Source: Gonapodya prolifera JEL478 (lineage: Eukaryota; Monoblepharomycota; Monoblepharidomycetes; Monoblepharidales; Gonapodyaceae). From it: DNA of 64,000 nucleotides. The stretch spans positions 32,401-96,400 of the forward strand of contig KQ965817.1 of NCBI GenBank assembly GCA_001574975.1, read 5' to 3'. The notes beneath the pieces are model-generated. The model saw only the letters and a list, made by a program, of their open reading frames with translations, did not search any database and was not told where the DNA came from. The position numbers and the translations under genes were made by a program. Position 1 is the first letter of the stretch. Each line of letters opens with the position of its first letter. This document shows, in pieces, positions 1 through 64,000 of this stretch.

Positions 1-75
1 GGTCACCACGGGTCGGGCCGCAGCCCGACCCGACCCGTCGACCCGTCGGGTCGACCCGACCCGCCTGCAACACTA
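1..75 (-). mobile_element. Terminal segment of a hAT-like DNA transposon (rest lies left of the window)
   Basis: The first 75 bases consist of repeated GGGTCGACCC-type motifs and end in TGCAACACTA. Read from the other strand this begins TAGTGTTGCAGGCGGGTCGG. The same start, TAGTGTTCCA followed by dense short subterminal repeats, occurs at 38780 beside a recognisable hAT transposase. I infer that the window starts inside a hAT-type element whose end is at about position 75. No transposase is visible here, and the other end lies outside the window. Confidence 0.4.
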
Positions 76-76
76 C

Positions 77-880
77 CACGTGGCCAGTTCAATCCTTTTG
101 CCCAACAACCCCACCGGGAGCTCTACAACTCTGTACACGCCCTTGTCCGGCAATTTCCTTCCCTGTGCCGTTTTGGTTCTGCACTGTACTACCCGAGCAC
201 CTCAGAAGAAGGCGCGGACGGTATTTTTGACATGGCCATAGCTGGCGAGAGTACAGATCCCTTCCCCGCACTAGCGTATCTTATGGTCGACATTCCAACC
301 GGTCTCAAGCAGCCCGTTTCAAAGTCGCAAGCGTACTGGCGTCAATTGGGTCGTTCAATCGGAAGGATTGCAACACGGATCGAGATGGTCGGGCTCCACT
401 ATATCGATCTGAAACAGCTCTTCGTTCCCGACCATATGTTGGACAAACAGAACAGTCCCAATGTCCATTTCCACCTACGTGAGCTGTACGACACCATGAC
501 CAGCGCTGTCATTTGAGGTATTCGTTTCTGCCATTCGTGCTTTCCTGGTTGGGTTTCGGGAGACATGCTCAATTCAGAGCGATGTGCAACACCTTGGGCA
601 GCCACGGACCTTCCGGTTCATGCCTGGGTACCCTCGGGTTAACGATTCGGAATTTTACCGACAGGAGTTCAATGAAGCTTTTTGGATGGTACGAGTCTTA
701 ACCGCTCATGCATGAGTTTTGGGCGTACCTGCACCAGCCTGAGCTTCCATTGGGGATAAAAATGTTGATCTGAAGGAGATAGAGAGGAGAACCGCGATGG
801 AGACATTCACTGGGGCATTTCGCGACCTGGACCTTGAGGACGACGAGGATGATGCGGAAGAGGACGACGAGAACTACTAA
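77..880 (+). pseudogene. Frameshifted remnant of an unidentified gene with an acidic C-terminus
   Basis: Protein-like reading runs through frame 1 to about 512, moves to frame 2 (a stretch beginning FEVFVSAIRAFLVGFRETC) until a TGA near 711, passes to another frame containing HEFWAYLHQPELPLG, and ends in frame 2 with a DLDLEDDEDD-type acidic tail and TAA at 878-880. Each piece looks like ordinary globular protein, and the pieces abut, so one gene with at least three frame changes explains them better than separate genes. No splice sites bridge the breaks convincingly. The 5' end meets the hAT-like terminus at 75, which suggests that the element inserted into or beside this gene. I do not recognise the family. 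Confidence 0.45.
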
Positions 881-2526
881 ATTGGAGTAATTATTAGCTC
901 ACAGTCATTTAGTCTCTTTTCTTCTCAAAATTAATAGCAAGTTCAGATTCACTTACAACACTCACACCAACAGGCAATGATCCGCAACTTCGACAAATCA
1001 ACGCTCCCAACCGACCCCATCAACGCTGCCCTCATCGACGCTCACTCCAACACTCCATCATACGCCTCCATGTCACTCCATCGCCTTCGAAGACACGCCT
1101 CCCGGCCTTGACGCTCACCACCTTTCCTGCTCTCCGCCGACACCACGCCTCGCACTCCCCATCATTCCTTCCCTCGGTTCTCCTGCCATCGCAAGAAGTC
1201 ACACCCGAAAAGGGCGCGAATCCTGAGCCTCGTGGCGTAGGGATTGGGCCACCCTACCCCTCATCGAGGATGTCGGTCCGCGAATGGAAGAAGCGACGCG
1301 ACGCAAAGGAATATCCGGCCGTCGCACCTTCCAATTAACCACAGGAGGGTATTCGTCTTCAGTCCTCCTGGATTGTGGGAGGGCCGCTGACATGAAACCC
1401 CTCGACACATCTTCGAGCGCGGGCCCAAGCTTCATTCTTTCTCTCCTCTCCTCCTGCATCTTCCGACCACATGGCCCTCCTACGTATAGTTTTACTTGGG
1501 TTTTGTTTGTGTTTGATGGTGCCTCTGTCCTCGTAACTCTGTGCGGGTCCCCGGACCTGCATGGCGGACAGAGGCGAAATACACGTTCCGGGAAAAATGT
1601 TGAATCTAGCGTACGCGGACCTTCGTCGTAGTCGTAGATGACTTATCTTGTAGTACGAAATATGTTCTGTTCTCGCTTATCATAGTTTTACAGTATATTT
1701 ATAGTCCGCTTGAGTCACTACTGAGTCCGACGTATCCAATGCAAATGAATCACCCAACGCCCTGCCATGTCAGACGCCCATACAACGAACGTCTAATCTG
1801 ATCCGTTAGGTGTGTCACAGTCGCCAAGTTGCATCATCCAACAAAAAACCCTTCTATTTGTGCATGTACATACACTATCCCAAGCATTTTCTGTCCATCC
1901 GGGGAGAGGAGTTGTTAAAATGTCAAGAAGCTGTGAGACGCAGCTTCAGTATGAATAGTCAACGGTCTGGCCGGACGCGCTGGTCCCCGTACATCTACAT
2001 TGAACCTCGAGCTTTGATCTTGTTTCCGAGGTGTCTGAGTGTAAAGATATTTGGTCTTAGTTGGTTTGCCATGTCCGCGCGCGCCTTGCGCTTCCCAATG
2101 ATCACCGAGAACTGGGTTGACTGGTCGGGACAGCTGATGTGGGTGTTATCTACATCAATCTTACCTATTCTCTTCCTGAATTTCGAATTTGGGCAATTCT
2201 CCCCTGCTTTTCAGTGGCTGCGAAGTTCTAGTACTCCTCATAGAGCCCACCTCCACCATGCACCCGCTCGCCTCCAGGTTGAATTAAATAAAACGCTATC
2301 TTGAAACCGCACTGTATGATCGGATTCTTCCGGTGGTAGCGCAGGTCCCTTCGGTAATACGACATGGAGCCTGATTTTGCTGCGCCACATATCGACGCAA
2401 CTGCAACGCAACATAAGTAAAACGGACCACGCGGCCATAAAACCTCCACTGCCCCTCCCACTTCCGAATCCTCATTAAACCATACAAACACAACAAACTC
2501 TCCACGTTGAAAGGCTACTCAAAGCG
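881..2526. other. Intergenic region without a supported gene
   Basis: Short Pro/Ser-rich open stretches occur at 977-1338, again switching frame, and a 164-codon open frame lies at 1810-2304. None has recognisable motifs or splice context. It may hold further remnants of the upstream broken gene or untranslated DNA. Confidence 0.4.
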
Positions 2527-3957
2527 ATGCCGCGAACGATCAAACTCTCACACGAGTCCGTGATTCGCAAAGTGACGGTTGCAGAGGACGCGGAGTGGGA
2601 GCTATTCGACAAGCAGGTAAGACAAATGATGCATACACTCACCAGAGACTTGCGATGCTGACTCAAGAATCTGCCGACGAACCTGTGCAAAGGTCAAGAA
2701 CCTGTTCGGCATCCCTGAGAGCGACGTCCTGGAGCTCGCATACAAGGACGAAGACGGTACGTCTTATCTTTTGTTCCTCCCCATCCTTTTTCGCTCTGAA
2801 CTATCTCGGTCATCGCTTTTCACCTGCAGGTGACGTGGTGTCGCTCAACACAACCCAGGAGCTGCGAGACACGTTGTTTTCGGAAGGAGAGGCTGCGACG
2901 ACGGCGAGGTTTGAGGTCAAGATTGTTGGAGGGAAGGGAAAGAAGGTGGGTGATGTGGTTCGACATGCGATCGGGAAAAGTAATTGACAGCTTGGCCCTC
3001 CATTCCTCAGGTCGAGTTCGTGGAACCCACTTCACTCTATCCCGAAGTACCACTCGTCTCTCCTGCTGCCCCTCTCCCTCTATCCCCTATCTCGCCGGTA
3101 CCCGCTCCGGTTCCAGCGCCCCTTCCAACCGATGGATCCTCTGCCCCCAATGCCGAGCCAGAGCCAATCCAGGAAGTCATTGGAGGCGAGAGAAGCTTCG
3201 GAAGTGGGCCAAAGACGGAGGACTTCTTGGAGGGCATGGAGAGGATTGGTGGCGAGGTGAGTTGCGTAGTCGACACTGAAGCAGTGCTACCTGGATAGAC
3301 TGAACGACTTTTCGACATATCCTCCAGATCACGTCGTTCGTGCAGACCCAGCTCAACTCCTTCCTCGCAGCCACGTCTGTGCCTTCGTCCGATCCCGTCA
3401 ACTCCGACCCTCGCGGTGCTGCTGGAGCTGGCCCAACCGCCAACACAACGACCGTCGCCTCTACCCCAATCCTCCCAAACACCGTCTCACTCCAGTACCG
3501 CCCAGGCAATGCAATCACCTACACCGTCCCCGCATGGACATCGCATCCCTTCGTCCTCGTCCCGCTCCTCCTTGGCGTCATGCACGCACTCGGCAAAGCT
3601 GGCAAGGTGCTCCCCTCTCTCTTTGCTGCCTCTCTGTTCGCCAAACGCAACCGTGGGAGCAAATTCTACGGCGCAATCGTCCCTCTCGCACTCGTCATAT
3701 TCGGGCTCAAGGTGCTGTGGTGGCTCATGATCCCTATGACGATCGGAGCCGCAATCAAGGGCATGAAGAGGATGAAGCGCCGGATGTGGCAGCGTAGGGC
3801 GGCAGCGTGGGGTCCGGCGGGACAATGGGCGGGCGATGAGAGTGGGTTCCGGGGATGGGACCAGCCCCGGGATGGGGACAGGCACAGGAGGGGATGGGGA
3901 AGGAGAGAGGCGAATGGGTGGGGGTCGGGGTCGTCGAGCGATGAGGGGTGGTACTGA
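2527..3957 (+). CDS. PB1-domain protein with C-terminal membrane segments
   Basis: Five exons join in phase: 2527-2616, 2693-2756, 2830-2945, 3011-3256 and 3328-3957, all with GT-AG introns of 65-76 nt, giving 381 residues. Residues 1 to about 75 look like a PB1 domain: a first strand with basic IKLSHESVIRK, then a helix and the acidic YKDEDGDVVSL segment characteristic of the OPCA loop. PB1 domains mediate head-to-tail protein association. A Pro/Ala-rich linker follows. The C-terminal third has hydrophobic segments (HPFVLVPLLLGVMHALGK and AIVPLALVIFGLKVLWWLMI), then a basic cluster and a Gly/Trp/Arg-rich tail. The gene is intact with an ATG start. A PB1 domain tethered to a membrane is uncommon; the partner is unknown. 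The PB1 call is by motif reading only. Confidence 0.8.
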
Positions 3958-4344
3958 GGGCAAAGTGTCGATGTGTTTTGTCTCTGATATGTTTGGGTTA
4001 GTTTGGATTGGATTTGCAATATAGACAAGCTTTTAGGAATATGAGCGGGCGGTGAATAATAATTCGATCATCGTGATATCAGATATGCACAACTTTGACT
4101 TTTTGCGTCAGTGAGAAGTAGGAAATTTCCAGAGGACGGGTCTCGTGAATAGTAGATAAAAAACCGAGTGGCGCGGACGATGGGAGGAGTGGCACACAAA
4201 ATTCAAGATGAGTCGACAGTGGTGAAATTCAACACTTAGCACACCAATGCAATCAAACAATGACGATTGGAGACCGTGCTACAAAAGAATTAACGATTTC
4301 TCCTATTTAGCTGGCAAGGGACAGTGAATGCTCGTCTTTTTGAA

Positions 4345-6785
4345 GCAGTCTGAACTTCAAACTCCTGCCTCCTTATGCACAACGAGCACCGAGACGCGAG
4401 CACTTGCAAAAGCATGTTTAATGTTGCTAGCTATAGAGAATGGTTCAGGTTGCCTGCAGTCGCGCGTGGCAAAGGGGATAGTGATGACGTGGCGACCACT
4501 ACTCGAGAAACCGCTTCCCTCCTGGTTTCAACAAACTTCTACAAAAATGAGGAGTACCTCTCACGAATGAAGCACAGCCTGTTGGGCACGTAGTGCCAAT
4601 CATGCACAAACGTAAAGACGAATCACGGCGAGCGAGAACGGACTGAAGGTGTACAGTTACGTTAACCTAGCGGAGATGAGAGCATGCGAAGATATGTTTT
4701 GTAAGTTTACTAATAGCACCGTTACGGGTTGAAATATTTTGGGGCTCGAAGAGAACGGATGAAGGATCAGCAGTACATGGCTTCATCACATCCAGGAATG
4801 AAAGTCGTGTGCTGCAAAACAGATACGTATTGATGAACCGAGTTTGAACTTCAAAACCCGGTCTTCGAATGCACAATGAGCACTGACGCAATACCAGACA
4901 AGGATATGTAGTGTTCGAGTCGAGTGTTACTCTTCTGGTGATCAAGCAAACGGGTGACGTCAATAGAGCTGAACTAGCTATTACCCAAATCAGTACAAGG
5001 CGATTCCCAGTGAATGCAGGGTGCAGTCGTGTACTGCGAAATGTACGATCAAGCTGTCCAGCAGCGCCCGTCGTCAACCGTGCGCCGTGCAGCTTCCTTA
5101 GTCAAAGCTCAAGCAGTGTCTGAATCTCCCTCTATGTCCACTTTGCATACAGAGCCAAGAGGAGAGGTTGCAAAAGTTTTCTTTGTAAAGGTATAATTAG
5201 AGGGTTGTAGTGAATGAACGCTTAGTCCCATTTACCTGGCTAGTGACAGTGGAAATGAAACTAGTCAAGCAAGTTTTAATTCAAAGAGCCGCCTCCTATT
5301 GCACCGTGAGCACTACATCATCGAATCTGTGTTGACAATGCACACCGAGCCAAGAGGAGAACGGACAAAGTTTGTTGCGTATTTTCATAGCACAGAGAGC
5401 GATTGACGCTATCTGGACTCTGCGGTAGCGAGTAAAGGGGGCGGCAATGACGTGTGTACACAACTCGACTTGGCGTATATCCGGGTCAGCACAAGGTGTT
5501 TATCACGTGTAGTTATCAAAACCGTGTACCGCAAAAAAAAAAAAAAAAAAAAAGTGGTGTAAAAGCGCGAGCTTTCTCTCTGCAGTGGTGACGCTCAGCA
5601 GTGATAAAATTGGTGTGCAAAACCGTAACTCTGCCTGCGTAGCGTTTGATCAACTCCCGCCCTTTCATTTTACCCTTCGTGTTATCTGTCGCCCCGCCGC
5701 CCTCGTCCCCTCGCTACTATAAACCCGTTGTTAACCCCAAACCGAAGTGCTCCCAGCCCGCCAGCCCGCCCTGCACTGCGTCCTTGCAACTCCAACCCCA
5801 AGACTTAACCTCTGTTACGGCTAATATGGGCTGCGGTGGTCTGGAGTTGTGAATGACAAATAGGATGATATTTTGGCATTGTTCCAAAACGGCATGACAC
5901 GACAAAAACTGTCGTCAAAAGAGACAAAGGAACTGAGTCAGCACACCGTGACTAAGTACTTATAGTGATTGTATCCGCGTACCAAAAAAGTAGATCAATT
6001 GGCTGGGCAACTCTTCTCGTCCTGCATCCTTTCTGGCAACTTACCCATCACTATGCATAACGTGCGAAGCCGAAACAGGAAGTAGTAGCTTCGAACTTTG
6101 GCCTTCTAGTGCCCAATGAGCATAAGAGCCGACAAAAGTATGTAGTTTTCAAGTTGAGCGGCTTGTGGCGGGCGATGAAGAAGAATGGACAACGAGGTGA
6201 CGTCAACATAAAAAAGTGTTTTGGATGGACCAGTACAGGGTTTCAAATCATTCGGAGTAATTGCGACTCAGTACTGTAAAGGAAGCATCGTTTGACGCGG
6301 CATCCCCCATTGTCCTGCATCGACCTCAAAACATCCCAACTCAAGTTAGTCCTGCAGCATCAATGGTCCTGCGTCCTCCTACCTCTTAACTTCTGTCTTC
6401 CACAAACCTTAACCTCCTTCTCTTTTCACTGTGTACATGGAGCAGAGAGAAGACCTTACAAAAGATGTGTAGCATAGTTACAGCACAAGAGAAGTTCCGG
6501 TGGTCTGGTGTCGCGAGTGATATCGGTGATAACGATGTCGAATGGTTTCCGCCGGGTCAGCACACGACGTGAATCACATGTAGTAGTAAAATCCGCTTAC
6601 TGCAAAGGTAATAGACATTGTCCCCTCTGGGAAAAGGTGGGATAAAGCTGGATGATGTTGATGTCGGTGGGCAACACTCTTCTAGACTTTGATTATCCAT
6701 TGCCAGGTCAGCACACGGCTTTAATCACGTGTACTGGCTAAAATCGCGTACTGGAAAACAAGTAGACATTGGTGTGGTCTGTGTC
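4345..6785. repeat. Cluster of a degenerate dispersed repeat family with ordered modules (first cluster)
   Basis: At least seven imperfect copies can be laid side by side, near 4345-4560, 4835-5080, 5095-5215, 5275-5532, 6085-6285, 6425-6620 and 6640-6785. They keep the same order of modules: a TGCACAATGAGCACCGAGAC-like box, then TTGCAAAAGTATGT, then a GATGACGTC-like box, then GGTCAGCACACGGTTTCAAT with ATCACGTGTAGT, then AAAACCGCGTACTGCAAAGT. Copies lack different modules, and none carries a long open frame. A 21-nt A tract at 5533-5553 directly follows the last module of one copy, as in a retroposed transcript. The family also appears at 8605-9115, beyond the NTF2-like gene. An old non-autonomous element is likely. 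Confidence 0.6.
5533..5553. repeat. A21 homopolymer at the 3' end of a repeat copy
   Basis: A run of 21 adenines follows the terminal CGTGTACCGC module of the repeat copy at 5275-5532. It may be a relic poly(A) tail or a simple slippage tract. Confidence 0.8.
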
Positions 6786-7333
6786 AGACTGTCGCTTCGT
6801 GACGTCCCGACTTGTTGAAGAAAAATGTGAAGACTGGATCCTCGCACAATAAGGGAAGCGCACGGCCCTGGCATCCAGTTCATAATTTAATAATCTCTAG
6901 CTGCATAATCGCTTCTGATAGAGCACAGCTGAAGCTTGAATCCCAAATTAGATAATCTTAACAGAAGAACTCGGAGTGATCCGTCGAATCACCGCGTTTG
7001 CTGATCCCAAACATGAAAAAGAGCAGCGACTCTTCGTATCGCTTCAACGTCATCATGGAGAAGATACTGCACCAGATGCTATAATACGTCCGCGGCTGGG
7101 GTGGCATACATAAAGTGTCAACCAACTCGTTGAGCAACGGACTCAGAAATGGAAGCCGTAAAGTGACTTTAACGTTAAGCTTTTCACATCTACATCTTCG
7201 CAGTTCTTCGGATTCTCTCGTTTAATAATATTTTAACGGAAGATTACAGAAGTCTTTGGTAATTGGGATTTAGCCGATATTAAACACAAGCGACCGAAAC
7301 GACGCAGAAAACATCAAAGCGAACCATCGAACG
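6786..7333. other. Intergenic region and likely 5' flank of the NTF2-like gene
   Basis: No gene-like reading frame is seen between the last repeat copy and the ATG at 7334. The final 200 bases are AT-richer and presumably hold the promoter and 5' leader. Confidence 0.4.
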
Positions 7334-8444
7334 ATGACTGTGGAATCAGCAGCAACCAAAGCCTCGACGGGACACAGCACGGCGGCGGACATCGTCGCAA
7401 TCGGAAACGCGATTCAAAAATGTGAGTCGGACTCAATCCCGCAGCAGCTCAACACCAGCATCCGGCTCACCCCGCGACAGATTTTGACGCAGGATGGCAC
7501 GGCAAGGCGGAGCTCGTTGAGGACGTGTTCCATCCCGTGTCGGAACTCTACGGCCTCGATCGCCAGAAGAACGTTGTGTCTGTCATGTCCAGGGAAAAGT
7601 TTTTCGACGTGTTAAGGGGCCCGAGTCCGGAATCAGAAGGTGTCAAGAGATTCGGTGAGCAGCGGGTAATGGACCGCGAGGCTTTCATTGATCGATCATC
7701 TCATTCTCGGCACGCCTTCCGCTCCCAGATTCAATTCTTAATATCGACTTCAGCGGTCCTGAAACAGCTCTCGCCACTGTGTGAGTCTTGAATTTGGAGA
7801 CTAAACTTCATCAGCGAACATGTGACAATCGATTCTCCGTCTGGACGCGCTGGTCCACTGCAGTCGCTGTCAACACGAGCCCTACTACTGGACCGACTAC
7901 TTGATCCTGCTCAAGACGGAGCAAGGGTGGCGAGTGCGTACATGTCTTTGATCCCGAACCTTCAGTTGCGATCAACCCCTTTTGATCCTCGACCCCATCA
8001 CAGGTCGTCTCCAAAACCTACAAGACCGAAGACACATTCTCGCCTGCCGTCCAACACGACCCCTCCTCACACGACCTCGCCGACATTACGGTCCTCCTAC
8101 AGACATACTTCGACGCCCTGTACACCTCGGACGCGCCCGCTCTCGGCAAAGTCTTCCACCCCTGTTCGTCCCTGCGCACACTGGACGCCTCGGGCAATGT
8201 GACGAACCTCCCCCTGGACGATTGGCTCGCAGCCGTCGCGAAACGCACGCCGAGTGCATCGGAGCAGGGTCCGCCGAGGGCCGACAAGGTGCTCTTCATC
8301 CAGCAGTCCAACGCTCACACGGCGGTCGCAAAGGTCAATTGTCAGCTTGTGCCGCGGTATTTCACAGACTACTTGACGATGATCAAGGATGCGGAGGGGT
8401 GGAGGATCGTGAGCAAGGTGTACAGGACGGATGTGAAGGAGTAG
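7334..8444 (+). CDS. Tandem NTF2-like (lumazine-binding/SnoaL-like) two-domain protein
   Basis: Five exons join in phase (7334-7421, 7481-7654, 7729-7780, 7864-7933, 8004-8444), giving 274 residues. Two similar halves are visible. Each starts with a helix and YFDAGW or YFDALY, contains a VFHP motif, and ends with an aromatic TDYL strand followed by a GWR(V/I)VSK strand: WTDYLILLKTEQGWRVVSK at about 110-128 and FTDYLTMIKDAEGWRIVSK at about 250-268. This is the layout of the NTF2-like superfamily, probably the putative lumazine-binding branch, present here as a duplication in one chain. The fold usually binds a small molecule or forms dimers; no substrate can be assigned. The gene is intact and sits alone between two clusters of the repeat family. 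Confidence 0.8.
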
Positions 8445-8604
8445 GAAGATATGTATCGGAGTCTGGTACCGAAGGATGTGGTCGCGCGAAGAATGAGAAC
8501 ATTGGCAAAGTGAAGGGCGTGGGGTAGTTAAGCGAAGCTCGCTGTTGGAATATGCGCCTGCATGTTTATTCAAAATGACGACGCAGATCACTGCGTATTG
8601 CAAT

Positions 8605-9115
8605 CTCCCGCCCCCAATTCAGCCCAGTGCGCAATGAGCGCCGAGACGAGAGCAAACCAACATTCAAGTGTTCATGTTGATTGGCGCATTTGGGGGAGAC
8701 GAAGGTTAGAGAAAGCGGTGACGGCAACGAACCCACCTGGAATCAGCACACGGTTTCAAATCACTCGCAGTGAGTGGAGAGTACGGCCGCATACTGCAAA
8801 AAGTAGGATCGTCGGCCCAGAAGTGCACCTCCCGTCTTACGAATCTCGCAAGTTTCACTATTATAATGCACCACAAAGCCTTAATCTCCCTCTTTGTCCA
8901 ATATGCATGCTAAGTCGAGGGAAAATGCTTGCAAAAGTATGTTCGTGTGACTATGGCACAGCGAGGGGTTGAGTTGGTCTAATGGCGTGATTCGTGAGTG
9001 ATATATAATGATGACGATAATCCCGATACTCTTACAGATCAGCAAGCGACTTCAATGACCCGAAGTAATCAAAGCTGCGTACCGCAAAGCAGAACGACAT
9101 TGGTCTGACTCTGTT
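8605..9115. repeat. Second cluster of the ordered-module repeat family
   Basis: Two further copies lie near 8605-8825 and 8835-9115. They carry the same boxes in the same order as the copies at 4345-6785, including GCGCAATGAGCGCCGAGACG, TTGCAAAAGTATGTTC, a GTCAGCACACGGTTTCAAAT-like box and CGTACCGCAAAGCAG with ACATTGGTCTG. Their position on the other side of the NTF2-like gene means that the family brackets that gene. Confidence 0.55.
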
Positions 9116-9510
9116 GTGCGCCAAAAGGCGCTCGCTCCCACATCTCCATGACCCCTGTGTCACAAATTGCATTTGAACCCTTTCTTCTCGATATCGCATT
9201 GCATATTCGCGCTCCCGCAACATCAATGCACATGCGAACTTGCCAAATTTTTTGTTTTCGGTAGGAGAGAAGGGTGACAGAACGCGTTGAACGAGGTCGC
9301 AAGGCTTGCATAATAATGTATTTTCGGATAAAAAGGCATGAGCCCAGAAAGTAAACAAGAAACATTCTAGTCACGCCTGCGCGACTGGATTGAATCAGCG
9401 AAATAAAAACGGGCAGCGGTATAAATTATGCCCTCGACGATCGGCATTTGAAGGGCTGTGATCGAACTCAGCATCGCCACCACTAGTACAACAAAATCAA
9501 CGCGTGAGCT
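9116..9510. other. Intergenic region
   Basis: Nothing beyond scattered short open frames was seen between the last repeat copy and the stop codon of the minus-strand gene at 9511. Confidence 0.4.
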
Positions 9511-10871
9511 TCACATCGACCCCCCAGTCCTCCGACAGCTGCATCTACCCACCGAAACACCCGACGTCACAAGCCCCACGCTCAACGGAATCCCCAACGC
9601 GTCCCAGACGGCAGGCGTGGTATCCATGTGTCCCCACGAGCAAATCGCGTCGGGGCACTCGTCTTTGATAATTGCCGTCGTGGACATGCCCGTGGGAGCG
9701 TAGGAGATGCATACTTGGACACCGCACCAGTCTTGGGACATCATGGTGTATGTCTGCAGTGTGCACGGGAGAGGAGGATTATGGGCGAAGGTGGTGGGGC
9801 GTTAGCCGGTCGAACCCAGAGGTGAACAATGGGATGACGTACCAGAGCGATTGCGCGTTCCTGGTTGGAGATACCGCCCAAAGTCCAGCAAAAGCCCTCG
9901 CCGCCCTTATAAACGCGTTACGATACTGAAAACCTCGCAAACGTGGACGATGTTCGGGAAAAAAGCTTACGTTTGGGTAGTAGAAGGTCAAGCGGCCATT
10001 GTATGCGGGAGGTGGAGGTGGGGGCGGCGGCGGCGGCGCTGTGGGGGAGCACGAGCACAAGCACGAGCACTTTAGTGGGCTTGAAAAAGGAAAGAGAGAT
10101 AAGACGGGGCTCACGTGGGGGAGGGGGTGGTGGGGGAGGGGGAGCTGAAGGTTGCGGGTGGGAACATAACGTTGGTTTATTTCACTCCATCGAAAACGAA
10201 GTCCGACAGGAAGACCGCAAAAGCAACGTACGTGGAGGTGGAGGTGGAGTTGTTGTCGTGGTTGTCCTCGTGGTGGTCGTGGTCGTCTGAGTCGTCGTCG
10301 ATGGAGGCGGCGGGGGTGCAGCGATGGTAATCTGAGCATCCTGGGCACCAACTAAGGCAGCAGTGGGACTCTTCTTGGGCGCCAACTCAGTAAACGCAGC
10401 CTGGCGCGCGACCTCCATCATCCCGTTCTCGACATTCGCTGCTGCCGCGTCCGCGTTTCGCTTGGACACGAGCGGAATCGATATCCCCGTGGCAAGCCCG
10501 ACGACCAGGACGACCGCCACCGCGGCGCCGAGCATGAGCATTCGCCGTCTGCGTTTGGACCGTTGTTCGTGGCTGGACGATGCCCTCATTCGAGACAGGC
10601 CCCCATCCGAAGATGAAGGACCCTGCAGCACGTCGTTCCAGTTCCGGCCCGAGGAGGCGTCGGCATCGTTCAGCGTTGCGTACGTGGAGCGGCCGACGTT
10701 GAGCGAGGCGAGGAACGTGTTCTCTGGGTCGTGGGTGCGCGTGGCAGGCGTGGTTGGGACTTCGGGGAGTGTGTAGCTGTCGTTTGGAGTTTCCGGGACT
10801 TGGCGAGAGTTTTCCGCAGATTCTTGGCCTAGAGTTCCCCAAGGACGGATGCTCTGCGATGCCGAGCTCAT
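9511..10871 (-). CDS. Single-pass membrane protein with extracellular double-psi beta-barrel (RlpA/barwin-like) domain
   Basis: Read on the minus strand, four exons join in phase (10871-10232, 10038-9971, 9905-9843, 9753-9511), giving 337 residues. The first 100 residues are polar. A basic RSKRRRRM stop-transfer-like cluster precedes a hydrophobic segment (MLMLGAAVAVVLVVGLATG, about 110-130), so the protein is probably type II with the C-terminus outside. A Pro- and Thr-rich stalk follows, with a poly-Thr run and two poly-Pro blocks, one on each side of intron 1. The last 110 residues resemble a double-psi beta-barrel domain: GRLTFYYPN, FCWTLGGISN, a WCGV.VCISYAPTG strand, IIKDECPDAIC and a PAVWDALGIP segment. 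The fungal family pattern is a TYYxP start and a DECPxC motif. Such domains bind wall polysaccharide. The domain call is good; the substrate is unknown. Confidence 0.8.
10040..10310. repeat. Trinucleotide-rich GGT/GTC stretch encoding the Pro/Thr stalk and part of intron 1
   Basis: Short G- and T-rich repeats on the plus strand correspond to poly-Thr and poly-Pro codons on the minus strand and to a pyrimidine-rich intron. This slippage-prone sequence sits where a length-variable stalk is expected. Confidence 0.6.
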
Positions 10872-11042
10872 TTGTGGGAGAAAAGGTTACCGACGACCGG
10901 CGCCACTTCAGACAATTGCCACGGTAGAGCGCCAAGGCAGGAACAAGATCATCCCTTCATTTTTCTTCTGATATTTATCAAGGCAAATGAAAACACTTGG
11001 TGATGGGATGCGAAGTCGAAGTCGACGTTACAACAATTAAAA

Positions 11043-11826
11043 TTACAGCTGTTTGCTGCAATAATGGATCACCCCCTCAGAGACGTCCAGTCCCGCCTCA
11101 ACAAATTTTCCCCCCGGAAGCTTGCCACCCGTGCAGGCGGTCGCACCTCCAACGATGCGGGCCTCGTTGTCATCGCGCATGGTGGCATATGTCGGGCGTG
11201 GATACCGCGGTCTTTCCAAGTTGTCATTCCCAAGACGCCGTCGCTCCTGTTCACGGGGTGTGACTTTAATCAGCGTCCCGTACCGGAAAACTCTCGAGGC
11301 TCGGGGGCCAAACTGCGACGGAGCCGGTGAGCGGGGTGAGCACGTTGAACCCCGGTTTGTTGCCTGCAAGGGGAATCACGAGGTCCGGTCTTATCACGAC
11401 ACGGAGGTTGATGGCGAGGGGAAGACGTCCCTCGGGCTCTAAGAGGGTACGCACGGCGAGATTCCCTGCCTTGCCTAAGGGTCGCACCCTCTGGAACAGC
11501 CCCGCCACTCTCAAGTCAGTGTACCGGAACACGAGGATCTCCACAGAAGATCGTTATACGGTCCCTTCGTTGCCGCTACCAGAGACGGTCGCCGATCCTG
11601 CTTCTTCGAGGAGTTGCAAGTGGTTCCAGTGGTACGGGACACGATGGGCGATTAACAGGATGAATGTGTGGGGGAGAGAGAAGAGTAGAGAGGCTCCGAG
11701 TAGGTCGCTGGGGTCTATGGGGAGAGACAGGTCGAGCTTGGTGCCAAAGAGAGTGCCGGGGTGAATGATTGGCGCGCAAACAACGGGCAAGGTTGATGGG
11801 CTGGGTTGTTCCGGAACGGCCGCCAT
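11043..11826 (-). pseudogene. Uncharacterised gene with an in-frame stop and a frame change
   Basis: A minus-strand frame starts at ATG 11826 and reads a plausible protein (MAAVPEQPSPSTLPVVCAPI, then a hydrophobic SLLFSLPHTFILLIAHRVPY). It meets TAA at 11554-11556, yet continues in the same frame with equally plausible protein (EILVFRYTDLRVAGLFQRVR and a KPGFNVLTPLTGS segment) to about 11290. From there protein-like sequence shifts frame (RYGTLIKVTPREQERRRLGN onward) to the TAA at 11043. A 37-nt intron from 11285 would also join the last two parts but is unusually short. No convincing intron removes the first stop. It may be a recent pseudogene or a sequence error. Family not recognised. It lies between two genes for surface proteins on the same strand. 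Confidence 0.45.
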
Positions 11827-12038
11827 CGTTCCTTGCGAGTCGGAGGTGGCAAGTTGTGAATTTTTGTGAAAGACTGGCGCTCCTTTGAAGGTTTGCCAGA
11901 TCTGTTGTGTGCACTGGACAGTGCAGCAAACTTCAATTCGAATAAATTGGTACTGACTGAGAAAATAAACATTTGTTTACTCCATGATCCACTCCTTCTT
12001 CCGAGAAATCGACGTATCACCACTTCTCTCCCACGCCC

Positions 12039-13431
12039 TTACATCCGACCGATGAGTCCAATCGCCGCACAGAATATAACTACAGCTCCGCTAATACATG
12101 ACGTGAGAGGGCGCGTAGAGCTGCAAAGGACCATAACGTTGTGAGATGACTGCTGTTCTCGAAATTGCACACAATCCATGCGAGAGACATACCGAGCACC
12201 AGCCGGCTTAGCGGCAGAAGTAGCCGTCGGAGTCGACCCCGCGGCGGCCGCCGTCACGGTCGCTGCTTGTCCGCCGGTGAGCGCAAGGCTGTTACTCGTT
12301 GATTGCGGCAGTAATGTCGAGAAGCCGGCTTTGTTTGCCAGGAGACATAACTTTGGTTGATTTGGTCACGTGAGCATCAACACCCAAACACACGCGTCGT
12401 CGTCGTCCCGACCGCCTTGGTGTCGATGATGGGGGGAAGAGGTGGAGGCGGTGTGGGTGGAGGGGCTCTTAAGAACGGAATTTCAAGTTCTGAGGGTGTG
12501 CGAAATTTCAAATCGAAAAGGGGTTACTCACGTGATGGTGGTGGCGGTGGCGGTGGTGGTGGCGGTGGCGGTGGTGGCGACCCTTTTGAAAACAAATAAG
12601 TTTTCAGGGTAACGAACGTTGAAGGCCATCAAGTGATGCAACACTCACGGGCTGGCGGTGGGGCTATTCCGATTCAGGATGGAAGCGATTTTTAATTTCT
12701 GTGAATTGGTCAGAGCACAATAACAATACGAACTCACGACAGTACGGAGGTGGTGGTTGAGAGCCTACAGAGCCTGCACATCCAGATCCCGGCGTGGAAT
12801 AGCAATTCATACTACAAACATAAAGATGGGAAGCTGAGACGGGGTAAACGGCACCGGCGGTATGGTGATCTTTCTATGGGGCACGTGCACCTGCGATTGC
12901 AAGCGGTACAGCAAGATGGCGCGGAACTTACCGGGGCAGCAATTGAAGTAGGAATCGACACAGACTTCGTCGGCGAGACAGTACAAATCCTCAGTGGCGG
13001 TTACTCTGCACTAAGTGAGGGGCGAGAAAGTAGGTTGCAAATTGGCCGATGAGAACTTGCGTGTAACTTGACAAACGCGTTGTATACTTACACAATGTGC
13101 ACCGCCGTGGAGACAGTGCTGTCCGCAGGTGACCTCTACCGCGGCGCATCGCTTGTCGAGGTGAGCTGAGATGCCGGTGGTCCCGTCTGGCGGAAAAGGG
13201 TGAGCATTACACTCCATCCACGACGCTTGACGAAGAACTGACAAGAACGCACTTCGTACTACGAATGTGGACACGTGTGCTCTTCTCGAGGCGGATGCTA
13301 CGACTAGTAGCGATGGGGTGGGATGTGAGCGGCTTCGATTTTCGTAAAGAGCCCCTTGAAGTCATGGAGAATTCCTCACCTTGTGCATGCGCGAGTGCAA
13401 TCGACGCAACCGCGATTGCCAGCGCGAACAA
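12039..13431 (-). CDS. Secreted Cys-rich, Pro-rich protein with C-terminal hydrophobic anchor
   Basis: Eight minus-strand exons join in phase (13431-13380, 13297-13092, 13010-12932, 12833-12738, 12582-12532, 12489-12394, 12328-12193, 12120-12039), giving 265 residues. It begins with a signal peptide (MFALAIAVASIALAHAQ). The next part is cysteine-rich: KRCAAVEVTCGQHCLHGGAHC, a CRVTATEDLYC segment, then NCC and YVCSMNCYSTPGSGC. Then follow Pro-rich blocks, including 14 consecutive prolines from one short exon, a Thr/Ala linker, and a C-terminal hydrophobic segment (CISGAVVIFCAAIGLIG) that could be a GPI signal or membrane anchor. The layout fits a cell-surface protein: exported Cys-rich head, Pro stalk, anchor. 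It shares this general design, but no clear sequence, with the protein at 9511-10871. Family not recognised. Confidence 0.65.
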
Positions 13432-14521
13432 ACGAAGAGTGACAATGTGTGTCGACGGCCGTGGTCTAACACTGCGGGGTATTAGATCTTCGCCTGTGGC
13501 CGCGTCAGGTCGTGGATGCGGTCGGGTTAGGGGCGAATCTCAGGGTTGAGCAGCACAACTCCGAAGTGACGGAGATATCTCTACGCAAGAAGACGGCGGT
13601 TGGCCTCGCGTGTCTGTGCTTGGCTGACTCTGTTAATGTCCGGTGAGATTTCCTTGAAAACGAGCACAAAATCAAATGCAGCTTGAGATCTATAAGGGCG
13701 ATTTGGATTGTTTGGAAATGCGTGCCACCGTCTTTGTCTTCGCACTCGCATTCAAACAAAACATCACCTCCGTCATGTGCGGTGTGTTGTCTCGGCAGCA
13801 CTCATCTGCAGCACATGGCCGGCCATGTCAATCGATGAAGCCCTTTCTAAGCCCCCCTCCGCCCTCAAACTCGTTCTTTTGGCTCAACTTGCCCGTGCTC
13901 TTTATGTCCGGAAAATTGAGCTGAGGCGGACCGGAGAGCCAGCTCAGCACGGCTGGAGTAGTTGCTTGCATTTTGAGTCCACCAAGCACCGGCCAATGAT
14001 AAGAATACTCAATTCAAGAGCCTTTCACTCAAATCCCTTGTGCCAGCATGTGCTGAGCCATCCGGGCATCGCTGGTTGGTGAGCTTGCGGGGTAGCTTTG
14101 TCCCTAAGCGGCAAAATTGTGGAGTCGGCAGAAATTTAGCCGTGAGCCGCTTTGCTCTAGCTCGTTGGGAATTCAATGAAGTAAAGTCGAGGACGAGCAG
14201 TGACTTTGATGTCATTGTACTTGCACTCGTCGTCTTCGTCGGTCAGCCCGAATTTCGTCTGGTGTCTACTTCCATGACGATGCATCATTTCCAATCAAAG
14301 AAGATAGCCTTTACTGAGATAATACCATATGCATTTATTGTACTAGTATAATCAGAGCCTAAAAGAAGGCAGAAGAATCACATTATTCCCGTGTGTTTCG
14401 AAACCAAACCTTAGCAATCATCACGCCATAACATCCCACCCTCATTTCAAAAAGACCTTCCATCCCACCCCACCATCACCTGCTTTTTTCCCCTCCTCAC
14501 CATCCACACAACCACACAAGC
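13432..14521. other. Intergenic region between divergent genes
   Basis: No frame has gene-like composition or splice context here. The last 150 bases before the SDR start are C-rich and pyrimidine-biased on the plus strand (CATCACCTGC, CCCCTCCTCACC), typical of a fungal 5' leader. Confidence 0.4.
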
Positions 14522-15663
14522 ATGCCACTCGCCATCGTCATCGGAGTCGGCCCAAAACTCGGCTCGGCCGTCGCGCGCCGATTCGCGAAAGAGGGACTGA
14601 CGACGGGCGTGTTTTCGCGCACGATCGAGTTCGCGAAGAAGTTGAAGGGGGAGGTTGAGAGTGAGAAGGTCGCGGGGTCGGTGAGTTGCGAGATGTGAGG
14701 TATGGAGTGCGAATCACAGAAGAGCGAACAGTCCCAACGAAGCGAGGACATCGATGCGTAAGCGCATCTAGACGCTGACCGAGAAGTCCACCGGAGGCGA
14801 ATGCTCTGCGGGAATGCGGCGAATGATGGGTCTGTTGCAATCACTTGTGTGGTCCCTATGTCTAACAAGATCCTTTTACCACGATCGCCCCCCTCGTCCA
14901 CTACACCCGCCCCCCACAAAGATCCAAGTCTACTCCGCCGACGCCTCCTCTCCCACCTCGCTCTCGGCCGGCATCAAGCAGTTCCTTGCCGACTTTAAGG
15001 GCCAGCGGCTCGAGGTTGTTGTGTACAACGCCGCGGCAGGGTTCCCCCCGGGCCCCTTCCTCGATATCACACTGGAGAATCTGGAGAGGAGCTTGGATGT
15101 GAATGTTAAGGGGGCGTGGACGACTGCCAAAGAGGTGTGTTGTCCCCTCTTTTCGGCTTCACTGCACTCGACGTTACTTATCGTCTGTCACTCATACCCG
15201 CACCTCGTACCCCGCTCTCGCTCTAGGTATTGCCTGTATTCCTCTCGCAACAACCCCTCCCCGAAGCGCCCCACCACCGCGGCACGTACCTCATCACGGG
15301 CGCGACGGCGATGATGCGAGGCGGCGCACGCTTCGCTTCGTTCGCGAGTGGTAACTTTGGTAAACGAGCGCTTGCGCAGTCTCTGGCAAGGGAGTTTGGG
15401 CCCCAGGGTATTCACGTCGCGGATGTGGTTGGTATTCTTGTCTTGCGTAGGTTTAAGGGTGGCACTGCAGGACTCGCTCACTTACACACTCCCTGTCTCT
15501 GTGGCAGATCATCGACGGCGGAATCGGCCCCGAAGGCTCCACGGACGCGACCAAGAACCTCGACCCTGACGCGATTGCGGACACGTACTGGCACCTTCAC
15601 AAGCAACACGCGTCGGCGTGGACGTATGAAGTGGATTTGAGGCCGTTTACGGAAAAGTTTTGA
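14522..15663 (+). CDS. Short-chain dehydrogenase/reductase (SDR) with the catalytic Tyr apparently replaced
   Basis: Four exons join in phase (14522-14680, 14922-15134, 15227-15427, 15508-15663), giving 242 residues. The N-terminus has a Rossmann nucleotide-binding pattern (AIVIGVGPKLGSAVARRFA, variant GxGxxxG). VVVYNAAAG matches the SDR NNAG position, and LDVNVKGAW matches the helix-4 Asn strand. TYLITGATAMMRGG follows. In the active-site position where classical SDRs have YxxxK, this protein reads FASGNFGKRALAQSLA, so Phe stands in place of Tyr while Lys is retained. IIDGGIGPEG precedes the C-terminal TYWHLHKQ segment. Some fungal SDR-like proteins share such changes and may use another mechanism or be non-catalytic. 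The intron 3 donor (GTTGGT) was chosen because it keeps frame. Confidence 0.8.
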
Positions 15664-15860
15664 GAATGGCGTGGCGAAGAGAAATTTTGTAGATTTGATT
15701 TGATGTCTGTATTGTGAATCCGACGAAGGTTGAGATTTCTGACTGGATATATACTGAGTAACATTTCCCAGCGTTGAAGCGATTTCATTACTGACTTCTA
15801 TGTGAATGGGAATAGTGAGAGTGATGGTTGAATTTCCACCGGCTGTATTTCGCCATAAAC

Positions 15861-17684
15861 ATGTCGTTCAATCTCGACGCAACGGAATTTGTGCCTGGCG
15901 GCACATCTTTCTCGATCGACAGTCCTCCGTCTCAGGCGACATCGTCTGGCGACTTCCAGTTCCTGCCCGATGTCCCATATTCAATGGACTTAAATTCTCC
16001 CTTCCAGTCCAGGATCGACGATGGGGAGGTACAGGTGCAGGAACAGGAGCACGACAGCGTTCTCGGCTACGGTGACGACGACGACGACTCGTCCGAACTG
16101 ATTCTGGACGGACTCCCCGTCGACACCTTCTCCATCCTGGACGTGGACGGGGAGGACAGTTTCAGCAACGACGCACCAATGATCGAGAAGGTGCTGCTGT
16201 CCATATTCTCCCTGATTCCTCCAGCCACCATCGTTGCGGCGCTGAAGAGGAACGAGGGGGATTGGGGCGCGACCATGGACGAGCTGCTCGATCGGGCGGT
16301 TTCCAAGGAAGGACCCGGATGGGAAAAGACGGACGAGCAAAAGCAGAGGGCGAGGAAGAAGGGACCCTGCAGGTTTTATATGCAGGGCTGGTGAGTAAGG
16401 ATTGCGAGTTCTCGCATGATTTGGGGTCCATGATGAGCAAGTGGTTTGTGATCAGGTTTGAGTTGCTTTTGTCGTCTGGTGGTGCTATGAAAAACACCGT
16501 CTGCTATAGGTACTGGCTGGACAATAAGTGGCAAGTACCTGAGCCTCTTATCCTGGGACTGATTTCTTGTCAATTTCACAACTTTTGAAACACGCAGTCT
16601 GAAGGACCCTTGCGAATTTCTCCACGCCATACCAGCTACTATGTTCAACTCGGAGCGAACGCCCTCTTCTGCGCCTAGTAACCGCGGATCAAAACGTCCC
16701 CGTGGAAGCTCTCAAGCCGTCGGACTTCCTATCGCTTAATGGTACAGCAAAGCAAAGTCCAGCACCCTCTGTGCCTCGGGCGCTGACGGTATCAACACCG
16801 CCTGCACGGAACCCTCCGTCTGTCAAGCGCGAAGACTTCCCTTCCCTCGCTGCCGTGAAATCATCAAAGAAAGCCGGAGCGAAACAGATTTCCAAACCAG
16901 TGGCCGTTTCCTCCAACACATCCTCCCCGCCATCTTTCGCCTCCGTCGTACAAAAGACCCCACCAAAGACCTTATCCAATCCTGCAACACGTCTTCAAGG
17001 AGGTCGCAATCGCGGGAAGTCTGACCAGCTTCCATCACGAGTTTCCCTCCCTTGGGTCAAACAGGCGTCGCGGCTTCAAACGAGTTCCTCAAGGAGCGGC
17101 GAGAGGCGGAGGAACACGCTGAGGCGAGGAATAGGTACTTCCAGCTGGCGGCTGAGATGATCAGGAGGGGAGATGGTGGGGAGCAAAGGTGAGTCATGAG
17201 TTCTCCGGCTCGTGTGTGGTTATTGAGCCTTGATTCTCCACTCAACCACTGCCAAAACAGGAAAAATGGCCCGTCTCGGGCAAACCCACCAACAACTCTC
17301 GCTCCGTGCGCACGCACGTGCAGCCGACGCGATCTTCACCGCTCGCAACGCGAACGCCAAACTCAACCCTTACAACGCCCCGGGGTCCTCGATGCGGGTC
17401 GGTGACCTGCACGACCTTCTACCCCACGAAGCCGCTGACAAGACGTCGTCGACGATCGAGTCTCTCAGAGCGGCTGGTTTCACAGGGCATCTCGCTGTGG
17501 TGACAGGCACAGGCATCACTCTCTGCGATATGATGGCACCAAAGATCCTTCTGTACCGGGCTCGAGCGAAGAGAACAAGGTGTTCGGTGCTGTAACGGGG
17601 ATGTTGGACGAACGGGGTTTACGATGGCGGGAAGCAAATGGGACGGACGGGCGTGGGGGTGTCATCGTGATTGGAATATATTGA
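15861..17684 (+). CDS. CUE - CCCH zinc finger - DUF1771 - Smr domain protein, with several apparent frameshifts
   Basis: The ATG at 15861 opens an acidic N-terminal region. A CUE-like helix bundle (LLSIFSLIPPATIVAALKRN) follows, then GPCRFYMQG and KDCEFSHDL, which form a CCCH finger, and a second finger made of RYWLDNKC plus LKDPCEFLHAIP, joined by a 67-nt GC-AG intron at 16531-16597. Further on, KREDFPSLAAV and a DUF1771 helix pair (RNRYFQLAAEMIRRGDGG) precede an Smr domain (GDLHDLLPHEA, HLAVVTGTG, ERGLRWREANG) ending at TGA 17682-17684. Smr-domain proteins of this architecture act on RNA or DNA. The reading frame breaks near 16388, 16640, 17030 and 17512, each time by one or two bases, although every motif is intact. 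It could be a very recent pseudogene or carry sequencing indels. It ends 51 nt from the convergent ODAD4-like gene. Confidence 0.75.
16531..16597 (+). other. Probable GC-AG intron inside the second CCCH finger
   Basis: The exon ending AATAAGTG is followed by GCAAGT, not GTAAGT, and the acceptor CACGCAG precedes TCTGAAGG. Removing these 67 bases restores the codon for the second finger Cys (TG plus T), giving NKCLKDPCEFLH. The donor matches the GC-donor consensus. Confidence 0.6.
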
Positions 17685-17735
17685 CGTACAGCCACCAGAT
17701 TTTGGACCCGTCAACTGTCCGAAGAGGCCTGACGA

Positions 17736-18725
17736 TCATCCATTCACATGCGCCATCCCCCGCTTCAACCCCTTAACCTCTATCCGTGCTCGGTGTGATT
17801 CGGCGCTACTTCCCAATCGTCTCCTCCAAAACTCGCATCTCTCTTCCAAGTACTTGACGCCGTTTCGGGCGAGTTCCGTCACCTCTTCATTTGGATTCGA
17901 GGCGAACGTGGGATCGTTCATGAGTTCGTGGAGGAAGACCTTGTCGAGAGAAAGTGGGCCAAGGTATATATGGTCACGGTGGATCGTTTCGTGAGCGTCG
18001 ACGGCCGACACTTGCAAGGGTGAGATGGCGACGGTTTTGCCAGGTTTGGGTCCAGGGCTGGGTGACCTGGCGCTGATCCGCCCCGTCCCCGGTGCGGGCT
18101 TTGTCTTTCGAGCGTCCACTTCAGATCCATTTGCTGCCTTGAGTGCTTTGAACGCCGCTAGTTTATGCGCGCCCTCCGCGACCGTATTTCGTCGCTGACG
18201 TCCTTGATTTGCGCCGACTGTAGTTGGTGATGGCAGGGTGGAGGCTGATACCGTCTCGACTTTACGAGTAGGTTCCGGATCGATTCCAATACCGCTCAGG
18301 ATCGATTCCTGCGCCTTTTGAATACCGAGTCGAAACTCGTCAATCTCCGGTTTCAACCGTGCACCTCTGTGGAACCACACTAAGGCGTTCTCGAAATCGC
18401 CCGACGCAAAAAGCGTCTCCGCTCTTAACAGAATCGCACGAGCATTTTCTTTTTCCAATGCCAGGAGAGCGTCGGCGTCTTGTAACGCTTGCTTTGCGAG
18501 ACCGAGTGAAAGGAGACAGCGGGATCGGGCGAGGAGGACGGCTCGGTCACCGGGACGAGCCTCCAGAGCGGCGTTGTATTTTGAGAGGGCTGTTGTGGCG
18601 TCGCCGTGACGGAAGTGCAGCTCGGCTTCGGCGAATGCGGCGTGGAATGCTTGCAAGGCGGGATCAACCATGCCCCCCCCAGTGGGGGATCGAACAGGCT
18701 CGGGAGGGGACTTTGGTTCCGCCAT
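17736..18725 (-). CDS. ODAD4: Outer dynein arm docking complex subunit 4-like TPR protein (ODAD4/TTC25)
   Basis: A single minus-strand exon of 329 codons from ATG 18725 to TGA 17736. Residues about 28-130 form tetratricopeptide repeats (AELHFRHGDATTALSKYNAA, LLARSRCLLSLGLAKQALQD, LLRAETLFASGDFENALVWF). The segment YHRG-like FHRGARLKPEIDEFRLGIQK followed by AQESI is characteristic of TTC25. The C-terminal half has a long low-complexity linker, then DHIYLGPLSLDKVFLHELMN and a GVKYLEERCEFWRRRL motif, matching the conserved C-terminal EYLEKLL and INYLDTHSNFWR region of TTC25. In animals and algae this subunit docks outer dynein arms on axonemal doublets. Its presence implies a flagellated life stage. 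The gene is shorter than animal forms but appears complete. Confidence 0.8.
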   Translation of the reverse strand: MAEPKSPPEPVRSPTGGGMVDPALQAFHAAFAEAELHFRHGDATTALSKYNAALEARPGDRAVLLARSRCLLSLGLAKQALQDADALLALEKENARAILLRAETLFASGDFENALVWFHRGARLKPEIDEFRLGIQKAQESILSGIGIDPEPTRKVETVSASTLPSPTTVGANQGRQRRNTVAEGAHKLAAFKALKAANGSEVDARKTKPAPGTGRISARSPSPGPKPGKTVAISPLQVSAVDAHETIHRDHIYLGPLSLDKVFLHELMNDPTFASNPNEEVTELARNGVKYLEERCEFWRRRLGSSAESHRARIEVKGLKRGMAHVNG

Positions 18726-19562
18726 CGAATTTCAGATTCAAAGGGAGGCGACTTGACAAGTTTATGGGCGATTATTTTGCGATCGATGATCGAACGGTGA
18801 CGTCCACTTCGCCATGTTTCGCAAGGAGCAACCATATCCACAAAGTCTTTTCAAAAATGTATTCCACATGCAAATAACAACTCATATCATTTCACATTGA
18901 AAAAGGATTCACTGGGAATTTCACGCTTTCTTCTAAACCATTTACCCCACAATAACAGAGGTCGGTTGAAAGGACTCGGCGTATATCTCTTGCAACCCAA
19001 AAGAGAGAATCACTCCGAGCGTGGTGCAAAATTTCTGGCTCGTGTGAGGGAAAGATGGTGCGGTAAAACGACTTGGTTCTGGAACCCAAGAAGAAGAAAA
19101 GGAACGATTGGAGTAAATGAGATGATAGCATCTCACAACTAAGCAGAAAAACGCGCTGTAAATCAGGTCCCATCGTTGATGGGATGTTGTTTACAGGGTG
19201 CTCTTCTGATCAAGCAAGGATGGACGATGGCTCGCAACCATTGACCCATCACCCATCATCCGTCGTCGAAAATCTCCACAAGGTGCCAAGCGACAGTGCC
19301 GAACATAGAGTATGTGCGTCTTTCCATTGCCCCCAGCGTCATCGAGAATGATATCGCTCCGCTCGAGGCACCCAAAGAAAGATGCCCCCAAAAGAGGTGG
19401 CTGCTCTTCATCCCCGCGACGACCATACGGTGCGTGGAGCGTTGCGCGTCACGTGAGGTGCTTTTAGCGAGGATGTTCCTATCAATGTTTGTGGAAAAAC
19501 TGAAGGAGAGAAAAAGTTGGAGAAGTGCACGGTTCACTGCCATCAAGTTTGTACAACGTTAA
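18726..19562. other. Intergenic region upstream of ODAD4-like gene and downstream of a broken SDR
   Basis: Open frames of 60-96 codons occur on both strands but overlap each other and have no recognisable motif. A small hairpin (CCCATCGTTGATGGG) lies near 19171-19186. The promoter of the ODAD4-like gene should lie just above 18725. Confidence 0.4.
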
Positions 19563-20856
19563 TTACAGTTTTAATTTTCCAAGCTTGCTAGATCCTTCCT
19601 TTGAAATTCGTGAAGGGAGAGTATTACTCGCGGCGTTGTTGAGCAATAGACTCTCCTGAGGTGGTACGACTTTAGGAACTTCCGTCTTCGTCACAATGAC
19701 CACGTCGCCTAGAAAGTGGGATGAGATTTCAGTGAGAGAAATATTCCGTAGTAGTACGTGCTTACCAGAGTTCGCATTGTCCAACGTCCACAAAATGCAG
19801 TCCACAACCCGTGCGATACCCACGGAGTCATCTCTTTGGGACTTCAACCAAGATTCGGGCGCTCCGGCTCTACGCGCGAGCTCAAGCTGCGAAAACGACT
19901 GCTGTGACAGCACGGGCGGTGTGACGATTGCGACCACTCTGGGTACAGAGTTAGACGGAGATGGAGCCGTAGAGGATGCCGAAGTAGTCTGTGTCGTTGT
20001 GGGGGGTGTTGTCCCCGAAGATACTGAGTTCACAAGAGGTGGGAGGAAAGGAACGGTGCGTGTGGTATGCAAGAGCTGTCAGGGTGGTTTGGCGATGTCA
20101 CTTTCTATCTCACGTCGCAAGGTTATCAACCAATTTGAACTTGCCGCTAGTTGGCCCGCCGACATAGAGGGATACGGATCCCAGAATCCCGTGGTGGGAG
20201 ACTCGAGTGCGCCCTTGCCAACAACGTTTATGACAATGCCCGACGACAGGTCGTATCGTTTGTTCCGGTGGGCGATTGCTGAAGGTCCAACGCGGATTCC
20301 GCCAGCAGCTGTCGAAGACCTCCGCAGCTGACGGGAGAGTGCCATTTGCGTGATAGAGAGCGGTATTATGAGACCTGACTCGATAGCTGCACGAAGGGAA
20401 GTGGGGTTCGGAAGACTTGAGGATTCGAAGAACGGCGCTACCCGGCCGTTTGGGAGAGTGAGGTTGACTACGACCTGTCGCAAATGAGTGTCTTCTGAAG
20501 ATAAAATGGCACGGTAAAAGACAGTTCTCACATCGACTCCTGCAAGCTGGTCAATCTTTCCAAACAACTCCAAAACTTGGCCGAGGTTTCCATCCATAAG
20601 CAGCTGCGATGTGACCCGGATTCGGGGATAGCTAGCACGTCCAATAATTGCGTTCAAGGAAACCGACTTCTGTCGCTCCAAACGTCTCGGAATCTCACGC
20701 GGTTTGGAGTGCTGCACACGTCCGCTCAAGGTCCAATCGATTCGGATCCGTCAGAACGAGCTCCCATCCACGAGACGCAAATGCTCGTGCGATTTCAGTC
20801 CCTAACTCGCATGATGCGTTTGAGACGAGAGCGCGGATGATTTGAAATGGAGACAT
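19563..20856 (-). pseudogene. Short-chain dehydrogenase-like gene with a frame break and an in-frame stop
   Basis: The minus strand begins at ATG 20856 with a Rossmann-like start (IRALVSNASCELGTEIARAF then ASRGWELVLTD). This frame stops at 20695-20697. The adjacent frame continues with NAIIGRASYPRIRVTSQLLM, KIDQLAGVDV (SDR helix before the NNAG strand), SSGIVINVVGKGAL (the strand before the active-site helix) and AASSNWLITLRREI. It meets an in-frame TGA at 20079-20081, after which SDR C-terminal sequence resumes (APESWLKSQRDDSVGIARVV and, after an intron at 19709-19765, DVVIVTKTE). Neither interruption is cured by a plausible intron. A decayed or mis-sequenced SDR is the best reading. It is divergent from the ankyrin gene at 21065. 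Confidence 0.55.
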
Positions 20857-21064
20857 CACACGGGGATAATATCGGTTTGGACACTTCGAGGCGGGGTCTG
20901 CTCATCGAAACACAGAAAGGAAATTCATCGTTGGTTGCGTCCAACGTGATGCGGGGATGTCGGGAATTATTACCTGAAAGGGAAAGGCGGGAGATGCGCA
21001 AAAGCTGAAAGCGATAACGAAGCTACCTGGCTCTCTCGTAACCCCTCCCCACAATTGGAGCGCT
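20857..21064. promoter_or_regulatory. Short divergent intergenic region (shared promoter)
   Basis: Only 208 nt separate the start of the minus-strand SDR-like gene and the plus-strand ankyrin gene. No clear TATA box was seen. Confidence 0.35.
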
Positions 21065-22628
21065 ATGACTTTAAAGCGTTCTCCCGCAAAGTCCGATGTG
21101 CCCGTGACTGTCTTCAAAGGCGCGACTGGCCGGCTGTTCGACGCCGTTGAGCAGAGTCGCTTGGACCTCGTGAAGCAGGCGCTCCAGGACGGAGGAGACC
21201 CGGACGAGCGCAAGAAAGTAACGTTGATTGCTGAGTGGCCCACTGGAGAGAAGCGGCTTTTGGAGAAGGGAGGAATCTTCTCGCAGGACAAGTACGAGGA
21301 TGTTATGGAACGCCGGGAGGAATCGCAGCTGATGGAGTCCGTACTCGCGCTTGCAATTCGGTTTGGGAATGTGGAGATTGTTAAAACTCTGTTGGACTCT
21401 GGTATGTCTCGGATTCGCTGCCGGAAATTCGCGATCATCGGCAGTAACTTGATTGAACTCATCAACATCGATATGGACGGCAGGCCGCTGCGACCCGAAC
21501 AAGAAGCTCTCGTGGCGTATTGCAAATGTGTTTCGGACGTGGTCTAGTGATCTCTGGGAAAATCATCGGTGGTCGCCGGTGAGTTTTACGTTCAGAAATC
21601 AAAAGCAACAGGTCGTACCATTGAAACGCTGTCGACGCCTCGCCTCTAAACTCAGTTGAATACCACTACTTTTTCTTCACATCTTGAGTTCGCCCTATTT
21701 TGTGGTAAAAGCACCTTCAACAAACCAGGATCCGATGTCGTCCTCAAGTCCCCTGACAACTGGGACCTCGTCTCCCAAGAGTTCTTCTGCAGTCCCCACA
21801 TCGCCATTGTCAAGCTGCTGGTCTCTCACGGAACTCGCATCACGGACGCCGACCTTGCTGTCGCAGAGCGGTTGAGAGAGGGTCGTGACGCATTCTCGAA
21901 CCGTATCGCGGCACAGACGGCCTTCATCGAAGTTTTGTCAAGCAACACGACGCTTGAATTGAACCAAGCCGCGGTTGAGAAGATCACCCCAAAGCAGACC
22001 TCGGCTTCCACTGCCTCATCATCGGCGCTTCGGACCAGCAAAAGCACGGGAAACCTCCTCGAGCCGAACGAGGAACTTGCAGAACTTCGGCGTGTTAATA
22101 GGGAGCAGCATCATCACATTATGGAACTACAGGACGCGTACGATGAGCTGTTGTGGAAGTACGAGGCGCTAAGGATGCAAGTTGAAAACGTGACTGTTCG
22201 TATCCTCCACCTCTCGCCAGCGAAGCTACCATTTGACCAGTGCTAATGTGAACCAATTGCGTTCCTTTATATCTGCCTTTCTCCGCCGATACCACTCGGT
22301 CCATGGAAACATCCAGCCCGCAGAAGACCACGAACCCGCCGTCTCATCCCCCCTCGGCAATTCCACGGCGCCCTACCTGGCAGCACACCCGCGCTTCGAG
22401 GACCGTCCTGTACACCACGACCGTGCAGCCTCTGACCGGACATTCCAGCCCATCAACCGGCGAGCTCGAACTCCGTCCCCTGTTAACGTTTCGAGAAGAA
22501 GTCACTCGCTCACGCCGCCGCCACAACTCGCTAATGGACCCGAGCCGACACCTTATATTCCCCTGCCCCCTCCCGTCTCCCCGTTTTTTGTCTCGAAGCG
22601 AGCCGACTCGGCACAGTTGCATGCGTAG
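21065..22628 (+). CDS. Ankyrin-repeat and coiled-coil protein
   Basis: Exons 21065-21401, 21484-21578, 21656-22189 and about 22221-22628 give roughly 457 residues. Ankyrin-type units are visible: GRLFDAVEQSRLDLVKQALQ with DGGDPDE, LALAIRFGNVEIVKTLLDSG, and HIAIVKLLVSHGTRITDADL. A Ser/Thr linker leads into a coiled coil (ELAELRRVNREQHHHIMELQ, then LLWKYEALRMQVENV). A disordered, Pro/Ser/Arg-rich tail ends with FVSKRADSAQLHA. The third junction needs a 31-nt intron (22190-22220) or a small frame change, because the frame differs on the two sides; this is the weakest point. Ankyrin arrays mediate protein binding; no specific role can be given. Confidence 0.65.
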
Positions 22629-22723
22629 GGGAGATGTACTTCGGGGAGTCACTCATAGAGAAGCAACATCGTGTACCTTATAATGCTGTATATTTACCCA
22701 GAACACAAACATGCAGAACTCCT

Positions 22724-25698
22724 TCACGACTTGACCTTCTTCTTCTTCCCCTTCGGCCGCTCCTCCTTCTCCTCTTCCTCCGCCTCCCCCTCCTCATCCT
22801 GCGTACCCGCCCGTCTCTTGGCCGGCCTGGCCACATCCTGCGCCGCCTCGTCATCGCTCTCGCCGAACCCATGCGTGGACGCTGCGAGCGTGTCCTGCAC
22901 GCCCGCGGTACTACTGGAACTCTGTGCAGTCACGGAGGTGAGAGACCCCGGGACCCCACGCTTGCCCGCCTTGTACGCGGCAGCCATGCGGTCCATGTTG
23001 GTCTTGCGCGCGTCGTCGTGCGGGACGATTGGGGCGGGGTAGTCCTTGAGCGGTGGGGCGCGTTGTGAGGATCCTGCAGGATCACGCAAGAGAAGGTGAT
23101 CGGAGTGGTACTTACAGTCCCGATCTTGCACTTCGCAAGTGCCTGAACAGACGCCGGCGCCGTCCACTAGACGTCACCGCGTCGACACGGCCAATCAAAC
23201 TTGCGTCCCACACTCCCACTCCATAAACCGATGATCAACACTCACCGGCTCCCAGACGTACTTCTCCGGCAATCCCGCAACCTCGCGGACATACCGCTTC
23301 GCAAAGACGCCCTTCTTGTCGTACTTCTTGGCGAACGAGACAGGGTGGTAGACGCGGAAGTAGGCCGTGAAGAAGGCGGAGGAGCTTCATGGGGTGTCAA
23401 TGGTGTGAGGGGAATGAAGGAAAGAGGGTGAAACCGCGCAAAGGGGACGAACCTCAACCACATCCAGTTCCCCACATTCAGCGCATGGTCGGCGTCCAGT
23501 AGGAGTTCCTCGAACACTTCAGCGCCGCGTTCCCATGAAATATACAAATCTGGTGCGGGAGTTCATGTTGGTATGAGACACACACACGACGAGGGTATAA
23601 AAGGGCACGAAGAACGCACCGCCTCGAGTCAAGAAGCACGCGACGGCGTGCCGCGCCAAGTGGTGGATCCACCCCTCTTGCCTGAGCTGTCTCCTGCCAA
23701 AATCGAGGTGGGACCACCCCACGCCGCCGACGTGTCAACATACACAATCTCCAAATCCCGAGTCCCCCGACCATACCACAATCCTCACATCACAGCATCA
23801 ATCCACGGATACCCAGTCCTCCCCATCCTCCACCTCTCCAACTCCTCCCTCGCCATCTTTTCCTCCTCCGTAACTTCTTCCTCAGGAACTAACCCTTTCG
23901 CCACCAACCTGCCCCTCTCCCCCGCCAACCGCCATGGCACCTGAAGACACACAGGGTTCCCTTCCATCTTTGTCCAATTGGGTGTCTTTGCACACACGCA
24001 GTGGTAGAATTCGCGCCAGAGGAGTTGGCCGAGGAGTGATTCCGGGGGTTGGGTGTGGGAGGGGTTGCGGGCATAGATGGAGAGGAGGGCGTGGTGGAAT
24101 GTGTATGCGGATAAGGTGCCGAATTTGAGGTAAGGGGAGAGGACGGTTGTGGAGGCGGTGGGGTGGATGGCGGTGGGGGATGTGGCGGGTTTGGCGAACT
24201 TGTGGCGTGGGACGTGGAGAGATGTAGCGAGATGTGGTGGCAGTGGTAGGAGTGGTAGGAGTGGTAGGAGTGGTAGGAGTGGTAGGAGTAGTAGGAGTGT
24301 TGTGAGCAGTAAAAAGTCGGATTGTATGAAGGCGTGACGTTAGTTGGCCAGATCGCCGCAATTGCCCAGGCGCTCCCCAACAGCGCTGATCTTACCTTGG
24401 CGACCTCCTTCTCCCTCTTCATCCACGCCTCCAACCTCCTCAACGCCTCAGTCTCACCACCCTTATGCGGGCTTCGTTCATCCTCGGGGGGTTCTTCGAG
24501 CCCAAGCTCTGCAAGGAGCGGAACAGAGAATGATCCGTCAGGTCCCGATATGGAGGCGGGCACGGTAGAGGGGAGAGTTGGGGGAGTGGTGACGGTGGGA
24601 AGGGATGTGGGTGCCGGGTGAGGAGGCCGACGGGATGGGAGTTTGGCGATTGCCTGCAAGTCGTGTGGACGGGTGGACGTGATGGTCAGATGAGTCGCCA
24701 TATGCACTCCGATCCGCCGTCAGCACTGTGACATTCGCCTCCGGCGGACTCCTCTGTCAGCGCTATCGAGCTTAGGCCTCGGGTTTGCTCCTCGGGGAAC
24801 ATTTCGTTCCGCGCAGATCACTCGCATCCGGCGGACGGCGTCCGTCAGTGTTGTGTCATTCGCACTCCGCGCAGTGTGTCATTCGCGCTTCGCGCAGGAT
24901 CGCTCGCCTCCAGCGGACAGCCTCGCTTCGCTCTGTCCTCGGTCAGCACGTAGCGGCGCTGAGGCCTCGGCCTCCGTCGGTCGCAAGGCTCGACTCCACT
25001 TCACTCGGCACTCGGCTTCGATTTGTTCGCCTCGTTCGTTCCGTCTCGCACCCCCNCGGGACTCACATTTTGAAACCCCTTCATGGTCAGCGGCGCCTTC
25101 CCCCCGGAAACTCTACAAACTTCATCGGGGTCATAGAGCGTATGACCTGTCACCCCAACAATTTCAACTCCGGCAGGCAGGACATCTTTCAGCCTCGCGT
25201 CCCTGGTGACACTGTACGGGTCCGTGTAGTCCTTCTCAAAGAAGACGTGCGTGATTCCCCAGTGTCGAATGAGGTGGGGGAGATGTAAGAGAGGGTCGCC
25301 GCGGAGGACGAGAAGGCGCGATTTGAGCGCTGGAGTAGCGGAGCAGGATTGGACGTGGTAAGAAGACATTTCTGTCGTCTCTGTTATGGGGGCAGCACTC
25401 AGCACTCAACTCTTCAGTCTCTCGTCCAGTTCTGCCAGAGATTCCAGGCTTGTGTTGATGGCAAGATTCCCGTTGAATCTCGCTCCCACGAATGGCAGTC
25501 CCCACCACCCACTCACAGATGGATCCATCTCCTTACCCCAACGTTCATCGCGTGATTCCTGACGTACGCGGGGTCCAGAAAGAACACCGGAAACAGCGNT
25601 TGCGGCGAGTGCGTGAGTGCGGCAACAAGCGGCGCGTTGTCGCGAAGTCGCAGAGTGCGGCCGCGCAGCCACACGAGACAGCGTATGGGAGAAGACAT
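22724..25698 (-). CDS. (6-4) photolyase / animal-type cryptochrome
   Basis: The minus strand reads a full photolyase/cryptochrome through about ten exons from ATG 25698. The photolyase alpha/beta domain starts with [19 protein letters not shown] and continues with [36 protein letters not shown] and [10 protein letters not shown]. The helical FAD domain shows [59 protein letters not shown], then [40 protein letters not shown] and [17 protein letters not shown]. The HHLARH pair holds the two His residues needed for (6-4) repair and also present in animal cryptochromes. The tail is acidic, then Lys-rich (KGKKKKVKS), likely nuclear. The protein binds FAD and repairs UV lesions or senses light. 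The last introns were placed by phase (for example acceptor CTCAAG before [10 protein letters not shown]). Single Ns lie at 25056 (intron) and 25599 (codon). Confidence 0.9.
24242..24298. repeat. 9-bp microsatellite (AGTGGTAGG)n in a photolyase intron
   Basis: About six tandem copies of AGTGGTAGG lie inside the 197-nt intron at 24199-24395 of the photolyase gene. Confidence 0.85.
24715..25055. repeat. GC-rich imperfect repeats filling a large photolyase intron
   Basis: The intron at 24654-25066 is 413 nt, several times longer than its neighbours. It holds three imperfect units sharing a TCA(T/C)TCGC-TCCGGCGGA start, a GTCAG middle and GAGGCCTCGG ends, at about 24730, 24818 and 24897. No coding potential fits. 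It looks like an inserted repeat or internally amplified element. One N at 25056 marks uncertain sequence at its edge. Confidence 0.55.
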
Positions 25699-25794
25699 GG
25701 CAGTGAGGGTGGGTGGGTGAGGTGACAGCTTGGGAGATGCAATCGAGGGGAAATGTTACAGTGGCTGTGGTCGATGCGAAGTCAGCGTTCCACC

Positions 25795-27930
25795 CAAATC
25801 CCCTCTTTCTCCATTACTCCACACCCTGCCCTGAAGGGACGTTTCCTACATGTTCCAGCACCCTTCCAGGAGCTCTGGTTTGGTTCTGAATACATTTTCC
25901 TCAGCTCAAGGAATGAGTTTGATGACCTCATTAGTTGATGCTGTGAACCTCTTCCCATGAAAAACAGCCCATCCCTGAATGCCACCTGCCATCATTTGGA
26001 GGTTTCAATGAAGAAAAGATTTGGATTTTTATGGCTGTCATGACAACAAGTTCAGAATTGAATATGTGAGAAATGGCCAAGCACCTCAAGAACTGGATAA
26101 GACATCATGTAAAGCTTCTGTTATGAAGAGAATGGACCTAGATGCTTTCTAAGAGCATTTGCAGTGCTTTCACAGTATGTTCTTATGTAACTAAGAACTG
26201 CTAGCATTGTATACTGCTCACCACTTTATCACCATCACATGTTTCAAACAGTGGCAATAGGTCCCATGATTCAATAAAGGGCACTTGCAGTGATCATTCA
26301 GAATGACATTCTAGCATTAACTGTTTCATTACTCTTTCAATTCAAGAGTTCTAGTTTGGTTCTCAACTCATTTTTGATAACTCAAAGCATGAGTTAAATG
26401 ACATTCACCAGTTATTTGAAAAAATTGTGGTAATCAACATCTTTATACCTTAATGCAATCTTCTTGTCCCAGGAGACAAAAATACATGTAGTACCCATCA
26501 TGATGGAATGCTCCCATTTTTAATTTTGTGGTTACTTTATGAAATCAGTTACTGTGAACATTATTTTACCAACATCCACTAACATGGAATATATAGAGTA
26601 GTATGATTGTTGGGTATGAGCTGCTGTCCCACTACTGTGACTGTGGGTTTAGATGTGCACACCTGCAGGACATGCCCTAAGTTTGGCATCACGTTCCTGC
26701 AGGTGAGTTCCATGCACACTATGACTTGCTATGTATATATAATTGCACATACATGTTCCTGCAGATTACAGGCTTGTGCAGCTCACCTAGGTTGTGTAGC
26801 AATGGATCCACACATTAAATTCTCCTCAGTTCTTGGTACCCAGGTGCCTTTGTTCATCTGATAAAGTGTAATTATACCATGTAGCACAGAAGTTCTGAGC
26901 CTGAATTAGTATGCACCAAGGCATGCTTTTTGGCACTCTCACATCATCACACTTCTGTGGAATGTATAGAGTTTATGCCACAACTTGAAAGCACAAACCT
27001 GTAGGATGTTTCAATGACATCACTTTAAACAAGAAGAACATAAATCATCCATTTGCAGTTGCATTTTGATCATGGTTTCTATGTTAATGACTAAAGGAAC
27101 AATAATCATGACAGAGCACTTCAAGAAATTCTGATCCCTGGTTCATGGCTTACAATTTCTCATTGGAGTATCATGAAATCTTCCAACCAGGTTGTTACAA
27201 GGTTCATGAGCTCACAGGTATCATCCTTCAAGATCATGTTTTTGTTCTGTGTCTAATAATGTGAGGAGTCCATCCTATTCGGTAGCCTCCCAAATGTACT
27301 CTTTTCTTTTCTTCACAATTGCAAATCTCTGATTTTCTTATTGAGCAGTCCCCTCAGGTCACTCTAAGGTCTCAACATGTAATTATGCTCCAGAGCTACT
27401 CCAATTTTTGCAGTCAAAAGCCCTTGAACACTGTGATGAGGTGGTCATGGTGCAAAAAAAAAAAAAATTATGACAAAATAAAGTGCTTAGTTGTTACTAA
27501 CATACAGTGGGTGTTGTAGTTTTACCCTTGAGAAACATTTATGTAATGTTTCACAATGCATTGGCAACTGATTCATGGCAATTCATGTCACAGAAATCTG
27601 TTCATTTAGTGATTAGATGAATATAAATACAGTTGCCTTCTGTTTCTGCCTTTGGGTATTTACACCACTGTTGCTTTTCTCTACTGTGAGAAAATATCTT
27701 GGAAATACAATGACTTCTCCATTCTACCTAAGTATTATCTATTCCATCATCTGCTCAATTCTAACAGGATTGCCTCATGAAAACTCTACTCCTTGTTTAG
27801 TCCAGTTTTGCTTGAAAAGGAACTTCTGTGCAAGATTGAAGAATGCACTCAATATTACCATTGTACTGCTGAAGTACCTTCTATAGAGTTTTGGAGTGCA
27901 GAAATACTGGCTCATAGGAAGCACTTGGCT
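25795..27930. mobile_element. AT-rich transposon-derived island 1
   Basis: Base composition drops sharply to AT-rich at about 25795 and returns to GC-rich at about 27930. Open frames are short. The segment 26607-26815 encodes a stretch (MLGMSCC.TTVTVGLDVH, then TFLQ and an intron-like GTGAGT...CTGCAG, then GLCSSPRLCSN-like sequence) that recurs on the opposite strand at 34590-34787 within island 2. This shared protein-like segment with a matching intron shows that both islands derive from the same mobile family. The class of element cannot be named from what remains. Confidence 0.5.
25865..26412. repeat. Pair of about 70-bp direct repeats in island 1
   Basis: 25869-25935 and 26344-26412 share GAG(C/T)TCTGGTTTGGTTCT..A, CTCA...ATGAGTT and ATGAC blocks in the same order, about 475 bp apart. 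They may be diverged internal or terminal repeats of an old element. Confidence 0.5.
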
Positions 27931-28672
27931 TTGTAGGGCCTTCGGGCCAGGGGGGCAGTTTCAAAAGTGACGGGACAGTTGACTTTTGAGTGTTTCTGGG
28001 ACTGGGACCTTGCCATTTCCCAGTGACCAAATTTCATACACCTGATAATTAAACCTAAAAAACCACATTCTCATCGGTGCCAAACTCGTCGGGAGACAAA
28101 TGACCACGCACACTCCTCGCGAGGAGCCAGGGGGGGATCCGGCGGGGAGGCATTTTTTCGGACCGTAACAAGAGGGTGCACAGAGATTGTGCGATTTGTT
28201 TGCGTCAGGCATTTTTACTTGGGTCGATCGGGGCAACGTGGGGTGACGGAGGGTCACGTGCGGGTCCAACGGGGAATCTCGAGTTAGGAAGAAGTTGGAG
28301 GGGGGCCGGCGGGCGGGGCCAATGTTGGCGGAGAAGCTTCGAGGAAAGCGAACAGCTCAGGGGGCGCCGCTTTGCTGTGCGGGGTGCTTCAGAGACCCTT
28401 GAATTGTTTCGAAGATGTGGGGTTGGATGTGAGGGGCCGGGTGGTCGGCGAAATCACCGACAGCAGCCAAAGTGAAGAGAATGCAAATAAATAAAAGATC
28501 GGTATCGATACAATTGGAAAACGAGTTCCCTGAGTTCCAAAAATGCCAGGGGTGTCGAGGGGGTGTGGCTTCGCCCCGCCCACCAGAGCCTTGCACCGAG
28601 AGCTGGGGACGCCATTTGCGGTGAAAGTCAGGACTACGGAGGAGGATCGACGAATTCCGGATAGATACAAGA
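27931..28672. other. Intergenic GC-rich region
   Basis: No supported gene. Composition changes from AT-rich to GC-rich at its left edge. A long open frame on the minus strand (28357-29082) is Ser/Pro/Phe-biased and looks like a shadow of GA-rich plus-strand sequence. Confidence 0.35.
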
Positions 28673-29011
28673 ATGATGGCGAGCTTATATCGGGCTGGGG
28701 TTGAGGGCGGGGTGGATGATGTGACCGGAGTGATACCATGGGAGTACGCAGTTGCGGAGAGGGATCGGTGGGTGCGAGAGAATGGTGAGTCAAAATTGGA
28801 GACGGGGAATGGGGGAAGGAGGGTTGGGCGGTGAGGGAAGTGGCAAAAGGGAGTGGAATCGGGTAGACGGGCAGGCGCAGGGGAGTGGACGGACACAAAG
28901 GCAAAAGTGGAAGACGTGGACGAAATATGACGGAGAAAGCAAACAGACAACATGGAACATGCAGAGCAGCTGGGAAAGGAGACGGCTCTCGGTGAATGGA
29001 CGCTTGCCTGA
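28673..29011 (+). CDS. Candidate small two-exon protein, unrecognised
   Basis: A plus-strand frame reads FRIDTRMMASLYRAGVEGG and VIPWEYAVAERDRWVREN, ends at a GTGAGT donor (28785), and can be joined in phase to an exon after GCAG (28965) reading EQLGKETALGEWTLA before TGA at 29009-29011. The sequence looks like a small alpha-helical protein, perhaps mitochondrial, but the 5' end is not resolved: upstream of the ATG at 28673 the same frame continues back to a stop. Family not recognised. Confidence 0.3.
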
Positions 29012-29267
29012 ACCGGATTGGTCCCCATTCTGGAGACCGGAATGGCAGAACTGAAGCGCACTATGACATTGGCACTTGGCATACTGACGCTAAATTATAA
29101 GCGGAGGGTATTCGGATGGTCGGAGAGTGCCTGGAGGACAGTGATTGTCGCTGCAGTTTCCTTGATGGGTTGGACGAACGACCAGGAACACATCCACGAA
29201 CGAATTCTGCGAGTCTTAGCAAAACCTCGTATTTGATCTTTTTCCATCTCCCCTGTCCATTATCTCC

Positions 29268-32200
29268 TTGCCTCGTGCACCACACACAGCCACCCATCAA
29301 CAATCGCCGTCTGCGTACAACACCGTACCTCGCACAAACTCGCATTCACGCCTCCCCCGCACGCATTCCTCATTCACCTCGGACTCGTCCGCGACCCTCA
29401 CCGATGACTTCTCACAATTCTCGCCGTCCCATCCTCTCACACTCTCCCCATCGGAGGCGAGTCTGTTTGCAAAGGACCTCGCCAACATGCGATCCCAGTC
29501 TTCCAACTCCTCGTTCGAGTCGGATCAGGACTCGGATTTGGAGTCATCTCCCCCCCTTCCTCCGATTCTAAACTCGATAATGCACACCTCTCCGCCACCG
29601 GAACCCATCTCTCAACCATCTGCTCCGCGGAGACTCCTTCGCATTCTCCTACCCCCAAAGATCCACCAACACCCTCCAACTGATTCTCAAACCACACCCA
29701 AACATCGCTCAAAGCGGTGGTCCCTTCTTCGGGACTCCCACATCTCCGACATACCTGAACACGCGTTACCTGGACATATGTCCCTCCCACAAAGCTCTCC
29801 CCCCTCCCCACCACTCGTCTCACCTCCTTCATTTCAACCACGTTCTTCCATCGACACCACTCGTTCCGCGCGGTCTGGTCGCTCTGCACGGTCTGGTCGG
29901 TCAGTCCGTTCGGGACTCTCCGTCTACGAAATGGCCCGGTCGTCAATCGATCAGTCATGGGCGCCTTACCCGGTTCCGCCTTCGTACGCTGTACCGATTT
30001 ACGGACATCCATCCCGGGACGGTGCACGCTCGCCGCGCAGCATCGCGTCCATTCGGACCTCATCCTCCGCGGACGTCGCATCCCTCTACTTGGACCCGAT
30101 AGACCAGGACTTTGGACTCCGCCCTCCGTCGCCCCCCTCACCTCTCCCAACTCCTCCAGGGTCCCCTTCTGGTCCTCGTGCCACCTCACCATCCACCGAT
30201 GTACCAGCAACTCCACCTTCTCGCTCTCTCCCGTTTCCCCTCTCCCTCCTTTCCCTCCCCTCGTCTTGGAAGTCTCCTGTTCCATTCCTTGCTACCGCCG
30301 GAGGGCGCGTCGTGGGACTTGCAAGGGCCTCCCATGCTGGATTCGGGAAGGAGGATGGATCAGACCACGGGAACGATGCGAACAGTGGCGGAGAGTATGT
30401 CACTCTTGCTGACTCACGTGAGGATAGCGCTAGTAACGGAGTGGAGCCGACCACAACACACAGCAAGAAGCGCCGGTCCAAACCGAAAAACAAGTCCAAG
30501 TCCAAGCCTGCAACGCCACGCCGGGACGCAGATTCAAACGGCAGCAGCACCCTCTCCACTTCCGCCCCGTCATCTTCCTTTGCCAACGTTCCTTCACCTC
30601 CAGTGTCACCTCCGGCTCGCCTCTCGTCCCTCCGCGCTCCTTCTTCTGTTCCTCGGCGACGACCGGTGTCTCAGGCTGTCAGCGAGTATTCAGACTCAGA
30701 TGGACATGGAAGGGGTGAGAGTGGGGACGATACAGAGCTTGGTGACGAAGAGGATGATGAGGTGTGTGTGATTTCTGTTTCCTGGCAAACTATGCATCCA
30801 GCTCAATTAGTCACTTCGGTACACCGCTCCACTAGTCTTCCCTTCTTTCTCACCCTTTCATCACTCGCCAACCTGCTCCGTTCCCGAAATGGATCCAACA
30901 TGTGTACGGAACCTCACCTCGCAAACCCCCCTCCCGGCCCGCTCCGCCACCGACGTTACCGCCGCAAGTCGCTGCGGGCACTCAGGGTGCCACAAGAACT
31001 TTTTTGAGGGGAGAAACTAAACCGGTACCAGACCGTGGGGCGGGGGAAGCTGAAGTGAAGTACTTTTCAGGAGGGGGATCAAAGAGCACCGAGCAGCCAA
31101 AGAAGGACAGGTCCCAGTACGAGGCGAAGTTGATCCCCTTCGAACTCGCCTCTGGAGCCATGCGTGCCGTTGCTCGTGGTGGTCGTGGAGAGGGACTTGA
31201 AGGGAGGTCTACTGGAGAGGAAACAGTATGGCGGGGACGATTGGGCGACGTTGGGAATCTGTTGCGGGATCGGACTGTGAAAGAAAGTAATTCAGCGACA
31301 CTCTTTACTAAGAAGGAAGCGGAAGACGGGATTGCTGCGCAATGTCCGGCTGAGGAGGAAGCGATAGGCTCTGCTGAAGCGGATCCTCGTGTACCTTCAG
31401 ATGGAGAACTCCCGACCCAGGCGGAACCTTTGCAAGGCTCTGTCCCCACACCATCCGCGCGACCATCTTCCGACTCTGACGGTACCGCCGTCACCTCACA
31501 GTCTTCTGCGCCAACCTCTGATCGAGACACACCCGACCCTCCTCCTGGTCCCCGAGGCGATCTTGGTTCGCCGCAACCACTTCCCCCGGCATCGGTCTGG
31601 AGAGCATCTAGTGCTCCCATTGCAATGCCACTACCGAGGCCGGACATGAATGGTCTTCAAGGCAGGCCTGCTTTTCCTCCTGGGTATCCATTCTATTTGG
31701 CGGCATACCCATCCGGTTCACCCGTTTCCCCGGGAGGCCACAAGGCGCCTCCATCTCCCCTCGCAGCGGCTCAGGATAACCCCATGTCGACTCCTATAAG
31801 TCCAGGAGGCTCTCACCAGACTCACCCGGGCGCCCACCCACGTTTAGTGTACGTTCCCATGGCGATGTTACAACAGACTGCTCACACGAAAAGGCGCGTT
31901 CAGGTGCACGGACTGGCGGCGTACGGGACTGACGGCGGGGTCTTCAATGCCCCCGCGCCTCGTAGTACTGGACTTGAACGAAGAAAGCCGCCACCCCCAC
32001 CACCTCCTAGGAGGAGGGGAACTGCGCCTACACGTGCTGCTCAGATGTTAATGGACTTTGGGGACATGGAGGTATCTGGTGAGGTGGAGGTTTTCGGCCG
32101 GAGGGAGGTCAAAGGGGAGGCAAGGGTCGACAGGAGAATCTTGAGCTTGGGACGGTCACCGAGTGGGACCATTATCGACCCTGATCACATCGAATGGAGT

Positions 32201-32859
32201 GACCGTGAAGGTATGAGAGATCTCGGTGATGGGGGTAAGTGGGACTTTGGAGGGCGGAAGTTCATCATCAATCTTGATGATTCTGAGGACGAACTCAGTG
32301 GGGAGGGCCTTCCATCCCTTTTTTCACGTCGGGTTAAGTCGACTTCCAGCGTGGGCGGTCCGAATGTATTCTATCGGCGCCCGTCTGATCCAAGATTGCA
32401 CTTGGGATCCCAGTTCGACGATCGAAGTCGGTCCTTATCACCTGAGAGTCGGGAATTGAGCGGAGTGGCTAATGGATGGGTGGATAACGAGAAGATGGAG
32501 GAGCGGGCGGCGAGCGCTGTGGTGACACTGGAAGATGTCGGCCAAACCACTGGCCTTGCCATTGCCCCTTGTGCAGAGGAGTTTATGAGTCGGCGTGAGT
32601 AATTGCCCTGTTAGCGTGTCAGACAACCAAGTCCGTGATCTCTTTTCTCTTATCTTTCACCTCAGGCTGGGCCGCCGCCTTGCAATCCGTGAAGTCGGAG
32701 GTTGTTGGCCCTGACGTTGTGGACGGACTTCCGAAAGCCGAGGACGCCAAAGGGTGGTCTCCTGCCGCCGGTGGATGGGTGGTTTACCGGTCAGTTGGTA
32801 ATGCTGGCTTGTGTGAGGTCGACGACGTAAAAGTGGAAGGACGACATGAGATCTCCTGA
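29268..32859 (+). CDS. Large Ser/Pro-rich intrinsically disordered protein
   Basis: Three exons (to 30761, 30836-32594, 32666-32859) join in phase and give up to 1,148 residues. The 5' end is unsure: the first in-frame ATG is at 29487, although open protein-like sequence starts near 29268. The protein is dominated by Ser, Pro, Arg and acidic runs. Features include an RSARSGRSARSGRSVRSG repeat, a basic KKRRSKPKNKSKSKP cluster that could be a nuclear signal, acidic GDDTELGDEEDDE, a PPPPPPPRRR block and a short ordered-looking segment (KFIINLDDSEDE). Proline-directed SP and TP sites are abundant. This composition resembles scaffold or regulatory proteins of signalling or cytoskeleton. No domain was recognised. 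Confidence 0.6.
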
Positions 32860-33539
32860 GCCGTCGTTGCGGTTCTTGAACGACCCTTGGGATTCGGATC
32901 TTTTTTGGACGACGGCGAGCGCTTTATTCCCCTGCTTTTGACGCTGACATAGTACATATTATATTTTCGCAAGTTGTTAATTGCTGAGGGTGTTCGTTTT
33001 GGACTCGTGGCTTTCCAGTGTGTGAAAACAACAGTATTGCCAAAGGGAATGTAAAGTAACAAAGTAACGTTTTAATACATTTTGCACATCCAACCTATCC
33101 ATGAATGAACTGATCAATATTGGGAAGCCAATAGAGCGCTATTTTCGAGGAAAGTTCATGATATTATCTCACGAAGAAATATCCCCCGATAAACAATAGT
33201 CGGGATATTTCGCCCTCATTAATTTCGACTAATCATAGCATGCAATAGCTTGCACCCTCGCCAATTCAAGTAATATCCTACAGGTTCCTTCCTCCACCAA
33301 CCCTCCTAATTAAGAGTGCATGCGCGTATCCCTTCTTTTGGATGCTATTTCATCCCGAATCCATTGGTCCCGCTGCACCACCAGCGTTAGTCTCCAACGT
33401 CGCTGTAGGCTTACCACGGCATCCCGCCACGACTACATTCGGAGTTTGGGGTACAGCTTATGACTGCGGGGAGCCACTCTCAGGGGCTTCGCTGCCTACA
33501 ATCAATTCCCCAGAATCGGTATGGTGTTGGACGATTTGA
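32860..33539. other. Intergenic region leading into AT-rich island 2
   Basis: The 3' flank of the disordered-protein gene. No gene seen. AT content rises toward 33540. Confidence 0.4.
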
Positions 33540-34036
33540 AAGTTTGAGATGTTATGGGTAGCACCTGCATCAGATGATCATGTCCCAGAAGTATTTTCAG
33601 GCCTCTTTAAATCAAGCAAAGGTAGGCCCTCAGTCTGATCCAGTTGCTTGTGCCAAGCAACAATATTGTCAGCCATGGCGTCAGTGTCAACATTTCGCAC
33701 ACCCTCAACTCCATCCTCTTTGCATGCCACCCACATCAATTTTGATCCTCTGGTCAGGGCTTTGGTGCCTTGAATAATGACCGCATTGTATTTGGAAACA
33801 TTTGCTCCAGCAACATGTGGTAACCTCTGTTCTGCTTCATCAGCACTCACCTTCCCATTTTTGGGGGACAGTATTTGAGTGTTTGTGGTAGTATCATCTT
33901 GAGAGTGGTCAACTTGGGGATCACTGGTGTTGGGGTGGGGAGTCGCCCATCTGAAGGCAACAGATTCGAGGTCAATGCACCAGTTGAGACAGTGGAGATG
34001 GCTTCAGATGCACCCCCCAATGACTCTTCCAGGTTA

Positions 34037-34787
34037 TTATCTTGGTTTACTGTGGTCTTTTTGCCACAGTTCAACACATTGTTCCACAGTGGGGGATCTG
34101 GCATAAACAAATGACAGCATGTAGGAAGCCCAGCCCTGGCGCTGGTGGTTAGCAAGGTACTGAGGGCTATAGAGATCACGTGCATAGTGATTGTTGTTGT
34201 ACTGCCAAGCCAGATCTGCATCCCAACCTGCGAAGTCATCATGGGGGGTCAAAACCAGTTGTTCCTGTTTGCTGATTCCATCAACAAGTGCATCAAGCAT
34301 GATCTCTGTTATGCAATTTGGTACTTTTAGTCCTGTGAACAGGTGATAGCTGCAGGCAGCAACAGCTGTGTCCAAGATGCCAGGTGTTGCAATTGGATGA
34401 AGGGTGGTCAGGTAGGCTGCTTGGCTCAGATGCTTCTGAATGGCACCTTCCTGCTCCTCTTTCTCCATGCTTCCATCTTGGTACCTCACAAGTCTCTTCC
34501 CTTTACCTCCCAGTGCTGTGAATTGGCAGTATCATCAATGGGAACAAGTGCATTGTCATTCATGCAAAGGGGTTGGTGAAATCTGAGCTGAATGCTACAC
34601 AACCTAGGTGAGCTGCACAAGCCTGTAAACTGCAGGAATGTGTATATATAATCAGATGTACATAGCAAGACGTAATGTGCATAGAACTCACCTGCAGGAA
34701 CNNNNNNNNNNNNNNNNNNNNNNNNNNNNNNNNNTGCACATCTAAACCCGCGGCCACAGTAGTGGCACAGCAGCTAATACCCAACAC
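34037..34787 (-). pseudogene. Element-encoded protein fragment, paralogue of 26607-26815
   Basis: The minus strand reads MLGISCCATTVAAGLDV, an N gap, FLQ, then an intron-like GTGAGT...CTGCAG, then TGLCSSPRLCSIQLRFHQPL and, after a frame change near 34485, a 150-residue open segment to 34037. The first part aligns with the plus-strand segment at 26607-26815 in island 1, including the intron position. Function unknown. Confidence 0.4.
34702..34734. other. Run of 33 undetermined bases (N)
   Basis: Thirty-three consecutive Ns interrupt the paralogous segment. In the sister copy at 26607-26815 the same flanks, TGTGCA and GTTCCTGCAGGTGAG, are separated by exactly 33 bases. Confidence 0.95.
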
Positions 34788-37700
34788 TCATACTACACTA
34801 TATACTCCATGTTAGTGGATGTCAGTGTGACACTGAAGAGGTCAAGCCAAAATGCCATGCTCTTTTTGGTGAATGTGATGCAAAGGTCACCCTGCTTCTC
34901 AGTTATCAAGCATTGCCTGCAAATGTGCACCACCCAATGTTCAACTGTACTCCATGTCAAAATTGTCCCACAAGGAATACAGGGCCCTTTTTCATGGTCC
35001 TCTTGATCCTTGTACCTTCCAAATTGACAACTGTTTTTCAATGGGCTTTGCTCTCACATGTGTTTTCCATTCTCCCCTTCCCCCTCTCCCACACCCCCAT
35101 GTCCCCATGCTAGCCAAAATTGAGGAGGAGAGGAGAGCAATGTGTTGGGGATGATACTGCAGACTGCAAGTGGGTGTCCACTGTCCTGTAAGTTTTCAGT
35201 ATGACAGGACATTGCAAAATGATGTTGCTAATTCAAAACTCTCTCTTGGTAGAGGAACAGTTGTAGCTGGCAGTTTGGCACTTCTCTTTAACCCTGGTGT
35301 GTTAGTCATGCTGTCCTGTACTTGTGCCACAATGTTATTTGGTAATCTACAAACTTCCATCTGTTTGGCTTCACTCCCACTTCAATGTTTGAATTCTCTT
35401 TTCTACTGGCGGCCTCAATATCACATTACTGGGTGCTGTTAGTATTTGCATGTTTTCCTTGAGGGAACAGAAATCAATATTCACCAATTCTATGCTTTGC
35501 TTCTTCTTTAGTATGTCCTAGCTAGCACTCCATCCTGGCAACCTGGGAGCCCCTGTACTCAACAGTCATTGCATGGTTATGGGAACTGGGGAGCTGCACA
35601 TTTCCTGGTTGGCGGCATGGCCAAATGGTACACTACTTCATGGGTGGTTGGTAGTGATGTGTCATTAGGAAGGATGTTCACATGGTACTAATGCACATGT
35701 ACTACTTTGGTGGCATGGACCAGGCAAGCCATGCTTGGTGCATGGAAGATCAACTGAAGTGAGTTGATCCTGTGAACGTAGTTCTCAATGCATCAAATGT
35801 TGAATCTCACTTGTTTGTGCCCTGTTCCCTTCACCAACTTATGCAGGTGGATGGCCTTCTTGTGGTGTCTTCTGGGCAATGTCTGACTCAACAATGTTTG
35901 TGTCAGGCGGCTAATGGTCCACCTTCACTGTGGCCACTATTTTGAAAGTGTCAGGTGCCAAATGGTGTGATGTAGTTTGTATCTAGTTTCTTACTTGAGA
36001 GAAACAGAAAGCAATACCCAATGAATTTGAAGGATAAATTTATCAATTTTCATGCCTGAGTGATGTTGTCTGTCAAACAGATACTTAATTTTGAATGTTA
36101 CATAAAGATATACCAAAATTCCAGAATAGACAAGTTTTAGAATAGAAACGCTTTCAGATGGCCAAGGTGCCACCCAACAAGGACTCCAGCACAGGGCAGG
36201 GTTTCCATGCTGCCTCCCCAAAACATATATTGGAGACATTCATGCAACATGGAGGGGACAGTCCAAAGAGACATTCTAAGAAGGAAACTAGATTTGATGT
36301 TGAAAGGTGGTCTGTCAAAGCCTAGTAGGACTAGAATCATTGTTACATCATGTCAAATGAAAAACTTGAGACTGTTTTGTAGCAACATTCAAGAGAAGCT
36401 CTTACATTCCACAAACTCCAAGGACTCACACCCCAAGTGTTCAATAAAGGACAAGAGCCATGGTTCTCTCTCATCTTGGCATGGATCAGGTCTCCCAAAA
36501 CATATCCCAGACTGCCCAAACACCTCCCATAGCTGCCTTGAAATCATACCAAGATCTTTCCACTCAATGATAACCTTGCTCCTGTCTTTGTTAAGCAATT
36601 GAAGCATGCATGCAGTTCTTTTCCATAACGTGTTACAACTCAGAATGGTTGCATGCTGATAAATGAGGTGATGCCATAAGCAATGTTGTTAATAAATATT
36701 AAATGAAGTTATAGCAGTTGCAATAATATCTCCACTAATAAGCTGTTCAATGGGTCCACTGTTGGTAGGGATTGGAAGAGAATCTTCACTGCCCTTCCCT
36801 GGCTGCTTTGAGTTGAGTTTTCTGAAAGGTTTTGGGTTCCAGCATGCCAATTGCTGTTCAGAATGTGGTGGTGAAGTTGTGACCTTTTTGGTTATGTTGA
36901 TCTGTGAAAGCTTGTTTCCATTGCTTTGCACAAGGCCCAAGGCTCAAGCCACACTGATCACCTTTGAGATATTGTCTAAAGCAAATCATTTCCTTTTGTG
37001 GCTCATTGTCTTCAAGTGTTGCACAAGAACTTCTCAAACAAGAGCATCAACTTCAGTGTTGGTGATATACTCCATCCTCTCCAACACATTTGCAACAACT
37101 TTAGGTGCTGCAATCTACCTTTGTCAAGAAGCTTCTAAATGAAGGCAGCTTGCAAACTGGTTGTTCTTTGTTTTGTGAGTAGAAGATGGATAAGCTCCAT
37201 TTGGTCTTCTTGTGAAAGCTTGAGTGACCACAGAAGCTCTATGTGACAGTCTAGGAGGCACTCCTACGCTGTACAGCAGATAGCAGAGCTGATAGAGCAT
37301 CTATACATGTTCCTCATGGAGCTGAATATCTGCACTGCTAGGGGAACATTATGAACTCTGCCTCCCACAGGATTGTTTGTGAAGTCTGCAAATGAAAATC
37401 TCTTGGAAAACCCCAATGTTGTTGTGATATGGAGTGCAACACTGCAGCTGAAGGCTTGTTGAGGAGTCTTCCTTTTCTTGCCAGTTTGTTGTGATTGGTT
37501 GTTTCTCAATGTCATGGGTGCACTTGCAAGGTATCTCTCTAGCAACCATTCTTCAGCTAGTGCAAGCTGAGCTATCAAAAGTCCAATCCACTAGGCATTG
37601 CATGTACATCCATCACCCTTTGCTTTTCCAATGGAGTGAGATTTGTGCAGTTGTGGAGGACTTGTGGAAGAATGCCAATGCTGACAGACTATCAGACAAG

Positions 37701-38277
37701 ACTGATGGTGTTGGTTCAATTGAAACATCCTTCCAGACAACTGTGAGAAGACCAATGAGAGTCTGAAGCTTGCAACTATCTGCCTTTTCCAGAACTTTGT
37801 GCAAGAAGACACCAAACTCCTTCCAATCCCTGTGCAAAATGCCTGTTCTGCTTCAGTTCCAGCACCATTCTGGCAATTTTTTTGCCATCACTTGCTTCAA
37901 GAGTTGCTTCACTTTTGTCAGAAGAGCACTGAGGGCTACCATGTGGATGGAGCGTGATACAAGCCAGATGGTGGTGCAGAGGTCAGTGGAGGAGACATGG
38001 AGAGCAATGGAATGATGGAGCTCTGTGCAAAGGGGTGGTGTAGGTTTATAGATGTGCAAGAGCGTGGGAGAGCTTTTGTGAAATGGACTTGAGATGATTG
38101 GCATTCGCAAGGGTGCAATGGATGCTATATTGAACCAATTCTGCTGCAGCAGCAGAGAATGGTATTGGTGGTATTTTAACCTCCTGTTCTTCATGATACG
38201 GGATATCTTTGATGTGTTCCTGTTCAAGGAACTTGTGTTCCATGCACTCCTGGGACGTTATAATAATTTAAAGCTAT

Positions 38278-38731
38278 GAGTGAGTGAGTTAAAACTTGCC
38301 AACTCAGTAAGTCAAAACTCGCAAGTTGTGAGCAAGTTTGATTTAAATAGATTGAGTGAGTTGCAAGTTTGAATGTGTGCAACTTGTGAGTTGCTTGATC
38401 AAACTTGCCCAATTGTAACAACCCCAGCCCACATGGCTTCCAACACCAATGGCAGCACTGTGCAGCCATCTGCAACTCCTCCAACCCCTGAGGAGGGTTG
38501 GGTACCCACCCAGCGCACTGTGTCAATCAGGAGGAAAGAATCATGGGTTTTCAGCCACAGACACTTTGAAAAACAGGAGTGGGGATCACGGAAATGGGCA
38601 GTCTGCCTTCAAGTGGGAGAGAACAGATGCAAGGGGCAATGTGGGTTTGTCAGAGCCTTTTTATGGCATGAATCGCACTAATTTTTGTGGCTAGATACGA
38701 CATGACAAATAACAACTCAACCTCAACACTA
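38278..38731. mobile_element. hAT-like fragment with subterminal repeats and a BED-finger-like frame
   Basis: 38278-38410 is dense in ACTTGC, GAGTT and GCAAGTT motifs typical of hAT subterminal regions. 38433-38681 on the plus strand encodes MASNTNGSTVQPSATPPTPE, then VSIRRKESWVFSHRHFEKQE and KWAVCLQV, which could be a degenerate BED-type DNA-binding N-terminus. The segment ends with CTCAACACTA at 38722-38731, whose reverse complement TAGTGTTGAG matches the start of the other hAT-like termini (75 and 38780). A truncated second hAT element is likely. Confidence 0.4.
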
Positions 38732-38779
38732 ATTGCCCACACCATTGCCTTTCACACGGACACTATCAAGGACCTGGAC

Positions 38780-38945
38780 TAGTGTTCCAACTCGTTGAGC
38801 CGAGCCAGGTACAAAAGTGGCTCGGCTCAGCTCTGACTGACAGAAGCCTGGTCTGGCTTGGACTCGGACTTGGAATCGTCTGGCTTGGCTTGGACTCAGA
38901 CTCGGACTCAATGGCCTGGCTTGGACTTGGACTTGGCTTGGTTTT
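38780..38945 (+). repeat. Left terminus of a hAT element with subterminal CTTGGACT repeats
   Basis: Starts TAGTGTTCCAACTCGTTGAG, then repeats CTTGGACT, CTCGGACT and GGCTTGG many times up to about 38945. The transposase frame at 38979-41375 lies immediately inside. No matching right terminus was found before 42 kb. Confidence 0.55.
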
Positions 38946-38978
38946 ATTGTATTATTATTCAAATAATAAATTTAAACT

Positions 38979-41375
38979 TCACAATTTTCTATTCCACCAC
39001 GATCTTAAACACATTACTTTCCTAATTGTCTCCACACTCATTGCCCCCCTCCTCTTCACCACCAACTCCCCGCCTCCTGAAAACTCCCGTTCCACTGCCA
39101 CACTTGATCCCAGGATGGTGAGGTAGTCCCATGCTACCCAACCAAGGCTTGGGTAGCAAGGCGCGTTTATCTATAGTGATGTGTTGGTGTGATAGAACAA
39201 AGTCAAGAACCAAAACAGCATCACTCACCTTCCACCACTCCAAGGGATCCACTGTGAAAGGCTGCACTCCCTCCGAAAGGTATTGGGACAGCTCGTTGCT
39301 GTCACCAACTCTTGTCCGCGTGGTCCCACTGTCCATCATATGCTGGAGGAACTCGTCCTCCAGTTCCATTGTTTCATCCTGCTGCCCCCTCCCTTCCTCT
39401 TCCAATGCCCCTCCCTCTCCCAAATACTCATGGAATACATCCGTGACCTGGTTCGTCGCCTGCTCCACCCACTCCTCCTCCCACTTGTGCCTCCTGAAGT
39501 ACAACATCTTGATACAGGGGACCAGCACTAATATAAAAGAACAACCAATGTTAGTACTAACAGTTTCTGACATTGACTACAGCAATCAATGCCTAAATTC
39601 AAAAAAACATGCAATTATGCACTTACCCATTCCGACCATGTAGCATGCACTGTCCCAAGCTGCGCAGTAATCCCGCAGCTTCCCAAATGCTGTGTCCCTT
39701 GCTTCCTGCGTTGAGTTATTGGTGAACAATTCCAGCTTGTCCATTAGGAAGTTGAAGATGGGGATGACAGACCCCAATGTTGGTCACTTGGCAGTGGAAA
39801 CATGGTTGGTTGCAGTTGAGAAAGGTGATAACAGAATAAAAACAAGTGGTAAAAAGTAGTAATCAACCAAAAAGAGACTCTGGACTGATCACGCAACTCA
39901 CCTTGAGTAGGTCCACCACATTGCTCAACAGTTCCCACTCGTCCTCCAAGATCCTGAATCGCATGAGTCCCGCATCTGCACTGACGATGCTCCTGAGGGC
40001 CTGGGACCAGTCGATTCAATGTCAATGTGTTCACGTTGAAGAAAAGGAGGCTGTGGTCAGGCTCAAATGCTCATTAAACAACCACCCCGAAACCAAACTC
40101 ACCTCTTTCAATTTTAATGCCCTTTCTACCATTGCATAGGTTGAATTCCATTGTATCCGCATGTCCCAAATTAATTCCAGGCAAGGAATCCCCTTGACAT
40201 TGCAGTATCCTGCAAGCCGTTGGCGGCGCTGCAGTGCGGCTCGGATTGCATTCACAAGACCTTGCAACTGCAAAATGTATTTTGTAGAGCGTACTTGCAA
40301 TAAAACACAGTCAAATCACTTACCTTTGCAATCGCACCAACCCCTGCCATATCCACTCCATTCAAGTCCCCATTTGCTGATTCCCATGTAGACCCACCAC
40401 CAAATGTTTTGATTGCTGCTTGTGCTGCATTATTGATGGCGTGGGCAACACATATTATGTGGTTCTCCATTGCAAACTTGAGGTCCTTCTTGGTGCAAGC
40501 CTTTAGCAAGGCCTGCGCCATTGTCTTGTTGTTGGTGGTGCCATCAGTGGTAATACCAAGGAACTAAAGCCACATTAGATTGCATTGTGATGTCAAAAAT
40601 ATACTAAAATCACTCACCTTTGACAAGACCCCCATCCTGTCTATTGCATCCATCAACGCCTCTGCGAGCTGCTCTCCAGTGTGTGATCCTTCTAGACTCA
40701 CAAAGTCAAGAAGGACTCCTTGAAGAATCCATTGCACATCAATCCAGTGTACAGTGATGCCGATGAAGGGGTGTCCATTTGGCAAAGTCCATCCATCCAG
40801 GGTGAGCAACACCTGGGACTTGTTCTCCTATATGTAGTATTAGCAATTGATAACAAAAACAAATAAACTAAACTCAAAATGCCACTCACCTCCAACTCAG
40901 TCCTTAATCGGGACGATTCACCCTCAAATCGTTGGTCCACATCCTCCCTGATTGTGTCCACAGAGGGGGGGATGGCGCGCGAGTTGATGCTGGAGAGGAG
41001 GTTGCAGAAATGGGGGTTCTCAACAACTCAGAAGGATTGGTCATCACACACAATCCATCTGAGCAGCCCCTCCCGAAATCTGGCTTGGTGTAAACCACCC
41101 TGAAAATGCACCAACAATTAATGTAATGGATAAAGCAATGCAATAAAACTCACCCTTCCCCATCCTTGAGCTGCATCTGCCCCAATAATGGGGGCAAATG
41201 CATCTGAGATACGGAGCTGCATAGGGGTCGAACTGAACCTGGCCTGGTCCACCCCTTTTCTCCAACGCAACAGACAACAATATTGGCAAGACTCAGAAGT
41301 GAGTGCTTGAAGCACTTGATTCGAGTACATGGAAAATCTATGTGTAGCAGGGTCCCTCATCTTTATCCTATGCAT
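38979..41375 (-). pseudogene. hAT-family transposase, multi-exon, decayed
   Basis: Minus-strand exons read a typical hAT transposase in order. Near the N-terminus SESCQYCCLL may be a BED-type finger. The RNaseH-like core follows: PPSVDTIREDVDQRF, then QVLLTLDGWTLPNGHPFIGI with the first catalytic Asp, FLGITTDGTTNNKTMAQALL with the second, and ENHIICVAHAINNAAQ with the conserved Cys/His-Ala-x-Asn region. LELIWDMRIQWNSTYAMVER gives the R-W-N-S-T signature. The C-terminal dimerisation region is YLSEGVQPFTVDPLEWWK, then WDYLTILGSSVAVEREFSGG and a tail to TGA at 38979-38981. Introns separate most blocks (GTGAGT or GTAAGT donors). An in-frame TGA at 41028-41030 interrupts DDQSF*VVENPHF, so this copy is probably inactive. 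Confidence 0.75.
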
Positions 41376-41779
41376 CTTGTTGTTTGTTCAGAGATTAATC
41401 ACTGCCCCATGCCTCATCTCCACACCTTTATGGAAAGGGAGTGGTGGACATGCATATGGGCGCGTGCCACAATAGACCAGTTGTGCAGTTGGATCAATAT
41501 GTAGCTTGTGCACTTTGCAATCAAGCAAAGCCTGTGCCACAATGTGTTCTTTTAGTGCCTCGGAGTCCATGTCATGCATGTGATCTGCTTGCTTGCTTGC
41601 TCTGATGTTGATGCTTTTCTACCTGGATATTTATATTCATTGTTTTTGTGTACATCAAAATAACTCCAAGATGCAGCAGAACTCTCGTGCTCGGAGCAGA
41701 TTAGATTTGTTTATAAGTCAAATCCCCATCCCCTATTTGTTGCCTTTTTGAGAATTTTATCATATACTTCTGAGCAATA
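41376..41779. other. AT-rich spacer at the right edge of island 2
   Basis: No gene. A (GCTT)n-like tract lies at 41590-41605. The right terminus of the hAT element should be here, but none of the expected TGGAACACTA sequence is visible. Confidence 0.35.
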
Positions 41780-42270
41780 GTGGCAGCATGTGCGAAGGGA
41801 CAAACAGAAGTTGTCCAATATCTCGCTGGACATGTTCAGCGTGAATTCTTTGATGAATCAAACCAAAATGGATACACTGCCCTCAGTAGTGTGATTTTCC
41901 ATGGCCACCCTGATGTTGTCAGATTCCTTTTGAACACATGTGATGTGTCAGTTTACAGTGATCATCTCATTGATGCTGGATATGGTGGTAACACTGAGGT
42001 TTTTGACACTCTTTGGGCCCTTGGTGGTGGAATTGAAACAACCGGATCAACAACAACACACCGTTATTGGCTGCCATTGCCAGTGGTCATCTTGAAGTTG
42101 CTCAGCGTATTATTGATTGCGGAGCAAACATACACACTCATAATGAGCTTGCATTAAAAGTTGCGAGTGGTTGTGAAGCAAGATTTCTGCTGGAAAGATT
42201 CTGTTTCCAAAGTTATAGAGTACTTGGAGTCAAGACTTATTGTGTAATATTGTTTGATTGTTTGTTCTGA
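41780..42270 (+). pseudogene. Ankyrin-repeat gene fragment with a frameshift
   Basis: The first frame reads AACAKGQTEVVQYLAGHV, NGYTALSSVIFHGHPDVVRF and LLNTCDVSV, two ankyrin repeats. Near 42057 the protein-like sequence moves to the next frame and gives NTPLLAAIASGHLEVAQRII with DCGANIHTHNELALKVASG, a textbook repeat. One base of insertion or deletion accounts for the change. Neither an intact start nor a C-terminus is present. It lies just right of the transposon island. Confidence 0.6.
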
Positions 42271-42530
42271 ATAATTGTTACACAAAATGGTACCCATACA
42301 TATCGGCAAGGAGCAATGCTTGACGCGCAATGACCAGCTAGCTCGTCGCCATATTTGGAACTTGTATTACACATTGACGATTACACTTTCGACGCCGATC
42401 TAATGATGGCCAAGTTGCAATACTGAGTTGTTGCGCTTTTTAATTTCAACCGAAGCATCGTAAAACCACTGGAAAACTTCACGGAAACTTCACGGAAACA
42501 TCACAGATTGAGCCCCATAATTTTATTTAT
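42271..42530. other. Intergenic spacer
   Basis: AT-rich with TTTATTTATTTATTT near 42523-42537 next to the stop codon of the minus-strand gene. No gene seen. Confidence 0.4.
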
Positions 42531-43264
42531 TTATTTTTCATTGGAAGCTGATTGCATTTTAATTTCTGGAAATGTTACCCCACAAGCCTTCATTCCAATC
42601 CTTGCGCTGATTCCGAATTTCCCGTCAGCAGTGACAGGCTTCCAAATCCAATTATGGCATCCTCTCTGAATGATTCGTGCATACTTGTCATACTGCCATG
42701 GCCATACTCTTGGATATGGATGGGTTTTGAGGACGCGAAACTCTGCTTCGTCAAAAACAGGAACGTCCGGGATATATCCAGCTTCGAATTCCTCAATTTG
42801 GTCCTGATGGACTTCGTCAATGATCTTTCTGATGTTGCAGTATTCGAAAAGCCACTTCATCTGACACATTCGCCTTACAATTGAATCCAGGTCACCTTTG
42901 CCAGTGGTAATGTACTTAGCACAAAGACCACTGTCGGATCGAAGTTCGAGTCCGGCCTGTTTGAGAACAAACTCCAACAGTCTTCTGCGAAGAGGTGACA
43001 TTCGTTCTCGTCTTCAATCATATTGGCACCTTCGCAATTAACACAGCAGCATTCTCCACAGACCGAGCAAAATTGAGCGAGTTCGTTGGATGTGTCAATG
43101 CTGACCGAACATGACATACATACAGACACTTCGACCAAGTGTTGAGGGGTGAATTTGTCCACTATGGACACAGACTTGTGTGCTTTATGACGTCGCCTTT
43201 TGAAAGGCCTAGCTGTTTTGGCTGTTTTGGGTTGCGCTGGGAGAGAGTTTGTTTTGGCAGACAT
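42531..43264 (-). CDS. Uncharacterised protein with a Cys-rich zinc-binding-like cluster, frame break inside
   Basis: From ATG 43264 the minus strand reads a basic N-terminus (ARPFKRRRHKAHKSVSIVD), then VCMSCSVSIDTS and FCSVCGECCCVNCEG, a cluster of paired cysteines likely to bind zinc. Near 43005 the protein-like sequence passes to the next frame: RRRLLEFVLKQAGLELRSDS, LDSIVRRMCQMKWLFEYCNI and PYPRVWPWQYDKYARIIQ, to the TAA at 42531. One missing or extra base would join the two parts into a protein of about 245 residues. The basic stretch suggests a nuclear or nucleic-acid role. Family not recognised. Confidence 0.5.
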
Positions 43265-43531
43265 GAGGACTAGGTGATGACAAAAAAAAAAGTTGTGAAC
43301 AAAACACCACAATCCTCCAACAAATGATCGCAAACAGGTGATCTCCAAGAAAAATTGCTCACTGCTGAATCTGCCACCCATAGCCGATCACAATCAGATC
43401 AAATCAGATCTGCAGAAGATCCTCAAATCATAACCATAAACGCCAACCCCACAAACTAATATTTGAATAGAGTATAAAGAAACCAGTCATCTGACCCATA
43501 CTGATTATCGAGGAGCACCGCCACTTTTTAA

Positions 43532-43837
43532 TTAATTTACTTGCAATGACAAACAAGTTGGACAATCAACACTGAGTTTCAAAAGTTCTTGGATAACATT
43601 TGTTTGCTCACCAATAGTTCCTGCCAACTGGAGCACAAACTTGCTTCCCTCTTCGCTGTTTATTTCATTCAACTCTCCCCCTGATAACGTTTGCTTGCTG
43701 TCCTCTTCCGCAGAAATAGTGCCATCGCAAATTTCGTTCCTGAATTTCTGAATACTCTGAAGCTGACCAGTTCCAATAAATGGCTTTGAGCTGGTTGGTA
43801 TAGATTCAAGAATCGAATTCATGCTGGTAGGTTGCAT
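43532..43837 (-). CDS. Hypothetical small protein
   Basis: A 101-codon minus-strand frame opens with MQPTSMNSILESIPTSSKPF and contains GELNEINSEEGSKFVLQLAG, ending CPTCLSLQVN. It is acidic and helical in character, with one CxxC. No homologue is recognised, and it could be an exon of a neighbouring minus-strand gene or chance. Confidence 0.3.
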   Translation of the reverse strand: MQPTSMNSILESIPTSSKPFIGTGQLQSIQKFRNEICDGTISAEEDSKQTLSGGELNEINSEEGSKFVLQLAGTIGEQTNVIQELLKLSVDCPTCLSLQVN

Positions 43838-43916
43838 TGTTGGGTATCAAGTCGTCGATTTAAAAGTAAGCATATTAGAAAACCTTTCGGTGCACCTTCC
43901 TCTTGCCCAACCCAAC

Positions 43917-46407
43917 TTACCATCTGCATATTTCATCATCCGACCTGAACGCAGGCACTCTCAGAAATCCTGCCTTTCGTGGATCTTTTTTACGCTTAGG
44001 TTTTCCCATCTCTGCAAACGGGTTACTGAAGTTGCGGGGCTCATGCAATGTCCACTCGTTGTCACCGTACAACGACCGCAAGAGACGCGCCTCAACGCCA
44101 CACCTTGCCATCTGTGGTTGCAGGAACTTTTCGTAAGCATCACCAGTTTGAATGGCAGATGCACACCTGGCAGCGCGGCTGAAATCAAACAAAGACCGCA
44201 CAGTTGAAAGGGTAACATTCTGGTTTCTTTGGCCAATCGGTAGAAGTGCCGTGAGGAAAGAGTGTCTGTACCCTCTTTTGGTGAGGATGTCCTGCTCGCG
44301 GTCGGGGACCACAACATCAAGAATGCGGTTAAGAGCTCCCACAAAGCCACTCGCAAGGCGTTGGTGGAAGTGAAGGGGCTGGTGGGAAGATAACTTTCTG
44401 CGAGGACACTCAAAGGTTGTAATCCATCCCCCGCTCGAGGTATAAAGTTCTTGCTCAAAGTTACGGTTCCACATTTGGGGGAAAGGAGCTCTCATGCGTT
44501 CCAAACCACTAAAGCTCGTCATAGTCTCGTTCTCTGGCCTTCTGAATACCTAACAAATATGAAACAATGACCTAGGCTGATTCTCAAGCTGACCTTTTGT
44601 ACAAATGACTCACCTGCCCGCCGCAGGCCTGCTCAGCCAAATCGAAATAGTCTGAAATTGCAGCTGAACATGTTTCGGAGCAGTATGAATCCTCGTGTTG
44701 AGGGTATCTGCAGATAACCTTGCATGAAAAACTGACTTTCACAGGTGCATCCAGAATGTTGGCCCATACATATCTTTCCAGCATGCGTCATTTTCAAGGA
44801 CTGGAGCCGCTGAGTAAAGCGAGTACATCTCTCCGTCGGAAATACCAAATTTAGAGATGGCGTGAAAGATTCTCTCAATCCTACTCCTCCCCAGTCTTTC
44901 AAGGACCGCTTTATTGTCTTGATTGCTCCCTTGGATTGCAGCAGATGAATCGCTCACGGCTTTTGAAAGGTTGGATGAAGGGGGAAGGCATTTTAAGATC
45001 ACACCCTTAATTGGTTCAAGGTCATGGAGAGCGGCCATGCATGTAGATGATAATTGAAGCTTTGGTGGCTTGCGTTCCCCAACCACGGGACCAGAGCGGG
45101 AGCAGGTATACGCTTGAACTGCACGTGCCTGTCCTAGGACATTGTTCTGAAACCCGCGAGGAGGGGTTGCAGGAAGAGCAGTAAGAATGGAGGTGATACT
45201 GAGCATAGCCAAAAGCATTTGTCTATTGAAAAGGATGCGGGAATGAAAATAGAAAGGGTTTCCCAACCACTCACCAGGCGCACATGTCCTCATACGACCG
45301 CCCCCCTTCACCAAATAGCTCCACCAGTAGATCTCCATTTATTCTAACAGCGGTTTCGGCACTTTCTGTTTTGTTCCAAGACCAGAGCAGGCTCTGTTGA
45401 ATGAAAGTGTTGCGCGCTTCAACCGGACAGAATGCCTCCACAAGCTTTGTTGCAGAACTCGAATCTTGTCGTTTGGTCTGGGGAGCCAGCGCACAAGCGG
45501 TTGAACGGAAGAAGGAATGTCGCTCCCAAAGATCAGAGGCAGTGACATTCCCGGTGAATCCTTCGAGCAGGAATGCCAGGAATTGGTGCCAAGGTTGGCC
45601 ACCACGGACAATGTATCCATGGCGGTGGCGAGCAACCCAATCCCGAAAGTGACCCCACATGCCCTTGGGTCTGTCATTCCGGGGGCACGGCGAAGCATGG
45701 TCAAGCCTGAGATCATCAAAGTATCCGGTGTGAACTCCCTCAAAGTCAATAAATGAGCCAGGACCACTGGGCGTGTTCTCAGTCACGTTGTATAGACCTC
45801 TGTAAATGAGAATGTTGTCGCTGCAATCGTCTACTACGCTCGTGAAGAAACTGTCCACAGCACTTCCGCATTCGTTGGAGCAAAACTGGTGCCTGTAGGA
45901 GCTTGACCTGATAAAAATACGCTAATAAGCTTTGCTTCAATGTACATCTAAAGGCTTGCCGGTGAATGGTTCACCTTTCGTCCCAACATTTGAGATCCTA
46001 GTTGAAAGGTCCTTCGCCCTCGTGCAAAGTTGCCATAAGTTTGTCAGTCACCGCATACGCAATCACTGCTTTGAAAACATCCACAGTGCCATCACTCGAG
46101 CCACCAAAAGGAGCCCACCCGGCAACTTTAGAAAGAGGCCTTGAAGTGGTGCCTCCTTCGGGAAACAAAACAAAGCAATGTTCTTGTACGCAGCTACGTT
46201 GTGGAGTGCTCGGTAACATTTTTGAGTCACATTCGTCATGGGAACATCCGGGAGCTTCATGCCATGGCCATAGAAGTGGGAACTGTGCGATTTCGGTGAA
46301 GGCTTGGCCCCGAACATCGAAAACAGAGAGGTCCATGAGACCGCAGAGCATCCGTTCCCATATGAAATGGCAAGGAACGTAAGAATGAGGACGATGCGCA
46401 AGCGCAT
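43917..46407 (-). CDS. Large secreted protein with repeated paired-Cys modules, frame breaks present
   Basis: The minus strand starts at ATG 46407 with a signal peptide (MRLRIVLILTFLAISYGNG). Protein-like exons follow: NVTQKCYRALHNVAAYKNIA and, after a frame change near 46125, GWAPFGGSSDGTVDVFKAV. A module around 45860 reads FCSNECGSAVDSFFTSVV and later R(P)KGMWGHFRDWVARH. An exon at about 45165-44740 contains SRIERIFHAISKFGISDGEM. After another frame change near 44790 a second module reads CRYPQHEDSYCSETCSAAIS with DYFDLAEQACGG, similar in pattern to the first. The last exon (from 44539) reads VFRRPENETMTSFSGLERM and runs to the TAG at 43917. The duplicated FCSxxC / YCSxxC pattern suggests tandem disulfide-bonded extracellular units. 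Family not recognised. It is divergent to the LRR gene at 46547. Confidence 0.5.
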
Positions 46408-46546
46408 CGGGGAGTTTGACACAGAAGTTGAAAATTAGGACTTGGTGTCGACCACAGACACTTGAGCCGACCATGACCGCCCTTCTTGTGCCAGCGCCCT
46501 GAGTGTGCCCTTAGCAAAGTAAAACTTGCTCACTCCTGCTCACACT
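46408..46546. promoter_or_regulatory. 139-nt bidirectional promoter region between two secretory genes
   Basis: The signal-peptide starts at 46407 (minus) and 46547 (plus) are only 139 nt apart, so their promoters must overlap. CTCACTCCTGCTCACAC near the plus-strand start is pyrimidine-rich, as common in fungal leaders. Confidence 0.4.
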
Positions 46547-47444
46547 ATGTACCAACGTTTCCTATCTGTATGTGTGGTTGTTCTCATTGCCCTTGCATGC
46601 TTTGGCGGGCAAGCGCCAAGGGCTCACGGCCAAACCATTCGGGATCATTGAAGCACTTTATGACCAATCCCGGGTGTACTGGCCATGGCCAGACGGACCA
46701 TTACTACAGGTCCAGTTCCCGTGGCCTCGGGGACAGTGCTGCATCAGCAATTCCACTTGCAAGGCGGGACAGGATATCTGCGTCTTTTGTCGGCATGGGC
46801 GAGTTGTTGGCATCAATCTGCTCAGAGAGGCCCTCTCTGGGCCAATCACATCATTGGAGGGGTTGACTTCCCTGGAGGTTTTGAATCTTGAAGGGGGTGG
46901 ACTTCCCCCACCTAGGAACAACAGCTTTTCCGGTCCCCTTCCAAACCTATCCAACCTTAAAAATCTCACCTACATCGATTTATCACACAACAATCTCTCT
47001 GGAACCATTGATGACCTACTTCCGCCTACGTATATGACATTTTGTGACTTTGGTGAAAACCCAAACGCTTGTGCATCTTCTGGAAATTATGCAGTAACAT
47101 GCAGGGTTCGAAAGTGCTCGACTGGCACCCCGCTGCCTAGTGGTCCTCCAATTGGACAAATTGTTGGAGGAATTGGCGCTGCAGTGTTTGCCTTGTGCTC
47201 GCTTGCAGCTGTGATTGTCTGGTATAGACGCAAAAGCATTGTGACTGAAAAGGGTATAAGTGAGTGGAAGAGATGCCCATTGCAAATTCATCTAGATTGT
47301 GACTATGGCATTGTTTTCAAGTCCCCAAAGAACACATTCCCATCTTTGCCAGGCGAGGGAGATGAGGGCATGAACTTAGAGACTAGATTGTTGAGCAAGA
47401 AAATCAGACTTGCCGTCCGGTGCGAAAGGGTGCAAAGGTCTTAG
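46547..47444 (+). CDS. Plant-type leucine-rich-repeat receptor-like surface protein, frame break after the signal peptide
   Basis: ATG 46547 gives a signal peptide (MYQRFLSVCVVVLIALACFG), but that frame stops near 46650. The next frame carries the body: IIEALYDQSRVYWPWPDG, RGQCCISNSTC and HGRVVGINL, which is the CC...GRVxxLxL N-cap of plant-type LRR ectodomains. LRRs follow: LEGLTSLEVLNLEGGGLP, NNSFSGPLPNLSNLKNLTYI and DLSHNNLSGTIDDLLPP, fitting LxxLxLxxNxLSGxIP. A Cys-rich C-cap, a Pro/Gly stretch and a membrane segment (GGIGAAVFALCSLAAVIVW) followed by YRRKS complete a single-pass receptor-like protein with a short cytoplasmic tail. No kinase domain is present. A one-base change near 46640 would make it continuous. 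Confidence 0.65.
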
Positions 47445-47600
47445 AGTTGACCTCAATAAAATGTTACAATTTCAAACACATTTCCAGACTGACTCATGCG
47501 AGAGCACTAAAAATGTCCGTTCCCTCTATAAAAACGGCTTGCCTGAGAGTATCTCAGGGAGATTGTTTATATATTGTTGGTGCGTAAATATTTTGTTGAG
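47445..47600. other. Convergent 3' region
   Basis: Space between the LRR stop codon and the minus-strand Nudix stop. No gene seen. Confidence 0.4.
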
Positions 47601-48322
47601 TCAACGCAAGAAAGTGTATCCACCTCCCCCGACCTCATCTTCGCATTTGGCTACTCTGCACAATACCATGAGAAGTCTCCTGGGAAGCATAATTACGGGG
47701 ACGACGAGACCATATAACGTGAGCCCATCAGCGTGAATCTTGGCCAATCGAGGCCAATCGAGAAAACGTGGAATTTCCAGAAACAGACCCTGAATCCATC
47801 CTCGTATGTGACCGTCCACGATCTGCGAGACGGCGCGACGATCGTCAGCGAGCGAAAGGGCAGATTTCTCATCCACCTCCCCTAAACGCCGGCTTCCTGC
47901 GCGCAGCAGAATTGGTACATTATAAAGTATTGACAAGATCCAACCCGAATTCGATTTCGACGGGTATAGGCGACGTACCTCGTATAGCTCCCGTACTACG
48001 CCTTCTTGCCACGTCTCTCCAATTTCCAACTTTCCCCCCGGAAGCGCCCAGTGGCTTTTCCATCAGCCATCTCCACGTTTATCACCAGAAACCCGATGGG
48101 CGATTTATCCTGGGTCATCAATTAACGCCAAATTTCAGAGAGCCTCTTGTGTCTCAATCTCACATTATCCGAAGGTATGGGCACCATAGCCTGCACAATT
48201 GACGTAGGATTCACATAAGATCGCGAGCCGCAGGCGCAGTCTCGCGGGTACCGTGCATATCGATTTGTGAACGGTGATCCACAAAATGTGCAATGGGAGC
48301 CCTTGAAGAACCGTTGGGTCAT
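47601..48322 (-). CDS. Nudix hydrolase with NudC-type zinc ribbon, one-base homopolymer break
   Basis: From ATG 48322 the minus strand reads a four-Cys ribbon (HCTFCGSPFTN and CACGSRSYVNP) and SIVQAMVPIPSDN. After an intron, SPIGFLVINVEMADGK follows, and in the next frame HWALPGGKLEIGETWQEG with VVRELYE, then after another intron EAG. This is the Nudix box, GGKLEIGETWQEGVVRELYE plus EAG, which fits the family consensus GX5EX7REUXEEXGU. The family hydrolyses nucleoside diphosphates linked to another moiety; the zinc ribbon resembles that of NADH/NAD-cap pyrophosphatases. The frame change falls on an A4 run (complement at 48056-48059): one more A would restore the gene. A second frame problem follows EAG. 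The C-terminal part to 47601 is uncertain. Confidence 0.6.
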
Positions 48323-48412
48323 GGGAAAGTGAGGTGAGCTCTGTACAACAATTGAGGCACAAGGATTGAAGTGCCATGACACCCCTTCTTTCTCTTTCTT
48401 CCACAAATCCAA

Positions 48413-49860
48413 TTTTGTCGATTGAATTCCATCAGCAACCGCGACTTCCCGATTTCCACTCCCGTCCCGTAAGTCTCATCGAACCTGTGCAATCACCGGA
48501 CGCTTCGCGGATTACAACAACCTGAAGTGAGAGTTGGGTTCTTCCCCACTCTATGAAGTTCACTTCCATACACCAAGATCGCTGAGAAGCAATCGTCATT
48601 CGCCTCTCTCCGAACCTGTCTCTTCTCTTTGCTCATCGCGATTTCCCTCGCGTTGCAGGTTGCCATCATTCCATTATCTTCAAAATTCTACCACCTTCCA
48701 TCGTCAGGTGAGTTTTTCTTTCAAGCAAGGCGGAAACAGTGCGTGGGATGAGGAAGAATTTCTCCCCGACACTTGAGACTGGGGGTTTACAATCGAAAAC
48801 TACAATTCTCTGACCGGACGTGCACATACATCGTGGCAATTTCTTGCCGTTGTCTCTGTGTCGGCTCGATTTCGTTCTGAAGTCATTTCCTTTGATTGAC
48901 ACAACAGATTTGGGTCCATCGCCCCAGTATACCTCGCTGCATCATGTCTCCCTGCTACCAACGGGTCTCAAACCAAATTCGAGGGCATCGGTAGCACAGA
49001 GCCTTATTGCATCTCCCCGATCCATATTGCGGTCTTGTGTCGCTGTGCTCCTAGTCGCGTTTTCGCGAATACTCGTCCCGCATGCCGTGGAATTTTTGAT
49101 ATCTGTTCCCGTCGATTCTCAGACCTCCCCGAGGATGTTACTCAAAATGTAATTTGCGTTTGACCGAGCAATGCCTGGCGCACTGCCTAGCGCCATTAGG
49201 GGCATGTTCGCGTCTGATGACACTTGGATGGACTGAGGGGAGGTCTTGTGAATGAAATGGCGGACGAGCAGAGAGGCGACGTGACAGATTTCAAACACAT
49301 TCTTTTGCGCTGCTTTTGGAATCTGGTTTGCTTCAAATTTCACTGCACAGCAATTGTGTTCCATAATAAGGGCACGGTAGTCTTTCTAAATGGTCCCTAC
49401 GGTCTTCAACATGAATCCGTCGAGGCTATTCGGCAAGCCGACAATTGGAACATTTTTCACCGTGTATTTTTTCCGATATTTCTCGATTGAATTGTTGTTG
49501 CAATTGCAACTTTAGAGGGCTCTTCCCGGTTCGAATTCCAATGTACCGCCTTTTCATTCGACGAAACTTCATTTCGTCCATTGTGAAGTGTACACCGGCG
49601 AACGAAACTTCTGAAGCATGTGAAGATGCCTTGCGAGTAGCTCTGACCTGGAACAACGCCGACAACAATATTTTGGCACTCCTTGACGGAATGTTAGATA
49701 TCGATTTCACGTGCTCCTCAATGGTAGTGCAAGTAGCTCATTTTGTTTGGGCCAATGCATCAAGATCCTGCCCTGCCGGCTGTACGAACCGTTCCACTTC
49801 TTCCACACCTTTCATTTCCCACATTGGAACCTTTCAGGGGTTTCGGGAATTATGTCCATA
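48413..49860 (-). pseudogene. Diverged tandem-duplicated gene, copy 1 (fragments)
   Basis: The minus strand reads NVFEICHVASLLVRHFIHKT and SSDANMPLMALGSAPGIARS with NANYIL at 49364-49119, and upstream EVSFAGVHFTMDEMKFRRMK at 49710-49426. The first part matches copy 2 (see 50500-50990) at the protein level with changed codons, so it was once coding. No complete frame remains. Family not recognised. The first few hundred bases (48413-48880) hold nothing recognisable. Confidence 0.4.
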
Positions 49861-50499
49861 ATCAACTCTATTTTGCCTTGAAACAACTTCACGTGGTCAC
49901 CGTTCCTGCATGAATGTTTCGACGACGCACCATGCTCGGCTTTGGGATGATATCTCTTTTCTCATATATGACACGGCTTGGAATTGCGATACAGTCGTGA
50001 GTCGTGTCACACTATCAATTCGGAAGATCGAGGCAAGGTTGAGGACTGCGCAACCTTTCAAATTTCTTCTTTGATTTTCAAGTGAAAGTCATTCTGGGTG
50101 ACTTGCTCGACACATCAACATATTGATATGATCGATTGATTGTATTACGATATCTCATTGTTCAAATGTCGCCATGGTCCACAACTAGGGATTTCGTGAC
50201 TGTCGAACTGGTACCCATCACCTCTCGTCGTCTTGATCCCTACAGAACAAGGCGAAATTCGCAACCCTTCTGTCAAATTTGATTTTTTGATGCTCAGGTG
50301 AAAATCCTTCCGCGCGGCTTGCATGAAATATCAACACGGTCGCTACTTGTTTATTTGGCAATCGCTGTTTCACTCGTAGCTTCATCTGGCAATGTCCTTT
50401 CCATTCTCCGCTCCAACAGAAGCATGGACGTTACAGATAACTATTGACCGCCCGTGCCTTGCTGTACTCACCTTGCCACTGCACTGCATAGCTGCAATG
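49861..50499. other. Spacer between duplicated segments
   Basis: No gene seen. It probably belongs to the 1.54-kb duplicated unit but is too diverged to align by eye. Confidence 0.35.
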
Positions 50500-50990
50500 A
50501 TCTTCAAGGATTCCTGCTGAACTATGACAGGGATGTATTCGTAGTCTCTGAGCGGTCCATATTACGGTCTTCAGAGTTCCGTTGCCCATCTCCCCATTGC
50601 GTTCTCACGAAGAATTCTCAGTATCATGTAATCTCATTCTCCTTTTCCGTCGAATCTGAAACGTCTCGGGCCATATTTCTCAAGACGCAAATCATATTTG
50701 CGTTTGACCAAGCAATGCCTGGTGTACTGCCAGGCAGCGCCATATGAAACTTTTTCGCGTCTGGAAACGACCTTGTCGACTGAGAGGGGGCCATTTGAAT
50801 GAAATGGTGGACAAGCAGAGGGATGACGTGACAGGTTTATTCGTTGGCGGTGCTTCTCAGAATCTGTTTTGCTACAGATTCTACAGCACAGCAGTGGCTT
50901 TTCCGCTCAACCGAGTGCCAACCCGCTGCAATCTTTCCGAATGGGACGCTCAGACTTCATCTTGAATCCATTGAGACTAATTCCAGTGGT
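50500..50990 (-). pseudogene. Diverged tandem-duplicated gene, copy 2 (fragment)
   Basis: The minus strand at about 50850-50690 reads CHVIPLLVHHFIQMAPSQST and DAKKFHMALPGSTPGIAWSN with NAN, aligned with CHVASLLVRHFIHKTSPQSI and DANMPLMALGSAPGIARSN in copy 1. DNA flanks such as TTTGCGTTTGACC and GAATGAAATGG are also shared. Offset between copies is about 1,544 bp. A shorter third trace begins near 51005 (ACATTTGACCGATTAACGCG). Confidence 0.45.
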
Positions 50991-51275
50991 GTCTTCCGAT
51001 ATTAGCTCGAGCCGTGTTTTACATTTGACCGATTAACGCGACCTCGTCCTTGGCTTGAAGCTTAGGTGCTCACCGTGTCATTAGAATTTGAAGATACGGG
51101 ACACCGGTCACAATGAACAGATTCCTTTTCGGAATGAAGTCCTCCCCAGTCATATCAGACCATACTACAACTTCGATCTGCAAAATATATCTGCAAGAGT
51201 TTCAGATATGGAGTTTTCATGCCGTCTTACGCACGATTCAATCTCTGCGAAATCTCTGCGAAATTTTGCATCAAT

Positions 51276-53420
51276 TCAATACATGTCACCGTCGACGAGT
51301 CGGTCTGAACTCGTCGCTATATCTGCAAACAATTCCAAAATGGTGACCTCCGTCTGCTCTTCCTCGACCAGTTCATCCATTTCATCTATCTTTGCAGCGG
51401 TGTCGTTCTTCCATTGGTTCTGCTCACCGCATGTTCGCACACCTCTAACAATCCCCTCGACACCCACCGCCAGCCTCATCACTGCCAAATCCATCTCAGC
51501 CTCCTCGTCACCGGCTCCGTGGGGCTCAGCTCTGGTCGGTATGTGTGGCAGGAACAAAACTTGATCCGACGCGACATCTCCACCAAGAGCTCCGGACGTG
51601 CTCCGCTTGCGATTAAAATAGCTCCGCACGATCTTCGCCCTTTTGCGCGGTGGCGAGGGTGACATGTTCGTCACGGTCAGAACGCAGTTCTCGTCCCGAT
51701 GGAGCACGTAGTTCGCAGAAGGTGTGCGGTCACCAGGGTCCACACTGGCATACTCCGAGTCGGCAACTCCAACGGAGAAGAAGTCAGAGTCAGAGTCGGC
51801 GAGCGAAGCAACTGTGGTGGGATCATTCGATACCGGAGCTAATGCGAGTCGAGAGTCTGAATGTGGCCCGAGCCCCGGCGACGCCAAGGCAGAGGCATCG
51901 TTACTTTCATTCGATCCCTTCCTTTTACGCGGTACCACCTCCTTAGCGGAGGCTTCCTCCACAGTCCGTTCTTCGTCCAACGACAGATCACCGTCCCCAT
52001 CGGACAAGCCAGGTTCGCCTCGACATAGGAGCTCTTGGAAATCGTGGGGTGTGTGGAGTGCTTTCATTTTTGATTCGCGAAGGCGGAATGGTGGAGCTCG
52101 GGTGGTTGCTGTGTGGGAAAAGGCAATGTGTTCATATGGGTAGAATTTAGGTGAAATTCGAGTATGACAGGAAAAGTCACCTGGGCCTCGAAGCCACGAG
52201 GGCAGCGTGCCTCTATACTCCTTATCCAGCATCCACAAAGTAGAGCGTACGTCAGAAAGAAAACTCTGATGTAGACCACGCCTTTGAGTCTGCAGGTATT
52301 AGAATAGAATATCAGCTTTTCGGAAAGGAATTGCATTTGTGAATTGAAAGTGTGATCCCACCTTGTACGTTTCCCTCGCACAGTCCCGCCTGGCAGCCCA
52401 CTCTCTCTCCACCATGTCTAAGCTCTTCTGCAACTTTCGTTCGCACCTTGCGAGGTTTACCGTTCTTTGTTGGTCCAGGATCGTCGTCCATTCGGACACA
52501 AAAGCCTGGAATTCACCCTCCTCGACAGCAGAGAGATCTTGATGCGTACTCCGCAATCGCTGGCTTGGTAATGGAGACCCCACTTGGCGTCGCGGGCTGG
52601 GCGCAGGAGATCGAGAGCGAGTCTTTTCTTCTGAAAGTCGGCGTGTATTGTTGATTGAAAAATCATGCTGTCGTGAGATGTTCGACGCTGCCTTTAGGTC
52701 CTTCTTTCCTATTGCTCGGTGCGCGACGATGTTTTGGAGAAGTCGCGCTGTCTCGGCGATGTGGACAGGTGAAGGGTCGGGTTTATGTGACTCGGGGACA
52801 TTCAAATCTAAGGGCTCCTTGGAAATGCTTGGCGACGTGGTGGGAGAGTGTGGTCGTACGTTTGGCGAGCTGACACTTGGAATGTCGTGATCGGACAACG
52901 TGGAGGACGACAGAGGGGAATCGGAGTCGACTTCGACTTCTCCCTCGAGTTGGATATCGAGGGTGGAGCTCTCGTCCTTCCGCGATTCATTTGTATCGGC
53001 CAAGGACACCAAAGCTTCGGCAGAGATGGAGGAGTGCAGGTCGGGATCCACTTGACCAGTCCGTGAAGAATCCTGGAACGCGGGAGCCGAGAGATGCGTC
53101 CGTCTTGCGATCGGGGAATGCGGAATGAGAATCTGAGGTGGGGGACTCGCCCTGCGTGGCGAGTATCCGGGTTTGACATTGGCGAATGCAGCACCAGCCA
53201 GCTCAGAAGCTGAGCGAGCAAGAGAGAGAAGGCCGCGAAGATCCGGGGTGTTAAGATGGGCATTTAAATCTGAGGAGCGTGCAGGAGGGTGGAGGGCTGT
53301 CATTCGGTCGGTGGATGTTGGGGGAAGTTGCCTTTGGCCGGGGTGAGAGATCGAGCAATCCGGTGAACACTGCGCACCCCGACAATTGCAGAATTCTCTA
53401 AATATGAGGGGAAGCTCCAT
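51276..53420 (-). CDS. Uncharacterised protein with a coiled-coil segment and acidic, disordered flanks
   Basis: Three minus-strand exons join in phase (53420-52362, 52289-52181, 52108-51276), giving 666 residues. The N-terminal 280 residues are Ser/Pro/Asp-rich. Residues about 310-355 are helical and charged (FQAFVSEWTTILDQQRTVNL, ARCERKLQKSLDMVEREWAA, RRDCARETYK), a probable coiled coil. This is followed by LWMLDKEYRGTLPSWLRG. The C-terminal half has basic PRKRKGS and PPRKRAKIVRSYFNRKRS clusters that could be nuclear signals, and ends with EEEQTEVTILELFADI and an acidic tail. No domain recognised. The gene is intact and divergent to the MARK kinase gene. Confidence 0.65.
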
Positions 53421-53852
53421 CTATAATTACCCTGCATGTAGCAGCAGTTCAGTTATCGCCGAGACGAATCTCTTCAGCACAGATAATTTTTGCAAGCAGT
53501 GTTATGTCTTTGCTAGTGCTTTCTACAAATGATTTCACGTTTTTCTGGTGAATTTGTAATGTCTTGTGCAGTTGATCGGAGATGTGCAATCGCCCTCTTC
53601 GCAGGCATCAACAACCCCACTCACGCACGTTCTCTCCCGCTCTGCATCGCACGCATCGCTGCGGTGGAAGCAACAGACGCTCGCAGCTGGAATCAAGTGA
53701 GACATCGCGTGTGTCTCCGCCGTCGAGCAGAATCAAACCATCAGCATTGGCAATCCATGTTCCTCCCAGGGATTCACAGTAACCCAACGGCCCCTTCTCT
53801 CATCTGATACAATCGATAGTATACTATCGCTTGCACCCATCGCAATCCACCG
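53421..53852. promoter_or_regulatory. Divergent promoter region between the coiled-coil gene and the MARK kinase gene
   Basis: 432 nt separate two intact genes transcribed outward. C-rich tracts (CCCACTCACGCACG, CTCTCCCGCTC) near 53615-53645 are the only notable composition feature. An open frame inside is not protein-like. Confidence 0.4.
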
Positions 53853-56162
<2,310 letters not shown>

Positions 56163-56285
56163 GAAGTCGGCAAATCTGCGAGAGGAGAGAAGAAGCTTTT
56201 GGAACAGGGTTTAGATCTCACTCAAACGTTGTGTGTTTATAGACAGTGGTGTATAATAATCGTTCATCATTGTCGTAAGATGCTG

Positions 56286-59200
56286 TTATTCTGACTCGCC
56301 ATCCCATTTCAACCCGTCTCTTTTAAAAAAGTTCACCACCCTTCTGGCGTCCTCCGTTCCGATCAATCGTATCAATTCGTCCTCACTTAGGTTGGAAACT
56401 GCCAAAAAGTTGCGATATTTTTGCATGATTAACTTGGCGCTCCGAGAGGTGATTCCAGGAAGCGCTCGAAGCATATCTTGCTGGACAGGCGCGAATGACA
56501 CCGTGAGATCGGTAAGGTTATCAACTCCGACAGCACCAGCGTGGTCTGGGTTTGGCTCTTCTTGGTTTTGCTTGCAGGGTGCAAGTCACCAATCAGTATA
56601 AATACGACTTTGTCAAGAAACTCAACGAGGTTACCTTGAGCTCTTCGAATATATCTGCAGTTGTGTGAGGATTTGGTGACCAAACATAACGCAAATTTGG
56701 AAAGCTGAGTGTCAACAGCGTGAGCTTGGATTGCACGTCTTGAAACGAAATCTCCGACTTCACATCTGAGGCCGACTGCCGCGAATACCAGCTGGTTGAG
56801 TAAACATTATCCACAAATTATTCCCCCGAAGACTCACCTGAAAGGAGAACGCCTTATTTGCATCGAACTCAATTAAGAGTGTCGGAAACTTGTAATGCGC
56901 ATTCATCGCCTCTACCTGTGAATATCTTTCAAGCACATAATACGTGATCGGTGATTAGTACGACATCACATCAACAATTAGCGGTGTCTGGATCTCACAA
57001 TCTACCGTTCTTGAACGATCCAATCAAGTCCGAAATACTCTTTCGCTCCACACATATGTTCGGTGTCAGAACGTAATCACCAACTTCGAGCGTGCGTACT
57101 GCGAGCTTATACCCTTTGGCATGGAGCATGGACGGAAGGGACGAGCGGAGTTCGCGCGAGTCGATGACAATCTGAGAACGATGAGATCCACACATTTTGG
57201 GTTGCCAGCACAATCAGTAATTCACGCACAGATCAAACACGTACTGTTGGAACGATCCTCCCAAGGACGGACCTCCCGCCAGCAATTCTGCTATTTGCGA
57301 ATAAGCCGTCGTCCGCGTCAGGTACAACCCTTCCATCCGAATCAATAGGAATTGCCATATTCTGTAATTTCAAGCTTATCAGCTCAGACGCGATTAGACA
57401 TGACATAGCGACACTTCTCACGCTTTTTTCCTTTATGATCCTCTCAAAGCAATCCTTTTCCCTCCTAATCGTGCTCAAATAGGCCTGCTCCTCTAATGAA
57501 TCCTCGTACACCATGAAGTGGACCTTGACCCTTCTCCTTCCACTGTCATCCTCTTCGTCGTCCTCAGCGTTTTCCTTTTTAATTCGGACTCGCTTTCCTC
57601 CAGTAGGTGAGACTGGATCCCCTCGACTTTGAATATGATGCGCACTCCGACCGAACAGAGATCCTTCTTCAGCTGCGTCTCTAGTGGCCTGGTAGCACTC
57701 CACACGCCTCACAAAGCCCGGGTCGGGATCCAGCATAATAATCCAGTCCGGTTTGACACGTTCCAAGAAGCGCGAGTCGTCGTCTGCGGGAAGTGGTGCC
57801 GAGGAAGAATTGGAATACGGTCGCACAATAATCACTGGTTGCTGGTCCTCATCCACAGAGTCTGTCGCAGTCGCAGGATCGATATCAGAACGGGAGGGAT
57901 CAAGAGTCGTGCGGGTCTCCTGATCGTTCTGCTCGATGCTGTAGAGATTTAACCAATATCAGCCCATTCTCACCAACTAATCATTATTTAGCCATACTTA
58001 CAATTTCGCAACTTCCGCAACTTCCTCCTCAAAAGTCAGCATCCGCCCCTTTGCTCTGGCCAAAAACCCCGCTCTTCCTGCGACCACTCCATCACTCCCT
58101 GCTGATCCTGCGTCCTCCTTCTCTTTGAGAAGACTTTGTCCCTTAATTCGTCTTCGCTTTCCCGGCGGAGGTGCTCCCGGTGCACCTCGACCACGAGAAG
58201 AGACTCCACCCCGGTTTGACTGTGCTGTGGAAGCTCCCCCCGTTGAACGACCCCGGGATCCAAGACGGCCTTTCCACTTGAAGTAGTTGACCAAGTAGCG
58301 AAGCAGCAAAGGTTGTACTGGATCACGACCAGATGAGACCTCGCTGCCTGGCGCGCGAAGTCCACTCAAAGTTCGTCGACTGCTCTGATCAGCACTGCGA
58401 CTCTCGCTTTCTCCATCGCTATCGCCGCCGCCCACAGTCTCAACGGCCTCCTCCCCTCCCTCTACTTCCCCTGGGACAATATCTTCTCCATCATCCTCGT
58501 CTTCCGCTTCGCTGTCTTCCTCATCCTCTCTCCGTTTTCTCTTGCCGTTTGTCCGCATTGTCCCCAGTGCGTCGCCTCTCCTCACACCGATTCCTGCCCC
58601 CTCAATGAGCTCACGCGCAACCTTGGCCCCACGGTCCCCATTGGTAAGAACGACAATGGGACCTGGCGGTTGTCCGCCAGAGTCCACAGCTCGAGCAACC
58701 ATCGCGTCTCTTTCAACGAGAACTTCAGACAGAACTCCCAACAAGGCCCGCCATTTGGGCGGTGGGTCCAATGTGGGTGTCGTCCTCGGGGGCAAGCCGG
58801 GGTGTGCACCAGGTGCTCCCTCTGCAACTGTTTCAACTTGGTGCATCCTGTAGCACCGTTTGCGACCCACTTCGACCACAGTCTGACCGGCATCGGTAAG
58901 AAGCCAAGGATGGCGCTCGGGATTTCGAAGCGGGTTGGCGGGGTTGCGGGGGTCCGGGAGTGACGCGAAAAGGAGGGAGTCGAGGAGGGCGAGGTGAGTG
59001 ACTGGATCAGTGTGGAGCAGCGAGCTAGGGTGGATTCGTCAGGGCGGACACTCTATCATGTGAGATGTCCGAACGGAAGCTCACTCGAGAAGTCGCTTCA
59101 GCGTCCCAATGTCCCCCACAAGACCTCGAGTCCGAGCAGACAAGAAGTGCCATCTCGGGTCAAGTTGTGCCTGCAAGCTCCTTTCGAACCCTTGCTGCAG

Positions 59201-60849
59201 CGCGGCCGAAAGAGTCAAGTTGTCCGTCTCAAGCTAATTCCAGAATCATGCTAGTCAGACACTGCGTACCCACCCGAAAAAATCTGCAGAAACAAATTAC
59301 CTTTGCGCCAGTTCCCACTTCCCTCAACGTGGCCTCGAGGCACTCCACCAGCCCCGCTTGGGCCGTCCGCATGGGCTCCGACAGAGGCACCCGCACCTCG
59401 ATCAATTGTGGTTGTCGGGCGGACAAGTACAGAGAAGTGTGGAGGTGAAAACTGGTGCCACGTATGGAAGAGGAGAGTGACCGTAAGCATGAAATGAGAC
59501 AAGGCCGTGGCGTAAATGGAACGGACGATGGAAATTTGAAACCTTTCTCGTGCCGGTGCTTGAGGACGGTCTCATAAACACGTCATCCCGACCCCTCTGG
59601 TACGGAATCCCACAAATTTTATCACTAACCCCACCCCAAGCAAACTCACCGCGGCCACACGATACATCTTCTGACAAACAGCGCCCTCATACACTTCTCC
59701 AGCTTCCACATTCCCTGCACGAGCTGCTCTGGTCGGTCCGAAAATGCCTTGATAAACCCGCACTTGTTGTGCGTACGAAAAAGGCGGAGGATGAAGGATT
59801 CAATCGAGAGAGGGTTTATTCTGGTATTTCGGGGGGACATAATTGCAGGTCGATTATGGTGAAAGGCACGTGAAGGTGGATGTTCACCATCTAGAGACTA
59901 GGGCACAGCCAACACGTAAAAACAAGCTCACCGTTCGGCTCTGGCGACCAGGAATCCTTGGCACAGGTGCACGGGAACGACTTCGTTGAGGAGGTCCGCA
60001 ACAAGAATCCGGGAAGTTGTGGCGAGCACACCCCCTTGAAGGTACGCTTCCACCCTGGGGTAAAGGAATTTAAAACTGAGCTAGCTCGGGATGGGCCCAA
60101 GGGGACGAAGAGGTGGCGTACCTCTCGTTGACAGTTGTCATTGTCTCGGTCGTCACAATCTTGAAGTAGTCCGGATCCCCCCACAAATTCGGGTCCACGC
60201 CGTCCATTTCATCCTGTTTGCGGGAGTCAACAAGATCTTGCTTAAGCGCTTCCAATTCTGCCTGGTTCTCGTTGATGAGAAACACGAGATGGTTTGGATG
60301 CGAGAGTAGTTTAATGTAAGTGAGCAGGATTTGGCGAATCGCGAGGCCTCGTGCGACAACGAGTAAAAAGTCGGCGTTCGTATCCAATTGCACTTGTACA
60401 GGGGAAGGCGCCAGAAAGAGCGGTGGAGTGTCCAGGTTGGTGCCATGTATGGTTGTGGATGTTGTGGGTGAGTCCGTGGACTCTATCCCGTCAGACGTAA
60501 GTAATTCTCCCAGCGACCCTTGTTCTTGGCCGGATCCCTCGCGTGATCCACGTGCGCCCGCTCGTCCTCCCGTTTTCGATCGCTCTCGCAATGGTGAGCT
60601 CTCGAGAAGTTTCTGTGTCACTTCTCGCAGACTGTTTGTCAATCGTCCAGCTCGCGTGTTCTCATTTCCCACAGTCTCGTCGTCGTCGATAAGTAGCGAA
60701 CCGTGTGGGTCGTCGGTCGCGGGTTGAACTCCATCGACAGAAGTTTCGAGAGCGTCCCAGTCCACGTTTCCTGTCACACTGTCCTGTTTTGAACTCTCCA
60801 GGTCGCATAGCATCCGTAGATGGAATGGGAGTAGCTGCGAGTATGCCAT
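56286..60849 (-). CDS. RAD1: XPF/Rad1 (ERCC4) structure-specific DNA repair endonuclease
   Basis: The minus strand from ATG 60849 reads a complete XPF through about a dozen exons. The inactive helicase-like N-terminus has [20 protein letters not shown], then after the first intron [40 protein letters not shown] and [10 protein letters not shown], then [20 protein letters not shown] and [20 protein letters not shown] with [20 protein letters not shown]. An acidic, Ser/Gly-rich central linker follows. The nuclease domain has [20 protein letters not shown] and [16 protein letters not shown] (the GDxnERKx3D catalytic motif), then [20 protein letters not shown]. The C-terminal tandem helix-hairpin-helix region ends [20 protein letters not shown] and [16 protein letters not shown]. 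With its ERCC1/Rad10 partner the enzyme cuts 5' of UV lesions. The exon join after NGRL uses donor GTGAGA and acceptor GAAAG by phase. The gene appears intact. Confidence 0.9.
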
Positions 60850-60999
60850 TGTTTTGAAGCGGAGGGGGAAGTGGTGTTTTAACAGTAAAGCGAATAATCC
60901 TGTTTGCGAAGACACCAATTGGAGTCGTCTCATTCAGCATATCTAATGTAGACATCGCCGAAGTCGCTGTCGAGGCGCTATTGGTATAAATACTATTCC

Positions 61000-63048
61000 T
61001 TAAGTACAAGTCTTCTCTATGAAACAGGAACCTTGATAACCTTTTTGGAGGCAAACTCCCGTTCCGCTAATGTCGCACGCTGGGTTCGGTCCGTCTACTC
61101 CACTTGGAGTGGTGCTAGTTTGTGCGTTAATGGATGGAAAGCCAGAGCATATGAGCTCAGGCCGCCAAGTACAAGGTCGATCAGAATTGCTTCGCAATGA
61201 CACTCAGAGAGACTTACAGTGACCCCTTTAGATTCACGTTGTTCTGAGCCCCAAAATACGCCAGATGCGGGAGCTTCGAGAAGTCAGGTATTGTGCCATT
61301 GTGATTGTTGTTTGCGACCCCAAGGTACTGCAGCTTTGGCAACGTCGTTAGCGAAGTTGGAATTGGTCCGAAAAGCCCTGCGTTGTTTTGAATGGAAACA
61401 ATGTAGAGATCCTTCAAGTCTCCGAGGCAAGCTGGGATTGTTCCGGTGATGTTTGGCATGAAAGGAAAGGAAAGAATTTGAAGCTTCTTCAAGCTGCAGA
61501 TGTCATCCGTTATTTTGCCAGTAAAAGTGTCATCTCTGCTGAGCGCAAGAACTTCCAGTGGAGGGAAGTATGTGCCGATCTTCGCGAGCGTCGTTGATAA
61601 CGGAGCCTGCAGGTTCAACGACAGAAGCTCAAGTTTCCGGATCACTCCGTTGGCGCAATCGGCAAAGCTTAAGATGCAAAAGAGAGTGAAATTGTCAACA
61701 GCTAGACTTCTGTCACAGTTTCCGTAACGTACCCAGAATTACAGCAATCGTCGCCCAAGTAAAAGCCCGGCAAAAAAGACTGCAGCTTTGCGCAGTCGCC
61801 GAGCTGTGGCTTCGTAGATGGACCGCAGAGCTGATTGTTCGGGTCCCAGTGTTGTTGAATCAAGTACTTTCGACCGTTCCATTGAACGTTGTACCAATAT
61901 CCCAGCGGATCCTCCTGCACGCCAACACCGTAGGTAACTTGGGAAAACATGCATAAGTGACCCTGAAGGGCAATGGGTTCGTTTCCTTCGAACTCACATT
62001 GACATTGATCAGCTGTTTAAAGTGCAGTGCAGAAGCTGATCAGCTTTTGTGTGAGATTACGCGAATATGCAGCTCATGAACGCACCATTCTCGTTTCCAT
62101 CGGCAGTTAGCTAACCTTCGACATTAGTCTAGTTGTAAACGGTGCGGATGAATGAGCAGACCGTTCCGTTTTACTAAATTAGCGAACGAAGTTCGGTTCA
62201 CACCGTTTCACTCACCGGGGTCGTCGTACTCTCAGCAATCTGTAGAATAAATATGTGACTCAGTCTATGCGTTTCATCCTCCACGGCGAGGTTCGAAAAT
62301 ACCTGGAAAGTTGGGATTGATTCTTTTCACAGTGCTGTTATTGTCCGTTGCGTCCTGGAAATCCGACTGAATCGATGTGTGAACTATTTCACGCGATTTG
62401 GAGATTCGATTAGCCTCGTGTGGTCGTGACGGGGTCATTAACCACCGCCGCAGAAGTATCCCTCGGTGACATGTTCATCCAAGAGAACTATGTAAATGCC
62501 ACCTTTGAGGTTGGTTGGAAGTCTTCCCTGCGATATGCGCGAGTACACTGGAAGACAGATAAGAGTGCTCCATTGCAACTTAACTCTGACAACGTTCGAA
62601 TATGAATGTGACTCACCGATTCGTGAAATGTCGGAGTGCTGCAGGGCGTTCGGGGATTTCCCTAGCGAGTAGTTATCAGTTGACCGAAGGTCCCAGTGTT
62701 ACGCTGGATATAATGTATTTCCGAATGGCGAGGTTTGTGTCGTTTGCTGTGTAATACCTAGCGTTGAGGTGGCGGAGCGGTCCCAATCAACGCACGTGGC
62801 GACATTTTCTCAACATGAAAGGCAGTGGTGGAAAACACCCACATGGTGTTGATTTTCCAAAAGTCACTCGTGTGCAGCCCCTTGATAAAGTCACTTACGA
62901 TCGCTCTGTCAGCGTCGGGCCATTGCCCGTACCAAACTATGGAGACGCGCCAAACTTCGTTAGACCATGTGCCTTTTGCATCGCCCCTTCCTGCGAGAGC
63001 GAATAAGGCCAAGGAAACAAAGAAGCTCAAAAACGCTCTCCGAGCCAT
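61000..63048 (-). CDS. Secreted EXORDIUM/PHI-1-like protein fused to plant-type leucine-rich repeats
   Basis: The minus strand starts at ATG 63048 with a signal peptide (MARRAFLSFFVSLALFALAG). RVSIVWYGQWPDADRAIVSD with FIKGL and, across an intron at 62842-62758, INTMYYTANDT match the N-terminal part of the EXORDIUM/phosphate-induced-1 family (IWYGxFxxxQKAIISDF...KYY). NYSLGKSPNALQHSDISRI and GGIYIVLLDEHVTEGYFCGG continue the match. The Cys-rich middle of that family is not visible. The exon 61950-61702 carries its C-terminal signature (GYWYNVQWNGRKYLIQQHWD) and in the same open frame an LRR N-cap (GDCAKLQSFLPG, DDCCNSG). The next exon holds LRRs (LQILSFPFMPNITGTIPACL, GPIPTSLTTLPKLQYLGVAN). 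A final exon ends with a Cys-rich DISGTGVCLQKGYQGSCF. One frame change lies near 62685. The product is probably extracellular and wall-associated. Confidence 0.65.
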
Positions 63049-64000
63049 TTCAGTGAGGGATACTAAAGACGGAGCATCAGCGAGATATAAATGGAGTTCC
63101 GAAATCAGCGTAAGGTAGTTCACCTGAAAAAGCAATAATCAGCGGCGATTTCAGAGTGAAAACGTCTACTTCCGTTACGCTGTTCCTCCCAAGCGACGGG
63201 TAAAGATTGGAATGAAATGACCGAAAGATTCGAGAGACCCGAATGACCCTGCCTTATGACCTGCCCGTCAGTCCTCGTCGTGACTCTTCGTGGCAAAATT
63301 CCGCGCCAAGATCACTGAGTCACTCTCGTGGCGGTTGGAGGGTATTGCTCTCTGAGAGAGATTGTTCGGACACACAGACAGGCGGACAAGCGGACAAACA
63401 GGGGGATTCTCTGACCGGTGCCATATTACGCTACCCTCTATGCCGGTGGATCACTGCGGTAGGATGTCAGAGAACCCACCACCGGCGGCAGCGTCGTCAA
63501 GTCTAAGTACACGTCAAATAAGTTAAACGCCAGTACCGCAGCTGGACCCTCTTGATGGTTGTAAAAGATGGAGTGTCCTCATCACCCGTTGCTCGTTTCG
63601 TGCTCCCGCAGACACGCGCATCATTGATTGGGGGTCGCAAGGCGACACCCGGCAAGGAGACTCGGCACGTTGACAGACCCAGCCCGCGCCCCCTTGTCGC
63701 TATTGATGTCTCCGGAGGAGTGGAGCCTTAAGCGATCGGGAATCTTGGTGGTGTTAGGGAATAGTCTGGTAATCCAGGCCCAACGGTGACCTTGTCCGAG
63801 CGCTTGCTGCGGTTGCACTCGCGGGCCGCGTTGGGTCTGGAACTTTGCGCGGGCACTTTTGTCGAAACCGCATTGCACACGACCGGCCTCCGGAATAACG
63901 GGGAAAAAAATTCACATTGAAGTTCAAGATCAGAAGCATCCTAGACGTCGGCCGGAAGCAATCCTCGGACTCTCTCTCTCCTTGTGCGTGCTCGTGTGTG
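63049..64000. other. Right-end intergenic region without a supported gene
   Basis: Contains the upstream region of the EXORDIUM-LRR gene. A short repeat (ACAGGCGGACAAGCGGACAA) is at 63379-63398. A minus-strand open frame at 63621-63878 is Arg/Gly-biased and not recognisable. Confidence 0.4.

Follow-up and report, generated by a model that had tools for sequence, protein, structure and literature searches.

A decayed copy of a gene family that joins an EXORDIUM domain to plant-type LRRs

Introduction

The plant protein EXORDIUM (EXO) is apoplastic and is needed for leaf cell expansion, and the cited sections of that 2009 report place the EXO family in plants and one bacterium, with no fungal homologs (PMC2661892). 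The mode and the biochemical action of plant EXO are called unknown in the excerpted text of another study, which describes no similarity to known domains besides the PHI1 region (PMC3691544). In 2016, nine EXO copies were reported from Batrachochytrium dendrobatidis and a plant origin was published for them (PMC5005798). This ‘Phosphate-responsive 1 family’ is multi-copy and is reported as extracellular or secreted and under purifying selection (PMC5005798), and the ‘phosphate-induced proteins’ of Tribe 8 in Batrachochytrium and relatives are likewise multi-copy and reported as extracellular or secreted (PMC9926174). Both families carry the same domain name as the genes described here, with which they are compared by description only, and the portions of the two papers cited here do not mention an LRR fusion (PMC5005798, PMC9926174). 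LRR receptors are almost absent from fungi according to a survey of 101 genomes, which lists 15 candidates for secreted LRR proteins, spread over 10 species (PMC2939053), and neither EXO nor LRR terms were found in the available text of a chytrid genome paper (PMC5364385).

The window analyzed here is a stretch of 64,000 nucleotides (C87:32401-96400) from a 47.56-Mb genome of 207 contigs, which are numbered below with the prefix C. The segment at 61000-63048 is one copy, now decayed, from a genuine gene family in which an EXORDIUM domain is joined to plant-type LRRs. The intact members resemble plant EXORDIUM/PHI-1 proteins (PF04674) in matching the Phi_1 profile nearly end to end (81-104 bits) and in having a leader-like N-terminus, but they differ in the addition of an LRR module and a Cys-rich tail. 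The single-domain architecture of plant EXO is not what is seen here: the LRR module is fused at 13 loci, and the family is therefore a variant rather than a typical member of EXORDIUM/PHI-1. The repeats are of the plant type found in plant LRR receptor ectodomains (FLS2, GSO1, and MIK2), which are the best sequence matches in the PDB; in contrast to those receptors, the fusion has no transmembrane-like stretch and no kinase, and its LRR module is short and placed behind EXO. Other LRR genes in this genome (e.g., C94:72.6k, C11:255k, and window 46515-47444) have similar repeats, and several have a similar N-cap, whereas several have, by eye, a stalk and a transmembrane-like stretch in place of EXO and the Cys-rich tail.

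The initial annotation of the window knew of no described EXO-LRR chimera. We likewise found no report of such a fusion in the open-access literature searched, but EXO itself was already known in chytrids (PMC5005798). Within the reach of these searches, the genes combine two known families in an architecture that is new.

Two marker families bear on the host. The genome has two matches over the cut-off to the chitin-synthase N-domain (PF08407) and one to NYD-SP28 (PF14772), families that we take to mark fungi and flagella, respectively; neither matched in 14 control genomes, which is a weak contrast. These markers fit a zoosporic-fungus host.

Structure of the Window Copy

The gene in the window was delimited by spliced alignment to an intact paralog, and its features are as follows.

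61000-63048, minus strand: decayed EXORDIUM-LRR fusion gene, whole extent, from the ATG at 63048 to the TAA at 61002-61000
62843-63048, minus strand: exon 1, hydrophobic leader and start of Phi_1 (VSIVWYGQW...FWKINTM)
62681-62684, minus strand: one-base frameshift (extra base near 62682) between SVTLGPSV and DNYSLGK, from genomic alignment with two paralogs
62435-62440, minus strand: in-frame TAA TGA at the end of the YFCGGG exon, with the splice donor of the paralog lost
62241-62242, minus strand: breakpoint of a 140-bp deletion through which most of the core exon is lost (in the paralog: SPNGNPGVDSMLSVIAHE), from genomic alignment
61733-61937, minus strand: joint exon, with the Phi_1 C-terminus YWYNVQWNGRKYLIQQHWDPNNQLC and the first half of the N-cap GDCAKLQSFLPGFYLGDDCCNSG; homologous exon at 14 loci with an LRR-exon match
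61668-61732, minus strand: 65-nt GT-AG intron of phase 2 that interrupts the LRR N-cap; all six intact paralogs have it at this residue and in this phase
61218-61667, minus strand: LRR exon, with the second half of the N-cap FADCANGVIRKLEL and plant-type repeats; 100% self match, 25 genome matches
61000-61114, minus strand: last exon, with a Cys-rich cap at the C-terminus (ACDISGTGVCLQKGYQG-SCFIEKTC) and the stop codon

On the minus strand, the gene begins at 63048 with MARRAFLSFFVSLALFALAGRGDA. The open reading frame at 61702-62016 (minus) contains both the EXO signature WYNVQWNGRKYLIQQHWDPN and the N-cap motif DDCCNSG, bearing out the earlier claim that the two lie in one frame, and the spliced model places them in one exon (61937-61733). 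The LxGxIP-type repeats that the initial annotation described as following are present, but they belong to the next exon (61667-61218), past the 65-nt intron. The extent proposed for the gene, 61000-63048, agrees with its ATG and TAA. The exon boundaries given here and for the paralogs follow from predicted splicing. An Rfam search of the window found no family reaching its gathering threshold.

The neighboring gene at window ~57200-60850 (minus) presumably resembles the XPF/RAD1 nuclease; the two pieces of it tested had no match in Pfam.

Decay of the Window Copy

Relative to its paralogs on contigs C19 and C23, the window copy lacks ~111 bp at 62977/62978, 82 bp of which are exon in the C23 model, and 138 bp of the 140-bp deletion downstream are also exon. 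Spliced alignment against an intact paralog yields deletions, two frameshifts, and one stop. Identity over aligned bases is 1937/2138 to the C19 copy, the closest relative, which also carries frameshifts and a stop, and 1353/2034 to the C23 copy. The Phi_1 profile recovers an N-terminal piece, comprising exon 1 and part of the next exon, at 27.3 bits, and a C-terminal piece at 12.2 bits (cut-off 25). The PF04674 search that had been proposed as a check on this copy is thus passed by its N-terminal piece and failed by its C-terminal piece, and the LRR piece falls under all listed LRR cut-offs in Pfam. The window copy of the family is a pseudogene because of the ~111-bp and 140-bp losses, the one-base shift, and the in-frame stops; with the donor lost as well, it is not a working gene.

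Intact Members of the Family

The C23 paralog was modeled by hand, after which 20 excised loci, together with the window, were modeled with a spliced aligner. The C23 model has 11 exons, ten GT-AG introns of 53-90 nt, and 525 residues followed by a stop. Models free of frameshifts and stops with at least one query were obtained for six of the 13 fusion loci (C1:1073k, C23:433k, C87:126k, C119:124k, C137:64k, and C156:46k). Those on C1 and C137 were lesion-free only when a nearer paralog served as query; other queries gave at least one lesion. The member at C87:126k is an intact sister on the window's own contig. Two of the intact copies are located as follows.

C23:432.3-434.7k: intact copy
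C87:124.4-126.9k: intact copy

The stop codon directly follows the model in four intact members and lies three codons further on in C137 and nine further on in C156, so that the gap from model end to stop is 0-9 residues. The proteins are ~525-574 amino acids long when, in four cases, an in-frame start upstream, identified by eye, is included. The models of the other seven loci (the window, C19, C22:430k, C33, C69, C84:75k, and C84:164k) each have at least one lesion. For C69 and C84:164k, at least one query leaves just one frameshift, possibly the result of misassembly or of a faulty model.

All six intact members match Phi_1 well above the 25-bit cut-off (C23, 104.1; C87:126k, 102.7; C119, 99.9; C137, 94.3; C156, 83.6; C1, 81.2), over nearly the whole 276-position profile (e.g., 9-273 of 276), and the PF04674 check is passed here without exception. 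Five of them also pass LRR_1 (23.0, 23.2, 21.7, 28.3, and 22.2; cut-off 20.6), and the sixth, at 19.1, is short by 1.5 bits. The proposed fusion is accordingly supported in the paralogs, with both halves above Pfam cut-offs in five of six and the sixth short on LRR_1 only.

Against the PDB, the intact C23 fusion matched 89 sequences at E ≤ 0.01. The best 60 of these 89 are by name plant LRR receptors or co-receptors, with a few generic kinase names, and in none of the 60 does the best stretch lie within the body of the EXO domain. The best match to the LRR part of the intact paralog is a plant LRR receptor at 7.6e-57. NCBIfam gave matches to the intact fusion in the LRR region only, far under their cut-offs.

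Leader-like N-termini are present in all six intact models, as judged by hydropathy and by eye. Past the leader, hydropathy detected no transmembrane-like stretch in any intact model (maximum KD19 past residue 60, 1.30), and thus no transmembrane helix behind the LRR as expected of a receptor. The earlier suggestion of a surface protein, taken as a membrane-anchored one, is therefore not upheld by these hydropathy profiles. The intact fusion proteins are predicted to be secreted, soluble or wall-bound, rather than membrane receptors.

Distribution and Duplication in the Genome

Searched with the LRR exon, the genome gave 25 matches in 23 grouped loci, of which 14 are fusion loci, eight are LRR-only, and one (C96) is an LRR fragment. 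With the EXO C-terminal exon, 22 matches were found and grouped as 20 loci; the same 14 have an LRR-exon match, and the remaining six have none. The whole fusion architecture is found at 13 loci, the 14th joint locus (C22:181k) being a fragment. The PF04674 profile matched 10 times, exon by exon, at eight loci of the genome, seven of which are fusion loci; the 14 control genomes gave no match. Because the searches were made exon by exon, these locus counts are lower bounds. The Cys-rich tail of a paralog gave 11 matches, every one in a fusion locus.

Among the six EXO-like loci without an LRR match, the alignments at C23:129k, C21:37k, and C53:249k contain stops and frameshifts, and C70, C24, and C1:501k are short EXO pieces that sit in a repeat common to them. 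No intact stand-alone EXO gene was seen in the genome by the exon-wise search, which is not exhaustive. Given these six loci, a stand-alone EXO gene may formerly have existed in the genome. The short EXO pieces L021, L022, and L023 lie within a common repeat of ~1.3-2 kb (82-86% identity), which includes a ~215-bp fragment resembling the C1 fusion gene; they were perhaps captured by a mobile element.

The window copy itself lies in a duplicated block.

59112-63755, no strand assigned: portion of a larger block duplicated on contig C19, 89-93% identity, in three aligned pieces here

Three pieces of C19 (L009, L057, and L058) are colinear with window 26.1-30.0k and 51.3-63.8k at 84-93% identity, and one further short C19 match lies at window 34.6k, the comparison of the interval being limited to the three cut pieces. 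Flanks are also common to the C23/C22 and C137/C33 pairs, with 74-84% identity in the matched pieces. The C19 duplicate and the common flanks suggest genome duplication, hybrid origin, or uncollapsed divergent haplotypes.

A Probable Single Fusion Followed by Duplication

The N-cap intron lies at the same residue and in phase 2 in all six intact members, with the junction NSG^F/Y (SSG^Y in C1). The NG86 dN/dS ratios for the EXO and LRR halves, respectively, are 0.10 and 0.18 for C23 versus C87:126k, 0.10 and 0.13 for C156 versus C137, and 0.23 and 0.26 for C119 versus C1. Only these three pairs were usable (dS 1.4-2.4), the other 11 of the 14 computed pairs being saturated in at least one half, and the ratios are rough because dS is high or saturated. 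Trees of the EXO and LRR halves from the 13 loci, with broken copies included and X placed at lesions, have seven of 10 splits in common, compared with a mean of 0.22 and a maximum of two in 2000 label shuffles. The low dN/dS in both halves and the largely congruent trees point to a single fusion, followed by duplication.

Function and Alternative Explanations

The six intact members encode a hydrophobic leader, the EXORDIUM/PHI-1 domain in full, a plant-type LRR module capped by cysteines, and a short tail rich in Cys. We consider it somewhat probable (about 0.6) that the proteins are secreted and act in wall or substrate recognition. The EXO domain would anchor or act at the extracellular wall or matrix, in keeping with the apoplastic location of plant EXO, and the LRR module would bind a protein or glycan partner. 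The fusion would then work as a secreted wall- or substrate-recognition protein, and duplicated members might differ in their binding target. A natural fusion of EXO, in plants a growth regulator, to a likely binding module offers a handle on how the EXO domain is used outside plants, and the family provides a testable set of apparently secreted fungal LRR proteins.

The fusion could be an artifact in which an EXORDIUM gene and a neighboring LRR gene have been misread as one. The LRR half does resemble stand-alone LRR genes of the genome. Yet the exon that ends Phi_1 also encodes the first half of the N-cap and the next exon the second half, an arrangement that occurs at 13 loci, with the intron conserved in all six intact models. 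Moreover, the linker from QLC to DDCC or NDCC contains no methionine in any of the six. On the splitting of the N-cap over the joint exon and the next at 13 loci, the reading as two separate genes was rejected, and we regard it as highly improbable. A similarly slight chance is left to a reading in which the window copy is no pseudogene but a shortened form that still functions. In its favor, the LRR exon is open, at 74% identity to that of an intact paralog, and the exon 1 frame stays open across the 111-bp gap. Against this stand the one-base shift, the TAA TGA, the donor loss, and the absence of most of the core exon, as well as the frameshifts and stop in its nearest relative on C19.

The third alternative leaves the fusion in place and concerns its activity. 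The EXO half could be a degenerate zinc-protease-like domain, with an HExxE motif, that is targeted by the LRR and has an enzymatic role. HEIAE or HEISE is kept in four of the six intact members, and bacterial relatives retain motifs such as HELEEATTDPDLNAWYD..ENADKC. The H-E pair is lost, however, in the two other intact members, which argues against one common catalytic role, and HExxE is not known as a catalytic site. The sole fold attempted, an AlphaFold2 prediction from a Verrucomicrobia protein and one relative, was unusable (mean pLDDT 32.8). We therefore consider an enzymatic EXO half unlikely, and prefer secreted recognition as the role of the family.

Origin of the Two Halves

Eight LRR-only loci were cut for comparison, and several have the N-cap DC...L....CC...C.NGRI..L. 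The LRR parts of the fusion match LRR-only loci with E-values down to 4e-11, at 24-46% identity among the 14 alignments listed. The LRR half is likely native, because further LRR genes of this genome have a similar N-cap, and it follows directly on the Phi_1 domain.

By eye, L025, L026, L028, L029, and L030 were recognized as LRR proteins that have a stalk and a stretch both hydrophobic and transmembrane-like, and Pfam confirmed the LRR for L026, L028, and L029. These five conflict with the published finding that fungi have almost no such proteins. Within the window, 46515-47444 (plus) is a plant-type LRR gene with a Cys-rich N-cap and a transmembrane-like stretch followed by a tail (LRR_4, 27.6 bits; cut-off 27), and it looks like a receptor-like protein.

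For the EXO half, relatives were found in bacteria. Bacterial Phi_1 matches from the Candidatus Solibacter phylum, a Verrucomicrobia MAG, and a Gemmatirosa plasmid score 39.8-118 bits, the Gemmatirosa plasmid protein lying at the lower end (24% identity, 39.8 bits). They occur in two MAGs and, within the phylum to which the Solibacter MAG belongs, in 17 of the 396 genomes sampled. In contig profile scans, none of 29 stretches was confirmed with the fusion alignment, and two of 27 with the Gemmatirosa protein. ENADxC-like motifs and NGN.G.D...S..AHE..E, also given as NGN.G.D.M.S...AHE..E, are common to the fusion members and the bacterial frames examined. Apart from a short Solibacter frame, the 20 bacterial matches are 312-392 amino acids long, which is too short to add such an LRR module.

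It is possible, though we hold the idea as doubtful, that an EXORDIUM domain of foreign source, perhaps from bacteria and not from plants, was fused once to the host's own LRR ectodomain and that the product then expanded and diversified into a new class of secreted recognition proteins in a zoosporic fungus. If true, fungi would have in this family a counterpart to the wall-linked LRR proteins of plants, with consequences for the claim that they nearly lack LRR-based recognition. The bacterial Phi_1 relatives also invite a re-test of the plant-to-chytrid transfer as published in the cited part of PMC5005798. In one bacterial genome, four Phi_1 matches lie in a row on one strand (G259:C1:227321-232230).
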